Notes under the pieces: model-generated
Databases searched by the model: none
What the model was told of the DNA's origin: nothing
Seen by the model: only the letters and a program-made list of their open reading frames with translations
Part shown: positions 1 through 64,000 of the stretch, piece after piece
How the letters are laid out: every line of letters starts with the position of its first letter
How positions within the stretch are numbered: position 1 is the stretch's first letter
Position numbers and translations under genes: made by a program
Assembly (NCBI RefSeq): GCF_019039035.1
Contig: NZ_JAHNZT010000006.1
Coordinates: 1 to 64,000 of the forward strand
Direction: 5' to 3'
DNA: 64,000 nt
From: Citreicoccus inhibens
Lineage (GTDB): Bacteria; Myxococcota; Myxococcia; Myxococcales; Myxococcaceae

Positions 1-1670
1 GCCGCGGGCGTCTCGGCGGGCGCCACCGGCTCGAAGTCGGGCGCGGCGGCGGGCGCCACGGACTCGGCGGCGGGGCGCGCCGGCGCGACCGGCTCGGCAG
101 CGGGCTGCTTCGCGGGAGCCGTCGTCACCGCGGGGGTGGGCGTCGGCTCGCGCGTCTGCGTCCCCTTGGGCGGGGGCGGCAGCGCCAGCGAGCGAGAGGA
201 CGCAGGCGTCGCGGCCGGACGCGCGGGGGGCGGCGACGAGCGCGAGCCCTTCGACGAGGACCCGCCCTCGCTGCCACTCGTGAAGGACAGGTAGCCGCCG
301 ATGCCAGCCGACACGAGGCCCGCCAGGAGACCCACGTCCGCCACCAGGGCGTACGTCTTGCCCGTGTCCTTGAGGTCCTGGGCGCGCGGGCTCACCTGCG
401 GCGTCCGCTTGAAGACGTCCTGCTTCGAGGAGGCCTCCAGCCCGAAGTAGATGCCCCCGGCCAGCAGCGCCGCGCCCGTGGCCAGCAGCACATAGCCCGC
501 GGTGCGGCGGCCCGAGCTCGCGCCACCTGAGAAGTGCTTGAGCGGCTTGCCGTTCACGCGCGCCGCATCGGTGGCCACCAGGTCCGTCAGCAGCCCCTGC
601 GAGCCCGTGGCCATCGCGTCCCCGCGCGGCACCGGCCCCTGGGCGTAAGCGAGGTTGTGGCCATCCGCGGCATCCAGGCGCACCCCCGTGACATCGAGCG
701 GCGCCGTACCCGGCCCGCCGCGAACCAGCAGCGCCACGACCTGGGGCGCGCCCACGAGCGCGGCCAGCTCAGCCAGCGCGAGGTCGCGATCCGGCCCGTT
801 CGGGGTCTTCACCACGCGCTGGGTGAGGGCCTCCACGCGCGTCTGCGCGGGCAAGCGCTGGAGCGTGAAGGAGACCTCGCCCTCGCGCGCGCGGCCCTGG
901 ATCAGCGCATGGCCGGGCGCCAGCAGCGTGACGTAGTGGTCCGCGAGCGGCAGGCCCGTCACCGTGACAGGCGTCACCCCGCGGAAGACGCCGTCCACGT
1001 AGACCTCGGCGGGCACCGGCTGCGAGCGAATCTGGAACGAGCTCGGGTTCGCGGTGAGCAGCGCCTTGCGCTCCTTCTCCACCATCGACACTTCTTCGGG
1101 CGGGAAGAAGTTGGGCGAGAACTGCGCGCGCGGATCCACCGCCAGCACGGCGCGCATCTCCAGCTCGGCCGCCTTGTTCTCTCCATTGGCCACCTGCGAC
1201 GCGGCCTTCATCACCCGCGCGTGGCTCAGCTCGGTGAAGTGCCGGGACAGGTCGCTCTGCTCGTAGGCGCGCACCGCCTTGTCGAACTGCTGGAGCGCCT
1301 TCTGCGTGTCCAGCTCGTCATAGGCGTGGAGGCCCTCCTTGATGGCGGTGGCCCCCTCCTCGGCCTTGGCCTCGCGGACCTGGGCGCCGTCGGCGTCCAG
1401 CGCGTCCGCCATCCGGACCGGCTCCAGCCGCCCGGAGCGGGCCAGGGCCTGCTCGGCCCAGTAGGACAGCCGGAGCGCGTCCTCGCGAGCCGACGGGTCC
1501 AACGGCACGGCCACCACCGTCACCCGGGGCCCCGTGGCCGCCGGAAGCGCCTGGGGCACGAGCCGCAAGGTCATGTGCTGCTGCTGTGCCGCCGCGGGAC
1601 CCACGGCCAACAGTCCCACCAGCCAGCCGCTCAGCGCCGCGTGCAGCGCGCGATTGAAAGGACGTCGCAT
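1..1670 (-). CDS. PEGA-domain exported protein, C-terminus cut by window edge
   Basis: The reading frame begins with ATG at 1670 and stays open to base 1, so the C-terminus lies outside the window. Residues 1-28 form a signal peptide ending in an Ala-rich site before QQQ. An N-terminal alpha-helical, TPR-like part is followed by a PEGA domain around residues 195-235, with the hallmark 'PAEVYVDGVFRG' and 'TPV...GLP'. Next come about 100 residues of unknown fold, one or two hydrophobic segments ('GYVLLATGAALLAGGIYFG' and a second one), and a Ser/Pro/Ala-rich tail. PEGA domains are surface or periplasmic beta-sandwich modules. The architecture (PEGA, membrane helices, low-complexity tail) is common in myxobacteria, but the specific role is unknown. 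The gene is 68 bases upstream of nothing else on its strand within view; it follows the protease gene. Confidence 0.8.
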   Translation of the reverse strand, partial: MRRPFNRALHAALSGWLVGLLAVGPAAAQQQHMTLRLVPQALPAATGPRVTVVAVPLDPSAREDALRLSYWAEQALARSGRLEPVRMADALDADGAQVREAKAEEGATAIKEGLHAYDELDTQKALQQFDKAVRAYEQSDLSRHFTELSHARVMKAASQVANGENKAAELEMRAVLAVDPRAQFSPNFFPPEEVSMVEKERKALLTANPSSFQIRSQPVPAEVYVDGVFRGVTPVTVTGLPLADHYVTLLAPGHALIQGRAREGEVSFTLQRLPAQTRVEALTQRVVKTPNGPDRDLALAELAALVGAPQVVALLVRGGPGTAPLDVTGVRLDAADGHNLAYAQGPVPRGDAMATGSQGLLTDLVATDAARVNGKPLKHFSGGASSGRRTAGYVLLATGAALLAGGIYFGLEASSKQDVFKRTPQVSPRAQDLKDTGKTYALVADVGLLAGLVSAGIGGYLSFTSGSEGGSSSKGSRSSPPPARPAATPASSRSLALPPPPKGTQTREPTPTPAVTTAPAKQPAAEPVAPARPAAESVAPAAAPDFEPVAPAETPA

Positions 1671-1738
1671 CACTCTGTCACCCTCGTTCGTCGCGAATTA
1701 CACGCACTGGGTGCCAGAATGCCAGAGGGGAAAGGGGT

Positions 1739-3100
1739 TTAACGACCCGCCGAGCCTCCCGGAGGCCGATTCACCGGCCTTTGCGGGCCCGCAGCCACGC
1801 CGTGGAGGTAGTTGAGGGCCACCCGCAACTGCCAGTCCGAGAGCTTCGCCGTGACATCCCAGTCCCGCAGGTTCGCGGGCAGCGTCTGCGGCGCCGCGCT
1901 GGCTTCCGAGGCCACCGCGGGCTCGGCTTTGAAGTGACGCCGCAGGTCCTTCTCTCGCACGGACTCCCGGCCCGCCTTGCCGTTGGGGTCCTCCGGCACG
2001 AGGAAGTCAGGGGTGATGCCCTTCTCCTGGATGCTGCGGCCCTTGGGCGTGTAGTAGCGCGCGATGGTCAGCTTCAATCCCGAGCCGTCCTCCAGCTCGA
2101 TGACGGTCTGCACGCTGCCCTTGCCGAAGGTCTGCGTGCCCATGATGACAGCCCGCCCGTGGTCCTGGAGCGCGCCCGCGACAATCTCCGAGGCGGACGC
2201 GCTGCCCGCGTTGACGAGCACCACCAGCGGATAGTCCTTCTCCGTGTCTCGGTCTCGGCTGCGCTCCTCGGTGGCGTTGCGCCCGTCGCGCCCGCGCGTG
2301 GTGACGATGGGCAGGTTGCCGGGCAGGAAGCGGTCGCTCATGGCCACGGCCTGATCCAACAGGCCGCCCGGGTTGTTGCGCAGGTCCAGCACCAGCCCCT
2401 GCAGCTCCTTGCCGCCGTTGAGCCCGCGCAGCCGCTCCAGCTCCTTGCGCAGGTACAGGTCCGTGCGGTCCTGGAAGTTCTTCACCTTGATGTGGGCGAT
2501 ACCGTCGTAGAGCGCGCCCTCCACCGACACGATGCGGATGTGGTCGCGGATGATGGCGATCTCTTGAGGCGCGTTGAAGCCCGCGCGCATCACCGTGAGC
2601 AACACACGCCCGCCCGCCGGGCCGCGCATCTTCTGCATCGCGCGCCCCACGTCCATGCCCTGCGTGCTCTCGCCGTCGATGCCCAGCAGCTCGTCTCCAG
2701 CCTTGATGCCCGCGCGCGCCGCGGGCGTATCGTCGATGGGGGCCACGACGACGATGTGCTCGGCCTTGCGGGCGATCTCGATGCCCAGCCCGCCGAACTC
2801 CCCCGACGTGTCGATCTTCATCTCCCGGAAGACTTCCGGCGGCATGTAGAGCGTGTGCGGATCCAACGTCTCCAACATGCCTTGGATGGCGCCGTGGATG
2901 AGCCGCGCGCGGTCCGGCTGCTCCACGTAGTTGTTCTCCACGTAGGAGAGCACCCGCGCGAACAGCTCCAACTGGCGATAGGCGGAGTCGTCCTTCTCGA
3001 CCACGCGCGCGGGCGCGCCCTCTGCGAGCGCCGACGCGGGCACTCCCAGGAGCACGAGGGCCGCCAGCATCCCACGCCACGGTTGCAGAAGCCCTGTCAC
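1739..3100 (-). CDS. ctpA: S41 family C-terminal processing peptidase (CtpA-like)
   Basis: Periplasmic serine protease of the tail-specific protease family. The start is GTG at 3100 with an AGGA-type ribosome site; the first 26 residues are a signal peptide ending in ALA. Order: helical N-terminal cap (about 35-95), PDZ domain (about 100-175, with 'GGLGIEIA' and 'AGIKAGDELLGIDG'), then the S41 catalytic core. The Ser/Lys dyad is visible as Ser302 in 'GSASASEIVAG' and Lys327 in 'TFGKGSVQ', 25 residues apart as in the D1 protease family. At 453 residues it has the normal length. CtpA genes commonly follow envC, and here the neighbours are ftsE-ftsX-envC plus a hydrolase, which suggests a role in cell-wall hydrolase turnover. 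The substrate is inferred only. Confidence 0.92.
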   Translation of the reverse strand: MTGLLQPWRGMLAALVLLGVPASALAEGAPARVVEKDDSAYRQLELFARVLSYVENNYVEQPDRARLIHGAIQGMLETLDPHTLYMPPEVFREMKIDTSGEFGGLGIEIARKAEHIVVVAPIDDTPAARAGIKAGDELLGIDGESTQGMDVGRAMQKMRGPAGGRVLLTVMRAGFNAPQEIAIIRDHIRIVSVEGALYDGIAHIKVKNFQDRTDLYLRKELERLRGLNGGKELQGLVLDLRNNPGGLLDQAVAMSDRFLPGNLPIVTTRGRDGRNATEERSRDRDTEKDYPLVVLVNAGSASASEIVAGALQDHGRAVIMGTQTFGKGSVQTVIELEDGSGLKLTIARYYTPKGRSIQEKGITPDFLVPEDPNGKAGRESVREKDLRRHFKAEPAVASEASAAPQTLPANLRDWDVTAKLSDWQLRVALNYLHGVAAGPQRPVNRPPGGSAGR

Positions 3101-3187
3101 GGCGGTGCATCCTTTCCCGGCTCGGGGGTGTGCGCACTCGCGGCGCGCGGGCAGTCTACACCCGGTCGCGCGCGCGATTCCCGGCGC

Positions 3188-4048
3188 TCACAGCCCCGTG
3201 CGATCCGCGAAGCGCGTGAGGTAGGACACCAGCTCGTCCGGGCGCTCCATCTGCGGCACGTGGCCAAAGCCCTCCACCACGTGCACCTCCGCGTGCACCG
3301 GCAGGTGCGTGCGGTACCACGCGAGAATCTCGGGCGGCAGCAAGCGCTCACTGCCGCCCCAGAGGAAGAGCACGGGCATGGCCAGGTTGCGCACGGCCTC
3401 GGGCTCCAGGCTGGCGCGCGTCTCCAGCGCCTCCTGCGTGAGCGCCTTCACGGTGTTCGTCGTGTAGAACTTGCGCAGCTCCGAGGCCAGCCAGAGCGCC
3501 GGCAGCGGCGCCTTGTGGAAGAGCCGCTTCGTCAGCGCGCGCGCGTCCTCGGTGGTGCGCACCGAGAAAGCCCCCAGGAGCGCGCCGAGCACCGGCTCCG
3601 GCAGCTCCGCCCCCGCGGGCGCCACCAACGCGAGGGCCTTCACCCACTGGGGACACTCGGCCGCCAGGGTGACGGCCAGGGCGCCTCCCAGCGAGTTGCC
3701 CACGACCAAGGCAGGCTCGCGCACGACCTGCTCGCAGTACGCGCGCAGCACGTCGAACTGGTTGCGCACGCTCACCGGTCCGCCGCGGTACTCGCTGGAG
3801 AAGCCGTGACCTGGCAGGTCCGGTGCGAGCACGCGCGAGAAGCGCCGCGCCAGCCCGAAGAACGTCCGGCCAAAGCCATTGGCCGAGCCGCCCAGTCCGT
3901 GCACCAGCAGCACCGGTGGCCCCTTGCCCTGCCCCTCGAGCTGGTAGTGGTGCACCACCTGCCCGCCCACGCGCACTGTCGAGGACTGGACACCGCGCAC
4001 CATCAGCATGCGCCGCATCGCCTTCTGCATCCCGTCCATCAGGTCCAT
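3188..4048 (-). CDS. alpha/beta hydrolase
   Basis: Cytoplasmic serine hydrolase of the alpha/beta fold. It shows the oxyanion-hole motif 'LVHGLGG', the strand-4 motif 'DLPGHG', the nucleophile elbow 'GNSLGGA' (Ser nucleophile), an acid on the 'VLFLWGGSERLLP' strand and the C-terminal catalytic His in 'GFGHVPQMERP'. I chose ATG 4048 because GGAG lies about 10 bases upstream; an in-frame TTG at 4069 would add seven residues. No signal peptide is seen. It sits between envC (70 bases upstream) and ctpA (87 bases downstream) on the same strand, so co-transcription is likely. Similarity to PHA depolymerase/esterase-type hydrolases is general, and the substrate cannot be assigned. Confidence 0.88.
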   Translation of the reverse strand: MDLMDGMQKAMRRMLMVRGVQSSTVRVGGQVVHHYQLEGQGKGPPVLLVHGLGGSANGFGRTFFGLARRFSRVLAPDLPGHGFSSEYRGGPVSVRNQFDVLRAYCEQVVREPALVVGNSLGGALAVTLAAECPQWVKALALVAPAGAELPEPVLGALLGAFSVRTTEDARALTKRLFHKAPLPALWLASELRKFYTTNTVKALTQEALETRASLEPEAVRNLAMPVLFLWGGSERLLPPEILAWYRTHLPVHAEVHVVEGFGHVPQMERPDELVSYLTRFADRTGL

Positions 4049-4117
4049 GCGCCCACCGCTCCTTGCCAAGGGACTGTCCGCCGCAAGGTAATGATGCCCT
4101 GGATTCGGCGCAGCGCG

Positions 4118-5236
4118 TCAGGGGACGGGAGCCAGCCAGAGCGCCGGGTCCACCGCCTGCCCCGCCTTGCGCACCTCGAAGTACAGGTAGGCGCCCTTGA
4201 GGGAGCCGGTGTCGCCCACCTCGCCCACGCTCTCGCCCGCGGACACGTGGGCGCCCACCGTGGGGATGACGGTGGAGAGGTGCGCCATCAGGGTGTGGAA
4301 GTCATCGCCATGGTCGAGGATGAGCAGGTTGCCGTAGCCGCGCAGCCAGCCCGCGAAGACGACGGTGCCCTCGGCGACAGCGCGCACGGGTGAGCCCGAG
4401 GGCGCGCGCAGGTCCACGCCCTTCTGCACCGTGACGGTGTTGAAGCGCGGGTTCACCACCTTGCCGAAGCCCACCTCGATGACGCCCGTGGCCGGACGCG
4501 GCAGCTTGCCCTTGAGCGCACCAAAGCCGCTGGTGGCCGGGGCTTCGTGCAGGTCCTTGAGCATGCGCGTGAGGTCCGCGTCCGCGCCCTCCAATTCGCG
4601 CACCGCGCGCCTGGCCAGCTCTGCCTCGCCCGCGAGCTGCCCGACGACTTCCTCCAACGCCTCCTGCTGCGCCTGGGCCTGCTTCGATTGCTCCTGGAGG
4701 AAGGCCACGCGCCCCGCGAGCGAGGCGTGCAGCCGCTTGAGTTCGAGCGTGGCCTGACGCTGGAGCGTGGCCACGTGCTGCACCGTGCGCAGGAGTTCCA
4801 GGTCGCCGGACATGCTGGCCTCCAGCGCGCGCGCGCGCCACATGAGGGCGGAGAAGTCCTCCGCGGACAGCAGCACCTCCAGCGGGCGGCGGCGCATGAG
4901 GCGGTAGAGCGTGCGCAGCCGCGGCGACAGGCGGCGAAGCTGCGCGCGCAGGGCCTCGCGCAGCACCGCCTCCTCACGCTCGGCCAGGGCGACGCGGCGG
5001 CGGAAGACAGAGAGGTCCCCCTCCAACGCGCGGACGCGCCGGCGCGAGAACGACGCCATGTCCTCCATCAGCTCCATGCCTTCGAGCACGGAGAGCTTCT
5101 TCGCCTCGATGAGCGCGAGCGTGGCGCGCTGCGCGGCCAGCTTCTCGCGCACGGCCGCGCGCTCCGACTCCTCGTCCTTCTGAGCCTGAGCCGAGAACGC
5201 GCCCAGCAGCAACATGAGGACCAGCAGGCGGCTCAT
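4118..5236 (-). CDS. envC: EnvC-like murein hydrolase activator with degenerate LytM domain
   Basis: Periplasmic factor expected to couple FtsEX to peptidoglycan amidases at division. Residues 1-18 are a signal peptide (ends SAQAQ). Residues 22-230 form long coiled coils, as in EnvC. Residues 255-372 are an M23/LytM domain. The zinc and catalytic positions are lost: the first ligand His is Gln271 ('QKGVDL'), Asp275 and His319 ('MAHLS') remain, and the usual HLH motif is Tyr350-Leu-Tyr352 ('GAYLYFEVR'). Loss of these residues is typical of non-enzymatic activators such as E. coli EnvC. I chose ATG 5236, which overlaps the ftsX stop by 4 bases (ATGA) and gives a proper signal peptide; longer in-frame starts read into ftsX. 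It forms an operon with ftsE and ftsX. Confidence 0.9.
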   Translation of the reverse strand: MSRLLVLMLLLGAFSAQAQKDEESERAAVREKLAAQRATLALIEAKKLSVLEGMELMEDMASFSRRRVRALEGDLSVFRRRVALAEREEAVLREALRAQLRRLSPRLRTLYRLMRRRPLEVLLSAEDFSALMWRARALEASMSGDLELLRTVQHVATLQRQATLELKRLHASLAGRVAFLQEQSKQAQAQQEALEEVVGQLAGEAELARRAVRELEGADADLTRMLKDLHEAPATSGFGALKGKLPRPATGVIEVGFGKVVNPRFNTVTVQKGVDLRAPSGSPVRAVAEGTVVFAGWLRGYGNLLILDHGDDFHTLMAHLSTVIPTVGAHVSAGESVGEVGDTGSLKGAYLYFEVRKAGQAVDPALWLAPVP

Positions 5237-6135
5237 ACGCGCAGGAAGCGCCCCACCGCGACGAAGCTGCCCCCCAGCCCGAGCCCACAGCCCGCCGCCA
5301 CCAACTCCAGCGCGGTGCGCGGCTCCACCCACGCGGTGGAGACACCCGGGCCCAGCAGGAACGCGAAGAGCGAGCCCAGCGTGGGGCCCAGCACACGACC
5401 GAAGGTCCACAATCCCAACAGCGCCAACCCCGCGCCGAGTAAGCCCTGGAGCAACCCCTCCAACAGGAAGGGCGCCTTGACGAAGCGGTCCGTGGCGCCC
5501 ACCAGCTTCTGGATTTCGATCTCCTCGCGCCGCGAGTAGATGGCGAGCTGAAGCGTCGCCGCGACGATGATGATGGTCGTCCCCAGCACGACGAGGAAGG
5601 CCACCAGCGCACCGAAGCGCAGCGCCCGCGCGATGGCGGACAAGCGCTCCACCGCGGCCTCGCCGTAGTCCACGGCCGTGACACCAGGCTGAGCGCGCAG
5701 CTCCTTGGCGAGCGTGCGCAGCGCCTCGGGCGAACGGCGCTCCGCAGGCACGCGCACCTCCAGCGTCGCGGGCAGCGGGTTCTCGGGCAGCTCCGCCAGG
5801 GCCTCGCCCAGGTCCCCCAACTCGCGGCGAAGCCGGACCAGCGCGGCCTCGGGCGGCACCACCGTCACGTCTCCCACGTGGAGCTGCTGGACGCGCTCGT
5901 GCACGCCGTGCACCTCGTCCTCGCCCAGCTCCGGCGCCAGGTACACCGTCACCTCCACCTCGCCGCCGAGCGAGGACAGGAGGTTGTCCACCACGCGCGA
6001 AGCCCCGCGCGCCAGCCCCGCCGCGAACAGCGCGATGGCGATGGTGGACACCGCGATGAAGTGGACGAACGGCGAGTGCCGCAGACCTCCCGCCGCCGAG
6101 CGCCAGAAGTACGCTGTCTTCGCCAGCGCGCTCAT
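5233..6135 (-). CDS. ftsX: cell division protein FtsX, permease-like
   Basis: Inner-membrane partner of FtsE. At 300 residues it has the family length. A hydrophobic segment near residues 20-45 is followed by a periplasmic domain (about 50-175, with 'VEVTVYLAPELGEDEV'). Three more transmembrane helices in the C-terminal half bracket 'SRREEIEIQKLVGATDRFV', the conserved FtsX cytoplasmic segment containing 'EIEI.KLVGA'. The start ATG overlaps the ftsE stop by 4 bases, and its stop overlaps the envC start by 4 bases, so translation is probably coupled. FtsEX transmits ATP hydrolysis across the membrane to EnvC-type activators; that role is known for the family and fits the neighbour. Confidence 0.95.
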   Translation of the reverse strand: MSALAKTAYFWRSAAGGLRHSPFVHFIAVSTIAIALFAAGLARGASRVVDNLLSSLGGEVEVTVYLAPELGEDEVHGVHERVQQLHVGDVTVVPPEAALVRLRRELGDLGEALAELPENPLPATLEVRVPAERRSPEALRTLAKELRAQPGVTAVDYGEAAVERLSAIARALRFGALVAFLVVLGTTIIIVAATLQLAIYSRREEIEIQKLVGATDRFVKAPFLLEGLLQGLLGAGLALLGLWTFGRVLGPTLGSLFAFLLGPGVSTAWVEPRTALELVAAGCGLGLGGSFVAVGRFLRV

Positions 6136-6824
6136 ACCGCCATCCGGCGTGCTGCCTTGACGCCGTCCTCGTCGGAGACGATCTGCCCGCGCTCCAGGCG
6201 CACGGTGCGCTTCTGATAGCGCGCCAGCAGCGTGGCGTCGTGGGTGGCCACCACCACCGTGGTGCCTCGGATGTTGACCTGGGTGAGCAGGTCCATGATT
6301 TCGACGGTGAGCGCCGGGTCCAGGTTTCCGGTGGGCTCGTCCGCGAGCAGGATGGTCGGATCGTTCACCAGCGCGCGGGCAATCACCACGCGCTGCTGCT
6401 CTCCACCGGAGAGTCGCAAGGGCAGCGCGTCCGCCTTGTGCTCCAGGCCCACCAACTTGAGCATGCGGCGCACCTTCTCGCGGCCCTCGGCGCGCGGCAC
6501 GCCCAGCACGTCCAACGTGAAGCCCACGTTGTCCGCCACCGAGCGGTGCGGCAGCAGCTTGAAGTCCTGGAACACCACGCCGATGTTGCGCCGCAGGTAC
6601 GGCACGGCGGACTCGCGGATGCGCGCGATGTTGCGCCCGCCCACCAGGATTTGCCCCTTGGTGGCCTTCTCACCGCAGAAGATGAGCTTGAGCAGCGTCG
6701 TCTTGCCCGCGCCGGATGGGCCCGTGAGGAAGACGAACTCGCCCTTCTCCACGTTCAGGTTGATGTCCTGGAGCACCGGCGGATCGCCGGGATACGCCTT
6801 GTACACGTGGAAGAACTGAATCAT
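6132..6824 (-). CDS. ftsE: cell division ATP-binding protein FtsE
   Basis: ABC-type ATPase of 230 residues that pairs with FtsX. It carries Walker A 'GPSGAGKTT' (35-43), Q-loop region 'NIGVVFQDFKLLP', signature 'LSGGEQQRV', Walker B 'ILLADEPTGNLD' and the switch His in 'VVVATHD', so it should be catalytically competent. ATG 6824 was chosen because 'MIQFFHVYKAYPG' matches the usual FtsE N-terminus; the frame extends 17 codons further upstream without support. It is the first gene of the ftsE-ftsX-envC operon, which probably continues into the hydrolase and ctpA. Confidence 0.95.
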   Translation of the reverse strand: MIQFFHVYKAYPGDPPVLQDINLNVEKGEFVFLTGPSGAGKTTLLKLIFCGEKATKGQILVGGRNIARIRESAVPYLRRNIGVVFQDFKLLPHRSVADNVGFTLDVLGVPRAEGREKVRRMLKLVGLEHKADALPLRLSGGEQQRVVIARALVNDPTILLADEPTGNLDPALTVEIMDLLTQVNIRGTTVVVATHDATLLARYQKRTVRLERGQIVSDEDGVKAARRMAV

Positions 6825-6896
6825 GGCCGGGGCGTGGGTCGCTGAACCTACCACGTCTCGGCTGCGCCGCCGCATGCACGTCGTGCGAGGGCCTCC

Positions 6897-7904
6897 TCAC
6901 TTCCTGCGGGTGGAGGCCCGAGGTGCGCCCCGAGCCTTCACGGCCCGCCCAGGTGAGCCCGCTTGCGCCCGCGCGGGCCGGGCCATCGGAGCCGTCCGCC
7001 GCACATCCCAGGCCGGCTCTCCGGCGAACCGGTCCACGAGGAAGTCGATGAAGCTGCGCACCTTGGCGGAGAGGTGGCGCCCGCGTGGGTACACCGCGTG
7101 GATGCCCACCTCCGGGGGCGCGTACTCGGGCAACAGTCGCACCAGTCGTCCCGCGGCCACGTCCTCACCGATGAGGAAGCTGGGCGTCAGCGACACGCCG
7201 AGCCCCTTCAGCAAGGCCACGCGCAGCAGCTCGCCGTTGCTGGCGGTCAGCCGGCCGCTCACTCGAACCACGGACTCCTGCCCGTCCGCGCCGCGAAACC
7301 GCCACTCACCCGGGGTGGCTCGGTACGCGTACTCCAGACACTCGTGATGAACGAGGTCGGCGGGAGTCCGCGGCGCACCCGCGCGCGCCACATAGTCGGG
7401 CGCCGCGCACAGAATGGAGCGGCTGGGCGCGAGTCGCCGCGCCACGAGGCTCGAGTCAGGCAGCGCCCCGATGCGGACGGCGACGTCGATGCCCTCCTCC
7501 ACCAGGTCCACCTTCCGGTCATTGAGCGTGATGTCCACGCCCACCTCCGGATACGCCAGCAGGTAGTCCGAGATCGCCTGAGACAAGTGGCGCGTGCCGA
7601 AGGAGATGGGCGCGTTCACCTTCAAGCGTCCGCGAGGCACCGCCTGCTGCGCGCCCGCCGCGCCGCGCGCATCTTCCACGTCCTCGAGGATGCGCAGACA
7701 CCGAGCATGGAAGCCCGCCCCCACTTCCGTGAGGCTCAGCTTCCGCGTGGTGCGATGGAGCAGCCGCGCCCCCAGCCAGTCCTCCAGCGTGGTGAGGTGG
7801 TGGCTGACGCCCGCGGGAGACAAGCCCAGCTCGCGCGCCGCTTGAGACAGGCTCCCGCTCGCGACCACCTTGGTGAACACCGCCATGCTCGTCATGCGGT
7901 CCAT
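6897..7904 (-). CDS. LysR-family transcriptional regulator
   Basis: DNA-binding regulator of 335 residues. The winged helix-turn-helix is at residues 1-62 ('SGSLSQAARELGLSPAGVSH', 'LEDWLGARLLHRTTRKL'), followed by the substrate-binding-like effector domain (about 90-295). The C-terminal 35 residues are basic and low in complexity and look like an unstructured extension. It is divergent from the SDR gene with 141 bases between the start codons, the classic arrangement for a LysR regulator controlling its neighbour. An inverted repeat at 7926-7946 lies in the gap. The effector is unknown. Confidence 0.92.
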   Translation of the reverse strand: MDRMTSMAVFTKVVASGSLSQAARELGLSPAGVSHHLTTLEDWLGARLLHRTTRKLSLTEVGAGFHARCLRILEDVEDARGAAGAQQAVPRGRLKVNAPISFGTRHLSQAISDYLLAYPEVGVDITLNDRKVDLVEEGIDVAVRIGALPDSSLVARRLAPSRSILCAAPDYVARAGAPRTPADLVHHECLEYAYRATPGEWRFRGADGQESVVRVSGRLTASNGELLRVALLKGLGVSLTPSFLIGEDVAAGRLVRLLPEYAPPEVGIHAVYPRGRHLSAKVRSFIDFLVDRFAGEPAWDVRRTAPMARPARAQAGSPGRAVKARGAPRASTRRK

Positions 7905-7925
7905 CGCGTTTCCGCCCGGCTTTCA

Positions 7926-7946
7926 GGAAGGCTGAAGAGTCCTTCC
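7926..7946. promoter_or_regulatory. inverted repeat between LysR and SDR genes, candidate operator
   Basis: Perfect 6-base arms GGAAGG (7926-7931) and CCTTCC (7941-7946) are separated by 9 bases. The repeat begins 22 bases upstream of the LysR start codon and 100 bases upstream of the SDR start. The 15-base spacing between the left ends of the arms is compatible with a LysR dimer site. That it is bound by this regulator is inference; a six-base arm can occur by chance. Confidence 0.4.
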
Positions 7947-8045
7947 AACACGGCACCAGTTATCAACCCGCCGTGCCTCGCGCATTCCTTCTCCATCAAC
8001 CGGACCGCTCCCAAAGGACGCGGCATTGCCAGGAGACAGCACGCG

Positions 8046-8774
8046 ATGGAACGACTGACGGGACAGGTGGCGCTGGTGACGGGAGCTTCGCGGGGCATCG
8101 GCCGCGCCATCGCGGAGCGACTGGCCCACGACGGTGCGGCCGTGGCCGTGGGCTACCACGCGAACCGGGCTCCGGCCGAGGCGCTCGCGACCGAGCTCCG
8201 CGCCCGAGGAGGACAGGCCGTGGCGTTGCCCGTGGACGTCACGAGACACGAGGACGTGCGGAGGTTCTTCGATGACGCGGAGGCGCGGCTCGGCCCCGCG
8301 ACCATCGCGGTGGCCAACGCGGGCACCCTCTTCGTGCGCCCCTTCGTGGAGATGACCGCGGAGGACTTCGAGACGGGCTTCGCGGTCAACACGCGCGGCA
8401 CCTTCCACGTGTTCCTGGAGGCGTCCCGCCGCCTGCGCGAGGGCGGACGCATCATCGGCGTGTCCACGAACCTCACGCGCCTGGCTCAGCCCGGCTTCAG
8501 CCTCTACCAGGCCAGCAAGGCGGCGGTGGAGCAGTTCGTGATGGTGCTCGCCAAGGAACTGGGGCCGCGCCACATCACCGTGAACGCGGTCTCTCCAGGC
8601 GCCACCGAGACGGACATGATCGCCCCCGCGCACCATGAGGCGCTGGCTCGCGAGATTCCCCTGGGCCGTCTGGCCAGACCCGAGGACATCGCGAACGTCG
8701 TCGGCTTCCTCGCCTCTCGCGAGGCGGGCTGGGTGAACGGGCAGATGGTGGGCGCCAACGGCGGCATCGTCTGA
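8046..8774 (+). CDS. SDR-family oxidoreductase
   Basis: Classical short-chain dehydrogenase/reductase of 242 residues. The nucleotide-binding motif is 'TGASRGIG' (12-19), the structural motif is 'NAG' (91-93), and the catalytic residues are Ser140, Tyr154 and Lys158 ('YQASK'). The C-terminal 'GATETDM...VNGQMVGANGG' is typical of the FabG-like subgroup that uses NAD(P)H to reduce 3-oxo groups. No acyl-carrier context is present, so a specific substrate is not assigned. ATG 8046 follows 'AGGAGA' within a good distance. It is divergent from a LysR regulator that probably controls it. Confidence 0.92.
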   Translation: MERLTGQVALVTGASRGIGRAIAERLAHDGAAVAVGYHANRAPAEALATELRARGGQAVALPVDVTRHEDVRRFFDDAEARLGPATIAVANAGTLFVRPFVEMTAEDFETGFAVNTRGTFHVFLEASRRLREGGRIIGVSTNLTRLAQPGFSLYQASKAAVEQFVMVLAKELGPRHITVNAVSPGATETDMIAPAHHEALAREIPLGRLARPEDIANVVGFLASREAGWVNGQMVGANGGIV

Positions 8775-8804
8775 GGCTCACGCCCTCGCGAGGAGGCAGA
8801 GACT

Positions 8805-9245
8805 TCAGCCGCGTCCCACCGCGGTGATGAACACCCAGCGAGCGCCGTCGCGCAGCACCATCAACCGGATGCGCACGTCGCGCCGGCCCCACTCGAACTC
8901 GAAGCGGAAGTCGAAGCTCTCCGTCACCTCGCCGCCCTGCGCCGCGAGCGCGTCCAGCCGGCCTCGAAAGGCGGCGACGTCCGTGCAGGGCGCCACCTCC
9001 TCGAAGAAGCGACGGCCCAAGGTGCGCTGCGGCGAGCGGCGGGACTGGGCCGCCTCGGCCGCGTTGAAGGCCACCACGCGGCCCTGCGCATCCAGTTTGA
9101 TGGCCCCGAAGGGCAGTCGATCGAAGTCCGACTCCGACATGCCTCGGAGGACCTCCTCCGTCAGCGACTCGGCGTCGACCACCCGGTGCCCTCCGCGTGC
9201 GCCAGCCTCGAAGGCGGCGCCGGGAGTTGTCGTCGTGCGCGACAT
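8805..9245 (-). CDS. pyp: photoactive yellow protein (PYP) homologue, single PAS domain
   Basis: A single-domain protein of 146 residues that aligns without gaps to Halorhodospira PYP over its core with a constant offset of 18. Visible in order: the N-cap like 'SLTEEVLRGMSESDFDRL', 'FGAIKLD', 'NAAE' (61-64), 'LGRRFF', 'EVAPCTD' (84-90), and a C-terminal beta sheet ending 'ARWVFIT'. The chromophore cysteine (PYP Cys69) is Cys87, the buried proton donor Glu46 is Glu64, and Arg52 is Arg70. PYP Tyr42 is Phe60 and Thr50 is Ser68. PYP binds p-coumaric acid and senses blue light; whether this one binds it is untested, since related PYP-like PAS domains could use another ligand. Enzymes for p-coumaryl-CoA are not seen here. 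It is convergent with the SDR gene and lies downstream of a hypothetical gene, near carF. Confidence 0.82.
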   Translation of the reverse strand: MSRTTTTPGAAFEAGARGGHRVVDAESLTEEVLRGMSESDFDRLPFGAIKLDAQGRVVAFNAAEAAQSRRSPQRTLGRRFFEEVAPCTDVAAFRGRLDALAAQGGEVTESFDFRFEFEWGRRDVRIRLMVLRDGARWVFITAVGRG

Positions 9246-9353
9246 GCCCGCGATTATCCAGGAGGCCGTGGGTGCTCGGTCAAAGCCGGCCCACGGCGCA
9301 TCGACCAGAACCGGACATCCGCCGCGCGAGGCCAGGACCGCGCGCGGCGGGGA

Positions 9354-9935
<582 letters not shown>

Positions 9936-10115
9936 TGCCGAGGGGGGCACCGTAGCAGCGGGGGTGTGACGGCACAAGGTAAGCATCACGCGCATTTCGC
10001 GCGCGTCGCGTGCCTGCCCGCCCCTCCCTTCCGTCCGCGCGCCGCGGCGGCACCACGCAGGCCGCCCTGTCGTCCAGCAACCGGGCCAGCGGCACGCGCA
10101 TTGAAAAGCTAAAAG

Positions 10116-10140
10116 CGGCTGGGGTACGTACAACCAGCCG
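10116..10140. promoter_or_regulatory. nested palindrome upstream of carF, candidate operator
   Basis: Arms CGGCTGG (10116-10122) and CCAGCCG (10134-10140) flank an internal 8-base palindrome GTACGTAC (10124-10131). A -35-like TTGAAA lies at 10101-10106, so the palindrome would overlap a -10 region. The element ends 40 bases before the carF start. It resembles a repressor site, but no regulator for it is identified and a leader hairpin is also possible. Confidence 0.45.
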
Positions 10141-10180
10141 GGACCCGTTACCCACGCGGAAGGCACCCAGGGAGCCACGG

Positions 10181-11035
10181 ATGACGAAGGACAAAGCGCT
10201 CACCAACAAGGTGCGCCTGCAGGACGCCCAGGCGCTGGCGGAGGGATACTCGCCGGCCATCCGCGCGATGGAGATCAGCGCCATCGTCGGGTTCATCGGA
10301 CTGGAGGCGTTCCTCGCGTACCGGCTCTCCGGGTCGCCGCACCATGGCCCATGGATGCTCCTGAGCGCGGTGCTCCTGGGCTACATGGCCGCGGACTTCG
10401 TCTCCGGCTTCGTCCACTGGATGGGCGACACGTGGGGCTCCACCGACATGCCGGTGCTCGGCAAGGCGTTCATCCGCCCGTTCCGCGAGCACCACGTCGA
10501 CGAGAAGGCCATCACCCGCCACGACTTCGTCGAGACCAACGGCAACAACTGCCTGGTGTCCCTGCCGGTGGCGGCCATCGCCGTGGCCCTGCCCATGACG
10601 AGCCCGGGCTGGGTGTTCATGGCCAGCTTCCTGGGCGCGATGATCTTCTGGGTCATGGCGACCAACCAGTTCCACAAGTGGTCACACACGGACGCGCCGC
10701 CCGCGATCATCGGCTTCATGCAGCGCGTGCACCTCATCCTGCCGCCCGCGCACCACCGCATCCACCACACGGCGCCCTTCAACAAGTACTACTGCATCAC
10801 CGTGGGCTGGCTGAACCGGCCGCTCCAGATGGTGCACTTCTTCCCCACGCTGGAGCGGATCATCACCCGGGTCACCGGCCTGCTGCCCCGCCAGGACGAC
10901 ATTGGCGCCGAGGCCGCCCAGGCCATCGTGGAGGCCAATGTCACCACCGACGCCCCCGTGGTGCAGGCGGCCCGCGAACTCCTGAAGGCGACGACCGAGG
11001 AAGCCCCCCCGGTCCCCACGCGCCCCTCGACCTGA
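10181..11035 (+). CDS. carF: CarF, plasmanylethanolamine desaturase (TMEM189/PEDS1 family)
   Basis: Membrane desaturase that introduces the vinyl-ether double bond of plasmalogens. In M. xanthus CarF is required for light-induced (singlet-oxygen) carotenoid synthesis, and human TMEM189 is its orthologue. At 284 residues it matches the known length. Hydrophobic segments lie near 30-50, 58-80, 124-140 and 145-162. The His-rich motifs expected to bind the di-iron centre are visible: 'FVHW' (His79), 'FREHHVDEKAITRHD' (104, 105, 114), 'NQFHKWSHT' (165, 169) and 'PPAHHRIHHTAPFNKYYC' (191, 192, 195, 196). ATG 10181 has GGGAG upstream and the frame before it is unsupported. It is divergent from the hypothetical/PYP pair and convergent with murI. 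Confidence 0.95.
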   Translation: MTKDKALTNKVRLQDAQALAEGYSPAIRAMEISAIVGFIGLEAFLAYRLSGSPHHGPWMLLSAVLLGYMAADFVSGFVHWMGDTWGSTDMPVLGKAFIRPFREHHVDEKAITRHDFVETNGNNCLVSLPVAAIAVALPMTSPGWVFMASFLGAMIFWVMATNQFHKWSHTDAPPAIIGFMQRVHLILPPAHHRIHHTAPFNKYYCITVGWLNRPLQMVHFFPTLERIITRVTGLLPRQDDIGAEAAQAIVEANVTTDAPVVQAARELLKATTEEAPPVPTRPST

Positions 11036-11051
11036 GAGCGGCCCGGGCCCG

Positions 11052-11867
11052 TCAGAACGACAGGTCCACCAGCTCCGCCGAGGGAATGGGGCGCCCGAGG
11101 AAGCGCGCGCCCACGTCCGCGAAGACTTCCGGCACGTCCGTGACGAAGAAGTGGTGCGAGGGCGGCGGGCCGCCCGCGGGGGCCATCAGGTCCTTCGCCG
11201 CGAGCAGCTCCACCACCGCCTGCGCGGTGGCCTCCGCCGAGTCCACCAGCGACACCTGCGGCCCCACGACCTCGGCGATGACGCCCTTGAGCAGCGGGTA
11301 GTGGGTACAGCCCAGCACCAGGGTGTCCACCCCGTCGCGGGCGAACTCGGACAGGTACTCGCGCGCCACGAGCATGGGTACGTCCCCCGTGGTCCAGCCC
11401 TCCTCCACCAACGGCACGAAGAGCGGACAGGCGCGCGCCTTCACGCGCACCGCGCGGCCCCCCGCCTCCAGGGCCCGCTGATAGGCCCCCGAGCGGATGG
11501 TGCCGGGCGTGCCAATCACCCCCACCCCGCCGCCCGAGGTGCGCGCCAGCGCCGCGCGAGCGCCGGGCTCGATGACGCCCACCACGGGGATGGGAAGCGT
11601 GGCGGCCAGGGCCGGCAGGGCCGCGGCGGACGCCGTGTTGCACGCAACCACCAGCAGCTTGATGCCTCGGGCCTGGAGGAACTGGGCGTTCTTCAGCGAG
11701 TACTTGGTCACCACCTCGCTGGACTTGGTGCCATAGGGCACCCGCGCGGTGTCCCCCAGGTACAGGGTGCTCTCATGGGGGAGATGGGCCATCAGCGTCT
11801 TGAGGACGGTGAGCCCGCCGATGCCGGAGTCGAAGACTCCAATGGGTCCGTGGCTGTCATGCCGCAT
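11052..11867 (-). CDS. murI: glutamate racemase
   Basis: Cytoplasmic, cofactor-independent racemase that makes D-glutamate for peptidoglycan. With start ATG 11867 the protein has 271 residues, beginning 'MRHDSHGPIGVFDSGIGGLT', which matches the family's N-terminal motif. The two catalytic cysteines are Cys76 ('VACNTAS') and Cys187 ('GCTHYPLL'). Conserved 'GDTARVPYG' is also present. The frame extends 31 codons further upstream but those residues are not conserved in the family. It stands alone, convergent with carF (16 bases between the stops). Confidence 0.95.
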   Translation of the reverse strand: MRHDSHGPIGVFDSGIGGLTVLKTLMAHLPHESTLYLGDTARVPYGTKSSEVVTKYSLKNAQFLQARGIKLLVVACNTASAAALPALAATLPIPVVGVIEPGARAALARTSGGGVGVIGTPGTIRSGAYQRALEAGGRAVRVKARACPLFVPLVEEGWTTGDVPMLVAREYLSEFARDGVDTLVLGCTHYPLLKGVIAEVVGPQVSLVDSAEATAQAVVELLAAKDLMAPAGGPPPSHHFFVTDVPEVFADVGARFLGRPIPSAELVDLSF

Positions 11868-11979
11868 GCGCGGACTGCCTATCACGTTTGATGCCAGCGC
11901 CAGGTGCGGCACGAAAGACACAGCGGGCCGGGGCCCCCAAGGTCCCGACCCGCGGCTCACTCCCCAGCCTGCCTTGCGC

Positions 11980-13005
11980 TTAGTTGGTGCGCGCCACCGG
12001 CACCGTCAACGCACCGTTCGGACCCGGGAACTGGTGGGCAATCACGTCGATGGGGGGCAGGTTCGAGGGCGAGCGGTACACGCGGCCGTTGGACCCGGTG
12101 GCGATGATGGACACGTAGTAGCTGCCCGGGCGGAGGAACTCGAACACCACCGGCGCCTGATCGCAGCCGTAGAACTCGCCGGTGAGGCCGTACACCCACT
12201 TGCCGGTGAACTTGTCCTGGAAGTTGATGCTCACCTGCGAGACCCCGGCCTGCGAGCAATACAGCCGCGTGTTGCCGTCATAGAGGTCCCACCGCACCGA
12301 GGCCCCACCAATCTCCCACGTCTCGGCGGTGACGGAGACCGGCGTGCCGTTCTGCGAAACGAACCCACCGCCGTAGTAGTAGACCGGGCGGATCTGCGAA
12401 TCGAGGGCGACGACCTCCAGGTAGTGCTGCCCCGGATCCAGGTAGGGGGACTGCACGCTGTTGCCGCCGCTGCCTTCGCTGCAGTTGAAGCGCTTCCAGT
12501 TGCTGTCATCCACTCGGGCATCCACGTACGCGATGCCCGCCTGGCCGCACGTGGGATAGGAGCTGCCCGCCTGGGTGGGGAAGAGCCAGTTCACGTACGC
12601 ATACGAGGTCGGCTGGCCGAGCGGCGTGAGGTCGATGTTCACGCTCACGTTCCCGTTGACGGTGAAGCGGCCACTGCCCACGTAGATGCGCTCGTTGTTG
12701 TAGTTCACCGCCTCGATGTCGAACGAGTACGTCCCCGGCACGAAGTCATGGAGGATGATTCCGTCGAAGCCGTTGGCGTTGCACGGGTAGCGCCCCCCAT
12801 TGGCCAGGTTTTCACCCGGGATGGAGATGTTCACGCCCTTGACGCTGGGGTCGTCGGAGCAGCGCTTGCCTCCGAAGGTCCACATGAAGCGCACATCGCC
12901 CGGGGAGCCCTGGACCTCGCAGGTGTCGCAGCCGTTGTCGTGGATGACGCAGCCGGAGGAGACAGCGACGAGACAGAGGAGGGCAACAAGCAGTCGGGAG
13001 TTCAT
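11980..13005 (-). CDS. lipoprotein with three tandem beta-sandwich-like repeats
   Basis: Not a family I can name. Residues 1-18 are a lipoprotein signal with Cys19 after 'VSSG'. The rest is three tandem units of 90-95 residues, at about 37-127, 135-228 and 235-325. Each starts with an aromatic strand ('VRFMWTFGG', 'AYVNWLFPT', 'ASVRWDLYD'), then has a Cys followed by a Gly-Val/Ile strand ('KGVNISI', 'AGIAYVDA', 'AGVSQVSI'), and a central Cys. A 'PGTYSFDIEA' / 'PGQHYLEVVA' / 'PGSYYVSIIA' hairpin closes the unit. The paired Cys in each unit suggest disulfides, so it should be periplasmic or surface exposed. The gene is divergent from tolQ but the link to Tol is positional only. Confidence 0.8.
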   Translation of the reverse strand: MNSRLLVALLCLVAVSSGCVIHDNGCDTCEVQGSPGDVRFMWTFGGKRCSDDPSVKGVNISIPGENLANGGRYPCNANGFDGIILHDFVPGTYSFDIEAVNYNNERIYVGSGRFTVNGNVSVNIDLTPLGQPTSYAYVNWLFPTQAGSSYPTCGQAGIAYVDARVDDSNWKRFNCSEGSGGNSVQSPYLDPGQHYLEVVALDSQIRPVYYYGGGFVSQNGTPVSVTAETWEIGGASVRWDLYDGNTRLYCSQAGVSQVSINFQDKFTGKWVYGLTGEFYGCDQAPVVFEFLRPGSYYVSIIATGSNGRVYRSPSNLPPIDVIAHQFPGPNGALTVPVARTN

Positions 13006-13130
13006 GGGGGCATCCGTACGTCGGGGTTGAGGTCGTCGGCCCGCGGTATGCGCCTGAGGACGCCCTCGGCTGGGAATTATTCACGAGCGCCGGACCTCAC
13101 CGCCCAGGCGGGCAGGCGCGCCGCGTTTGT

Positions 13131-13159
13131 TTGACCGTCCGGACCGTGAATGTTAGGCG
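13131..13159 (+). promoter_or_regulatory. possible promoter for the tol operon
   Basis: TTGACC at 13131-13136 resembles a -35 box; 17 bases later TAGGCG (13154-13159) is a weak -10. If real, transcription would start close to 13166. That favours translation from the second in-frame ATG (13203) or a nearly leaderless message from 13170. Housekeeping promoters of myxobacteria are hard to see in GC-rich DNA, so this is tentative. Confidence 0.3.
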
Positions 13160-13169
13160 CTGAAGTCCA

Positions 13170-13880
13170 ATGATACCCCACTTGCCCCTGGCGCTCGCCG
13201 CCATGAACTACGTGGAGATCATCCGCGATGCGTCCTTCATCGAGCTGGCGGTGCTTCTCCTCCTGATGGGCGTGTCCGTCGCGTCCTGGGCCCTCATCGC
13301 CATGAAGGCCTCGCAGCTGTCGCGCGCGCGAGCACAGTCCCTCACCTTCCTCGACATGTTCTGGAAGGCCTCCCGGCTGGAGGCCATCTACCAGTCGGCC
13401 CAGAAGCTAGAGGGCTCGCCGCTCTCCAAGGTGTTCTGCGCTGGCTACGAGGAGCTGAGCAAGCTGGCGCAGACCAAGGAAGGCGCCTCCGAGGACGCCA
13501 TGAGCGCGAAGCTGGGCGGCATCGAGAACGTGGAGCGCGCGCTCAACCGCGCCGCCACCGCGCAAATCACCGAGTTGGAGGCGCGCGTGTCGTTCCTCGG
13601 CACGGTGGGCGCGGCGTCCCCGTTCGTGGGCCTGTTCGGCACGGTCATCGGCATCCTCAGCGCGTTCAACGAGATCGCCGAGAAGGGCAACGCCACGCTG
13701 GCCACGGTGGCCGCGCCGGTGGGCAACGCGCTGTTCGCCACGGCGGCGGGGCTCTTCGCGGCCATCCCCGCGGTGGTCGCCTACAACTCGTTCGTCAGCC
13801 GCATCAAGGTGTTCGACACGGAGATGTCCAACTTCTCCGCGGACTTCCTCAACATCATCAAGCGGCACTTCTTCCGGTAG
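13170..13880 (+). CDS. tolQ: TolQ, MotA/TolQ/ExbB proton channel protein
   Basis: Inner-membrane subunit of the Tol proton-driven motor. Three transmembrane helices are visible: about 22-42, 142-165 ('FLGTVGAASPFVGLFGTVIGIL') and 180-205. The channel motif 'GTVGAASPFVGLFGTVIG' is the family signature. A large cytoplasmic loop lies between helices 1 and 2. The frame starts at 13170, but the second Met (13203, 'MNYVEIIRDASF') aligns better with the start of E. coli TolQ and may be the true one. tolR follows after 13 bases. The order tolQ-tolR-tolA-tolB and downstream TolB distinguish it from ExbB or MotA. Confidence 0.92.
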   Translation: MIPHLPLALAAMNYVEIIRDASFIELAVLLLLMGVSVASWALIAMKASQLSRARAQSLTFLDMFWKASRLEAIYQSAQKLEGSPLSKVFCAGYEELSKLAQTKEGASEDAMSAKLGGIENVERALNRAATAQITELEARVSFLGTVGAASPFVGLFGTVIGILSAFNEIAEKGNATLATVAAPVGNALFATAAGLFAAIPAVVAYNSFVSRIKVFDTEMSNFSADFLNIIKRHFFR

Positions 13881-13893
13881 GGAGCGCACGGCC

Positions 13894-14361
13894 ATGGGAA
13901 TGGGCGGAGGCAACCGAGGCGGTGGCCGCACCACCATGAGCGAGATCAACGTCACGCCCATGGTGGACGTGATGCTGGTGCTGCTCATCATCTTCATGGT
14001 CACCGCGCCCCTCATCCAGCAGGGCGTGAAGGTGAACCTGCCGGAGACGAAGGCCACCCCCGTCGAGGCCAGCGACAAGAAGCTGGTGCTCTCCATCGAC
14101 GCCGCGCGCAAGGTCTACATCGGCGACGCGGAGGTCTCCCTGGACGAGTTGGAGGCGAAGCTCGCCGCCAACGCCAAGGCCCAGGCGGACAAGGAGGTCT
14201 ATCTCCACGCGGACCGGGATGTGCCCTACGGCGTCGTGGTGGAGGTCATGGCCGCCGCGCAGCACGCGGGCATCCACAACGTGGGGATGATCACGGACCC
14301 GTCCGGCGGGGGTCGGGCGTCCAAGGCTCCGGCGGCCAAGCCCAAGGAGGCGAAGCGCTAG
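13894..14361 (+). CDS. tolR: TolR, ExbD/TolR membrane protein
   Basis: Single-span inner-membrane partner of TolQ, 155 residues. The short cytoplasmic start is Gly-rich. The helix at about 22-42 contains the proton-carrying Asp25 in 'TPMVDVMLVLLIIFM'. The periplasmic domain (about 50-140) shows 'VKVNLPET' and 'VYLHADRDVPYGVVVEVM', characteristic of ExbD/TolR. The C-terminal 15 residues are Lys/Ala-rich. It is 13 bases after tolQ and 3 bases before tolA, clearly in one operon. Confidence 0.93.
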   Translation: MGMGGGNRGGGRTTMSEINVTPMVDVMLVLLIIFMVTAPLIQQGVKVNLPETKATPVEASDKKLVLSIDAARKVYIGDAEVSLDELEAKLAANAKAQADKEVYLHADRDVPYGVVVEVMAAAQHAGIHNVGMITDPSGGGRASKAPAAKPKEAKR

Positions 14362-14364
14362 GCC

Positions 14365-15141
14365 ATGCACCCCGCGGTGAGTCACAGCCTGCTGCTGACG
14401 CGACCCTCGCGGCTGTCGCGCTTCCTCGTCTTCTCCGTGGTGGGGCACGTGGGCGTGCTGCTCGCGGCGGTGCTCTACGCGCGCCTCGCCTCGCGGCCGC
14501 CCGTGGACCTGAACCCCGAGCCCATCAAGGCGTCGCTTGTGCGCCTGGGCAAGCCGCGCGACCCCAAGCTCCTGCCGCGCAAGGAGCAGCTACCGCCTCC
14601 GCCCAAGGAAGTGGAGGCGAAGCCCGTGGCCACGCCGCAAGCGCCGCAGCCCGAGCCCGCCAAGGTGGCCGTGCCGGTGCCCGGCGTGAAGCCCGAGCCC
14701 GCCGCCCAGCCCACGCCGCAGAAGGGCGACAAGAGCGCGGAGGACCGCCGCAAGCGGCTGTTCGGCGCGTTCGACAAGACGGCCAAGTCCCAGCCCGCCG
14801 AGGACCTGGAAGGCGCCGAGGACGGTGACCCCGATGGCGACTCGGCCACCGCCGAGGGCGAGCGCTACTACGGCCTGCTGAAGTCCCAGGTGCGCCGCCA
14901 CTACAACGTGGCGGACACTATCCCCGACGCCGAGCGCCTGTACCTCAAGGCGCAGGTGGCGGTGCGGCTGGGCCGCTCCGGTGAGGTGCTGGACGTGAGC
15001 CTGGCGAAGTCCAGCGGCAACGACCTGTTCGACTCGGCCGTGCTCGCGGCCGTGCGCAAGGCATCCCCCTACTCTCCTCCTCCCGATGCGCTTCGCGACT
15101 CGCTCCAGAAGAGCGGCGTCGTCCTGGTGTTCAGCCCATGA
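14365..15141 (+). CDS. tolA: TolA/TonB-like energy transducer
   Basis: Predicted to span the periplasm and couple TolQR to the outer membrane. It has one N-terminal transmembrane helix (about 20-40, 'FLVFSVVGHVGVLLAAVLY') and a Pro/Lys-rich spacer with 'PPPPKEVEAKP' (50-135) that includes a charged stretch. A C-terminal TonB/TolA domain lies at about 165-258 ('YYGLLKSQVRRHYNVAD', 'VRLGRSGEVLDVSLAKSSG', 'FDSAVLAAVRKASPYSPPP'). It is 258 residues, shorter than E. coli TolA because the helical middle domain is replaced by the Pro-rich spacer. It could be called TonB from sequence alone; the neighbours make it TolA. Its stop overlaps the tolB start by 4 bases. Confidence 0.88.
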   Translation: MHPAVSHSLLLTRPSRLSRFLVFSVVGHVGVLLAAVLYARLASRPPVDLNPEPIKASLVRLGKPRDPKLLPRKEQLPPPPKEVEAKPVATPQAPQPEPAKVAVPVPGVKPEPAAQPTPQKGDKSAEDRRKRLFGAFDKTAKSQPAEDLEGAEDGDPDGDSATAEGERYYGLLKSQVRRHYNVADTIPDAERLYLKAQVAVRLGRSGEVLDVSLAKSSGNDLFDSAVLAAVRKASPYSPPPDALRDSLQKSGVVLVFSP

Positions 15142-16427
15142 AAGCCCTCCTGCTCTCGCTCCTGCTGTTCCCGCTCGCGGCGCTCGCCCAGGCGCCCGTC
15201 ATCGAAATCTCCGGCGCCAACTTCCGGCCGCTGCCCCTGGCCGCGCCCGCGCCCGTGGCGCAGGACCCCGGCGCCAAGAAGCTGGCCGCGCCCTTCGACG
15301 CGGCGCTCAGCTATGACCTGTCCGCCTCGGGCATCTTCCAGGTGTTGGACCGCGCGAGCTTCACCGCGGACGCCAAGGAGGGCATGACCGCCGGCAGCAT
15401 CAACTTCAGCCGCTGGGCGGACGTGGGCGCCGAGTCGCTCGTCAAGGTCTCGCTCGCGCAGGACGGCGGCTCGCTGCGCGCCGAGCTGCGCCTGTTCAAC
15501 GTGGCCACGGGTCGCGAGGACCTCAAGGTGGCCAAGGACGCGCCGGCGGATCAGCCGCGCAAGCTGGCGCACACGCTGGCGGACGCGCTCTACCGGCACT
15601 TCACCCGCGAGCCCAGCCCGTTCCTCACGCGCATCACCTACGTGCGCAAGGCCGGCTCCAACCGCGACGTGTTCGTGGCGGACTGGGATGGCAACAACGC
15701 CCAAGCGCTCACGCAGGGCGGCACCAACATCCTCCCCACGCTGGGGCCCAGCGGACAGGTGGCGTACACGTCGTACCGCAAGAACCGGCCCGACATCTGG
15801 GTCCAGACGCCGGGCGGCGAGGCGAAGCCCCTGGTGACCGAGGGCCAGATGGCCACGGGCGCGGCGTACTCGCCGGACGGCAAGCGGCTCGCGTACGCGC
15901 TGGCCGAGGGCGAGAGCGCGCAAATCTACGTGGCCAACGCGGACGGCAGCGGCGCCAAGGCCATCACCGACACGCCGTACGGCCTCAACACCAGCCCCTC
16001 GTGGTCACCGGACGGCAAGCGCATCGCGTTCGTGTCGAACCGGGGCGGCAGCCCGCAGGTCTACGTCATGGGCGCGGATGGCTCCGGCGTGCGGCGGCTC
16101 ACCTTCCAGGGCAACTACAACCAGACGCCGGACTGGTCGCCGCGCGGAGACCTCATCGCGTTCACCGCGCGCGACGAGCGCAACGCGTTCGACCTGTTCA
16201 CCGTGAACGTGGACTCCGGCAAAATCACGCGCCTCACGCAGGACCAGGGCAACAACGAGGAGCCGACGTTCTCACCCAACGGGCGCCTCATCCTCTTCAG
16301 CTCGAACCGCAACGGCACGCCCACCCTGTGGGTCATGACGTCGGATGGCAGCAACCAGCTTCCCCTGCCCATGGACAAGGGGAGCTGGCTGACGCCTGAC
16401 TGGGGCGCGGCCCCCGCGTCGCCGTGA
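15138..16427 (+). CDS. tolB: TolB, periplasmic beta-propeller of the Tol system
   Basis: Periplasmic protein of 429 residues. Residues 1-17 are a signal peptide (ends ALAQA). The N-terminal alpha/beta domain (about 20-150) includes 'SASGIFQVLDRASF' and 'ALYRHFTREPSPFLTRITYVRK'. A six-blade beta-propeller follows, with repeated 'WSPDGKRIAFVSNRGGSPQVYVM'-type units (the motif 'SPDGKR' occurs twice, with 'SPRGDL' and 'SPNGRL' as variants). ATG overlaps the tolA stop (ATGA). In other bacteria pal and cpoB follow; here the next gene is unrelated, so Pal must be encoded elsewhere. Confidence 0.95.
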   Translation: MKALLLSLLLFPLAALAQAPVIEISGANFRPLPLAAPAPVAQDPGAKKLAAPFDAALSYDLSASGIFQVLDRASFTADAKEGMTAGSINFSRWADVGAESLVKVSLAQDGGSLRAELRLFNVATGREDLKVAKDAPADQPRKLAHTLADALYRHFTREPSPFLTRITYVRKAGSNRDVFVADWDGNNAQALTQGGTNILPTLGPSGQVAYTSYRKNRPDIWVQTPGGEAKPLVTEGQMATGAAYSPDGKRLAYALAEGESAQIYVANADGSGAKAITDTPYGLNTSPSWSPDGKRIAFVSNRGGSPQVYVMGADGSGVRRLTFQGNYNQTPDWSPRGDLIAFTARDERNAFDLFTVNVDSGKITRLTQDQGNNEEPTFSPNGRLILFSSNRNGTPTLWVMTSDGSNQLPLPMDKGSWLTPDWGAAPASP

Positions 16428-16478
16428 GTCCGGGCCAACGTTGACAGTGGGGTCGCGCTCGGGTCCAGTCCATGGGCC

Positions 16479-17657
16479 ATGAGCGCGACCTTTCGCTCCC
16501 ACTGGGGGCTCGATCCCGAAGTTACGTTCCTCAACCATGGCTCGTTCGGAGCCTGTCCCACCGAGGTGCTGCGCCACCAGGCGGACTTGCGCGCCCGGAT
16601 GGAGTCCGAGCCCGTCCGGTTCCTGCACCGCGAAATCGAGCCGCTGCTCGACGCCGCTCGTCACGCGCTCGGCGCCTTCCTGGACGCGGATGGGGATGAC
16701 CTCGGCTTCGTGACCAACGCCACCACGGGCGTGAACACGGTGCTGCGCTCGCTGCGCTTCGAGCCCGGGGACGAGCTGCTCACCACCGACCACGAATACA
16801 ACGCGTCCCGCAACGCGCTGGACTTCGCCGCCAGCCGGTGGGGCGCCCGCGTGGTGGTGGCGACGCTGCCGTGGCCCGTGGCCTCCAAGCAGGAGCTGGT
16901 GGACGCGGTGCTCGCGCGCGTGACGCCGCGCACGCGGCTCTTGCTCATCGACCACGTCAGCAGTCAGACGGCGCTCATCATGCCGGTGCCGGAGCTGGTG
17001 CGCGCGCTGCGCGAGCGCGGCGTGGAGACCCTGGTGGATGGCGCGCACGCGCCGGGCATGCTGCCCCTCTCGCTCCGCTCGCTCGGCGCCGGGTACTACA
17101 CGGGCAACTGCCACAAGTGGCTGTGCGCGCCCAAGGGCGCCGCCTTCCTCCATGTGCGTCGGGACTTGCAGCCGGGAATCAAGCCCCTGGCCATCAGCCA
17201 CGGCCTCAACGCGACGCGCACCGACCGCTCGCAGTTCCGGCTGGACTTCGACTGGACCGGCACGCACGACCCCTCCGCATTCCTCTGCGTCCCCGAGGCG
17301 GTGCGCGTCATGGGCGGCATGCTCCCCGGAGGTTGGCCCGCGGTGATGGCTTCCAATCACGCCAAGGCCCTGGCCGCGCGCGCGATGCTGTGCGAGCGCC
17401 TGGGCGTCGCGCCGCACTGCCCCGACGAACTGGTGGGCAGCATGGCCACCGTGGCGCTGCCCCCGGGCACAGAGGCCCTGAACCCGCTCGGGTTGGATCC
17501 ACTGCACGTCCAGCTCTTCGAGCGGTACCGCATCGAGGTCCCGGTCGTTCCATGGCCGCGCGCGCCCCAACGCCACATTCGCGTGTCGGCCCAGCTCTAC
17601 AACACGATGGCGGACTACCAGCGGCTCGCTGAGGCTTTGGAAGCGCTCCTGCGTTGA
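16479..17657 (+). CDS. class-V-fold PLP aminotransferase (isopenicillin N epimerase-like)
   Basis: Pyridoxal-phosphate enzyme of 392 residues. The N-terminal 'FLNHGSFGACP' is the hallmark of the isopenicillin-N-epimerase-like subgroup. PLP contacts are visible: 'TNATTGVNTV' for the phosphate region, Asp188-Gly-Ala-His190 for the ring, and Lys213 in 'GNCHKWLCAPKG' for the Schiff base. The actual reaction (epimerase, cysteine lyase/desulfurase or aminotransferase) cannot be read from sequence, and no beta-lactam genes are nearby. ATG 16479 is 51 bases after tolB; a TTGACA hexamer at 16441-16446 may mark its own promoter. The next gene starts 14 bases downstream. Confidence 0.85.
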   Translation: MSATFRSHWGLDPEVTFLNHGSFGACPTEVLRHQADLRARMESEPVRFLHREIEPLLDAARHALGAFLDADGDDLGFVTNATTGVNTVLRSLRFEPGDELLTTDHEYNASRNALDFAASRWGARVVVATLPWPVASKQELVDAVLARVTPRTRLLLIDHVSSQTALIMPVPELVRALRERGVETLVDGAHAPGMLPLSLRSLGAGYYTGNCHKWLCAPKGAAFLHVRRDLQPGIKPLAISHGLNATRTDRSQFRLDFDWTGTHDPSAFLCVPEAVRVMGGMLPGGWPAVMASNHAKALAARAMLCERLGVAPHCPDELVGSMATVALPPGTEALNPLGLDPLHVQLFERYRIEVPVVPWPRAPQRHIRVSAQLYNTMADYQRLAEALEALLR

Positions 17658-17671
17658 GTAGGCTGCCGCAA

Positions 17672-18613
17672 ATGTCTCGTTTCGCCACCATCGATGTGGG
17701 AACCAATTCGGTGCTGCTGCTCGTCGCCGAGCGCGCACCGGACGGGCGCTTCGAGCCCGTGTTGGAGCGGGCGGAAATCACCCGGCTCGGTCGGGGGGTG
17801 GACCAGAGCCGCCGCCTGTCGCCCGAGGGCATGGAGGCCACGCTCGAGGTGCTGACGCGCTTCGCGGACGAGGCCCGAGCCCTGGGCGCCGAGGGCATCG
17901 CGGTGTCCGCCACCAGCGCGGCGCGCGACGCGCAGAATGGCGCCGAGTTCCTGGAGGCCGCCCGCCAGCGCGCGGGCGTCACCGTGGAGATCATCTCCGG
18001 CGCATTGGAGGCGCAGCTCTCGTTCGCCGCGGTGTACTCGGACTTCGCGACCGATGCGGCCGGCCCGCTGTTGGTGGTGGACATCGGCGGAGGCTCCACT
18101 GAGTTCATCTTCGGCAACCGCGCGGGCACCGTGGAGTTCCGGCACAGCTACGACGTGGGCGCGGTGCGGCTCACCGAGCGCTTCGTGCACGCGGATCCGA
18201 TGACCGCCGAGGACCGCGCGCGCATCGAGACCTCGCTCCGGGAGACCTTCGCCGCGCATCCGCATCCGCCCGCGCCCCCAGGCTCGGTGCTGGTGGGCGT
18301 GGCGGGCACCGTCACCACGCTCTACGCCATCCAGCACGCCATCGACCCGTATGACGCCGCGCGCGTGCACGGCGGCACGCTGTCCCTGGGCGAATTGAAG
18401 GCGCTGGCCGACCGCCTCTGTCAGCTCTCGCTGGAGGAGCGCCGCAAGCTGCCCGGGCTCCAGCCCAAGCGCGCGGACGTCATCCCCGCCGGAGCGCTCA
18501 TCCTCCTGGAGGCCGTGAAGGCGCTGGGCCTCGACGGGTGCCGCGTGAGCGACCGGGGTCTCCGCTGGGGTCTGCTCGCCCATCGCTTCGGCGCGGGAGC
18601 GGCTCACTCATGA
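17672..18613 (+). CDS. Ppx/GppA-family phosphatase
   Basis: Exopolyphosphatase / pppGpp phosphatase family member of 313 residues, the short form without the C-terminal HD-type domain of E. coli Ppx. The actin-like ATPase-fold motifs are clear: 'TIDVGTNSVLLLVAE' at the N-terminus, 'VVDIGGGSTEFIFG' in the middle and 'VGVAGTVTTL' later. Residue Glu in 'SGALEAQLSFAAV' corresponds to the catalytic Glu region. I chose ATG 17672; a TTG at 17654 overlapping the previous stop is possible. It overlaps the following MFS gene by 4 bases. Whether it acts on polyphosphate or on (p)ppGpp is not decidable here. Confidence 0.88.
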   Translation: MSRFATIDVGTNSVLLLVAERAPDGRFEPVLERAEITRLGRGVDQSRRLSPEGMEATLEVLTRFADEARALGAEGIAVSATSAARDAQNGAEFLEAARQRAGVTVEIISGALEAQLSFAAVYSDFATDAAGPLLVVDIGGGSTEFIFGNRAGTVEFRHSYDVGAVRLTERFVHADPMTAEDRARIETSLRETFAAHPHPPAPPGSVLVGVAGTVTTLYAIQHAIDPYDAARVHGGTLSLGELKALADRLCQLSLEERRKLPGLQPKRADVIPAGALILLEAVKALGLDGCRVSDRGLRWGLLAHRFGAGAAHS

Positions 18614-19914
18614 ACGCCACGCCCCTGTCGGAGTCCGCTGGAGTCGGAGCGCCCCTCATGCCCGTGACGCCCCCGCCCCCCTCGGCCGCCTCGGGGGCGC
18701 GCTACGCGCTGTTCATCCTCACCCTCATCAACCTCATCAACTACCTCGACCGCTACATCATTGCGGTCGCGTTGCCGGCCATTCAGCACGAGTTCGGCAT
18801 CAACGACACACAGTCAGGCTGGCTGGGCACGGTGTTCATCATCGTGTTCATGCTGGCCTCGCCCCTGGGCGGATTCCTGGGGGACCGCATGCCGCGCAAG
18901 CTGCTGGTCGCGGGCGGCGTGCTGTTGTGGAGCCTCGCCACCGGCGCCAGCGGAGCCGCCACGTCGTTCATCACGCTGCTCATCGCGCGCGGCGTGATTG
19001 GCATTGGCGAGGCCGGCTACGGCGCCGTGGCGCCCTCCATCATCTCGGACCTCTATCCGCGCGACCTGCGCACGCGGATGCTGTCGTTCTTCTACATCGC
19101 CATCCCGGTGGGCGCGGCCATGGGCTACGGGCTGGGCGCGTGGATGACGAACAGCTACTCCTGGCACTGGGCCTTCTACGCGGGAGGCGTGCCCGGCCTC
19201 ATCCTCGGCACCCTCGCGTTCTTCATGCCCGAGCCCCAGCGCGGCGCCATGGACGGCCCCGACGCGCCCGTGAAGCTGCCCTTCCTGGAGGGCCTCAAGG
19301 GGCTGGGGCGCAACGCGGCCTTCTGGGCGACCACCACGGGCTACACGCTCATGACGTTCTCCATTGGCGGCCTGGGCTTCTGGATGCCCACCTACCTGGA
19401 GCGCGAGCGGGGCATGCCCGGCAACACCACCGGCATCGTGTTCGGCGCCATCACGGCCGTGGCGGGCCTCACGGGCACGCTGACGGGCGGGTGGCTCGGC
19501 GACAAACTGGACCGTCGGCGCGAAGGCGGGGGCCTGTGGCTGTCTGGCCTGGGCCTGCTGCTGGCCGCGCCGTGCATGTATCTGGCGGTGAATCTGCGAG
19601 ACTCGACGTTCACGTTCATCGCCATCGGCGTGGCGCAGTTCCTCGTCTTCTTCAACAGCGGCCCCATCAACGCGGCCATCGTCAACTGCGTGCCGCCCGC
19701 GTTCCGCGCCTTCGCCATGGGACTCAACGTGCTCTGCATCCACCTGCTCGGGGATGCCATCTCGCCCGTGCTCATCGGCCGAATCGCCGACGCGGCCAGC
19801 TTGAAGACGGCCATCGAGGTCAACGCCCTCCCCGTGCTGCTGGGCGGACTGGCGCTGCTGCTGGGGGCCAGGCTGCTCCGCGACGCCGCGCCTCGCGGGC
19901 GCGTCACCGCGTGA
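18610..19914 (+). CDS. MFS transporter, Spinster-like
   Basis: Major facilitator with 434 residues and about 12 hydrophobic helices. The motif 'NYLDRYIIAVALP' in helix 1, loop 2-3 'GFLGDRMPRK', and 'RGVIGIGEAGYGAVAPSIISD' in helices 4-5 are typical of the Spinster subgroup. The ATG overlaps the phosphatase stop by 4 bases. Spinster-type carriers in animals move sphingosine-1-phosphate or lysophospholipids; bacterial substrates are mostly unknown. Its 3' end overlaps by 11 bases the convergent acyltransferase gene, so a lipid link is conceivable but unproven. Confidence 0.85.
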   Translation: MNATPLSESAGVGAPLMPVTPPPPSAASGARYALFILTLINLINYLDRYIIAVALPAIQHEFGINDTQSGWLGTVFIIVFMLASPLGGFLGDRMPRKLLVAGGVLLWSLATGASGAATSFITLLIARGVIGIGEAGYGAVAPSIISDLYPRDLRTRMLSFFYIAIPVGAAMGYGLGAWMTNSYSWHWAFYAGGVPGLILGTLAFFMPEPQRGAMDGPDAPVKLPFLEGLKGLGRNAAFWATTTGYTLMTFSIGGLGFWMPTYLERERGMPGNTTGIVFGAITAVAGLTGTLTGGWLGDKLDRRREGGGLWLSGLGLLLAAPCMYLAVNLRDSTFTFIAIGVAQFLVFFNSGPINAAIVNCVPPAFRAFAMGLNVLCIHLLGDAISPVLIGRIADAASLKTAIEVNALPVLLGGLALLLGARLLRDAAPRGRVTA

Positions 19915-21229
19915 CGGTGGCCGGGGCATCCAGCCTCGGCCGGTACTCCTCCGCCAGCCGCTCCACCTCGGTGGTCAGCCGCTCGCCCTCCGTGAGCAGC
20001 AGCGCGCGCAGCCGCTGGCGGTTGCCCAGGATGAAGAACACGCTCAGGTCGCGGCGCAGCGCCTTCCAGCGCTCCGCGAAGTAGAGCGTGAGGAGCGCCA
20101 GCGGCGGCACGCCGACGAAGGCCACCACGCCCCACGGCCAGCCTCGCCACAGCGTGGCCCCCACCGTCAGCCCCACCCACCACATGAGCGCGAGCACCAA
20201 CGACGTGAGGAACTTCACCGTGGCCTGCACATCCAGCTCCGTCTTGCGGCTGGCCAGCCGCGGAACCTGATACGGCAACCCGAAGAGCGCCATGCCGAGC
20301 ACGAACAATGGCAGGCCACACACCAGCGCCAGCAGGTTCTTCACCACGAAGGGCACCACCGTGTCCTCGCGGTACTCCAGAGACAGGTCCGCGGGCCCCG
20401 CCGCGCGCACGAGCTCCAGCCGGTGACTGAATGACGACAGGTCATCGCGGATCCGCTCGAAGCGATCGGGGGCCTCGCCTCGGAACACCTGGATGCCGCG
20501 CGCCCACAGGCGCAGACGCTCCGAATCGAGCGGGCCGCCGCGCTTCAGCGCGAAGAGCTGCTCCGCGAGCTGAATCAACGGCAGGTCCGCCCACTCCTCC
20601 AGGTTCAGCGTGACGGCGCGCAGCCCCTCCGCCACGCGCTCGGTCAGCGCGCGCACCGCGTCCGGCTCTCCCGCGGCGTCCGCGGGCAGGTACGGCAGCA
20701 CGTCGATGGCGGGCCCCACGTCGATGAGCACCTCGCTGCGGAACACGTTCTTGCGCGCGTAGGTGAGGCCCACCGGGACGATGCGCACCCGAGCGCCTTC
20801 ACGCGCCGCGCCCAAGGCGATGCGCGCCGCGCCCGTCTTCAGCTCCGCCAGCATGGGCTCCGAGTGGCTCTTTCCCTCGGGGAAGATGGTGAGGGCCCGC
20901 CCCGCCACCAGCGCCCCCCGGGCCGCCTCCAACGTCCCCTCGTTCCGCCCCATCTGCGCGGGGTCATCCTGCTTGCGGTACACCGGCAGCGCATCCAGGC
21001 CGCGCAGCAGCGCGCCAATCACAGGCAGCTTGAACAGCGGCGCCTTGGCCAGGAACGTCACGCGGCGGCGCGTGAGGATGAACACCAGCGCCGGGTCGAT
21101 GAGCCCGTTGGGGTGGTTGCCCACGAAGAGCACCGGCCCCTCTCCTTCCTCGACGGGGGCATTCACCCGCACCCGGTAGAAGAGGCGAAGGGCCAGCGAC
21201 ACCACGGCTCGCACGAACGCGTAGAACAC
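19904..21229 (-). CDS. PlsC-type glycerolipid acyltransferase
   Basis: Membrane-associated acyltransferase of 441 residues. The catalytic block is 'NHPNGLIDP' (His39 and Asp45, a longer-spaced variant of HX4D). Block II is 'VYRK...NEGTLEAA', block III is 'IFPEGKSH' (116-122) and block IV is 'IVPVGLTY'. Residues about 300-385 hold two to three hydrophobic segments ('VCGLPLFVLGMALFGLP', 'LVLALMWWVGLTVGATLW'). This larger form (acyltransferase plus C-terminal membrane part) is seen in bacterial glycerol-3-phosphate or lysophosphatidate acyltransferase relatives. The exact acyl acceptor is unknown. It is convergent with the MFS gene. Confidence 0.88.
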   Translation of the reverse strand: MFYAFVRAVVSLALRLFYRVRVNAPVEEGEGPVLFVGNHPNGLIDPALVFILTRRRVTFLAKAPLFKLPVIGALLRGLDALPVYRKQDDPAQMGRNEGTLEAARGALVAGRALTIFPEGKSHSEPMLAELKTGAARIALGAAREGARVRIVPVGLTYARKNVFRSEVLIDVGPAIDVLPYLPADAAGEPDAVRALTERVAEGLRAVTLNLEEWADLPLIQLAEQLFALKRGGPLDSERLRLWARGIQVFRGEAPDRFERIRDDLSSFSHRLELVRAAGPADLSLEYREDTVVPFVVKNLLALVCGLPLFVLGMALFGLPYQVPRLASRKTELDVQATVKFLTSLVLALMWWVGLTVGATLWRGWPWGVVAFVGVPPLALLTLYFAERWKALRRDLSVFFILGNRQRLRALLLTEGERLTTEVERLAEEYRPRLDAPATVTR

Positions 21230-21383
21230 GGCCGGACTCTATACCGGACCCTCCGGGGTCCACCGGGCCCCAGCGGACACTGTCACGTCTGGATGTAGCG
21301 CTCGGCGCCACGCCGTCCCGCCCCCTGTGGCAGGCCACGTCACGCCCAGCCCATCGCACCTGTCTTGGATATCTCGTCTTTCC

Positions 21384-21399
21384 TGGCATGGCGCGTGCT
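21384..21399 (+). promoter_or_regulatory. sigma-54 (-24/-12) promoter of the Cys-rich protein gene
   Basis: TGGCATGGCGCGTGCT matches the sigma-54 consensus TGGCAC-N5-TTGCW at 12 of the informative positions with the required GG to GC spacing. It has the same layout as the pilA promoter in this window (53790-53805). Transcription would begin near 21410, giving a leader of about 90 bases. An 8-base stem (21446-21453 with 21462-21469) lies in that leader. Confidence 0.65.
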
Positions 21400-21445
21400 C
21401 TAGCAAAGCCGCGAGCGGGGCCGTCCGTCCTGGCGCCCCGCTCGG

Positions 21446-21469
21446 CGGCCCGAGGCGAGGGTCGGGCCG
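21446..21469 (+). other. leader stem-loop
   Basis: Arms CGGCCCGA and TCGGGCCG pair perfectly over 8 bases with an 8-base loop, 31 bases before the start codon of the Cys-rich protein gene. It would form in the 5' leader of a transcript from the -24/-12 promoter. No T-run follows, so it is not an ordinary terminator. A role in stability or translation is inference. Confidence 0.4.
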
Positions 21470-21499
21470 TCGCGGCTCACCCACCCTCGGAGCCCCGTC

Positions 21500-23125
21500 A
21501 TGAAACCTGGACTGTCTTTGCTGACACCCCTGCTCGCGCTCGCGGTGCTGGGAAGTTCGCCCGCCTGGGCACAGGCCGACGAACCCATCCCCGAAGGCTG
21601 TGTCGAGAAGCGCTTCTGTGATGGGACGCAGTGCTACGCGGAGGACGCGCCCCAGTCGTTGCTGGCTTGCAGTTGCGGCCTGCTCGACCCGACGTGTGGC
21701 GTGGGCAAGTGCGTGGAAGGCGAGTACTGCGACGGCAGCGCCTGCGGAGAGACGTCGCGCTGCCATCCCTCCAACTCGCCCATCTCCCGGGTGATGTGCG
21801 CGGGAGAGAAGATGAGCCCCACGTGCGAGCTGCCCGCGGGCGGCTGCGGCGTGGGCCGTTGTGAGGACGCGGCCTACTGCGATGGCTGCGGTTGTCAGCC
21901 CCGTGACGCCGCGGCCTCGCAAGCGCTGTGCGAGTGCAAGCTGGCAGAGACGCGGTTCGGCCTGGGCGAGTGCGTGAACGGGGGCTACTGCGAGAACGCA
22001 GCGAGCGAGTCCGGCCAATGCTTCAAGCCCGAGGCCGACATCTCGCGCGCCATGTGCCGAGGCGCGACGCTGGAGCAGTGCGTGGCGTCTCCCATCCAGG
22101 AGGCGACCTATTGCAAGGACGGCCGCTACTGCGACGCGAAGGATTGCTACCCCGAGGACTCGGCCATCTCCAAGATGAACTGCGCCTTCACGCCCGCGCC
22201 GCAAGAAGCCAGGCGTCTGGCCACCGCGCTGGGCCCCTATGACGTGGGGGTGATTCCCCGCCGCCCGTGGGCCTGCCCGCCGGGCTGCGAGTACATCGAG
22301 TTCTACACGGACGACGAAGACAGCCGGAATGACAACTACACCTGGGGCTGGGTGGGCGCGACGCGGCAGAACAACGCGGGCACGCGGCTGGGCTTCTGCC
22401 GGGTGGATGGCACGCGCTTCACGAACCTCGTCGACGTGTGGAATCGCGACCTCGCCATGGCCACCTACTCCGTGCTGCGCCTGGGGTCCCGCTGCCCGCC
22501 GGGCGGGATTCCCTTCACCCGCAACATGGACAACGAGGACTCGAACAACCGCAACACCTTCACGGGCAACATCTGGCCCAACGTGTCCAACCGCAACACG
22601 TCCCTCAACTTCTGTCTGTTCATGGCCACGACGCGCAGCGGGATGCATGGCTTCCCCTGGCTGGGCTTCGAGTACGGCGTGTTCGCCGCGTCGGACCACG
22701 CCTCGTCCTACTGGCGTCAGCCGGGCTACATCCACATCGATGACGAGGACGACCACAACGCCAACTCGTTCAGCTACGACAACACCGGCAACATCGGACT
22801 GCTCATCCACTCCATGGTCTGGGGTGGCGCGAACACGGAGATGCGGCTGGCGCGCGTGACGGATCCCGACCGGCCGTGCGGCGCGCAGGTCCGCTATCAC
22901 AACGGCACCTACCTCACGCCCTGGTACGACGGCGCCAACTGCTACATCAAGCGCTTCCCGCCGTCGGGCACGCCCTTCATCTGGAACAACAGCTATTACG
23001 TGTCCGCGGGACCGGGGCGCACGTGCAGCGAGGGGTACTATGATGGCGCCAACTGCTACATCATGACCGCTCCCGCCGGGACGACTGCCTTCAAGTGGGG
23101 CAACGCCTTCTATTACGCGGAATAG
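21500..23125 (+). CDS. secreted Cys-rich, repeat-built protein of unknown function
   Basis: I do not recognise this 541-residue protein. Residues 1-25 are a signal peptide (ends AWAQA). Part 1 (about 34-230) has five Cys-rich units with the pattern 'YCD...C......I...MC' at about 37-60, 75-101, 124-147, 160-187 and 207-228. Part 2 (about 257-455) has three units carrying acidic runs: 'TDDEDSRNDNYTWGW' (270), 'MDNEDSNNRNTFTGN' (343) and 'IDDEDDHNANSFSYD' (413). These look like metal-binding loops. Part 3 has two copies of 'YDGANCYI' with a following 'F.W.N..YY' (474-502 and 512-540). No lipobox, catalytic motif or sorting tail is seen, so an extracellular or cell-surface structural protein is likely. 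It has a -24/-12 promoter upstream, GGAG before ATG 21500, and is monocistronic. Confidence 0.85.
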   Translation: MKPGLSLLTPLLALAVLGSSPAWAQADEPIPEGCVEKRFCDGTQCYAEDAPQSLLACSCGLLDPTCGVGKCVEGEYCDGSACGETSRCHPSNSPISRVMCAGEKMSPTCELPAGGCGVGRCEDAAYCDGCGCQPRDAAASQALCECKLAETRFGLGECVNGGYCENAASESGQCFKPEADISRAMCRGATLEQCVASPIQEATYCKDGRYCDAKDCYPEDSAISKMNCAFTPAPQEARRLATALGPYDVGVIPRRPWACPPGCEYIEFYTDDEDSRNDNYTWGWVGATRQNNAGTRLGFCRVDGTRFTNLVDVWNRDLAMATYSVLRLGSRCPPGGIPFTRNMDNEDSNNRNTFTGNIWPNVSNRNTSLNFCLFMATTRSGMHGFPWLGFEYGVFAASDHASSYWRQPGYIHIDDEDDHNANSFSYDNTGNIGLLIHSMVWGGANTEMRLARVTDPDRPCGAQVRYHNGTYLTPWYDGANCYIKRFPPSGTPFIWNNSYYVSAGPGRTCSEGYYDGANCYIMTAPAGTTAFKWGNAFYYAE

Positions 23126-23138
23126 CGCGCGCCCGGCC

Positions 23139-23822
23139 CTAGCGCGCGGCGGCCAACCGACGCTGCATCACGTCCAAGGCCGCCGCGCAGCTCTGATTGA
23201 ACGCGAGGACCAGGGCGGGCAGCTCGGTCGCGACCACGCCGCCGGGCGTCGCCAGGGTCGCCTCGGATTCGCCGAACGCCTCGTCCGTCCAGACGGGCGC
23301 GCCGTCTCGGCCATACACGGTGACGACGAGCGTGGAGAACGCCCGAGACCGGATGCCCACGACCTCGGTCGACAAGCTCCAGCGCTCGTAGATGACCGCG
23401 ACCGCGTCCACGTCCAGCGCCGTGGCCAATGTCCGAGCCATCTCCGGCGCGAGCGTGGTGGACTCGACCGCCTGCCGTCCCGTCACGAAGCGCATCCCCG
23501 GCGCGGTGTAGTACCCCGCCACCTCCGGCGTGCTCACCGACACATAGACTGGGTGCGCCGTCACCACGTCGAGCGGCACGACCTCGTAGCGCCCCTCCGT
23601 CCACATCCGGGCGAAGGTCTTCACGTTCGCCTCGGCCGTCCGGGTCTTGGCCTCCAGCAGATGGGTGGCGCCGCGCAGGCCGTTCGGATCAACCGCGTGC
23701 TGAACAATGGCGATCCGCTTCACGGCCTGGAGCGCGTCCGTCCGCACGAAGAAGCGCTGACACCCCGCGCAGACCAGCAGCGCGAGCAGGACAAGCATTC
23801 CCTTCACGACACCGTGACGCAT
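23139..23822 (-). CDS. hypothetical lipoprotein
   Basis: A 227-residue protein with a lipoprotein signal ('LLVCAGC', Cys21). The mature part begins with 'AVKRIAIVQHAVDP', a strand often seen in nucleotide-free Rossmann-like periplasmic domains of the CsgG/LpoB kind. It continues with 'DVDAVAVIYERWSLSTEV' and 'STLVVTVYGRDGAPVW'. This pattern of a predicted periplasmic alpha/beta domain resembles LpoB/CsgG-like folds but I cannot assign it with confidence. It is convergent with the Cys-rich protein gene (13 bases between the stops) and 88 bases downstream of nothing on the same strand except the M28 gene end. Confidence 0.75.
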   Translation of the reverse strand: MRHGVVKGMLVLLALLVCAGCQRFFVRTDALQAVKRIAIVQHAVDPNGLRGATHLLEAKTRTAEANVKTFARMWTEGRYEVVPLDVVTAHPVYVSVSTPEVAGYYTAPGMRFVTGRQAVESTTLAPEMARTLATALDVDAVAVIYERWSLSTEVVGIRSRAFSTLVVTVYGRDGAPVWTDEAFGESEATLATPGGVVATELPALVLAFNQSCAAALDVMQRRLAAAR

Positions 23823-23910
23823 GACATCCCCTCGCGATGGTGCAGCGCGGAGGCTCGGTGGGCGAGCCCCCGCGCGTCAAGGGAATGGCCACGCGGGCCA
23901 GCCCGTCACG

Positions 23911-25158
23911 TCAGGGGCGCGCGGTGTCCAGGGCCGTGGACGCGGTGCCCTTGGCCAACTCCGCCACGTAGGCCGCGGCGAGTTGGGCGAACTTGACCGA
24001 GTTCTGCGCCGAGCCCGCGGTCTGCGTCAGCGTGTCATTGACGCTGTGGATGTAGGGATTGTCCTGGCCCATCAGCGCCTCGAAGGGGATGGAGCTGGCG
24101 TAGCCCTGGTTGTACCAGGAGGCGTGGTCCGAGCAGGCATACCCGCACCGCGTGGACGTGCTCGTCACGCCCGGCATGTATTGCTTGATGAGGTTGGTGA
24201 GGAACGTGTTCTGCGCGGCCGTGGTGTAGTCGGACACCAGGACGATGTCGTAGCTGGAGCCGCGATAGTTGGTCATGTCCAGTTGGAGCACGCCCACCAC
24301 GTTCTTCCCGCTGCTCTTGTATTGAGCGGCGATGGCGGCCGAGCCCTTCAGACCAATCTCCTCGGCCGCATAGGCGATGAACTGGACCGTGCGCGCCGGA
24401 CGGTAGCCCTTCGCCACGGCCACGCGAATGACCTCGGTGAGCGTGGCCACGCCGGAGGCATCGTCATCCGCGCCGGGGGCGCTCAGGTTGGAGCCGCTGA
24501 CGTTGATGGAGTCCAGGTGCGCGCCCAGCACCACCACCTCGCTGGGAAGCGAAGTCCCCTGGATGGTGAGGATGACCGAGGGCTGCGGCGACGTGGAGGC
24601 CGGGTGCGTGAAGAACGCCACGGAGATATCCGCGCGCCCCGCCGCCAGCGTCGTCCAGCGGCTCTTCAGCCAGTTGGCCGCATCCAGGCCGCCCTGCTGG
24701 TTGTAGCGGCGCGAGGTCCATGACGTGGACAGTGAGGTGATGGTGCTGCGCAGGCTGCTCTCCGCGACCTGGGGGAGCAGCGCGTTCACCGTCGCCGCGT
24801 TGTCCAACGTGTAGCTCACCAGCGCGGGCGCGACACGCGGCGTGGCCCCCGCCTCCACCGCGGCCAGGGCCTGCGCCTCGGAGTCATGCGCGATGAAGCC
24901 CGCGCAGCGATTCAGCTTGGAGTGCATGACCTCGGCCAGCTTCTCCACCTGCGACGCGGGGACGCGCAGCACCGCCACGCCATCCTTCTCACGCACGACC
25001 GAAGGCAACTCCAAGCCCTGCCCCTGGAACGAGGCCCGCGCCGGCACCAGCGCATCCGAGCCAATCGTTATCCAGACATCCGGCTCCGCCGCTCCCGCGA
25101 GCACCGGGGTGGCGAGCAGCAGCGACAGGGTCAACACTCCCAGCTTCAGCGTCGTCAT
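23911..25158 (-). CDS. secreted M28-family aminopeptidase
   Basis: Zinc aminopeptidase of 415 residues, related to Vibrio (Aeromonas) leucine aminopeptidase. Signal peptide 1-22; propeptide-like region about 25-125; M28 catalytic domain about 130-400. The two-zinc set is complete: His214 ('GAHLDSI'), Asp231 ('APGADDDASG'), catalytic Glu266 and ligand Glu267 ('AAEEIGL'), Asp294 ('LDMTNY') and His371 ('YIHSVNDT'). 'RCGYACSDH' supplies the disulfide seen in the Vibrio enzyme. ATG 25158 has a strong GGAGGAG; the longer frame is rejected. A 21-base perfect palindrome (25172-25192) lies right before the ribosome site, so the gene is probably repressor-controlled. An exoenzyme suits a predatory, protein-feeding lifestyle. 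Confidence 0.93.
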   Translation of the reverse strand: MTTLKLGVLTLSLLLATPVLAGAAEPDVWITIGSDALVPARASFQGQGLELPSVVREKDGVAVLRVPASQVEKLAEVMHSKLNRCAGFIAHDSEAQALAAVEAGATPRVAPALVSYTLDNAATVNALLPQVAESSLRSTITSLSTSWTSRRYNQQGGLDAANWLKSRWTTLAAGRADISVAFFTHPASTSPQPSVILTIQGTSLPSEVVVLGAHLDSINVSGSNLSAPGADDDASGVATLTEVIRVAVAKGYRPARTVQFIAYAAEEIGLKGSAAIAAQYKSSGKNVVGVLQLDMTNYRGSSYDIVLVSDYTTAAQNTFLTNLIKQYMPGVTSTSTRCGYACSDHASWYNQGYASSIPFEALMGQDNPYIHSVNDTLTQTAGSAQNSVKFAQLAAAYVAELAKGTASTALDTARP

Positions 25159-25171
25159 CGCTCCTCCAGCT

Positions 25172-25192
25172 ATTTCGCGATTATCGCGAAAT
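25172..25192. promoter_or_regulatory. perfect 21-base palindrome, candidate operator of the aminopeptidase gene
   Basis: Ten-base arms ATTTCGCGAT and ATCGCGAAAT around a single central T. It starts 14 bases upstream of the aminopeptidase start codon, directly next to the Shine-Dalgarno sequence. In DNA of about 70 % G+C an AT-containing palindrome of this length is very unlikely by chance. A dimeric helix-turn-helix repressor site is the simplest reading; a leader hairpin is an alternative. No candidate regulator gene is adjacent except the LysR at 25369-26274, whose own candidate site differs. Confidence 0.65.
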
Positions 25193-25368
25193 GCTGCTTT
25201 ATGAGACCAATGGAGCCGGCGCGCAGCGGGATTGCCCTGCGGGGCATGCTCGGAGTGCTCGGTTCTGGACACTGCTTCGCGGAGCCGCGTCAATCCCAGA
25301 CATGGAGGATGGCGGGACCCGACAGCCACCTCAAGCATCGTCGTCCAGCGACACGGGTGCGATTCACC

Positions 25369-26274
25369 TCAGCGAACTCGCTCGGAGACAGCTGCGCCGC
25401 GCAGCGAGTCGACCAGCAGGCGCGCGTTCGTGGACAGGGCGTCATACGCGCGAACGCACAGCGACAACTGGCGCACGGCCCAGGGCTCCTCCAAGGCCAC
25501 CTTGCGCAAAGGGAGTGAACGCTGGCACCGGGTGGCAGCGGACTCAGGAACCACGCCCACGCCCACGCCGTGCGCGACCATCCGGCAGACCGCGTCGAAG
25601 CTCCGCAGGCGCACCCGATACCGGAGCCTCCGCCCCATGCGGGCCGCGTGCACCCCAAGGTGCTCCTGGAGCGCGCTGCCCTCCTCCAAGCCAATCAAGG
25701 GCTCGTCCAGGATGGCCTCGAAGCGCGCGCTTCGCCGCGTCGCCAGCGCATGCCCCCGCGCGGTCACCAGGACCAGGCGGTCCACTTGCAGGGGAAAGGT
25801 CTGGAGCCGCCCCAGGTCCACCGAGTCGGCGACGAGGCCCACCTCCGCGCGCCCCTCCGCCACGGCCAGGACAATCTCCGCGCTGGAACGCTCCTCCAGG
25901 TCCACGTCCACGTGCGGATGCGTGGAGAGAAAAGCGCCGAGCCGCGCCGGAAGGAACTCGGTGAGGGCCGCGGTGTTGGTCAGCAGGCGCACCTGTCCCT
26001 TCAGTCCACTCGCGAAGGTGGCCAGGTCCCCGCGCAAGTGCTCCACCTGCTGCAACACGGCACGCGCATGGTGCGCCAAGGCCCGCCCCGCCTCCGTGGG
26101 CCGAATCCCTCGCCGCTCCCGCTCGAGGAGCGGCACGCGCAGCTCGTCCTCCATCGCGCGGATGCGCGCGCTCGCGGACGCCAGCGCGAGGTGAGAGCGC
26201 TCGGCGCCTCGGGTGATGCTGCCCTGGTCGATGATGTGGAGGAACAATCGCAGGTCGGTCAGGTCGAAGCGCAT
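25369..26274 (-). CDS. LysR-family transcriptional regulator
   Basis: DNA-binding regulator of 301 residues, normal LysR length. Helix-turn-helix at 1-62 ('DQGSITRGAERSHLALASAS', 'MEDELRVPLLERERRG'), effector-binding domain about 90-290 with 'RAEVGLVADSVD' and 'MVAHGVGVGVVPE'. ATG 26274 begins 'MRFDLTDLRLFLHI', a canonical LysR start; the open frame upstream (85 codons) is not conserved. It is divergent from a TauE-type exporter gene with 82 bases between start codons and an inverted repeat with a T-N11-A core at 26281-26303 directly in front of it. Confidence 0.92.
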   Translation of the reverse strand: MRFDLTDLRLFLHIIDQGSITRGAERSHLALASASARIRAMEDELRVPLLERERRGIRPTEAGRALAHHARAVLQQVEHLRGDLATFASGLKGQVRLLTNTAALTEFLPARLGAFLSTHPHVDVDLEERSSAEIVLAVAEGRAEVGLVADSVDLGRLQTFPLQVDRLVLVTARGHALATRRSARFEAILDEPLIGLEEGSALQEHLGVHAARMGRRLRYRVRLRSFDAVCRMVAHGVGVGVVPESAATRCQRSLPLRKVALEEPWAVRQLSLCVRAYDALSTNARLLVDSLRGAAVSERVR

Positions 26275-26280
26275 GGGTCC

Positions 26281-26303
26281 AGCCTTCGGAATTCTCGAAG
26301 GCT
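26281..26303. promoter_or_regulatory. inverted repeat with LysR T-N11-A core
   Basis: Perfect 8-base arms AGCCTTCG (26281-26288) and CGAAGGCT (26296-26303) with 7 bases between. The centre contains T-N11-A, the classic LysR-box spacing. It sits 6 bases upstream of the regulator's start codon and 53 bases before the TauE start, a normal place for a LysR autoregulatory and activation site. Confidence 0.65.
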
Positions 26304-26356
26304 CCCTCTGGGAATGGCGCATTGTCCAGAGCACGCCGCCGAGAAAGCCTCGGGGT

Positions 26357-27103
26357 ATGAACACCTTCGTCCTGCTCTGCCTCGCGGGGACGCTCGCGGG
26401 CGCCATGAACGCCGTCGCGGGCGGGGGCAGCTTCGTCACCCTCCCCGTGCTCCTCTGGGCGGGCGTGCCTTCGGCCTGCGCGAATGCATCGAGCACCGTC
26501 GCCCTGTTGCCCGGCAGCCTGGCCAGCACCTGGGCCTACCGAGACGACCTCACGTCACTGAATGGCCTGCCGCTTCGGACGCTGCTCGTCACCAGCGTGG
26601 CCGGAGGGCTGGTGGGCGCGGTGCTGCTCCTGCGCACCCCGAGCCGTGCGTTCGATGCCTTCATCCCGTGGTTGCTGCTGCTCGCCACGGTCGCATTCGT
26701 CGCGGGTCCCTCCGTGGGCAAGTGGGTGCGGCGTCACGTCCAGCCCAGGCCGCGTGGCGTGCTCGCCACGCAGTTCGTGCTCGCCATCTACGGCGGTTAC
26801 TTCGGGGGCGCGGTGGGCATCATGATGATGGCGGTCTGGGGTCTGCTCGGGGCCGTGGACCTTCGGGCCGCGACCCCCGCCAAGACGCTGCTGGTCGCCG
26901 CGACGAACGCGGTCGCGGTGGTCTGCTTCATCGTCGCGGACAAGGTGTGGTGGCCGCAGACGCTCGCGCTCCTCGGGTCCTCGGTGATGGGTGGCTATGG
27001 GGCCGCTCGCCTCGCGCGGCGCCTGGATGCGCGCGGCCTGCGCCGCTGCGTCTCGGCGCTCAGCATCCTCGTGACGCTCGCGTTCTTCCTGCGCCACGCG
27101 TAG
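26357..27103 (+). CDS. TauE/SafE-family sulfite/organoanion exporter
   Basis: Polytopic inner-membrane protein of 248 residues with about eight hydrophobic helices. The duplicated family motif is visible near each half: 'AGAMNAVAGGGSFVTLPVLLWAGV' region at residues 10-35 and 'YGGYFGGAVGIMMMAVWGLLG' in the second half. TauE/SafE proteins export sulfite, sulfoacetate or related anions. ATG 26357 begins a proper first helix. It is divergent from, and probably controlled by, the LysR regulator, and is convergent with the HEAT-repeat gene (8 bases between the stops). The substrate is not assigned. Confidence 0.88.
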   Translation: MNTFVLLCLAGTLAGAMNAVAGGGSFVTLPVLLWAGVPSACANASSTVALLPGSLASTWAYRDDLTSLNGLPLRTLLVTSVAGGLVGAVLLLRTPSRAFDAFIPWLLLLATVAFVAGPSVGKWVRRHVQPRPRGVLATQFVLAIYGGYFGGAVGIMMMAVWGLLGAVDLRAATPAKTLLVAATNAVAVVCFIVADKVWWPQTLALLGSSVMGGYGAARLARRLDARGLRRCVSALSILVTLAFFLRHA

Positions 27104-27111
27104 TCGCGCGG

Positions 27112-28167
27112 TCAGCGTGCGCGCGAGAGCAAGGCCCGCAGGGCATCGCGCGTCAGCGGGCTCGCCGTGTTCGCGCATGACGCCAAGACACTCCGGGCTC
27201 GGGCCAGCGCCTCGCGGTCCAGCGACTCCAGCGCCGTCAGCGCAGCGCCCTGCGTGTCGGGTACGTCCGAGACGAGCTGCGCGCCGAGCACGCCCACGGC
27301 CTCCTCGGTCGCCCACCCGCTTCGCAGCAGGGCGCAGGCAGCGGTCGCGGCGACCTCGGCGCGGTCCGCCCGCAAGGCTTGCATGAGGGCGCTCACCGCG
27401 CGCGGCGAGGGACTCGCGGCGAGCCCCAGCATCACGAGCGCCTCGACGCCCGCCGTGGGCTCGGCGTCGTCCCACACTTGAAGCAACGCCGCCTCCAAGT
27501 CCGGGAGGACAGGTAGGGGGAGCCGCTGCCGGTGCAGCTCCTCCAGGAGTCCTCGCAGCGAGGCCAGCGCCAGGTAGCGCCGCGCGCCCTCGGTGCGCTG
27601 AATCAACGCGAGCATCACCGAGGCCGTGCTGTTCGGCGCCGAGGGAGCCAGCGAGACGAAGGCCTCCAACGCCGTGTCCCCGACCTCGCCCTCTTCGTCC
27701 AAGCGAGGGAGCAAGGCGGGGAGCAGCGTCAGCGCGGGCACGCCCACCCGCCCCACCGCGCTCGCGGCGGCACGCCTCACCGCGGGCGAGGCGTGGGCCA
27801 GCGCCGCCTCCAGGGAAGGAATCTGCTCGGGCACCACGCGACAGACGTGGGCCAGCACCATCGCCGCGTCTACGACTTCCGGAGAGTCAGCGTCGGCACG
27901 CGACAGCGCCGCGACCACGGCACCGAACGCCTGCTCCGCCAAGGAGACTTGGGGCGGCCACCACGAGGACTGGAGCAGCGCGAGGATGGCGGCCCGCGAA
28001 GTCGCCCGCGCCCGCGGCAGGGTCTCCAACAGGATGCCCGCGGCCCGCTCTCGCGCCCGCGCATCCTCGGACTCGAGCGCCGTCCCCATCGCCTCCAACG
28101 CGCGTGACACCTCGCGTGGATCCGCGCCGCCGAGCCGCGCCGTCCAGGCATCGAGTGGATGACTCAC
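27112..28167 (-). CDS. HEAT-repeat protein, last gene of the tam group
   Basis: A 351-residue all-helical protein made of HEAT-like repeats. Typical units include 'HASPAVRRAAASAVGRVG', 'SRALEAMGTALESEDARARERAAGIL' and 'AALTALESLDREALARARSVL'. No signal peptide or membrane helix, so it is presumably cytoplasmic. It probably starts with GTG at 28167, which overlaps the stop of the upstream lipoprotein gene (GTGA); the open frame extends further but only through that gene. Function unknown; HEAT repeats usually bind proteins. Co-transcription with BamA/TamA and TamB genes is its only functional clue. Confidence 0.8.
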   Translation of the reverse strand: MSHPLDAWTARLGGADPREVSRALEAMGTALESEDARARERAAGILLETLPRARATSRAAILALLQSSWWPPQVSLAEQAFGAVVAALSRADADSPEVVDAAMVLAHVCRVVPEQIPSLEAALAHASPAVRRAAASAVGRVGVPALTLLPALLPRLDEEGEVGDTALEAFVSLAPSAPNSTASVMLALIQRTEGARRYLALASLRGLLEELHRQRLPLPVLPDLEAALLQVWDDAEPTAGVEALVMLGLAASPSPRAVSALMQALRADRAEVAATAACALLRSGWATEEAVGVLGAQLVSDVPDTQGAALTALESLDREALARARSVLASCANTASPLTRDALRALLSRAR

Positions 28168-28712
28168 GGGTAGCGGTCCACCACGAGGATGACCCCAGTG
28201 TTGTCTTGCACCACGGAGAAGCCCTTCATGGGGCTCGGGTACGCGATGAGCCCCTCGCCATCCCGATCCCAACGCGAATCCAAGAGGACGCCACAGAACG
28301 GCACGGACAGCGCGCCGCTCTCGGGGACGAAGATGCGGTCGTACCGCCCGAAGACCCGGTGCTTCGTCACGAACAAGCGCCCGCCAATGCGCGCCCCCGG
28401 CAGCATCTTCTCGCCGTCCGCGCGCGGCGTCGCGATGACGAAGCTGTAGTTGTAACGAGCCGGGCCCGGATGGTCCTGGATGCTGTCCACGATGACGGGG
28501 ATGCGGTCCCCCGGCTTCAGCCCCAACCGCTGCATCTGGAGCTGCGAGCCCTTGGGACAATCTCCGTCGGGGGGCATCCACTTGGGCCGCTCGGGCTTCG
28601 CTTCCGCCGGCGCCGCATGTCCACACCCAGCCCAGGCCCCGAGCATCGCCAGGACGCTCAGCCCCATCACACCGCGGCGCCAGGACGCGTGTCCCGCCAG
28701 AGGCCCGGTCAT
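28164..28712 (-). CDS. hypothetical lipoprotein in the tam group
   Basis: A protein of 182 residues. The N-terminus has a basic region, a hydrophobic core and Cys30 after 'GAWAG', so lipid modification is likely. The mature part is probably mostly beta ('RIPVIVDSIQDHPGPARYNYSFVIA', split by loops; 'IGGRLFVTKHRVFGRYDRIFVP'; 'GFSVVQDNTGVILVV'). Not a family I recognise. The ATG shares one base with the stop of the BamA/TamA-like gene (TGATG) and its own stop overlaps the HEAT gene start (GTGA). Such tight coupling suggests it works with the outer-membrane assembly protein. Confidence 0.78.
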   Translation of the reverse strand: MTGPLAGHASWRRGVMGLSVLAMLGAWAGCGHAAPAEAKPERPKWMPPDGDCPKGSQLQMQRLGLKPGDRIPVIVDSIQDHPGPARYNYSFVIATPRADGEKMLPGARIGGRLFVTKHRVFGRYDRIFVPESGALSVPFCGVLLDSRWDRDGEGLIAYPSPMKGFSVVQDNTGVILVVDRYP

Positions 28713-31700
28713 CAGAACGCCCCGATGCTGAAGTGGAACTGCGTGGGGGCCTCGTTGACGGCCTCGTCGCGGTCCAGGTTGAACCCCACGTCGAACGCGA
28801 GCGGGCCCACGGGCGTCACGTAGCGCAACCCCACGCCCGCCGAGTAGCGCAACTCCGTGGGGTCGAACAGCGTGCGGTCCTGCCACAGGTTGCCCGCCTC
28901 GATGAAGAGGCCCAGGTCCAGCGCGGCGAGCGCGGGCACGCGCAGCTCCGCCTTGCCCAGCGTGTAGAGTTCACCGCCCTGGCTCGTGGGGAACTGCCCC
29001 GCGAGCACGGCCTTCAAGTCCTCCGAGCAACCCGAGGGCGTAATCAGCGAGCGGCAATCGCTCAGCCGCTGGTGCAGCGCCTGCCGCACGTCCTGCGGCA
29101 GCACGCCATCTTCGCGGAAGCCTCGGAGGCTCGATGAGCCGCCCAGGTAGAACAGCTTCGAGCCGATGTTCTGCGCGCCCTCCGTCAGCGGCACGATGGT
29201 GCCCGCGCGCGCGCTCAACGCCACGCTCGCGCGGCGCCCCAGCGGCGCGTACACGCTGAGATTGCCCGCGAGCTTCACGCTGTTGATGGGGAACGCCGGA
29301 ACGCGATCTCCCGCCACATCCGTGGGCCGCACGCTGAGCCCGCGCATGAACTCCGCGCTCGTCGTCAGCACCATGCCGCGCCGGGGATTGGCCGGGTCAT
29401 CACGGAAGTCGAGCGTCGCGGCCGGTCGCAGCGAGTGCAGCGCGAAGTCACCGAACGGATAGCGCAGGCGCTCTTGATCCGCGCGGTTCACCAACTCCAA
29501 CACGCCCGCGCGTGAGCGCAGCCGGTTGTTCTCCACCTCGTACTGGAGCGACAGGTTCAGCCACGAGGACACCGCCCAGTCCAAGCCCGCCACGGCGGCG
29601 AACCGCGTGGACAGGTACGAGGGCCGGTGCACGCGCTCGCCAATCAGGTCCAGCCGCGCGCCCACCTCCTGCGGAGAGAGGAAGTAGAGCCGCGACTGCG
29701 ACAGCGCCAGGTTGCCTCGCCCACCGAGCCCGCTGAGGCCATCCAGGTCCGAGTCGCACGCCGAGCCCTGTGCGAGGCCTGAGTCACACCCCGCGGGCCT
29801 CCGGTCCGAGCCCAGCGCCTGCGCACTCCAGCCCGCGTAGTTCACCTTGCCGCGCGCGAGCACGTTGAGGCCCTTGCCATCCACGTTGCGCCACGCCGTG
29901 TCCAACGTGACGCGGGGACCGTCGACCAGGAAGTAGCCGCCGGACACTTCGCCATCCAACCGCGCCCGCTCCTGCACCGACACGAGCACGTCCTTGGAGC
30001 CCTCGCGCCGATTGGGATCCGCCAGCGACACCTCGGCCTGCTTGAACAGCCCCAGGCGCGCCAGCCGCCGCTGCCCATCTGCCAGGTCCTCCATCGACAG
30101 CGGCGCGCCTTCCTTCAGGTCCAGGTAGGCCAGCACCACGTCTGGATCCGTGCGCGTCAGGCCCTGGATGAGCACCTTGCCCACGTGCACCCGGGGCCCG
30201 GCGTCCACCTCGAAGACCACGCTCGCGGCCTTGCCCTCGCCATCCACCGTGACCTTGTTGGCCACGTGGGCGAACAGGTAGCCCTCGTGCCCCAAGCCGC
30301 GCTCGGTCGCGGCGCGCACCTGCTCCACCCGCTCGAAGCTCAGCGGCGCGCCGCGTCTCAACATCGCGCGCGTCCATTCCGAGTGGACGTCGGCCGGCAT
30401 GCCCTCGAAGCGCACGTCACGCACCAGCGCGCGCGGCCCTTCCTCCACGTCGAAGTCCGCCACCGCCGTGTGCTGGACGGTGTCCATCGTCAGGCCACGG
30501 AACGTCACCAGCGCGGAGGAGAAGCCCTGCTCGCGGTAGGCCGTCGTCATGCCGTCCGCCGCGTCCAGCCACGCCTCTTCCACATAGACCGTGGAGGGGT
30601 CGGGCGGCGGCTCCACGCCTTGAATGTCGGGCGGGTGGCGCCCCTCCATCGCCAGGGGATCATCGCGCAGGGGAAGGTCCAGCTCAGGCCGAGTCTCGCC
30701 CGCCGCCACGCGCGCGGTGAGCTGCGCGCGCAGGTCCTGGCTGGATACGGCCGTGTTGCCGTGGAAGCGCACCTCGGTCACCCGCAGCGGGTGGCCCTCC
30801 TCCACGTCGAACGTGAGCGCGGCGACCGCCCCGTCCGCGCGCTCCACCGAGTGCGCCCGGACACGCGCCGAATGGAAGCCACGCTGTCGGTAGAAGGCCT
30901 CCAGCTTGCGCGCGAGCCGCGCCTCCACCACGTCATCCAGCGTGTCCTCCCCCTCGTAGGCGGCGACACGCGCCAGGAGGACATCGGGCATGCGGTGATT
31001 GCCCCGGAAGCGCATCGTGAAGCGCGGCCCCGCGCTCAACGGAACGGCCACCGCCGCCCCGCCCTCCTCCACCGTCACGGTGGGCACGCCCACGCGCGCC
31101 CTCCAGCGGTGGTCCTCGCGCAGGAACACGCGCAGCCGCTCCAGCCCCGCTTCCAGCCTGCCCCGGTCGAAGACGTCGCCCGGGCGCATGCCGAGCGTGT
31201 CCATCAGTCGCGGCAGAGGCAGGTCCGAAGCGCCGAGGAATGTCACCTGCCGCACGCGCGTGGGCAGCCCTTCCTCCAGGCGCAGCGTCACTGCCACCCC
31301 GCCACCCGGCACGGGCGCCTGCGAGGCGTCCACCTTCACGGCGTCATAGCCCCGAGCCCGATACGCCTCCTGCACCGCGCCGACCGCGGACTCCAGCTCC
31401 TCGGGGTCCAACGGGCCGCCCTCCAGCAGGTTGCTGGCCTCCAGCACCTCGGCGGTCGTGAGGACCTGATTGCCGTGAACGGAGACGGTGGAGAGCCGCA
31501 GCAAGGGCGTGAGCAGGAAGACGAGCCGCACGCCACCGGGCACGTCCTCCTTGCGCGCCACCACGTCCGAGAAGCGCCCCGTGGCCCACAGCCGCTCCAC
31601 CGAGCGACGCACCGCGCTCGGCGACAGCGCCTGTCCCTTGCGCACGGCGACGAGCGACGAGAGCCCCTCGGCGTCCGTGCCGCCCGGCAGGTGCAGCTCC

Positions 31701-31864
31701 ACCGAGACCACCTCGGGAGCGTCCTCCGCGCGCGCCTGCCACGGCCCCACCGCGCACGCCCACGCGAGCGCCAGCGCGACCCACGCGGCTACTCGACCTC
31801 CCAGCCCAGCTTCAGCTCGAGCCCGAGGTTTCCAAACGAGGCTTCGCTGTTCTCGTTGTCCCAC
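28712..31864 (-). CDS. tamA: BamA/TamA-family outer-membrane protein with seven POTRA-like domains
   Basis: Omp85-type outer-membrane protein, 1050 residues. A signal peptide ends near residue 46 ('WQARAED'). I count seven POTRA-like units at about 51-118, 120-197, 198-277, 278-355, 356-475 (with an insert of about 35 residues), 476-555 and 556-634. Each has an alternating strand-helix pattern and most contain 'V..V.F.GN' openings. The C-terminal beta-barrel has the conserved L6-loop motif as 'LRGF' in 'GGSSSLRGFREDG' and ends in Phe. TamA normally has three POTRA domains and BamA five, so this is unusually long. GTG 31864 gives a full signal peptide but overlaps tamB by 76 bases; a shorter start would lack one. 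TamB is directly upstream, which favours TamA over BamA. Confidence 0.85.
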   Translation of the reverse strand: MGQREQRSLVWKPRARAEAGLGGRVAAWVALALAWACAVGPWQARAEDAPEVVSVELHLPGGTDAEGLSSLVAVRKGQALSPSAVRRSVERLWATGRFSDVVARKEDVPGGVRLVFLLTPLLRLSTVSVHGNQVLTTAEVLEASNLLEGGPLDPEELESAVGAVQEAYRARGYDAVKVDASQAPVPGGGVAVTLRLEEGLPTRVRQVTFLGASDLPLPRLMDTLGMRPGDVFDRGRLEAGLERLRVFLREDHRWRARVGVPTVTVEEGGAAVAVPLSAGPRFTMRFRGNHRMPDVLLARVAAYEGEDTLDDVVEARLARKLEAFYRQRGFHSARVRAHSVERADGAVAALTFDVEEGHPLRVTEVRFHGNTAVSSQDLRAQLTARVAAGETRPELDLPLRDDPLAMEGRHPPDIQGVEPPPDPSTVYVEEAWLDAADGMTTAYREQGFSSALVTFRGLTMDTVQHTAVADFDVEEGPRALVRDVRFEGMPADVHSEWTRAMLRRGAPLSFERVEQVRAATERGLGHEGYLFAHVANKVTVDGEGKAASVVFEVDAGPRVHVGKVLIQGLTRTDPDVVLAYLDLKEGAPLSMEDLADGQRRLARLGLFKQAEVSLADPNRREGSKDVLVSVQERARLDGEVSGGYFLVDGPRVTLDTAWRNVDGKGLNVLARGKVNYAGWSAQALGSDRRPAGCDSGLAQGSACDSDLDGLSGLGGRGNLALSQSRLYFLSPQEVGARLDLIGERVHRPSYLSTRFAAVAGLDWAVSSWLNLSLQYEVENNRLRSRAGVLELVNRADQERLRYPFGDFALHSLRPAATLDFRDDPANPRRGMVLTTSAEFMRGLSVRPTDVAGDRVPAFPINSVKLAGNLSVYAPLGRRASVALSARAGTIVPLTEGAQNIGSKLFYLGGSSSLRGFREDGVLPQDVRQALHQRLSDCRSLITPSGCSEDLKAVLAGQFPTSQGGELYTLGKAELRVPALAALDLGLFIEAGNLWQDRTLFDPTELRYSAGVGLRYVTPVGPLAFDVGFNLDRDEAVNEAPTQFHFSIGAF

Positions 31865-34800
31865 TGGGCCTGCGCGGAAAGTCGGTCGTCGAATCGATAC
31901 TCGGCCCGCGCCCGCGTCCCGCGACCGCTCACCGGTTGTGTCATGCCGATCTTAAGCTTCTCCGACAGGAACTTCGACTCCAGTTGTGCGGTGGGCTCCG
32001 CCTGCCGCGTGGCGTCGTTGTAGGTGGTGGAGATCTGAAGGGACAGGTCGCGCAGAACCGGGTTGCTCGGCAAGAAGCGCCGGAGCTGCCGGTCCAGACC
32101 GGACACGTTGAAGAGGGCCTCGGCCGCCAGCCCGGCGCTGGCCGAGGCCGCCGTGTCCTTGTCCGAGCTCGTCACGCCCAGGGTCAACAGCGACAGGACA
32201 TCACCCTCCGTGAGCGCGGGCTCGGACGACAAGATGATTTGCGGGTCCGCCGGCTTGCCGAAGGCGTGCAGCCGCACCACGTACTCGCGCACCTGCGTCT
32301 GCGCCTGCACCTCGAACACGGGGTCGATCCCCGTCGGGTCGCGGAACTCCACCTGCCCCTGGTTGATGGCGAACGGGTTGTTGCGGAAGAACGCCTGACT
32401 GCCCTCCGCCGCCTCCACGCGCCCCAGCAGCCCCGGCCGCACGTCCGTGCCGGTCAGCCGCACGTCCCCGAGCAGCCGCGCCTTGGCCAGGTTGTTCTCC
32501 ACGCGCACGTCACCGAAGTGCACGTTCACGTCCCAGGTGACGAACGGGTCGCGCGCGCGCTCGCCCGGCAAGCCGCCCACCATCGCCGTCCGGCGCTGAA
32601 GCCCCTTGAGCAGCGACTCCACGTCCACCGACTTCTGATAGCGCAGCTTGACGATGTCCAGGCCCCCCGTGACGGTGAGGCCGTCCGGCGGGCCAATCAC
32701 CTGGAGCAGGCCGGACACGGTGATGGGCAGGTCCTCCGTCAACCGGTACGGCACCTCGTCGAGTTGCAGCGTCAGTCCCAAGCGCTTCGGCTTGAAGCGC
32801 TCCAACCGCACGTCACCGCGCGCGGACACGTGCCCGTCGTTGAGCTGCCCTTGCAAGTGCTCCAGCAGCACGCGCTGGCCCGTGAGTTCCAACCGCCCCG
32901 ACACGCCGCGCACGTTGACGGGCAGGTCTCGCATCGTCACGCGCACGTCGGACAGCTCCGCGGAGCCCACCAGGGACGGCTCGTCCAACGTGCCCGTCGC
33001 CTCGGCGTCCACGCGCAGGAGCCCGCTCGCGCGCTCCACTCCGGGCAGGAAGGGCTCCAAGAGGCGCACGTCCATGGCGCCGTCACGCAGGCTCACGGCC
33101 ATGCCTTTGCCACTCACCGAGCCGCCCAGCGTCACGTCCAGCGACGTCCCGCTGAAGCGGAAGGGCAACACCTCCAACGTCCCCGCGTGATACGTCAACG
33201 AGATGGGGCCCTTGTTGTCCGCGCGCAGCTCGCCGCGGGTGAGCACCAGCTTCTGCACCTGCGCGGAGGCTTCGTAGGACGCGGGGTCCAGCAACGGGCC
33301 CTGCGCGGACACGCGGCCCGCGAGCGAGCCGGACACGCCCTGGAGATACGACGCCTGAGGCAGCAGCGGGCGAATCTCCGGGAGCTGCAACGCGATGGAG
33401 GAGTCGAAGCGATAGGGCTCCTTCACCTTCATCGTCATCCAGCCCTGCGCGTCTCGGAACGGATGGCCGTCCACCCGCAGGTCCTTGCCCACCTGGCGCA
33501 GTTGGAGGTCCATGGCCCCCAGGTCTCGCGAGGCGAACATCACATGCGGCCCCTTGAGCGAGGCCTCCACCACCGGCAACTCCCCGTTGCCCGTCACGCG
33601 CCCATCCAGTTCGAGCACCCCCTGGATGCCCATGCGCTCGCCGAGCTCCGGCCCCACCGCCTCCGTCAACGACAGGTGGTCTCCCCCGAAGCGGTAGTCC
33701 AGCCCACCCGCGAACAGGAGCGTGCCCTCGGCCCACAGCCGGCCTTGCGGCCCCTCCAACACGGTGCGCTCCAGCACCATCTCCTTGCCATCCACGAAGC
33801 GCAGCCGCGCCGAGCCCGCCCCCAAGCGCCGCCCGTAGTAGCGGGTGTCCTTCATGTCGAAGGCCACCAGGCCCTCCAGCTTCTCGACGGGGCTGTCGAT
33901 CTCCACGCGCCCCGAGGCCGTCCCCGTCAGCGGCCCTTGCATCACCGCGAGCGAGGAGCTCAGGCCCGCCACCACGTCCACCAGGTCCTCGGTGCGCCCC
34001 TGCGGCACGTTCACGTCGAGGCGCGCGTGCAAGACACGCCCGAACGTCAGCGCCCCCTTGCCGAAGTACTGCGTGCGCCCCTTCTGGCCCGTGAGCGAGG
34101 GGAAGGCCATCACGCCCCCCGAGTACGTCAGCTTGCCCTGCACCACGCCCAGGCCCAGGTTCCAGAAGACAAAGTCGCGCAGCGACAGGCTCGACTCCAC
34201 CTTCACGTCCGAGTACGGCCCGGTGATGACGTACGTGGCCGAGCCGCGACCCGACCAGGGCAGCTTCGCGATGTGACCGAAGTCCGCCAGCTCCAGGTCC
34301 CCGCCGCCGCGGATGTCCAGGCCACGTGCCTTGTCATAGAAGAGCGTCACGTCGCCGCGCACCCGCGAGCGCCCCGAGTCCGCGGTGATGTTCGCGAACG
34401 TCACCCGGTCCGGCAGCAGCTTCACCAGCGTCTGCGCGCGGGCCCGGTCGAACTCGAGCAGCGTCTTGCCCAGGGACTCGGGCGCGTCATACGGCCGCGT
34501 GGCGAGCACGAAGCGCCCGGCGCGCAGCTCCAAAGGCCCTGAGATATTGGGGCGAGGAAGCAACGTGCCGGACAGATGCGCGGTCACGCTCGCGGGGAAG
34601 TCCACCCACGACCCCACGATGCCCGCGCGCTCCAGGATGCGGCCGAGCGAGGCCTCCTCGGTGGTGAGCGACACCTCCACCGGCAGGTCGGGCATCAACC
34701 GCAGCGAGCCCGCCACCTTCACGCGCCCGCTGCCTACGGGGATTGACAGCTCCTCCACTCGCACGCGATCCCCCACGTACGCCAACCGCGCGGTGAGGCT

Positions 34801-35709
34801 CACGGGCCCGTACTTCTCGTAAGCGAGGTTGCTGGCGGACACGTCCGCGGACACCGCGAGCGCGGCGGGCCTCCCCGTGACGGAGAGGCGAGACCACAGG
34901 TGCCCCGTGGCGGGCCGGGGCAACAGGCGCGCGCGATGCAACGTCTGCAGCGGCAGGAACACCTGCGCGTCCAGCGCGAGCTGCGGCTGACACAGCGTCT
35001 CCACGCGACCAGACAGCGTGGTGGTGAAGTCGTCGAGCGTGACCTCGGCGCGCTCCACGTCGAGCTGCGCCTCGGTGGGGTCCAACACGCCGGTGAACAC
35101 CAACCGGCCCAGCGCCAGCTCGCCGCCGTCCGCGCCCAGTTGCACCAGTCCGCTGCGCGCCTCGACGTCGAACTCCATGACGCCCCAGCGCTCCACCCAG
35201 CCCACGTCCAGGTTGGTGATGTCCACCCGCCGGCCGCGAGGCAGCACGAGCCGCACCTCCGCGCCCGTGATGTCCAACTTCGCGATGCGCAGGCGATCCA
35301 ACGGCGCCAGGAAGCAACGCCCCGGCTCGCGCGGCGCCGCGGGCGCGGGTTGAGACAGGTCCAGGTTGACGCGCGGGTGCCGCACACGCACCTGCCCCAA
35401 CGTGAAGCGCCGGCCCAACGGCCCGAAGAAGCCGAAGCGCACCTCCGCGAGATCCGCCGCGAACAACGGCGTGTCGGAGCCCGGCGTGAAGAGCGACACG
35501 CCATGCAGCAGCACGCGCGAGCCCAGCGGATCCAACTCGCACCGCCCGATGCCGACGTCCATCCCCAGCACGCCCGGGAGGTGGCGCCGCGCCAGCGTGC
35601 ACGCCGCATCCCACGAGGCCTGAGTGCGCAGGACCAGGATGCTCCCCGAGAGAACGAGGAGCACCACGAGCAGCGCCTTGCGCGCACCGTTGCGGCCCTG
35701 GGATGCCAA
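31789..35709 (-). CDS. tamB: TamB-like translocation and assembly module protein
   Basis: A very large AsmA-like protein (1306 residues) predicted to bridge inner and outer membranes. One N-terminal transmembrane helix (about 10-28, 'ALLVVLLVLSGSILVL') is followed by repetitive beta-rich sequence. The C-terminal conserved TamB (DUF490) domain lies at about 1000-1306 with 'DPFVTWDVNVHFGDVRVENN', 'FFRNNPFAINQGQVEFRDPT' and 'SEPALTEGDVLSLLTLGVT'. It ends 'LGLELKLGWEVE'. The start appears to be TTG 35709, 5 bases after the ATPase stop; no ATG is available before the membrane helix. TamB is implicated in phospholipid transport or outer-membrane protein assembly with TamA, whose gene follows with an overlap. 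Confidence 0.92.
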   Translation of the reverse strand: MASQGRNGARKALLVVLLVLSGSILVLRTQASWDAACTLARRHLPGVLGMDVGIGRCELDPLGSRVLLHGVSLFTPGSDTPLFAADLAEVRFGFFGPLGRRFTLGQVRVRHPRVNLDLSQPAPAAPREPGRCFLAPLDRLRIAKLDITGAEVRLVLPRGRRVDITNLDVGWVERWGVMEFDVEARSGLVQLGADGGELALGRLVFTGVLDPTEAQLDVERAEVTLDDFTTTLSGRVETLCQPQLALDAQVFLPLQTLHRARLLPRPATGHLWSRLSVTGRPAALAVSADVSASNLAYEKYGPVSLTARLAYVGDRVRVEELSIPVGSGRVKVAGSLRLMPDLPVEVSLTTEEASLGRILERAGIVGSWVDFPASVTAHLSGTLLPRPNISGPLELRAGRFVLATRPYDAPESLGKTLLEFDRARAQTLVKLLPDRVTFANITADSGRSRVRGDVTLFYDKARGLDIRGGGDLELADFGHIAKLPWSGRGSATYVITGPYSDVKVESSLSLRDFVFWNLGLGVVQGKLTYSGGVMAFPSLTGQKGRTQYFGKGALTFGRVLHARLDVNVPQGRTEDLVDVVAGLSSSLAVMQGPLTGTASGRVEIDSPVEKLEGLVAFDMKDTRYYGRRLGAGSARLRFVDGKEMVLERTVLEGPQGRLWAEGTLLFAGGLDYRFGGDHLSLTEAVGPELGERMGIQGVLELDGRVTGNGELPVVEASLKGPHVMFASRDLGAMDLQLRQVGKDLRVDGHPFRDAQGWMTMKVKEPYRFDSSIALQLPEIRPLLPQASYLQGVSGSLAGRVSAQGPLLDPASYEASAQVQKLVLTRGELRADNKGPISLTYHAGTLEVLPFRFSGTSLDVTLGGSVSGKGMAVSLRDGAMDVRLLEPFLPGVERASGLLRVDAEATGTLDEPSLVGSAELSDVRVTMRDLPVNVRGVSGRLELTGQRVLLEHLQGQLNDGHVSARGDVRLERFKPKRLGLTLQLDEVPYRLTEDLPITVSGLLQVIGPPDGLTVTGGLDIVKLRYQKSVDVESLLKGLQRRTAMVGGLPGERARDPFVTWDVNVHFGDVRVENNLAKARLLGDVRLTGTDVRPGLLGRVEAAEGSQAFFRNNPFAINQGQVEFRDPTGIDPVFEVQAQTQVREYVVRLHAFGKPADPQIILSSEPALTEGDVLSLLTLGVTSSDKDTAASASAGLAAEALFNVSGLDRQLRRFLPSNPVLRDLSLQISTTYNDATRQAEPTAQLESKFLSEKLKIGMTQPVSGRGTRARAEYRFDDRLSAQAQWDNENSEASFGNLGLELKLGWEVE

Positions 35710-35714
35710 GACCG

Positions 35715-36653
35715 CTACAGCTTACCGAGCCCCTCGAGGTAGCGGTCGATCTCCGCCAGATCGATCTTGGATTTCGCCGTGCGAGGCAGTGACGTCGCTG
35801 GCGCCGCCTGCTCGCTCGCCGACGAGGCGGCCGCCCCGCCCTGGAGCCCGAGGTTCTGCCCGATGCGATTCACCAGCTCGGCGCCAATGCTCTCCTGCCG
35901 GGCCAGGAACGCCTCGAAGAGGGCGTTGTCGCACAAGGTGTTGATGACGCGAGGCGTGCCCCCCGAGTGCGCATGCACCGCCAGGAGCGCCTCGGCCGTG
36001 AAGGGCATGCGCGGGCAGCCCGCCAGCCGGAGCCGATGCTTGATGTAGGCCTCGGTGGACTCCGCCGTGAAGGGCTCCAGCTTGTAGCGGAGCGCCACGC
36101 GCTGGGCGAGCGGAGGGTCCAGCTTGAGGTTCTTCTCGATCTCCGGCAGGCCGAAGAAGACGAAGGAGATGAGCTTGCGCTCGGGGACCTCCAGGTTCAG
36201 CAGCCCCCGGAACTCCTCCATGATCTCCCGCGTCTCCAGCATCTGCGCCTCGTCGATGAGGACGACGGCCTTCTTGCCGGACTCGTGAATCTGCAGCAGG
36301 CGCTGGTAGAGCTGGGACAGGAGCGCCAGCTTCTCCTGCGCGGGATTCTCCACGCCCAGTTGGAGCGCGATCCGCCGCAACAGCCAGTGGGCGGTGATGC
36401 CCGAGTGGATGATGACCAGCAGCGCGGCCTCGTACTCAGACTCCGGCAGCGAGTCGAGCATGCGCCGGGCGAGCGTCGTCTTGCCCGCGCCGATGTCCCC
36501 GATGAGGATGGACAGGCCCTTCATGTAGCCCACGGCGTGCATCAGCCGCGTCAGCGCCTGCGAGTGCTGAGCTGAGTTGTAATAGAAGCGACTCACCGGA
36601 GCGTTGGAGAAGGGCTCCTGGGTGAGTTCGAAGAAATCGAGGTAGGTCGTCAT
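35715..36653 (-). CDS. ExeA-like AAA ATPase
   Basis: A P-loop ATPase of 312 residues. N-terminal 'MTTYLDFFELTQEPFSNAP' is the classic ExeA/GspA start. Walker A is 'GDIGAGKT' (52-59), Walker B 'VVLIDEAQ' (130-137), sensor region 'ISFVFFGLPEI', and the C-terminal lid domain includes 'SGGTPRVINTLCDNAL'. ExeA proteins drive assembly of secretin or other envelope complexes with a peptidoglycan-binding partner domain, absent here. Residues 265-300 are a flexible Ala/Ser-rich linker before a short conserved tail 'LAEIDRYLEGLGKL'. Located between sgmX (27 bases upstream) and tamB (5 bases downstream). A role with PilQ secretin or the Tam machinery is inference. Confidence 0.9.
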   Translation of the reverse strand: MTTYLDFFELTQEPFSNAPVSRFYYNSAQHSQALTRLMHAVGYMKGLSILIGDIGAGKTTLARRMLDSLPESEYEAALLVIIHSGITAHWLLRRIALQLGVENPAQEKLALLSQLYQRLLQIHESGKKAVVLIDEAQMLETREIMEEFRGLLNLEVPERKLISFVFFGLPEIEKNLKLDPPLAQRVALRYKLEPFTAESTEAYIKHRLRLAGCPRMPFTAEALLAVHAHSGGTPRVINTLCDNALFEAFLARQESIGAELVNRIGQNLGLQGGAAASSASEQAAPATSLPRTAKSKIDLAEIDRYLEGLGKL

Positions 36654-36680
36654 CGGTTCGCCGGACCTCGTGGCAGCACA

Positions 36681-39600
36681 CTACACGTAGCCGACTTTGC
36701 GCGCCTTGGGCGCGCCAGCGGCTGGCACCTGGGTGGGAGCGGCGCTCGGGCCCTTGCCTCCAGCGGCGCCCTTCGCGGCCGCGGGAGCCTCGTCGCTCTC
36801 GGGAGACGTCGTCGCCGCCAATCGCGTCACGTGCGCCGACACCTCGCGATACTTCGCGTCCTGCGAGGCCACGCGCTGGTAATGGAACAGCGCCTTGCCC
36901 GCCTCGCCCAGCGCCTCGTACGCGCTGGCCAGTTCGAAGCCGAGGGCCTTGGCCACCTCCCCCACCGCCAGCGGGCTCGCGAGTCCTTCCTTGAAGACGC
37001 GCACCGACTCGGCGGGCTGGCCGCGCATGGTGTGAAGCATGCCGGTCATCGTCAGGCAGTCCAGCTCGCGCTTCGTGCCCACGCAGCCCTGGCGGGCCAC
37101 TTCGAACTCGTGGACGGCGTCGTCCAGCAGGCCCATTTCCTTGTAGGCGATGCCCAGGTCGTAGTGCGTGTCCACGTCCTCGGGCTTCACCACCTTCGCC
37201 AGGCCCTTCTTGAACTCGGCGAAGACCTCGTCCACCGAGTACTGGAAGTCGTCCTCTGCCGGGGGCGCCTCCGCCAGCGCCTCGCCGCCCAGGCCGTCGA
37301 TCTCCCCCGCCAGCTCGGCCGCGAGGTCGAACGCATCGCGCTCCCCCGTGGACTCGGTGACGGGCTGCACGCTGGGCACGGCGAGCGGCTCGGCGGGCGC
37401 CTCATCCTGGGGCGCGTTGCCTTGCGCCTCCAGTTCCTCCAGGCGAGCCATCAGCTCGCCCGCGCGCGCGTGGCCCGGGAAGGCGATCGCCACCGTCTCC
37501 AGGATCTCTCGCGCCTCCTCGAGCAAGCCCTGGTCGAGGAAGAAGGAGGCCTCGTCGCACTCCTCGGCCGCGGGCTCGTCCTCGAACTCCGCCTCTGCCT
37601 CGGGCAGGGCCTCCGTCTCGGGCAGGGCCTCCACTTCGGCCACCGCCGTCGCCTCGGTGTCGTCCTCCAGCGGGGACAGGTCCGCGGCCGCCAAGGCGAT
37701 CGCATGCGCCGCCGTGGGAGCGTCGTCTTCCTCGCCCAGGCCCGGCGCGTCGAAGTCGCTGCTGCTCAGCGCGGCGATGCCCACGCGCGTGGGAACTTCG
37801 TCCTCCTCGAACGCGGCGCCCCCCAACTCGGCGGGCTCATCCTCCGAGAGCGCGGGGAGCTGCAACGTGTCCGGTGCCGCCTCATCCAGCAGCGCGCGAG
37901 AGGGAGACAGGACACGGGTGGGCGGTGCGTCCTCCTCGTCGCCCAGGGCCATCGCGCCCAGGTCGTCGCTCGGAGCGGACATGTCCTCGTCGGACGACAT
38001 GTCCGCGAACGACGTCTCGTCCTCTCCACCCGACACGAGCGGCTCGTCGTCGTGCATCGACGACAACCCGGGCTCGTCCGTCAACATCAGCCCGTCGTCG
38101 GACACCAACGCATCCGACAGCGCCGCCGCCGCCAGGTCCTCCGGCGCGGGCGAGTCCTCGAACACCTCGTTCTCGTTCGAGGTGATGGGCTCGCCGACCA
38201 GGGCCTCCTCGCTGACGACCGTGCTGTCGGCGCCGTCGTCGATGACCTCGTCCGAGTCCGTCCCGTGGCTCAGCGCGGCCAGGGCCAGCTCATCCCCGGG
38301 AGGCTGCGCGAGCGCATCGTCCGGCGGCTCCGCGACGAGGATCTCATCGTCGTTCGAGTCCACCAGGATGGCGTCCTCGCCCAACGACTCCACCATCATC
38401 GGGCTGACGACCGGCGCGGCCACCGCGGCGTCGGAACGCAGCACCGCCAGGAACGCCGGCACCTCCGGATGCGCCGGGTTCTCCTGCAGGATGTTCAGGA
38501 GGTACGGCTGCGCGCGCTGCACATCCGCGCGACGCGTGCACAGGCGAAGCACGTTGAGCAACTGCTCGGAGGCCTGCGCCACGTTATTGGCGGCGACGTA
38601 GATGTGGTACGCCTTCTCGTGCGCGTCCAGGTTCTCCGGATCGACGGAGAACACCTTGCGCAGGTGCTCCAGCGCTTTGTCGTGGAGCCCGTACTTCACG
38701 TAGACGTCGGTCTCGGTGAGCAGCTTCGAGAGCTGCTCGCGGCCCATGCCCTGCGGCGCGGAAGGCGCCTGGACCGGCGCGGGCGCGGGAGCCGGCTGCG
38801 CGACCGGGGCAGGCGCCGCGGCACGAGGAGCCGCGGCCACGGGGGCGGCGGGCTGCGGCGCCGGGGCCGGAGCAGGCGCGGGAGGCTCTTCTAGCGGCGC
38901 ACGGCGGGCGAGCAGATCCGGATCCTGCGGATCCAACACTTCGATCTGCGTCCAGACCGCCTCGGCCTCGGTCGCGCGGCCGCGCTCCTGATGAATCTTC
39001 GCGAGCTCTTTGTAGACGGAGACCGTCTTCGACGTCTGGCCCAGTCCCTGGAACGCCTGCGCCAGCAGCGTCAGCGTCTCGACGTCGCGGCCATCCGCCT
39101 TGAAGCACACCTGCAGCTTCGCGAGCGCCCGCTTCTGATCCGCGCGCTGGAGGTACGCCGCCGCCAGCTCCTTGGCCAGCGAGAGGTTGTCCGGCTCGAG
39201 CGAGGACAACCGCTCCGCGACGCGGAGCCAGTCTTCCATGCGGGAGTTGCGCTTGAGGTACTCGGCGGCGCGCTTGAACTCCTGCAGCGCCTCCTTGGCC
39301 ATGTTCTCGCGCGCGTACAGCTCCGCGAGCTTGATCTTCGACGCCACGTTCTCGGGGTCGAGATCCACCATCTTCTTCAGCGTGTCGAGAGAGGCCTTGG
39401 TGTCGCCCGCCTTGTCGTAGTGGTTGGCGACAATCTGGAAGTAGGCCATCGCCTCGGACATCAACCCGAGCTGCTGGTGCAGCTCCGCCAGCTTGAGGTT
39501 CACCTCGAGCAGGTTGGGGTTGAGCTTGAGGACCTGCTTGTAGAGGGCGACCGCCTTGAGGAAGAACCCGTCCGAGGAGTAGCTCTCGGCCACCTTCGTG

Positions 39601-39779
39601 AAGAAGTGCGCCGCCTGGGGGTTGTCGTTCTTCTTCTGGTACAGCTCGCCCATCTTCTGGAGGACCCGGATGTCCTTCGGATCGACTTCCAGAACCTTCT
39701 GGTACTCCTTGATGGCCTTGTCGTAGGCACCCTTCGCGACGAGTTTCGCGGCAGCTTCGATGATCTTGTTCTTGTCCAT
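36681..39779 (-). CDS. sgmX: SgmX-like TPR protein of type IV pilus polarity
   Basis: A 1032-residue cytoplasmic protein. Residues 1-300 hold about eight TPR units ('AYDKAIKEYQKVLEVDPKD', 'KAVALYKQVLKLNPNLLEV'). An Ala/Pro linker is at 300-345, more TPRs at 350-450 and a long acidic, presumably disordered region at about 460-830 (Asp/Glu-rich with repeated 'DDAPT', 'DEVPTRV'). C-terminal TPRs follow at about 865-985 and a Lys-rich tail. This N-TPR / disordered / C-TPR plan and the position beyond pilQ and accBC match M. xanthus SgmX, the MglA-GTP effector that enables pilus extension at the leading pole through its C-terminal TPRs. Assignment is by architecture and gene order. Start ATG 39779, with a terminator-like hairpin upstream separating it from accC. 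Confidence 0.75.
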   Translation of the reverse strand: MDKNKIIEAAAKLVAKGAYDKAIKEYQKVLEVDPKDIRVLQKMGELYQKKNDNPQAAHFFTKVAESYSSDGFFLKAVALYKQVLKLNPNLLEVNLKLAELHQQLGLMSEAMAYFQIVANHYDKAGDTKASLDTLKKMVDLDPENVASKIKLAELYARENMAKEALQEFKRAAEYLKRNSRMEDWLRVAERLSSLEPDNLSLAKELAAAYLQRADQKRALAKLQVCFKADGRDVETLTLLAQAFQGLGQTSKTVSVYKELAKIHQERGRATEAEAVWTQIEVLDPQDPDLLARRAPLEEPPAPAPAPAPQPAAPVAAAPRAAAPAPVAQPAPAPAPVQAPSAPQGMGREQLSKLLTETDVYVKYGLHDKALEHLRKVFSVDPENLDAHEKAYHIYVAANNVAQASEQLLNVLRLCTRRADVQRAQPYLLNILQENPAHPEVPAFLAVLRSDAAVAAPVVSPMMVESLGEDAILVDSNDDEILVAEPPDDALAQPPGDELALAALSHGTDSDEVIDDGADSTVVSEEALVGEPITSNENEVFEDSPAPEDLAAAALSDALVSDDGLMLTDEPGLSSMHDDEPLVSGGEDETSFADMSSDEDMSAPSDDLGAMALGDEEDAPPTRVLSPSRALLDEAAPDTLQLPALSEDEPAELGGAAFEEDEVPTRVGIAALSSSDFDAPGLGEEDDAPTAAHAIALAAADLSPLEDDTEATAVAEVEALPETEALPEAEAEFEDEPAAEECDEASFFLDQGLLEEAREILETVAIAFPGHARAGELMARLEELEAQGNAPQDEAPAEPLAVPSVQPVTESTGERDAFDLAAELAGEIDGLGGEALAEAPPAEDDFQYSVDEVFAEFKKGLAKVVKPEDVDTHYDLGIAYKEMGLLDDAVHEFEVARQGCVGTKRELDCLTMTGMLHTMRGQPAESVRVFKEGLASPLAVGEVAKALGFELASAYEALGEAGKALFHYQRVASQDAKYREVSAHVTRLAATTSPESDEAPAAAKGAAGGKGPSAAPTQVPAAGAPKARKVGYV

Positions 39780-39802
39780 CGAGCGTGGGCTTCCGGCAGG
39801 CC

Positions 39803-39828
39803 AAAACCCCGAGGAACTTCGGGGGTTT
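39803..39828 (-). terminator. intrinsic terminator after accC
   Basis: On the minus strand, AAACCCCCGA and TCGGGGTTTT form a stem with one bulged C and a 6-base loop, followed by the T-rich end of the stem. It lies 143 bases beyond the accC stop and 24 bases upstream of the sgmX start. The sgmX start codon is close, so some read-through is likely. Confidence 0.55.
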
Positions 39829-39970
39829 CTGTCCTCAACTGAGGGGGATGTCGGAGGCTAACGGAATCCTCCGATGCGGGTCAAGAAACAGCCCGGCGTC
39901 CCCCCCGGGGCCGGATCACCCGCCTGAGTGGCTGGCCACCAGGCAGGCGTCACGCCCAGCGCACCAGCGC

Positions 39971-41356
<1,386 letters not shown>

Positions 41357-41419
41357 GCCGTGCTCCTTGAGAGTGCCTGGAGGGGCGCCCGGGACAAGCC
41401 GGGCACCCGCACCTCAGGC

Positions 41420-42004
41420 TCAGACCGGCTCGATGCGGAACAGCGACTGGCCGAACTCCACCGGGCGACCGTTCTCGACGAGGATCTCCGCCACGCGACC
41501 CGAGACCTCGGATTCGATCTCGTTCATCAGCTTCATGGCCTCGACGATGCAGAGAATCTGCCCCTTCTTCACCACCGAGCCCACGTCCACGAACGCGGGC
41601 TGATCCGGGGCGGGCGTCCGGTAGAACGTCCCCACGAACGGGCTCGAAATCACGAGCCCCGGCTTCTCCGCCGCCTTCTCGGGGGCAGCCGCTGCCGGCG
41701 TCGCGGCCGGAGCGGGAGCCGCCAGCGCGCGCGGCGCTGCGGGGGCCGCGTACTCCGCCGGCGGCGCCACCGTCACACTCGGCCCGGAAGGCGCCGTGTG
41801 GTGAACGATGGTGGTCTCCGGAGCATGGCCACGGCGGATGAACAGCTTCTCGTCGCCGCGCGTCCACACCAGCCGCGTCACGTCGGACGACTCGAGGATC
41901 TCCACAATCTGCCGGAGGGCCTCGACGTCCAGGGACGTCGTCCCCGCCTGACGCGTTTCGGTGGCGGGCGCGGCCGCCCGGACTGCCTTGCGCTTCGTTG
42001 CCAT
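41420..42004 (-). CDS. accB: acetyl-CoA carboxylase biotin carboxyl carrier protein
   Basis: A 194-residue carrier. The N-terminal helical domain (20-75) is followed by an Ala/Pro-rich flexible linker (80-115) and the C-terminal biotinyl domain (118-194). The biotinylation site is Lys158 in 'EAMKLMNE'. The 'thumb' segment typical of AccB is visible at '[20 protein letters not shown]'. I chose ATG 42004 ('MATKRKAV') because a GGGAG site precedes it by 8 bases; a GTG nine bases further upstream overlaps that site. Located 38 bases after efp and 63 bases before accC. Confidence 0.95.
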
Positions 42005-42042
42005 TACGTCCACTCCCTCCGAAGTCGCCGCGATGCGGACGA

Positions 42043-42624
42043 CTATCCCGCGGTGGCCACGCGCGTCAGGTACTTGCCGCCATCACGCGTGTCGATCTTG
42101 AGCACGTCGCCCTCGTTGATGAAGAGCGGAACGTTGACGGTGAAGCCTGTCTCCAGCGTCGCCGGCTTCAGCGCGCCGGACACGGTGTCGCCTCGGACGC
42201 CCGGGTCACACGTGGTGACCTTCAGGTCCACCGAGTTCGGCAGCGTCACGCCAATGGCCTTGCCATTGTAGAAGAGCACATCGACGTTGATGTTCTCCTT
42301 CAGGAAGTTGCGCGCCTCTCCGAGCACGTCCTTGGTGAGGAACGTCTGCTCGTAGTTGTGCTTGTCCATGAAGTAGAAGTCGTCGCCCTGAGCATACAGG
42401 TACTCCATGCTCTTCTCTTCGATGTCGGGCCGGCCGACCTTGTCGCCGGACTTCATCGTCGGCTCGAGCACGCGACCGCTGATCAGGCTGCGGATCTTCG
42501 TCCGAACGAACGCCGAGCCCTTGCCCGGCTTCACGTGCTGGAAATGTTCGATGACGAACGGCTCGCCGTCGATCTCGATCTTCAACCCGTTGCGAAACTC
42601 GGACGTGTCAATGACACCGGCCAT
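42043..42624 (-). CDS. efp: elongation factor P
   Basis: Ribosome-binding factor that relieves stalling at polyproline stretches, 193 residues. N-terminal KOW-like domain contains the modified loop '[10 protein letters not shown]', with Lys35 at the site that is beta-lysylated in E. coli. The second and third domains (OB folds) end 'YLTRVATAG'. Because Lys occupies the loop tip, an EpmA/EpmB-type modification is likely, though no such genes are in the window. A strong AAGGAG precedes ATG 42624. It leads efp-accB-accC; 138 bases separate it from the Roadblock gene, which may hold its promoter. Pro-rich products here (PilP, TolA, SgmX) would be EF-P clients. Confidence 0.97.
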
Positions 42625-42740
42625 GGGACCGACTCCTTCGGACTTACGAAAGCTGCGAAAAGTCCGGGGTGTCTAGCCCATGCCCCTGTTCCTGAAAAGA
42701 GGAAAGGAGCAGTGCGTGCGGTGCGTTGCCCGACAGGCAT

Positions 42741-42760
42741 GGGAGGCCCTCGGGCCTCCC
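42741..42760 (-). other. strong stem-loop after the Roadblock gene
   Basis: GGGAGGCC and GGCCTCCC pair perfectly around CTCG, starting 3 bases beyond the Roadblock stop codon. The stem is very stable but no T-run follows on either strand. It may be a GC-only terminator or a 3'-end stabiliser at the boundary between the pil operon and efp. Confidence 0.45.
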
Positions 42761-42762
42761 CG

Positions 42763-43128
42763 CTACAACTCGGCGCGAACCTTGGGCGCCGTCACGCGCA
42801 GGACGTAACGCCCCTTGCCGTAGTTCCCCTCCGCGCTCAGGGCGAGCACGAGGAAGTACTCCGGGGACACCAGCCGCATGATGGTGAGCACCTTCTCACT
42901 GTTGATGCTCACCTCCGTCACCGCGCCCGTCTTCAGCGCTTCCGCGGCGTTCTTCAGCTGCGTCAGGAGGTTGGCGTACTCCACCCAGGCCCCGGACAGG
43001 TCCAGGTCCTCGACCGCCTCGTCCTTCTGGAACGTCTCGACGGAGATGCCGTCGAAGCCCATCACGCTGCAGGCAAGGGCCCCGTCGACCTGATTGACCA
43101 CCGACTCGAGGTGTGTGCGGAAGGACAT
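42763..43128 (-). CDS. Roadblock/LC7 domain protein (MglB-like)
   Basis: A 121-residue single Roadblock fold. It has 'LESVVNQVDGALACSVMGFDGISVE' at the N-terminus, central helix 'WVEYANLLTQLKNAAEALKTG' and strands 'TEVSINSEKVLTIMRLVS' and 'YFLVLALSAEGNYGKGRYVLRV'. Such proteins dimerise and often act as GTPase-activating partners of Ras-like MglA GTPases; MglB is the best known in myxobacteria. No MglA-type GTPase gene is adjacent, so this is a paralogue rather than MglB itself. Its position between pilQ and the SgmX gene makes a role in pilus polarity plausible but unproven. Confidence 0.85.
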   Translation of the reverse strand: MSFRTHLESVVNQVDGALACSVMGFDGISVETFQKDEAVEDLDLSGAWVEYANLLTQLKNAAEALKTGAVTEVSINSEKVLTIMRLVSPEYFLVLALSAEGNYGKGRYVLRVTAPKVRAEL

Positions 43129-43168
43129 GGCAAGCGCTCGTGGAGGACCAGCGACGGGCCCGAGGAGA

Positions 43169-43855
43169 CTACGGGTTCACGCACTCCGGGTAGACGCCAT
43201 CCTGGCCCCCGAAGGTGCCGCACGGCCCAACCGCCTTGAAGATCACCCCTGACGCACAGGTGGGGATCTTGATGGGCGTGTTGCTGACGCTGAGCGGGAA
43301 GGTCACTTCGTTCGACTCCGCCTTCGCACCTCCCGCGGTCTTTCCCTTGAACTTGAAGGTCACGAGCACCTGGGCGTACTGACCAGCGGTCACGGCGGCC
43401 TTCAGCTTGTTGTAGGCCGCCACCGTGACGAGGTCGAGCACCACGATGTTGTCCTTCGTGGCTCCCCGAACCGCGAGGCGAACCGGCACCTCCTCCGGGT
43501 CCATGCTGAGATTCGTCCCAGAAGAGCCCCCGACCGAGGAGTCCAGCAGGGTCGCCTTGTACGTCACCGACATCCGGTCGATGTAGACCGCGTCGGGATC
43601 CGATGTGCCGTCAACGGGCAGGCTCCCGATGACAACCGGGCCTTGGTTGAGGCTGGAGTTCACCATGAACGCCGCGATGTAGCTCACCGCGTAGTTCAAG
43701 TTGACCGAGCCGTTCAGGATGCTCGGATCGGTCGCGGTGACCTTGCATTCCACATCCAGCTGCTTCGCATCGAAGACCTGGATCTCGGTCGGCGAGTCAA
43801 CACAGGCCCCCAGACCCAGGGCCAGCACAGCCGCGGCGAAAAAGACGCGCTTCAT
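43169..43855 (-). CDS. hypothetical lipoprotein downstream of pilQ
   Basis: A 228-residue protein with a lipobox 'LGAC' (Cys18). The mature part is beta-rich with 'LDVECKVTATDPSILNGSVNLNY', 'VYIDRMSVTYKATLL' (an Ig-like strand pattern), 'FKFKGKTAGGAKAESNEVTFPLSV' and a Cys-containing tail ('PTCASGVIFKAVGPCGTFGGQ', 'YPECVNP'). I recognise no family. A good AGGAGAG ribosome site is 10 bases upstream of the ATG. It follows pilQ by 38 bases and precedes the Roadblock gene by 40 bases, so it is probably part of the pilM-Q operon, perhaps a periplasmic accessory of the secretin. Confidence 0.78.
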   Translation of the reverse strand: MKRVFFAAAVLALGLGACVDSPTEIQVFDAKQLDVECKVTATDPSILNGSVNLNYAVSYIAAFMVNSSLNQGPVVIGSLPVDGTSDPDAVYIDRMSVTYKATLLDSSVGGSSGTNLSMDPEEVPVRLAVRGATKDNIVVLDLVTVAAYNKLKAAVTAGQYAQVLVTFKFKGKTAGGAKAESNEVTFPLSVSNTPIKIPTCASGVIFKAVGPCGTFGGQDGVYPECVNP

Positions 43856-43893
43856 AGAGAGACGCTCTCCTGTGAGAGGACGCGGCAGCCGAA

Positions 43894-46740
43894 TCAGAGG
43901 CTCTGCGCGATCGACTGGCGGTTGAGGATACGAGGCGTGATGAAGATGAGCAGTTCCTGACGTTCGTCGCTCTCGGTCTGCCGCTTGAAGAGCAGGCCCA
44001 GGACGGGAATCTTCGAGAAGAACGGGACCCGCTGCGAGGCCGTGGAGCCGCGGCGCACGTAGATGCCGCCGATGACCGTGGTGTCGCCGTCCTTCACGAG
44101 CACCTGGGTGTTGGCCTCCTTGCGCTGGATGGAGGGCTGACCGTTGGCGCCCGTGTTGGACGCGTCAGGCTGGTTGTTCTGCGCGTTGATGGACATCAGG
44201 ATGCTGCCGTCCTGGGTGATGTGCGGCGTCACCTCGAGCGACAGGCGGGCCTCGATGAAGGTCGTATTCACGCCGCTCGCGGACGTCTGGCTGAACGGGA
44301 TGGACAGACCCTGGCTGATGCGCGCGAGGCTGTTGTCCAACGTGGTGACCTTGGGCGCGGAGATGGTCTTCACCGTGCCCTCGTTCTCCGCCGCGGACAG
44401 GCGCAGGTTGAGCTGGAGCGCGCCACCCGCGGAGCCGAACACAAAGCCCAGCGCACCACCGGCGCCCTCACCCACCGCGGCCGGCAGGTTCACCGCGAAG
44501 TTCGGAGTTCCAGCCACGCCAATCGCCGTGCCGCCCGCGCCACCGGTGACACCCACCGAGTTCGGGAAGATGAGTCCCGTCGAGTTGCCCGTGGCCGCGC
44601 TCATGCGAGCCTGACCACCCCACTGCACGCCCAGCGACCGGCTGAAGGTCGTGGAGGCCTCGACGATGCGGCTCTCGATGAGCACCTGCGGCGTCTGCGT
44701 ATCGAGGCTGCGCACGAGCGTGCGGGCCTTCTCCACGTGCGAGCGGATGTCCTTCACGATGAGCACGTTGGTGCGCGCATCCACCGTCACGGAACCGCGG
44801 TCGCTGAGGACGTCCTTCACGCGCGCGGCCATGTCGCCAGCGACTGCGTAGTTGACGGGCAGCAGGTTCACGAGCAGCTCCTCCTGCTGCTGGAGCGACT
44901 TCTTGCGCTCCTGGCGGAGCCGCGCCTCCTCCTCCAACGTCTTGAGCGGCGCGATGCGGATGATGTTGCCCAGGTCCTCCTTGCCCAACTGCTTGGTACG
45001 CAGGACGAGGTCGAGCGCCTGGTCCCAGGGAACATTGCGCAGGCGGATGGTCACCCGGCCCGACACGTCGTCGGCGACGACGATGTTGCGCTTGGAGATC
45101 TCCGCGATGACGCGCAGGAGGTTCTGGATGTCGATGTCCTTGAACTCAAAGGACACGCGCTTGCCCTTGTAGCGCGACTGCTGCGGGGCGCCTTCGGCGG
45201 CGTAGGCGGGGGCCTCGGCGGTGAAGCCGGCCGTGCGCTGAGCGACGGCGACCTCCTCCGTCTTCACGCCCTTCACGTCCAGGCGCCAGCTCAGCGTGTT
45301 GGAGCCCTGCGAGACGTTCTCCTCGATGGCACCGTCCGCGGCCACCACCAGGCGCACCTTGCGGCCCTCACCCGGCACCGTGAAGGCGCTGATCATCTTC
45401 ACCGGCGTCTCCAGCGCGCTGGTGTCCAGGCTGCGCTCGAACTTGCGCGGCAGCTTCGCGTTGTCCAGGGTCAGCACCGCGCTGCGGGGATCCGGGCGGT
45501 CCACCTTCCACACCACCGGGCCCGAGAGCTTGAGCTGGATGCGGCCGCCCGCGGGGCTCTCGTCGAAGGACAGGTCCTTCACGTCGACCATCGCGGCCTG
45601 CGGCGCGGCGGCCGGGGTAGGAATCGGGGTCGAGCGCATCGGCTCGGTCTCGGAGATCTCCGCGACCATCGCGCTGGGCTCCGCCTTCGGCGCCGGCTTG
45701 CGCGCCACGGACTCGCCGAGCACGACCTCCAGGCCATTCTGCGTGCGGTCCACGCGGTACGCGGGCATCGCGCCCCGCGCCACCAGCACCAGCCGAACCT
45801 TGTCCGAGTGAGCCCCCACGCGCAGGGCATCCAGCACCCCACCCTTCACGCGCGGAGCCTTCGTCGCCATGCCCACGCCGTACACATCGACCGCGAGGCG
45901 CGGCGGATCCGCCAGCTCCAGGACCTCGTAGCGAGCGATGTCGCCATCGGTGCCCACGCGCAGCGTGTCCTTGTTGAGGGCCAGCTGGGTGATGTGGTGC
46001 GCGGGGTTGGCCACCTCGCGCTCATCCGCCTCGGCAGCGACCACGTTCTCGGGCAGCGGCGCCTTCGTGGGCTCCTTGGTGACCGGAGCGGCCTCGGCGA
46101 CGACCACGGGCTTCGCGGGCGCGACCGGCTCGGCCACCTTCACCGGCTCGGCAACCACGGCCTTCACCGGCGTGACAGCCTCAGGGGCCTTGGCGGGGGC
46201 GAGGGCCACCGCCGGCTTCACCGTCGGAGCAGCGGGGGCCTCGGCCACCGCGGCCTTGACCGGAGCGGCGACGGGCTTCACCTCGGCCGGCTTGGGCGCG
46301 ACGGCCGCGGTCTGCACCGCGGGAGCCTCTGCGGCGCCATCCACGGAGATGACCACGCGATTGCCGTCCGCGCGAACGTCATACTGAGACGCCTTGTCGA
46401 GCGCCACGAGGACGCGGCCCACGCTGGCCCGCTCATCGGAGAACTGCGATGCCACCACGCCCGTCACCGGGCCGGAGCCATCATGGTGCCCCTTGATGCC
46501 CGTGGCATCCGCAGACGAGAGGTCGACCACCAGCCGCTCCGGCCCACTCAGCCGGAAGACGGTGAAGGTCGGCGGCCGGTTCCCAGTGACAACCACCTGG
46601 GCGCCAGCTCCCGTGCGCGCGACCTGCAAGTCGCGCAGCGTATTCAGTTCAGCGCCATTCACCGTGGCGCCAACAAGGACGACCGCCCATGCGGCCGCCA
46701 CGATCCACTTGCCCCTCGTCACAGCGCTCTTCTCGAGCAT
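43894..46740 (-). CDS. pilQ: PilQ, type IV pilus secretin
   Basis: Outer-membrane secretin of 948 residues, slightly longer than M. xanthus PilQ (about 900). Signal region 1-35; three AMIN domains with 'VARTGAGAQVVVTGNRPPTFTVF', about 262-345, and about 385-470. A long Ala/Pro/Val linker (about 135-245) separates AMIN1 from AMIN2. Then the secretin short domain ('FEFKDIDIQNLLRVIAEISKRN'), N1-type domain ('VNLLPVNYAVAGDMAARVKDVL') and secretin core with 'QVLIESRIVEASTTFSRSLGVQWGG' and 'GGIYVRRGSTASQRVPFFSKIPVLGLLFKR'. I preferred ATG 46740 with GAGGGG upstream over a TTG 15 bases earlier. Last pil gene of the pilM-N-O-P-Q operon. Confidence 0.96.
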   Translation of the reverse strand: MLEKSAVTRGKWIVAAAWAVVLVGATVNGAELNTLRDLQVARTGAGAQVVVTGNRPPTFTVFRLSGPERLVVDLSSADATGIKGHHDGSGPVTGVVASQFSDERASVGRVLVALDKASQYDVRADGNRVVISVDGAAEAPAVQTAAVAPKPAEVKPVAAPVKAAVAEAPAAPTVKPAVALAPAKAPEAVTPVKAVVAEPVKVAEPVAPAKPVVVAEAAPVTKEPTKAPLPENVVAAEADEREVANPAHHITQLALNKDTLRVGTDGDIARYEVLELADPPRLAVDVYGVGMATKAPRVKGGVLDALRVGAHSDKVRLVLVARGAMPAYRVDRTQNGLEVVLGESVARKPAPKAEPSAMVAEISETEPMRSTPIPTPAAAPQAAMVDVKDLSFDESPAGGRIQLKLSGPVVWKVDRPDPRSAVLTLDNAKLPRKFERSLDTSALETPVKMISAFTVPGEGRKVRLVVAADGAIEENVSQGSNTLSWRLDVKGVKTEEVAVAQRTAGFTAEAPAYAAEGAPQQSRYKGKRVSFEFKDIDIQNLLRVIAEISKRNIVVADDVSGRVTIRLRNVPWDQALDLVLRTKQLGKEDLGNIIRIAPLKTLEEEARLRQERKKSLQQQEELLVNLLPVNYAVAGDMAARVKDVLSDRGSVTVDARTNVLIVKDIRSHVEKARTLVRSLDTQTPQVLIESRIVEASTTFSRSLGVQWGGQARMSAATGNSTGLIFPNSVGVTGGAGGTAIGVAGTPNFAVNLPAAVGEGAGGALGFVFGSAGGALQLNLRLSAAENEGTVKTISAPKVTTLDNSLARISQGLSIPFSQTSASGVNTTFIEARLSLEVTPHITQDGSILMSINAQNNQPDASNTGANGQPSIQRKEANTQVLVKDGDTTVIGGIYVRRGSTASQRVPFFSKIPVLGLLFKRQTESDERQELLIFITPRILNRQSIAQSL

Positions 46741-46795
46741 GCGTCCCCTCAACAAGTTGGAAGCGGGCAGCTGCCCGCGGGCGCGCCTAGGGGCG

Positions 46796-47353
46796 CTACT
46801 CCCAGTTCTTGCCCGTCATCAGGTTGTAGGCGGGGTCCAGCTTCGCGTCGGCCTTGAGCTGCATGCTCACCGGATTGGAGATGAGCTCGCCCTTGGCCCC
46901 CGTGAAGACCTCGGTCACAGTGACCGAGTCCCGGAGAATCTGTGTCACCTTGCCGCCTTGCCGCCCCATGCGGGTGTTGCGACGCACGATGTGGCCGCGT
47001 CCCAAGGGGTCTTCCACCATCGCGATGGGGCTCGCGTCGCCCGTGACCACCGCCACCAGCTTCAGCTGGTCGATGTCGAACGCGCACAACGGCTCGTTGC
47101 AGGTGTGCTCGGGCTGATCGCGCTGGATGGGGCCCAGCTCGCCCAGCGGGCTGCGGAAGGGATCCCGCTTGCCCACCGGACTGTAGGTGTAGACGAACGC
47201 CGGAGGAGCCGGAACCTCGGCCTTGGGCTCTGGCGCTGCCGCCGCGGCCTTGGGAGGCGGCGGTGGAGCAGGAGGCGGCCGCGGGCTGGACTCGCAGGCG
47301 GGGAGCGCCAGCGTCAGCATCGCAGCAGTTATCGTGGCCTTGAACGTCTTCAT
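46796..47353 (-). CDS. pilP: PilP, type IV pilus alignment lipoprotein
   Basis: Inner-membrane-anchored lipoprotein (185 residues) that links PilNO to PilQ. Signal with lipobox 'LPAC'. A Pro-rich linker ('PRPPPAPPPPPK') precedes 'YSPVGKRDPFRSPL', the diagnostic PilP motif, and the C-terminal HR-domain-like beta barrel with 'DQLKLVAVVTGDASPIAMVED' and 'VVTEVFTG'-like strands. Start ATG 47353 ('MKTFKATITAAML') makes a proper lipoprotein signal; the frame runs 13 codons further without support. Follows pilO by 43 bases and precedes pilQ by 55 bases. Confidence 0.93.
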   Translation of the reverse strand: MKTFKATITAAMLTLALPACESSPRPPPAPPPPPKAAAAAPEPKAEVPAPPAFVYTYSPVGKRDPFRSPLGELGPIQRDQPEHTCNEPLCAFDIDQLKLVAVVTGDASPIAMVEDPLGRGHIVRRNTRMGRQGGKVTQILRDSVTVTEVFTGAKGELISNPVSMQLKADAKLDPAYNLMTGKNWE

Positions 47354-47396
47354 CCTCGGATCCCTTGTCGCCCTAGTTGCCAGGCGGATCAAGTTT

Positions 47397-47981
47397 CTAG
47401 TTGCTCTTCGTGTCGATGAACCGGAACGTCGTCGCCAGGAAGTTGCTCTGGAGCACGACCTTCTCGTTCTTCATCGTCGGCTCGCCGAGCCGGATGTTGT
47501 TGACGTTCACGATGCGGCGCATGCTCGCCATCTCCTGCAGGAACATGGCGATCTCGTGGTAGTTGCCGCTGACCGTCATCCGAATGGGGATGCGGGCGAA
47601 GAACTCACCGCCGCCGACGAACTCCTTGTCGGGCTCGACGCGGGAGATCTCCAGGCCGGACTTCTTGCCGATGTCGTTGATCTGCGCGAGCAGTTCCTCG
47701 ACATCCCGCTTCTCGGGCAGCTCGGTCAGCGCCTCCGCGAGCTTCTGCTCGAGCACGTCCATCTCGCGCCGGCGCTCGTTGAGGTTCTGGGCGATCTCGC
47801 TCTTGTCGGCCAGCTCCAGGTCGAGCGTGCGGCGCTCGGCCTCGCGGCGGGTGATCTCCTCCTCCGTCGGCTGGATGGCGAGGAAGAAGTTGAGCGCGGT
47901 GATGACGATGACGGCGAACGCGAGACCACCGAACTTGGCCGCCGGTGACGCCTTCGCGAGCTGATCCAGGTATTTTTCCAT
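47397..47981 (-). CDS. pilO: PilO, type IV pilus alignment protein
   Basis: Inner-membrane protein of 194 residues. One transmembrane helix (about 17-37, 'FGGLAFAVIVITALNFFLAI') follows a short cytoplasmic start; coiled coil about 45-95 ('ITRREAERRTLDLELADKSEIAQNL' region); ferredoxin-like periplasmic domain about 100-194 with 'IPIRMTVSGNYHEIAMFLQEMASM'. These are the PilO hallmarks. It pairs with PilN to form the periplasmic ring under the secretin. 21 bases after pilN. Confidence 0.95.
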   Translation of the reverse strand: MEKYLDQLAKASPAAKFGGLAFAVIVITALNFFLAIQPTEEEITRREAERRTLDLELADKSEIAQNLNERRREMDVLEQKLAEALTELPEKRDVEELLAQINDIGKKSGLEISRVEPDKEFVGGGEFFARIPIRMTVSGNYHEIAMFLQEMASMRRIVNVNNIRLGEPTMKNEKVVLQSNFLATTFRFIDTKSN

Positions 47982-48002
47982 GGCGGGACGTTCCTTCGTC
48001 GC

Positions 48003-48680
48003 TCAGATGGCGTAGTCGGCGGTGAGCGTGATGTTGAAGTCGACCACGGCGGGAACTCCCGGCTGGGTCGGCTTCGACTGCACCGCGCTGGTCAGGTCGA
48101 TGTTCGCGAAGAAGGGCTTGATGTCGCCCACCGAGAACTCCTCTACCGCGACCTCGGCGGACAGCAGCTCCACGCGAGAGGTCTTCGCATCACGCCGCTG
48201 CTCGACCAGGCGCCCCATTCCCTTGGGCGTCCAGACCATGCTGCCCAGGCCGCGCATGAACTCGGCGACCTCGTCGTGACTCGTCGCAGAGCCGCTGATG
48301 CTGACCGCGTTGGCGCTCTCGGTGAAGCCGCTGAGCCACACCTTCTTGGGCGTCGCGGACGCGAGCGCGTCCATCATGCGCACCGGTCCGTTGCGGCCCT
48401 TGCGCAGCGAGTCCAGGACGGCCAGCTTCTTCTCCACCTCGATTTTGCGCGCGTTGATGTTCTTCACCTCGCCGATCACCTTCTCCAGGGCGGCGATTTT
48501 CGCGCGGGTGTCCGCGATGCCCTTCCGGGCGCGCTGCAACTCGTCATCGCGATTGGCGTACCAGAGGTAGTTGCCCACCAGCGCGCCGATGAGGACCACC
48601 GCGAAGAGGACCAGGATCTGCCGGCCCATCTCCCGCTTCTTGACTGCCCGGACGGGCAGGAGGTTGATGCGGATCATCAT
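48003..48680 (-). CDS. pilN: PilN, type IV pilus alignment protein
   Basis: Inner-membrane protein of 225 residues. The cytoplasmic N-terminal peptide 'MMIRINLLPVRAVKK' is the conserved INLLP motif that docks onto PilM. One transmembrane helix (about 22-42), coiled coil about 45-95 and a ferredoxin-like periplasmic domain with 'VWLSGFTESANAVSISGSATSHDEVAEFM'. A GAGGAG site lies before the double ATG (48680 or 48677). It is 27 bases after pilM. Confidence 0.95.
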   Translation of the reverse strand: MMIRINLLPVRAVKKREMGRQILVLFAVVLIGALVGNYLWYANRDDELQRARKGIADTRAKIAALEKVIGEVKNINARKIEVEKKLAVLDSLRKGRNGPVRMMDALASATPKKVWLSGFTESANAVSISGSATSHDEVAEFMRGLGSMVWTPKGMGRLVEQRRDAKTSRVELLSAEVAVEEFSVGDIKPFFANIDLTSAVQSKPTQPGVPAVVDFNITLTADYAI

Positions 48681-48707
48681 GTGAGTCGTCTCCTCGTGGC
48701 CAGCGGC

Positions 48708-49790
48708 TCAGCCCAGCTTGTCGCCCGGACGCCGGAGCGCCAGTCCCACTGCCACCGCGGCCATGGGCGCCACGTCCATGATGAACGCGGGGTCGAACTT
48801 GCGGTTGTCCACTTCGATCTTGCGGAACGGGTTGAGGATCTCCACGGGCACCCCCGTGCGAGCCTCGATGGTCTTGAACAGCGCGGGAATCTTCGCGGTG
48901 CCACCCGACAGGTACACCTTGGTGAAGTTCGAGTCGGCGGCCGTGCCAGCGTAGAAGTCCAGCGAGCGCTGGATCTCTCCGGCCACCTGCTCGGCGACGC
49001 TGGAGAGCACGCGCTCGACTTCCTGCGGAACGACGGCGTCCGCGTCCGCGCGGTTGCCACCAATCTTCAGCGCCTCCGCCTCCTCATAGGAGACGTTGAG
49101 CTGCTTCTGGATCTCCTCGGTGAACTGGTTGCCACCGATGGTGACGTCGCGCGTGAACACCGTCACGCCGTTGGCGATGATGTTGATGTTCACCACCGAG
49201 GCGCCCGCGTTGATGAGCACCACCGTCTCCTTCTCCGGGAGATCGTAGTTGGTGGAGAACATGTTCTGGACCGCGAAGGCGTCCACGTCCACCACCACCG
49301 GGGCGAGCCCCGCCTCCGAGACGACGGTGGTGTAGTCGTTGATCATGTCCTTCTTGGCGGCGACCAGCAGCACATCCATCTGCCCGGTGGCGTCATTGCC
49401 GCCGCCGTCGAGGATCTGCGTGTCGATGTTCACGTCCTTCACGTCGAAGGGGATGTACTGCTCCGCCTCCCACTGGATGCTCTCCTCGAGCTCTTCCTGG
49501 CTCATGCGAGGCATCTGGATCTTCTTGATGATGACCGAGTGACCGGAGACGCCGATGGCGACCTCCTTGCCCTTCACCTTCAGCTCGGACATCAGCTCCT
49601 GCACGGCCTGCACGATGGCCGTCGAGTTCATCAGGGCGCCATCGACGATGGCCTCGGGAGGCAAGGGCTTCATGCCGAAGCTCTGCAGCGCGAAGCCGAT
49701 CTCGCCGCGCTTGCGTTGCTCCTTGAGCATGATCATCTTGATCGACGTCGATCCGATATCGAGGCCCAGTGCCAGTTTGCCCTTCGCCAT
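48708..49790 (-). CDS. pilM: PilM, actin-like type IV pilus assembly ATPase
   Basis: Cytoplasmic FtsA/actin-fold protein of 360 residues. 'LALGLDIGSTSIKMIML' is the phosphate-1 loop, 'VLINAGASVVNINIIANG' the phosphate-2 loop and 'VYLSGGTAKIPALFKTIEA' the adenosine motif. 'QMPRMSQEELEESIQWEAEQYIPFD' is the PilM signature. ATG 49790 is preferred; GGAGT precedes it and the frame upstream is unsupported. It heads the pilM-N-O-P-Q operon. A 7-base inverted repeat (49811-49831) lies just upstream of the ribosome site. Confidence 0.96.
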   Translation of the reverse strand: MAKGKLALGLDIGSTSIKMIMLKEQRKRGEIGFALQSFGMKPLPPEAIVDGALMNSTAIVQAVQELMSELKVKGKEVAIGVSGHSVIIKKIQMPRMSQEELEESIQWEAEQYIPFDVKDVNIDTQILDGGGNDATGQMDVLLVAAKKDMINDYTTVVSEAGLAPVVVDVDAFAVQNMFSTNYDLPEKETVVLINAGASVVNINIIANGVTVFTRDVTIGGNQFTEEIQKQLNVSYEEAEALKIGGNRADADAVVPQEVERVLSSVAEQVAGEIQRSLDFYAGTAADSNFTKVYLSGGTAKIPALFKTIEARTGVPVEILNPFRKIEVDNRKFDPAFIMDVAPMAAVAVGLALRRPGDKLG

Positions 49791-49810
49791 GCTTGACTCC
49801 GTCGGAGAGG

Positions 49811-49831
49811 AAGCCAGCGTAGCACTGGCTT
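49811..49831. promoter_or_regulatory. inverted repeat upstream of pilM
   Basis: Perfect 7-base arms AAGCCAG (49811-49817) and CTGGCTT (49825-49831), 7 bases apart, located 21-41 bases upstream of the pilM start codon. On the minus strand it would lie in the leader close to the GGAGT site. It could be an operator or a hairpin that affects translation of the pilM operon. Confidence 0.45.
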
Positions 49832-49996
49832 GCACCCCCTCCTAAAAAGTGCCTGGAGCCCGCCTGCCCTGCGGTCGGGGGAGAGCCAGGATTGCTTGAA
49901 TCGCGGGCTCCCCACACTGCCGCCGCGGAGGCCCGATTTTCCGGCCCCGGCGGGGTCTCGTCAAATGCACGGCCGTACAACGTGACGGTCCGGCCC

Positions 49997-51415
<1,419 letters not shown>

Positions 51416-51452
51416 GGGCGTGCGCGCATCCTAGCCGCTTCGCCGGCCCCCC

Positions 51453-52589
51453 TCACACTTCCGGACCGCGCAGGAAGGCGGGCAGGAACACCGAGAAGCG
51501 GGCGCCCCCACCAGGCGCGTTCTCGGCCGTCAGCCGACCTCCCATCCCCTGAGCCAGACGCAGGGAGACCGCCAGCCCCAGGCCCGTCCCCTGGCGCCCC
51601 TTCGTCGTGAAGAACGGTTCGAAGAGGCGCGGCATCACCTCGCTCGGAATGCCGGGTCCCGAGTCCTCCACGTCCACGCGCACCGCATCACCCTCGCGGC
51701 GCGACGTGACGCGCACCCGCCCCTGCCCGCCCATCGCTTGCGCGGCGTTGAGCAACAGGTTGATGACAATCTGGGACAACGGCCCCGAGTCCGCTCGCGC
51801 CAGCACGCCCGGCTCCAGGTCGAAGGCCACCTCCACGCCGGACAGCTCCGGGCCCGCGCGCACGAGTCGAGTGCACGACTCCACCACCTGCCCCACCTCC
51901 ACCGGCGTCGACACGGAGGCCGCCGGCCGCCCCAGGTCGAGCAGCCCACGGATGATCCGATCGATCCGCAGCACCTCCTGATCGATGTGAGCCAGGTAGT
52001 CACGCAGCTCAGGCGTCTGGGCGCGTGCTCGGGCCAGGGACAGATACCCGAGGATGCCGGACAGGGGGTTGCCCACCTCGTGCGCCACGCCGGCTGCGAG
52101 CCTGCCCACCGTGGCCAGACGCTCTGACGCCACCAGCTCCGTTTGCGCGTGGGCCAGCCGCGCGTTCGCCTGCCGCAGTTCGTCCAACTGGCTGCGGGTG
52201 AGGGCCTGCTCCTGGCGCAGCGCCTCCGCCATCCGCTGCAGCGCGCGCTGGATGCGTGACATCAGCGGCCCGCCCTGCGCGGACAATGGCAGGTCGAGCT
52301 CCAGCCTCCCGAGCTGTTCGACCGATTCCTCCGTGGCGCGCAGCGGACGTCCCACCGTGGTGTCGAGCACCAGGTACGCGAGCACGGACAACGCGACCAG
52401 ATCCAGGCCAAGCGCCAACGGCAGGAACCCGCGCACGCGCGCCAGCCCTTCCGCCTCGGCGGTCCCCGGAAGCGCGAAGCGCCTCGCAATCTCGAGCAGG
52501 CGGATCAGCACCGGCTGCAGCGTCAACCAGGTCAGCCCCGTGGAGAGCGACCCCAGCAGGAACGCAACGCTGGCGATGCGCCACTTCAC
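51453..52589 (-). CDS. pilS2: sensor histidine kinase (PilS2-like)
   Basis: Membrane kinase of 378 residues. Two transmembrane helices (about 5-25 and 55-78) bracket a small periplasmic loop of about 30 residues. A HAMP-like linker and coiled coil (about 80-155) lead to the HisKA domain with phospho-acceptor His170 ('AAGVAHEVGNPLSG'), then the HATPase with N-box 'INLLLNAAQAM', 'VEDSGPGIP', 'FEPFFTTK' and 'GTGLGLAVS'. This is the NtrB-like subgroup. GTG 52589 is chosen, 13 bases beyond the pilD stop; a GTG at 52613 overlapping pilD is an alternative. Unlike canonical PilS (six helices) it has two, so its signal may differ. The response-regulator gene follows after 37 bases. Confidence 0.85.
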   Translation of the reverse strand: MKWRIASVAFLLGSLSTGLTWLTLQPVLIRLLEIARRFALPGTAEAEGLARVRGFLPLALGLDLVALSVLAYLVLDTTVGRPLRATEESVEQLGRLELDLPLSAQGGPLMSRIQRALQRMAEALRQEQALTRSQLDELRQANARLAHAQTELVASERLATVGRLAAGVAHEVGNPLSGILGYLSLARARAQTPELRDYLAHIDQEVLRIDRIIRGLLDLGRPAASVSTPVEVGQVVESCTRLVRAGPELSGVEVAFDLEPGVLARADSGPLSQIVINLLLNAAQAMGGQGRVRVTSRREGDAVRVDVEDSGPGIPSEVMPRLFEPFFTTKGRQGTGLGLAVSLRLAQGMGGRLTAENAPGGGARFSVFLPAFLRGPEV

Positions 52590-52602
52590 CCGAGTCCCCG
52601 AC

Positions 52603-53652
52603 TCACCGCACACCGCCCAGGAGCAGCCACACCTCACGAGGCAGCACGGTCGCGAGCCAAGGCCCCAGGAGCATCAGCTCCAGGCCCGCCAGCGCGAGCC
52701 AGGGGCCGAAAGGGATGTTGGTCGGCCCTGGGACCCAGTCCTCCTCTTCTCCCTCCTCATCCACTGGCGCATCCGGGATGGGCTGGAACACGAGGCACCA
52801 GGGGATGAGCAACAACCGCTTGCCCCAGGACAATCCGGGTCGGGTGAACTCCCAGGTCATCTTGAGCTCGGGCTCGGCAGGGGACTCTTCACCCTCGGAA
52901 GGAGCCGCATCCGTCGCCGCCTCCGGAGCGGGCTCTCCGCTGGGCCCTGCGCGACCAGTGAGCGCGAGCAGCGCGACGCCCACCACCGCGCCCTGCAACG
53001 ACGAGAAGAAGAGGATGCCCAGCAGCGCGCGCCAGCTGAGGAACGCACCCAGGAGCGCCACGAGGAACTTGTCCCCTCCCCCGAGCGCCTCCTTCCTGAA
53101 CACCTTCCAGCCCAAGTACTCCATGAGCCGGAACGCGAGGAATCCCACCAGCGCGCCCACCACGGCGCCTCGCACTGCGTCGGTGCCGCGCGGGATCGCC
53201 AGCAACACGCCCGCCGCGATGCCCGGCAGCGTCAGCGAGAAGGGGAGGATCCAATGCTCCAAATCAATGAACGTGAGCGGGACCAGCAACATCACCAGCA
53301 CGAGCGCCGGCACCAGCTCATAGGTCCAACCGAACCGGCGCTGGCACGCAAGGAACAGCAATCCCGTGAGCAACTCCACCAGGACATAGCGCGGGGAGAT
53401 CGGCGCGCGGCAGGCTCGGCACTTCGCCCTCAGCCAGAGCCATGAAACAACCGGGATGTTTTCATACCAAGCCAGCACGTGACCGCACTTCGGGCAGCGC
53501 GAGCGGGGACGGACAATGCTCAGCTCTTCCGGGACGCGCGCGATGACGACGTTGAGGAAGCTCCCCACGCACAGCCCGAGTACGAACAGGTAGAGGAGGA
53601 AGAGGGACTCGGCCCAACCCGACACGGACGAGAAGGTCACGGAGCCGTCCAT
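52603..53652 (-). CDS. pilD: PilD, prepilin peptidase / N-methylase with insertion
   Basis: Inner-membrane aspartic protease that cleaves and N-methylates prepilins, 349 residues. N-terminal methylase half: two CxxC pairs (Cys53/56 and Cys78/81, 'CPKCGHVLAWYENIPVVSW' between them). Catalytic aspartates are Asp130 ('FIDLEHWILP') and Asp194 ('GGGDKFLVALLG'). The hydrophobic C-terminus has 'IPFGPWLALAGL'. Between the seventh and last helices, about residues 232-312 form an acidic, Pro-rich insertion not present in typical PilD (about 290 residues). GGGD-K lacks one residue versus the usual GGGDxK. Divergent from pilA with 212 bases between start codons. Confidence 0.93.
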   Translation of the reverse strand: MDGSVTFSSVSGWAESLFLLYLFVLGLCVGSFLNVVIARVPEELSIVRPRSRCPKCGHVLAWYENIPVVSWLWLRAKCRACRAPISPRYVLVELLTGLLFLACQRRFGWTYELVPALVLVMLLVPLTFIDLEHWILPFSLTLPGIAAGVLLAIPRGTDAVRGAVVGALVGFLAFRLMEYLGWKVFRKEALGGGDKFLVALLGAFLSWRALLGILFFSSLQGAVVGVALLALTGRAGPSGEPAPEAATDAAPSEGEESPAEPELKMTWEFTRPGLSWGKRLLLIPWCLVFQPIPDAPVDEEGEEEDWVPGPTNIPFGPWLALAGLELMLLGPWLATVLPREVWLLLGGVR

Positions 53653-53789
53653 CCTACCCGTCCGCTGCGTGTGCGCGATCGACGAATTCCGTCAACGCGG
53701 GTGACAATTTTTGGCAGCCCGCCTACCCAGGAAGCATCCCGGGCGAGCACTTCCACGGGAATATTCATGGGATGGCCCCCTGGCCGGTG

Positions 53790-53805
53790 TGGCACTGTTC
53801 GTGCT
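53790..53805 (+). promoter_or_regulatory. sigma-54 (-24/-12) promoter of pilA
   Basis: TGGCACTGTTCGTGCT carries TGGCAC and TGCT with exact GG-to-GC spacing of the -24/-12 consensus. Transcription would start near 53816, leaving a leader of about 49 bases with GGAG 10 bases before ATG 53865. pilA of M. xanthus is known to be sigma-54 dependent. The NtrC-type regulator gene in this window is the obvious candidate activator. Confidence 0.8.
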
Positions 53806-53864
53806 ACTTCTCCCCGCGTCGTCCCTCAACAACCCCCTGCGCCTTCTCGCGGAGTCCCAAGCAC

Positions 53865-54449
53865 ATGATCCGTTTCTTCCGGAAGAAGGGTGGCTTCACC
53901 CTGATCGAGCTGATGATCGTGGTCGCCATCATCGGCATCCTGGCCGCCATCGCCATCCCGAACTTCATCCGCTTCCAGGCCAAGTCCAAGCAGTCTGAGG
54001 CGAAGACCAACCTGAAGGCGCTGTACACCTCGCAGAAGGCGTACTTCGGCGAGAAGGACAAGTACCTCAGCAACTACAAGACCCTCGGCTTCACGCCGGA
54101 GGCCGGCAACCGCTACAGCTACGGCCTGGCGCCGGCGTGCAAGAATGCGGCTGCGGTCACCCTCCGGTCCTACACCGTCGGCTGCATCGAGCAGGACGTT
54201 GCCCGGTTCCCCACGCCGCCGGGAACGGCTGCGGATCCCGTCACCACCGTTGGCGTCGTGGGCACCTGCCCGAGCTGTGACTTCAATGCCTCCGCGGTTG
54301 GCAACGTCGACAACGACGACAACGCGGACACGTGGGCCATCACCTCGTCCACCACGACGATCGCGCTGACCGGCACCTGCGGCAATGACGCGACCGCCAT
54401 CTCCGGCGGCGAGCCGGGCAACGCGTACAACGACGTGAGCTGCCCGTGA
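53865..54449 (+). CDS. pilA: PilA, type IV major pilin
   Basis: Prepilin of 194 residues. Leader 'MIRFFRKKGG' is cleaved before Phe11, giving the mature start 'FTLIELMIVVAIIGILAAIA' with the essential Glu5. The hydrophobic alpha-1 helix continues to about residue 40, 'NFIRFQAKSKQSEAKTNLKALY' style. The globular part is about 140 residues and holds several Cys ('PACKN', 'VGCIE', 'GTCPSCDFN', 'GTCGND', 'DVSCP'), consistent with two or three disulfides; the last pair closes the C-terminal D-region. ATG 53865 is the only start giving a proper leader. A -24/-12 promoter precedes it; a strong terminator follows, then pilG. Confidence 0.97.
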   Translation: MIRFFRKKGGFTLIELMIVVAIIGILAAIAIPNFIRFQAKSKQSEAKTNLKALYTSQKAYFGEKDKYLSNYKTLGFTPEAGNRYSYGLAPACKNAAAVTLRSYTVGCIEQDVARFPTPPGTAADPVTTVGVVGTCPSCDFNASAVGNVDNDDNADTWAITSSTTTIALTGTCGNDATAISGGEPGNAYNDVSCP

Positions 54450-54457
54450 TGTCATCC

Positions 54458-54480
54458 GCCTCCCGTTGAACCTGGGAGGC
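54458..54480 (+). other. stem-loop in the pilA-pilG gap
   Basis: Arms GCCTCCC (54458-54464) and GGGAGGC (54474-54480) with a 9-base loop, 9 bases after the pilA stop. No T-run follows. Together with the terminator at 54495-54533 it could protect the 3' end of pilA mRNA, which must be abundant relative to pilGHI. Confidence 0.5.
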
Positions 54481-54494
54481 ATTGCATCCCCACC

Positions 54495-54533
54495 GGGGCT
54501 CTCGGGAAGACCGAGAGCCCCGCGTGCGTTTTT
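54495..54533 (+). terminator. intrinsic terminator of pilA
   Basis: Eleven-base arms GGGGCTCTCGG (54495-54505) and CCGAGAGCCCC (54511-54521) with a 5-base loop; a T-run (54529-54533) begins 7 bases later. The stem is very strong. pilG starts 10 bases after the T-run, so read-through probably feeds pilGHI at a lower level. Confidence 0.85.
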
Positions 54534-54542
54534 ACCGAGCCC

Positions 54543-55469
54543 ATGAGCAAGCTCCCTGCCCTGCTGTTGCCCGCTGGACTGCTTTCCTTGTGCCTGCTCT
54601 CGGCACCGCCCGCGTCCGCGCTGCGGTCGGGGGGCAAACCCTTGCTGCCGCGCCCCGGCCTGCTCCGCACGGTCTTCCGGGGACAGTTGGGGCTGGTCGC
54701 CGACTACTTCTGGATTCTCACCATCAACCGGGTGGGCATCTCGCAATCGGCCCTCGACCACCGCGACATCTACTACTACGCGGACCTCACGACGGATCTC
54801 GATCCGCGCTTCGCGAAGGTCTACACGTTCGCGGGGATCACCATCCCCATCCACCTGGGCCGCGAGCACTACGCCAACGCGAACGAGTCGACCCAGCTCC
54901 TGCGCAAGGGCGTCCTCAATGTTCCGGAGGATGAGCGCACGCAGTTCCAGCTCGCCTACAACCTGATGTTCTTCCACCACCAGTACAAGGAGGCGGGTGA
55001 CATCATCATGGGGCTGTCCAAGCGCCCCAACGCCCCGCCCTGGTACACCGCCCTGGCCACGCGGCTCTATGCGCAGTCCGGCGACTTCGACACGAGCATG
55101 TCGCTCGCGGAGATGATGCGAGACAGCGCCGAGGACGACGAGAGCCGCGCGTACTACGAACGCCGCATCCAGGAGATCCTCCAGGAGCGCGTGCTCCGGC
55201 AGCTCGACAGCGTCGTGGCTCGCTACCGCGAGAACCACGGCAAGCTGCCCGCCAGCATGGAGGCGCTCATCGAGCCCGGCCTCCTCACCCAGCTCCCCGA
55301 GGATCCGCTCGGTGGGCACTTCTACCTGGCGGATGACGGACGGACCTACTCCACGGCGTCGAAGTTCCGCCTGGAGGTCATCTACGACGAGCGGGCCGCC
55401 GACGGCACCCGGATCGTTCCCCACCCTCGCAACCCGGAGACGGACGGTCATGCAACCGGTATCCCCTGA
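54543..55469 (+). CDS. pilG: PilG, accessory protein of the PilGHI system
   Basis: A 308-residue protein with N-terminal signal or anchor (1-27). The next 60 residues contain 'LLRTVFRGQLGLVADYFWILTINRVG', then helical TPR-like region ('DERTQFQLAYNLMFFHHQYKEAGDIIMGLSK' style, 'ALATRLYAQSGDFDTSMSLAEMM') to about 220. The C-terminal part includes 'HGKLPASMEALIEPGLL' and 'PEDPLGGHFYLADDG', a pseudopilin-like Gly/Asp motif. In M. xanthus, pilG-pilH-pilI follow pilA and are needed for piliation; PilG is the non-ABC partner. Assignment is by position and predicted structure. ATG 54543 closely follows the pilA terminator. Its 3' end overlaps pilH by 20 bases. Confidence 0.85.
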   Translation: MSKLPALLLPAGLLSLCLLSAPPASALRSGGKPLLPRPGLLRTVFRGQLGLVADYFWILTINRVGISQSALDHRDIYYYADLTTDLDPRFAKVYTFAGITIPIHLGREHYANANESTQLLRKGVLNVPEDERTQFQLAYNLMFFHHQYKEAGDIIMGLSKRPNAPPWYTALATRLYAQSGDFDTSMSLAEMMRDSAEDDESRAYYERRIQEILQERVLRQLDSVVARYRENHGKLPASMEALIEPGLLTQLPEDPLGGHFYLADDGRTYSTASKFRLEVIYDERAADGTRIVPHPRNPETDGHATGIP

Positions 55470-56430
55470 CGCTCCTCCCATTCAGGCCCAGGGCCTCTCC
55501 AAGACCTACAAGGTCGGCTTCTGGCTCAACCGCACCGTGCGGGCACTCCAGGGCTTGGATCTCCAGGTGGGCGCTGGGCAGATCTACGGCCTGCTCGGCC
55601 CCAACGGTGCGGGCAAATCCACCACCATCAAGATCCTCATGAATCTCGTGCGGCCGAGCGGCGGCACCGCGCGGCTGTACGGGCAGCCGGTGGACCACGC
55701 CGCCACGCGACGGCTCGTAGGATTCCTGCCCGAGAATCCCTCGCCCTACGACTACCTGACCGGGCGCGAGTTCGTGACCCTGGCGGGGCACTTGTCCGGC
55801 TTGAGTGGCCATGACCTGGACCGCCGCGTCACGGAGGTGCTCGGCGCGGTGGAGATGGCCGGCGCGGAGAAGCTCCAGATTCGCCGGTACTCGAAGGGCA
55901 TGGTCCAGCGCGTCGCGCTCGCGCAGGCACTGGTGGGGCGCCCCAAGCTGCTCATCCTCGATGAGCCCACGAGCGGGTTGGATCCGCTCGGGCGCCGGCA
56001 GATGCGAGACCTCATCCTCGCGGAGCGCGACAAGGGCACCACTGTCCTGTTCTGCAGTCACATCATCCCGGACGTCGAGGCGCTGTGCGATCGCCTCGCA
56101 GTACTCGTGGGCGGGCGCCGCGTGCGCGAGGGCAGCGTGCAGGAGCTGGTGTCCGCGCAGGTCCCCACCGTCGAGATGGTGGTGGAGAACCTCAAGTTGG
56201 ATCAGGTGCAGCAGCTCGGCGTGCCGCTGGAGTCGGCTCAGGCGCTCGACGGGCGCGTGCTGCTACAGGTATCGGACACGAACAGCCAGCGACTCCTCGG
56301 GGGCGTACTGGGCGCGGGGGGCCGCGTGAACCGGGTGCAGCCCGCGCGCTTCTCGCTGGAGCAACTCTTCATGGATGCCCTCAAGGAATCAGGCCGGGCC
56401 ACGAGCGTGGGCGGAGAGATCAACACATGA
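55450..56430 (+). CDS. pilH: PilH, ABC transporter ATP-binding protein
   Basis: ABC ATPase of 326 residues. Walker A is 'GPNGAGKST', Q-loop 'VGFLPENPSPYDYLTG', signature 'YSKGMVQRVALAQAL', Walker B 'LLILDEPTSGLD', H-loop 'VLFCSHI'. A C-terminal extension of about 90 residues follows the nucleotide-binding domain ('QVPTVEMVVENLKLDQVQQL'), as in multidrug-type ABC-2 systems. In M. xanthus PilH is required for piliation, with PilG and PilI; what is transported is unsettled. ATG 55450 overlaps pilG by 20 bases and the stop overlaps pilI by 4 bases. Confidence 0.9.
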   Translation: MQPVSPDAPPIQAQGLSKTYKVGFWLNRTVRALQGLDLQVGAGQIYGLLGPNGAGKSTTIKILMNLVRPSGGTARLYGQPVDHAATRRLVGFLPENPSPYDYLTGREFVTLAGHLSGLSGHDLDRRVTEVLGAVEMAGAEKLQIRRYSKGMVQRVALAQALVGRPKLLILDEPTSGLDPLGRRQMRDLILAERDKGTTVLFCSHIIPDVEALCDRLAVLVGGRRVREGSVQELVSAQVPTVEMVVENLKLDQVQQLGVPLESAQALDGRVLLQVSDTNSQRLLGGVLGAGGRVNRVQPARFSLEQLFMDALKESGRATSVGGEINT

Positions 56431-57194
56431 ACGCGTTCACCGCGATGGCGTGGAATGGCTTCCGCGAAGCGCGCCGCAACAAGGTGACGGTCGTCGTGGG
56501 CGCCTTCGCCTCCGTCGTCCTGCTCTCCTCCACGCTGGTGACAGATGTCACTGTCAACACGTTCGACCGCGTGCTGACGGACTTCGGGCTCGGGACGATG
56601 AGCCTCATCCTCGCGTTCCTCACCATCTTCCTCTCCAGCGGACTGTTGAGCCGGGAGATTGAACGGCGCACCATCTTCCTCATGGTGAGCAAGCCGGTGT
56701 CGCGCACGCAGTTCCTGGTGGCGCGGCTCGCCGGCAACATGCTCACGCTCGCGGTGCTCGTGGCCGCGATGACGCTCATCTTCCTCAGCCAGTTGCTGAT
56801 GTTCGGCGCGGCCATCACCTCCACGCAGCTCGTCGCCGCGGCGGGGCTCTGGTTCGAGCTGCTCGTGCTCAGCAGCGCGGGCATCCTGTTCTCCAGCTTC
56901 TCGGGGCCCGCGGTCTCGGCCATCTGCACCACGGGCCTCTACTTCGCCGGGCATCTGGCCGGAGACATGTATGAGATCGCGAAGTACTCGGAGAATCCCC
57001 TCGTCCAGACGCTGGGCCGGGTCCTCTATTACGTGCTGCCCAACCTGGAGCGGATGAACTTCCGGCCGCGCGCGACCTATGCGCTCACCGTGGACGCAGG
57101 CACGTTCCTGTCCGCCGCGGCGTATGGCGTGGCCTGGGCGGCGATCTTCACCGCCATCGCCGTCTTCATCTTCGAGCGCCGCGACTTCCGGTAG
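56427..57194 (+). CDS. pilI: PilI, ABC-2 type permease
   Basis: A 255-residue inner-membrane permease with six hydrophobic helices (about 20-40, 60-80, 105-130, 135-155, 160-180 and 225-248). The segment 'LLSREIERRTIFLMVSKPVSRTQFLVARLAGNM' is typical of ABC-2 permeases. ATG overlaps the pilH stop by 4 bases (ATGA). It completes pilG-pilH-pilI; in M. xanthus pilD follows next, but here pilD is head to head with pilA. The cargo is unknown. Confidence 0.9.
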   Translation: MNAFTAMAWNGFREARRNKVTVVVGAFASVVLLSSTLVTDVTVNTFDRVLTDFGLGTMSLILAFLTIFLSSGLLSREIERRTIFLMVSKPVSRTQFLVARLAGNMLTLAVLVAAMTLIFLSQLLMFGAAITSTQLVAAAGLWFELLVLSSAGILFSSFSGPAVSAICTTGLYFAGHLAGDMYEIAKYSENPLVQTLGRVLYYVLPNLERMNFRPRATYALTVDAGTFLSAAAYGVAWAAIFTAIAVFIFERRDFR

Positions 57195-57202
57195 CGGCTC
57201 CG

Positions 57203-58987
57203 TCAGGGCTGGGTGGGCCCAGGGGCGAGGCTCGCGGCGCCCGCCGTGAGCGCGGCCCGAGCCGAGGTCAGGGCTCGGTGCGTGGGCTCTGAGTCTGGGC
57301 GCAGTCGAAGGGCCTCCTCCAGGGGTTGCACTGCCTCCGCCGCGCGGCCAAGTTGCAAGAGCGTCCGACCCAGTTCCAGGCGAGCGTCCGCGAACTCGGG
57401 CTCGAGCTGGGAGGCCTCGCGGAACGCGACCAGCGCGTCCTCCATGCGCCTCGCTCGCCGCAATGCGAGCCCCAGGTTGTGGCGTGGCGTGGCGCTGCCA
57501 GGCTTCAAGCGGACAGCCGCCTCCAACTCGTGAATCGCCGCAGGGAAGCGGCCGAGCTGGGCATATGCCACCGCGAGATCGCTTCGCACCCGGAACTCCC
57601 CCGGCAAGGACTGCGCCGCGATCTCCAGGTGAGGAAGTGCGTCCTCCACGCGGCGCTCATGGAGATAAGCAGCACCGAGCCAGGCATGGGCCAGAGCACG
57701 CCCAGGTGCCCGGTTCACGGTGTCCTCCCAGAGCGAGATGGCGTCATGCCACACCGGTACGCGCAGCCCCGTCAACAGGGCCGCGATGGCCACCACGCCT
57801 ACAGAGGCGAACGCCGCCGCGCGTGTAACGTAGGACCATCGCGTCAACACCTCGCGGAGCGCGACCGCGACGACGACGATGAATCCCACCGAGGGCAAGT
57901 AGAGGTAGCGCTCCGCATAGGCCTCAACGCCTCTGGCCTGGAGCACCAGGACTGGAAGCAGCGGCACCCACCACCAGACCAAACCTGCCCACAGCGCACG
58001 CAACCCGAGCCTTCGCGAGAGGAGCAGCAGTCCCGCCAACGCAGCGACGGTGAGGCCCCCCAGCAACACCCGCGGCTCCCAGAGTGAGCGAACCCAGGTC
58101 GAGGGAGGCACCGCCACGAGCGGATGCGGCCAGAACAACTTCCCGCCCAGCTCCGTCACCAGCGCCAAGGCATCCAGCCCGCTCGCCGAGCCCTGTGCCA
58201 TCCGGTGGCCGGTCCGAGGCAGCGCCCATCCCAAGGCGTTGAGGCGCAATGTCGCGTACACGCCCAGCGCCAACGCGAGCGGCCCGTAACGCCGCAGTCG
58301 CTCGCGCAGTCCTCGCGGTTCACCTTCCGTCGCGAGTGACTCGAGGCTCCACACCAGGACAGGCAGGACGATGGCCGTCTCTTTCAGGAGGAGCCCCGTC
58401 AGCCAGGCCGCCGCAGCCCAGCACGAGCGCCCCCAGGACACAGGCCCAGGGAAGAGCAGACGCACAGCGACGAGGACCGCCAACGTCGCCCCCAGGTCCA
58501 TCCAGCCGCTGACCCACGCGACAGCCTCTACGTGCACCGGATGCACCGCGAAGAGCGAGGCCCCCACCACGGCAGCCCACTCCGCTGAGGCGCTCGACTG
58601 TCCGCGGCGAAGACAGAAGCGCAGCAGCCACCACACGAGCACCGAGGCCGCCGCATGCGCGAGCACCAGCAGCAGGTGGTATCCCCACGGACTGGTGCCA
58701 AATACCGCGCGCAGCACGAAGAACGTCACGTGCGCCAGGGGGCGGTAGTAGCCCGCGCCCACCTGCGCGTCGGTCGGATCCTCCGCGAACCCGAAGAGCG
58801 ACTGGCCCCAGGCCGTCCTCAGCCCATCCAACGAGCGGATCCATGGGTTGTCCAGCAACAGCGACACGTCGTCGTAGACGAAGCCATTGGCGAGCGCGCC
58901 CGCATACACGAGGAGCGCAAGGGCCACGACCCAGAGGGCCTGGACCCGAGGGCGTGGAGAACCAGGAGAGGGAAGGTCGGGGGCCAT
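57203..58987 (-). CDS. TMTC-like polytopic membrane protein with C-terminal TPRs
   Basis: A 594-residue GT-C-type protein. Predicted helices fill residues 17-410. The first lumenal loop has 'NGFVYDD' (35-41), the acidic pair typical of GT-C enzymes. 'LFAVHPVHVEAVAWVSGWMD' follows helix 3-4, a hallmark of the TMTC/DUF1736 O-mannosyltransferase-like family. The C-terminal 170 residues contain four or five TPR units ('RVEDALPHLEIAAQSLPGEF', 'RMEDALVAFREASQLEPEFAD'). ATG 58987 is chosen although the frame runs 60 codons further upstream. It is divergent from a paralogue at 59210 and convergent with pilI. Transfer of a sugar to exported proteins, possibly pilin, is inference. Confidence 0.82.
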   Translation of the reverse strand: MAPDLPSPGSPRPRVQALWVVALALLVYAGALANGFVYDDVSLLLDNPWIRSLDGLRTAWGQSLFGFAEDPTDAQVGAGYYRPLAHVTFFVLRAVFGTSPWGYHLLLVLAHAAASVLVWWLLRFCLRRGQSSASAEWAAVVGASLFAVHPVHVEAVAWVSGWMDLGATLAVLVAVRLLFPGPVSWGRSCWAAAAWLTGLLLKETAIVLPVLVWSLESLATEGEPRGLRERLRRYGPLALALGVYATLRLNALGWALPRTGHRMAQGSASGLDALALVTELGGKLFWPHPLVAVPPSTWVRSLWEPRVLLGGLTVAALAGLLLLSRRLGLRALWAGLVWWWVPLLPVLVLQARGVEAYAERYLYLPSVGFIVVVAVALREVLTRWSYVTRAAAFASVGVVAIAALLTGLRVPVWHDAISLWEDTVNRAPGRALAHAWLGAAYLHERRVEDALPHLEIAAQSLPGEFRVRSDLAVAYAQLGRFPAAIHELEAAVRLKPGSATPRHNLGLALRRARRMEDALVAFREASQLEPEFADARLELGRTLLQLGRAAEAVQPLEEALRLRPDSEPTHRALTSARAALTAGAASLAPGPTQP

Positions 58988-59209
58988 GAACAGAGGCCGG
59001 CAATGTACCACCGCCCCCTCGGGGACACCCGGCGCCTCCCCACCTGTCCCCTGCCCCCACGCACGCTCGCCCCTCGTGAGACCGCACCGCACACGGGCGT
59101 CGCTTGCGACTGTGACCGCCGGGAGGGCTTGGTATCGTGCCAACGTGGTCTTCCCCTCCAGCCCCATCGTCCTCCGTCATTGCGCCTCGCCAACGTGGAG
59201 CCGCCTGCC

Positions 59210-60967
59210 GTGAGCCCATCCATCGAGCAGGCCTCCGCGACGAGTGCGCGCCGCTTGCGGCTCCATGGCTTGAGCGTGGCGCTCGTCGCCCTGGCCGTGT
59301 ACCTCCCCGCGCTGACGGGGAGCTTCGTCTACGACGACTATGCGCTCGTGGACGCGAACCCGTGGATCCAGTCTCCGGTCTGGCTCGGCGAGGTCTTCCG
59401 GCACCAGCTCTTCGGTTTCAACTCCGCCGCCACCGCGAGCGCCGCGTTCTACCGCCCGCTCACCCATGTGGCGCTGTTGGTCATCCACACCCTGGCGGGC
59501 GTGAGTCCCTGGGCCTACCACCTGCTCTCCGTGCTCTTGCACGCGGTGGCCTCGGTCACGCTGTGGTCCCTGACGCGGAGACTGGCGGGAGAACTGCGCC
59601 CCGACCTAGCGCTGGCCGCGGGGTTGCTCTTCGCCGTGCACCCGGTGCACGTGGAGGCCGTCGCGTGGATCAGCGGTCTCATGGATGTGGCCACGACCAC
59701 GGCGGGACTCGGCGCGATGTGGATGCTCGCGACACGCGGCCTGACACCTCGGCGCGCCGTGGCGGGAGCGGCGCTGTGGCTGGTCGCGTTGCTCTTCAAA
59801 GAGGTCGCGGCGCTCGTTCCCCTCATGTTGCTCGCCTGGGAGTTCATGGACACCCAGGGCCCGCGCCCGCGTCGCGAGTTCGCGTGGCGCTACGGGGCGC
59901 TCTGCGCGGCGGGTGGGCTCTATCTCGCGATGCGCTGGAACGCGGTGGGATGGGCCGTGGTGAACTCCGGCTGGGCGGCCATCCCCCCGAGTATCGCGGG
60001 GCTCAATGCCCTGCCCCTCCTCGCGAGCTACGCGCGGCTGCTCACCGTTCCATCCGGGCTGAGCATCTTCCATGACTTCGAGCCCTCGACGTCCTTCACC
60101 GAGGGCCCCGTGGTGCTGGGAGCCCTGGTCCTGGTGGCGCTCCTCGTCGCGCTCGCGCGGCTGCGGACACGCGTGCCACTCGCCTGGCTCGGACTGCTCT
60201 GGCTCATTCTTCCGTTGCTGCCCGCGCTCCATCTGCGGGCGCTCGGAGAGAGTCCCGTGGCGGAGCGCTATGCGTATCTGCCTTCGGCGGGACTCTGCAT
60301 CCTGTTGGCCATGGCCTGGAACGCGTGGGCGACGCGGGCCCCTCAACGCTCGGTCGCGCTGCTCGTGGGCATTGGCGTTCTCGTCGTCGCGACCGCGAAG
60401 ACCTCCAGCCAGGTCCTCGTGTGGCAGGACGAAGTCAGCCTGTGGTCGAACGCGGTGGACGTGGAACCCGCATCTCCTGTCCCCGCCTATCAGCTGGGGG
60501 CCACCTTGCTCCGCGAAGGCGAGGCCGAGCGCGCGCTCCCGGTCCTGGAGCATGCCGTGGTGGTGCGCCCGACCTACTCACCCGCGGTCGAGGCCCTGGC
60601 GCAAGCCCTGCTCCAGAGCGGACAGGCCGCGCGCGCGCGCGAACTGCTGGAGGCAGCCATCCCCAGCGCGCCCACCCTGCCCTCGTTTCACTTCCGGCTG
60701 GGCGAAGCGCGGCGTGCGCTGGGTGACCTCGCGGGCGCGGCCCAATCGTTTCGCGAGGCCGCGCGGCTCGACACACACAGCACCGACGCCCGCGTATCGC
60801 TCGGAGAGGTCCTGCTGACGCTGGGCGACGTCCCCGCCGCGCGGGAGGCTCTCGACGAGGCCCGGGCGCTCTCCCCCAGCGCTCCCGCCGTGCTGAAAGC
60901 GTGGCAGCGCGCCCAGCCGGCGCCTGCCCCCGCGTTGAACGGGGCCACCTCCGACACCGCCCCCTGA
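59210..60967 (+). CDS. TMTC-like polytopic membrane protein with C-terminal TPRs, paralogue
   Basis: A 585-residue relative of the preceding gene with the same layout: helices to about residue 410, 'GSFVYDD' in the first loop, 'LFAVHPVHVEAVAWISGLMD' after helix 4 and TPR-like units in the last 160 residues. GTG 59210 is chosen because GGAG lies 9 bases upstream; GTG 59195 and TTG 59180 are in-frame alternatives. No ATG is available before the first helix. The 222-base gap to the divergent paralogue shows no obvious promoter motif. Duplication within one locus and opposite orientation suggests shared regulation but different acceptors. Confidence 0.82.
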   Translation: MSPSIEQASATSARRLRLHGLSVALVALAVYLPALTGSFVYDDYALVDANPWIQSPVWLGEVFRHQLFGFNSAATASAAFYRPLTHVALLVIHTLAGVSPWAYHLLSVLLHAVASVTLWSLTRRLAGELRPDLALAAGLLFAVHPVHVEAVAWISGLMDVATTTAGLGAMWMLATRGLTPRRAVAGAALWLVALLFKEVAALVPLMLLAWEFMDTQGPRPRREFAWRYGALCAAGGLYLAMRWNAVGWAVVNSGWAAIPPSIAGLNALPLLASYARLLTVPSGLSIFHDFEPSTSFTEGPVVLGALVLVALLVALARLRTRVPLAWLGLLWLILPLLPALHLRALGESPVAERYAYLPSAGLCILLAMAWNAWATRAPQRSVALLVGIGVLVVATAKTSSQVLVWQDEVSLWSNAVDVEPASPVPAYQLGATLLREGEAERALPVLEHAVVVRPTYSPAVEALAQALLQSGQAARARELLEAAIPSAPTLPSFHFRLGEARRALGDLAGAAQSFREAARLDTHSTDARVSLGEVLLTLGDVPAAREALDEARALSPSAPAVLKAWQRAQPAPAPALNGATSDTAP

Positions 60968-61026
60968 CCCGAAGCGCGGCGCGTCACCACGCGGCCCCAG
61001 GTGATGGAGGAACGCCCTGGAGACAC

Positions 61027-62763
61027 TCAACCCGGAGTCAGCGCGGTGAGGCCAACCTGCCCCGCCGCGTCTCGGCGGAGGCGATAGAAGCGCCGCTCCG
61101 GCATGAGCGCGCGGAGCGCGGCTTCGACGCCTGGGCCGTCGTGCACCACGAGCACCCGATCGCTCAAGTCCGGCCGGGGGCGCCGCCACTCGAACACGAA
61201 GGAGCCCTGCTGCTTGAAGCGGGGAAACGAGAGCCACACCTGACCGTACTTCGGCGCCAGCACCACCGCGTCCTCGAGCGCGGGGTCATCCACCACCGAG
61301 TACAGCTGCTCGTGGATCTCCGCCTGCCGTCGCAGCGCGAGCCCATTCCAGACCGTGAAGGTGCCCATCGCGAGGAACAGGCTCAGGCAGAGCGCGCCAA
61401 CGAGCGCGGTCGTGGGCAACGCGCGCTCGCGAAGCAGCGCCAACACCTTCACGGTCCCTGCCACCGCCATGAACGTGAGCGGCACCGCGGCGTCCGAGTA
61501 GTGGATGGGGCCCACCATGTGGAGGCCATGGTCATCGTGGATGAGCGCCACGGCGAGACTGGCCACGACACCCCACCCCAGCCGTCGCGACAGCGGATCC
61601 AAGACCCACCCGCTCGCCACCAGCAGCAGTCCCACCGGCCCCAGGAACCACAGCGCCAGCATCACCAGGTTGTAGCTGAAGTTGGCGCCGAACCGCTCCC
61701 AGAACCGCTCCGGGCTCCACACGCCCTTGAAGTACGACAGGTAGGGATGAATCACCTCGTTGTTCGAGGCGAGCCGCGGCGGGATGATTCCTCCGGTCAC
61801 GACCACGGCGTGAATCACCGTCGCCACCAGCGGAATGGCGAGTCCCAGGGCGAGCCCTCCCACCATGCGCCCGGCCTCCTTCCGCCGGACCGCGGACACC
61901 ACCTCGGTGATGATCAACGGCGCCGTCAGCGCCACGATCTCGAATGGCCGAGTCATCGCCGCGCCGCCCAGCGCCAATCCCGTCCAGAACCACGCCCTGC
62001 CCGTCCGCTTGTCCATCGCGACCACGAACGCCCAGAGGCCCAACGCCAGCCCCGCGCGAGACAACACGTGGGCATGCGTGGTGAAAGACAACAGCTCCAC
62101 CATGGGTGAGGCGAGGTAGAGCGCGGCCGCCAGCAACGCCCCCGTCGGCCCATGACGTCGCGCCCCCCAGCCCATCACGCCCAGGACGCCCAGCGCGGCG
62201 GCCAGCGCGAAAACCGCGGGCCCCAGCCCCGTCAACTCCGCCGTGGCCCAGGCGAGTTGCACGCCCAACCAGTCCAACCCCGCCCACTGCCCGCCATGGC
62301 CATAGAGAAACAGGTCCGGGAATGCCGCGACCTGCGCGGGCCGAGGCAGCGCCACCTTCCCCAGCGCGAGCACCTGCCCGCCGAAGCGGGCAGCCCACTC
62401 GTCATCAGTGAAAGGAAAGTCTCGCAGGAAGAAGGCATGGCCCACACGCGCCAGCCCGAACGCGAGACACGCCCCCATCACCGCCCCCATCCGCTGCTCC
62501 GTGGGCGTCATCCGCTCCACGCGAGCGCTGACGGCCGCCAGCGCACGGACCATCCACGGCGCCAGGGCGACGCCCATCAGGCATGCGCCCGGGAGCGCGA
62601 GCAAGAGCGTGCCAAGCCAGAGATAGGCCTCCCCCGGACTCACCTGGGTCCATGGGGGCTGGAAGCTGACGAACATGCCCGGCGCGGTCTGCGTGAGCCC
62701 GAAGAAACAGCCATACAGGGTAACGCCGCAGAGCAGCAGGCCGACCCGATGTCGCGTGGTCAT
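61027..62763 (-). CDS. polytopic membrane protein, GT-C glycosyltransferase-like
   Basis: A 578-residue protein with about 12 hydrophobic helices, from 'VGLLLCGVTLYGCFFGL' to about residue 480, then a 95-residue soluble C-terminus. The loop 'FPFTDDEWAARFGGQ' contains the DDE motif characteristic of lipid-linked GT-C enzymes (ArnT-like, GT39/83). No TPR or signal cleavage site. I place it by membrane plan and this motif only. It is convergent with the TMTC-like gene and divergent from the WecE gene, in what looks like a glycan locus. Confidence 0.72.
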   Translation of the reverse strand: MTTRHRVGLLLCGVTLYGCFFGLTQTAPGMFVSFQPPWTQVSPGEAYLWLGTLLLALPGACLMGVALAPWMVRALAAVSARVERMTPTEQRMGAVMGACLAFGLARVGHAFFLRDFPFTDDEWAARFGGQVLALGKVALPRPAQVAAFPDLFLYGHGGQWAGLDWLGVQLAWATAELTGLGPAVFALAAALGVLGVMGWGARRHGPTGALLAAALYLASPMVELLSFTTHAHVLSRAGLALGLWAFVVAMDKRTGRAWFWTGLALGGAAMTRPFEIVALTAPLIITEVVSAVRRKEAGRMVGGLALGLAIPLVATVIHAVVVTGGIIPPRLASNNEVIHPYLSYFKGVWSPERFWERFGANFSYNLVMLALWFLGPVGLLLVASGWVLDPLSRRLGWGVVASLAVALIHDDHGLHMVGPIHYSDAAVPLTFMAVAGTVKVLALLRERALPTTALVGALCLSLFLAMGTFTVWNGLALRRQAEIHEQLYSVVDDPALEDAVVLAPKYGQVWLSFPRFKQQGSFVFEWRRPRPDLSDRVLVVHDGPGVEAALRALMPERRFYRLRRDAAGQVGLTALTPG

Positions 62764-62891
62764 GTGGGCCCCAGCCTACCAGCCCGTGCGGCGGCCGCAC
62801 GAGGTGACGTGAGCGACCCGCGCGCGCGTTGACGGGCGCGGCCCTCATTCATCATGCTTCCGCGCACCGCCCCTCTTCCCCCCGGTGCTCA

Positions 62892-64000
62892 TTGATTCTT
62901 TTCACCCGGCATTGCTCCGCGCCGAACGAGACCCGCTACGTGAGCGAGTCACTCGCCTCGGGCCACACCGAAGGCGATGGGCCCTTCACTCGGATGGCGA
63001 GCCGCATGCTGAGCGAGCGGACAGCAGGGGCCCGGGTCCTGCTGACTCCGTCGGGAACGCACGCACTCGAGCTCGCGGCGCTCACGCTGGACGTGGGCCC
63101 CCAGGACGAGGTCGTCCTGCCCTCGTACACCTTCTCGTCCACGGCCAATGCGTTCGCGCTGCGCGGCGCTCGCCTGCGCTGGGCCGATGTGGATCCGCAC
63201 ACGTTCAGCATGGAGGCCCCGCAGCTCGAGGCGGCCTTGACGCCTCGCACCACGGTGGTGGTGACCATGCCCTATGGAGGCGTGAGCCAGGACACCGAGC
63301 GCATCGCGCGGATGTGCGCGGCGCGCGGAATCCGACTGGTGGAGGACGCCGCCCATGCGCTCTTCGCCACCACGAGCGGCAAACCGCTGGGCAGCTTCGG
63401 TCAACTGTCCGCCCTCTCGTTCCATCGGAGCAAGAACGTCTCGTGCGGCGAGGGGGGCGCACTGCTCATCACCGACCCCGCGCTGGCCGTGCGCGCGGAG
63501 ATCCTCCGCGAGAAGGGAACGGACCGCTCGCGCTTCCTGCGCGGTGAGGTGGACAAGTACACGTGGCAGGAGGCGGGTAGCAGTTGGCTGCTGGCGGATG
63601 TGCTCGCGGCGGTCCTCGCAGCACAGCTCGAGCACGCCGAGGAGTCACAGCGTCACCGGATGGCCTTGTGGAATCGCTACCACGAGCGCCTCGTGGACCA
63701 GCAGGGCCGCCTCGGCCTCCAGCTCCAAGCCACTCCCGAGGGGACGCAGCATCCGGCCCACCTGTTCGCCCTCAGGCTTCCGGCCCACGTCAACCGCGCG
63801 GCGCTCATCCAGCGCATGGCGGGTGATCAAGTCCGCGTCGCCTCCCACTACGAGCCGCTGCACCTGTCACCGCTGCAGGCGCGCGTGCGAGCCGAGGGGG
63901 AGACCACACCGGGCCTTCCCGAGACCGAGGCCCTCGCGCCTCGCCTCCTGCGGCTCCCCCTCCACGGAGGCATGAGTCTGGAAGACGTGGACCATGCCTC
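62892..64000 (+). CDS. wecE: WecE/RffA-like sugar aminotransferase, 3' end beyond window
   Basis: DegT/DnrJ/EryC1 family PLP enzyme, 369 codons visible. It matches dTDP-4-amino-4,6-dideoxygalactose transaminase throughout: 'SGHTEGDGPFTR', 'LLTPSGTHALELAAL', 'VVLPSYTFSSTANAFALRGA', 'VEDAAHALFATTSGKPLGSFG', Schiff-base Lys181 in 'SFHRSKNVSCGEGGALLI', 'EKGTDRSRFLRGEVDKYTWQ' and 'VASHYEPLHLSP'. Only about a dozen C-terminal residues are missing. No ATG or GTG precedes the conserved start; TTG 62892 yields 'MILFTRHCSAPNETRYVSES', close to the E. coli WecE N-terminus. The product is a precursor of surface glycans. The frame runs off the window end. Confidence 0.9.
   Translation, partial: MILFTRHCSAPNETRYVSESLASGHTEGDGPFTRMASRMLSERTAGARVLLTPSGTHALELAALTLDVGPQDEVVLPSYTFSSTANAFALRGARLRWADVDPHTFSMEAPQLEAALTPRTTVVVTMPYGGVSQDTERIARMCAARGIRLVEDAAHALFATTSGKPLGSFGQLSALSFHRSKNVSCGEGGALLITDPALAVRAEILREKGTDRSRFLRGEVDKYTWQEAGSSWLLADVLAAVLAAQLEHAEESQRHRMALWNRYHERLVDQQGRLGLQLQATPEGTQHPAHLFALRLPAHVNRAALIQRMAGDQVRVASHYEPLHLSPLQARVRAEGETTPGLPETEALAPRLLRLPLHGGMSLEDVDHA

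Follow-up and report, generated by a model that had tools for sequence, protein, structure and literature searches.

The 541-aa product of a gene in the window (the whole stretch of 64,000 nucleotides analysed here, from a predatory soil bacterium) is best explained, with a probability of about 0.6, as a secreted, disulfide-stabilised and non-catalytic bacterial ApeC-containing protein that binds cell wall or glycan and is controlled by sigma-54. The protein starts with a predicted signal peptide, has no recognisable catalytic domain and carries modules that in other proteins travel with secreted hydrolases, and a secreted binding protein is therefore the most economical reading. The original prediction was of a three-part secreted repeat protein under a sigma-54 promoter, and its open reading frame, signal peptide, three kinds of repeat and promoter-like site were all recovered (Table 1).

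Table 1. Features of the gene and its upstream region, in window coordinates.
Feature	Position	Strand	Details
Candidate enhancer (activator) site TGTGGC-N7-GTCACG	21326..21344	+	39 nt upstream of the -24 element
Sigma-54-type -24/-12 promoter TGGCATGGCGCGTGCT	21384..21399	+	GG and GC at standard spacing
CDS	21500..23125	+	541 aa, predicted secreted ApeC-containing protein
Signal peptide (predicted)	21500..21571	+	aa 1-24, AWA/Q, by eye; no lipobox
N-terminal Cys-rich domain, five units	21599..22183	+	aa 34-228; 28 Cys
ApeC-like domain	22238..22858	+	aa 247-453; three DxED units, four conserved Cys
First DXED motif, DDED	22310..22321	+	
Second DXED motif, DNED	22529..22540	+	
Third DXED motif, DDED	22739..22750	+	
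C-terminal module, two YDGANCYI...FxWxNxxYY units	22898..23122	+	

Gene, signal peptide and terminal repeats

Signal-peptide cleavage is predicted by eye at MKPGLSLLTPLLALAVLGSSPAWA/QA, and AxA-type ends are found in all five full-length homologues, suggesting that the protein is secreted. It carries 37 Cys, of which 36 are invariant across the five homologues, and its three kinds of internal repeat are each backed by profile comparison. The proposal of a secreted, three-part, Cys-rich protein is supported by these features. Besides the window copy, four full-length genes with 58-93% identity were found in the 145 genomes of the order that were searched: two in a sister species (G055) and one each in G114 and Corallococcus terminator (G071). 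With the full-length gene present in 4 of 195 genomes searched, its distribution is rare and patchy, and it is missing from most family relatives. No relatives were found in phages, plasmids or viral contigs, and an exact-peptide scan of genome contigs gave no match. A weak match in the same genome (C35, E 0.3) was taken as chance. The neighbouring genes are conserved only inside the genus, and the idea of an operon was therefore rejected. The second G055 copy lies next to a divergent gene whose product, secreted and with an SH3_3 domain, may be a cell-wall hydrolase (L032:4866-5705, - strand). Apparent remnants were also seen (L006, L035/L093, L043), namely a copy in G104 that lacks its 5' end and ApeC-like genes broken across frames in G071 and G046.

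The five units of the N-terminal array (FCDG, YCDG, YCDG, YCEN and YCDA) are mutually similar, with HHalign probabilities of 87-98%; reversed controls were mostly below 7%, with two at 25 and 42%. The five predicted 'YCD...C...MC' units are thus true repeats, although the exact 'MC' ending is found in only two of them. All 28 Cys of this domain are invariant in the five-gene family. Among 195 Myxococcota genomes, strong matches to it were limited to the five family genes, and one marginal match (E 0.002) covers a partial stretch in another family. The array may form a rigid, protease-resistant stalk or a segment for partner binding.

The two C-terminal YDGANCYI units, predicted as a repeat, match each other with 99.1% probability in HHalign (reversed 1.4%). 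The middle (aa 245-455) and end (aa 456-541) of the protein are each found separately in many other proteins of the 145 order genomes. The YDGANCY module ends M35, trypsin-type and matrixin/astacin-like (M10/M12) proteases, and lies within glycosidases (GH16 and GH5) of other Myxococcota. It is usual for binding modules to be joined to enzymes such as proteases and glycosidases. An alphaproteobacterial MAG encodes a protein with a signal peptide, an ApeC-like domain and several YDGANCY-type units (L089:5722-7083, + strand), so the pairing of the two modules is not unique to the five-gene family. The C-terminal module could provide a second contact to an extracellular polymer.

Central ApeC-like domain

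Searched as a single sequence, the whole protein gave no match in Pfam, NCBIfam or PDB, and the ApeC signal emerged only on scanning family members. Twenty-four homologous domains were aligned, and each was also scanned singly against PF16977 (ApeC, the C-terminal domain of apextrin). All 24 match the profile (best E 7.6e-9), its gathering score of 26.5 bits is attained by at least 10 single domains or proteins, with scores up to 34.2 bits, and the collinear alignment of one of them (L013) covers profile positions 2-191 of 208. None of 10 reversed sequences matched. The window copy alone is below the gathering cut-off (E 0.0013, 19.1 bits), and its membership therefore rests on the family.

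The acidic units repeat one larger unit, DxEDxxNxN-x22-30-NTxxxFC, with probabilities of 91.6-97.8% (reversed at most 4.2%). The ApeC-like domain thus splits into three mutually related units, and the three acidic units of the original prediction, DDED, DNED and DDED, make up the threefold repeat inside ApeC. The architecture had been described as one that could not be matched; a known domain accounts for this one of its three parts, while the N-terminal Cys-rich domain and the C-terminal YDGANCY module have no match in Pfam, NCBIfam or PDB. The alignment holds exactly four invariant Cys (C16, C57, C89 and C129 of A1) and three DXED motifs in about 200 aa. In PMC8361754, animal ApeC domains are described as having eight Cys and three DXED, and bacterial ApeC-like domains as having four Cys and as seemingly single-domain. 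The match of four Cys and three DXED to the published description of the bacterial type was counted for the preferred reading. The low score of the window copy, the lack of a Pfam match for the whole protein and the lack of a PDB fold match were counted against that reading. By sequence, the central domain is a bacterial ApeC-like domain.

An AlphaFold model of aa 243-541, built with seven sequences, is mostly beta (mean pLDDT 77). Foldseek comparison of this model, which spans the ApeC-like domain and C-terminal module, gave no significant match in PDB or among viral models, and the model therefore points to no binding site and supports no structure-based function. The C-terminal module modelled by itself gave a pLDDT of 49, and that model was left unused.

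ApeC-like proteins in Myxococcaceae are multi-domain and have many architectures. In the sister species G055, a subtilase is joined to an ApeC-like domain and CGDGxC repeats (L033:4631-7336, + strand). Outside the family, an astacin metalloprotease carries an ApeC-like domain in the MAG of a Sulfurimonas endosymbiont of a deep-sea snail (L090:5260-6687, + strand); the gene context there is apparently bacterial. In one relative (L007:1-2097, + strand), the ApeC-like domain follows a region weakly like thiol-activated cytolysins (Pfam E 0.0026, below cut-off; PDB E 0.054), which is possibly a parallel to the MACPF-ApeC apextrins. Cys-rich repeat arrays can serve as inhibitors or toxins, and with an ApeC-like domain following a possible pore-former in L007, the 541-aa protein might be secreted as an inhibitor of proteases or a toxin-like effector, with the array as its active part and ApeC and YDGANCY for targeting. 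However, the array matches no inhibitor or toxin family, and the short-form ApeC proteins of amphioxus that have been assayed are not bactericidal, making such an effector very improbable.

Promoter and upstream inverted repeat

The sigma-54 consensus of M. xanthus is TGGCACG-N4-TTGC(T/A) (PMC9765219). Upstream of the gene, TGGCATGGCGCGTGCT agrees with YTGGCACGN4TTGCW at 11 of 13 positions, with two departures (C to T and T to G). One such -24/-12 site in 64 kb is not significant alone (Markov expectation about 3), whereas the pattern TGGCATGNNGCGTGCT occurs only once in the 9.05 Mb genome. TGGCATG-N2-GCGTGCT is present ahead of all five family genes with 14-16 of 16 bases identical, 55-145 nt before the start codon, while its 30-nt flanks are unalignable in divergent pairs (5-13 of 30 identical). 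The -24/-12 element is thus conserved between relatives. An inverted repeat, TGTRRC-N7-GTCACR, lies 58-94 nt upstream of it (start to start) in all five genes; as this motif was found by eye in those genes, its presence there is not independent evidence.

A search of 96 family genomes for the composite of this repeat and the -24/-12 element gave eight matches (control 0): four of the family genes, the fifth having a wider spacing, and two pairs of orthologues among unrelated genes. All eight are correctly oriented and lie no more than about 100 nt before a start codon, and all eight products start with a signal-peptide-like sequence (by eye). The independent part of this search is the four non-family sites and their position before genes; their sigma-54 spacing is by construction, since it was part of the search pattern. 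The only other match in the same genome (L096:1501-2445, + strand, C38) precedes a gene with a putative secreted product of 263 aa and unknown family, and the orthologue of this gene (L144) has the same composite promoter. The second pair (L140 and L141) lies upstream of a putative secreted protein, MTRKFVQAF..., that has no Pfam match and is found in two genomes of g5, the genus to which Corallococcus terminator belongs.

Conservation in four relatives, taken with the inverted repeat upstream, carries far more weight than a lone consensus match, and argues for the predicted sigma-54-like promoter of pilA-type geometry. The two departures from the consensus, and the chance expectation of one such site in 64 kb, would also fit an operator for another regulator, with transcription starting elsewhere. 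This is unlikely, as TGGC and TGC stand at the exact sigma-54 spacing in the five genes and at the four non-family sites (by construction at the latter), and the inverted repeat is placed 58-94 nt further upstream, as enhancer sites are. Under the preferred reading, transcription would start at the sigma-54 promoter and be switched on by an enhancer-binding protein at TGTRRC-N7-GTCACR, and a few other secreted proteins may be co-expressed with the 541-aa protein through the same promoter pair.

Function and relation to known systems

Animal ApeC domains have been shown to bind peptidoglycan and to agglutinate bacteria without killing. By analogy, the three DxED/NxN loops may be where the ApeC-like domain of the 541-aa protein binds peptidoglycan of the bacterial cell wall or a related glycan, and a metal ion may take part; calcium binding, suggested earlier from the likeness of the acidic units to ion-binding loops, is possible. 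The protein could act in prey capture or in adhesion to the cell surface or matrix, and its sequence would also be compatible with a part in development. Peptidoglycan binding is so far limited to a few animal domains with eight Cys each, and this was counted against the reading, as were the rarity of the gene and its lack of conserved neighbours outside the genus.

The very high and fully conserved Cys content would also suit a structural protein that is cross-linked through disulfides in the extracellular matrix, in the fruiting body or on the spore surface, and whose ApeC-like part serves for self-adhesion. Sea urchin apextrin is an apical extracellular-matrix protein (PMC8361754), and several Myxococcus sigma-54 promoters are developmental (PMC9765219). 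However, no coat or matrix family was matched, the related modules on secreted hydrolases are a better fit to a binding module, and the gene is missing from most family relatives. A structural role is therefore the less probable reading, and the spore-coat-like protein of the original prediction found no support in Pfam or NCBIfam, where no coat family was matched.

Predatory myxobacteria may have a shuffled ApeC repertoire that parallels that of animals and serves prey cell-wall recognition, with the 541-aa protein belonging to a small sigma-54-controlled secreted regulon. This broader view is tentative, and would cover fusions of ApeC with proteases, with Cys-rich arrays and with one possible cholesterol-dependent-cytolysin-like pore-former (compare MACPF-ApeC apextrin). 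Multi-domain bacterial ApeC proteins in predators offer a tractable place to test the ApeC ligand and the role of DXED, and the promoter pair points to a small, testable set of putatively co-regulated secreted proteins and offers a way towards their presumed activator.

ApeC is described mainly as an immune lectin domain of aquatic invertebrates, and its bacterial relatives as distant, single-domain homologues. A bacterial ApeC-like domain is thus already known in principle (Li et al. 2021, cited in PMC8361754). The literature searched, in which Li et al. 2021 is represented through the citing paper only, gave no earlier description of the multi-domain architectures, of the Cys array specific to this family or of the conserved promoter pair, and priority for these is not certain.

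The promoter resembles those of Myxococcus pilA, actB and nla28 in its TGGC-N8-TGCT geometry and upstream activator repeat (PMC9765219), but TGTRRC-N7-GTCACR differs from both the Nla28 half-site CT(C/G)CG(C/G)AG (PMC9765219) and the NmpR site GCGCA-N5-TGCGC. Like the invertebrate ApeC, apextrin and short-form ApeC proteins, the family described here has a domain of about 200 aa with three DXED, a predicted secreted product, fusion to other domains and a profile match across its members. It differs from them in having four conserved Cys rather than eight, a Cys-rich array and YDGANCY rather than MACPF or CUB as partners, and an ApeC-like domain in mid-chain. The four Cys and the bacterial host are shared with the ApeC-like proteins of Li et al. 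2021, and, whereas the citing paper describes those as single-domain, the 541-aa protein has two further repeat modules and its relatives have other partners.
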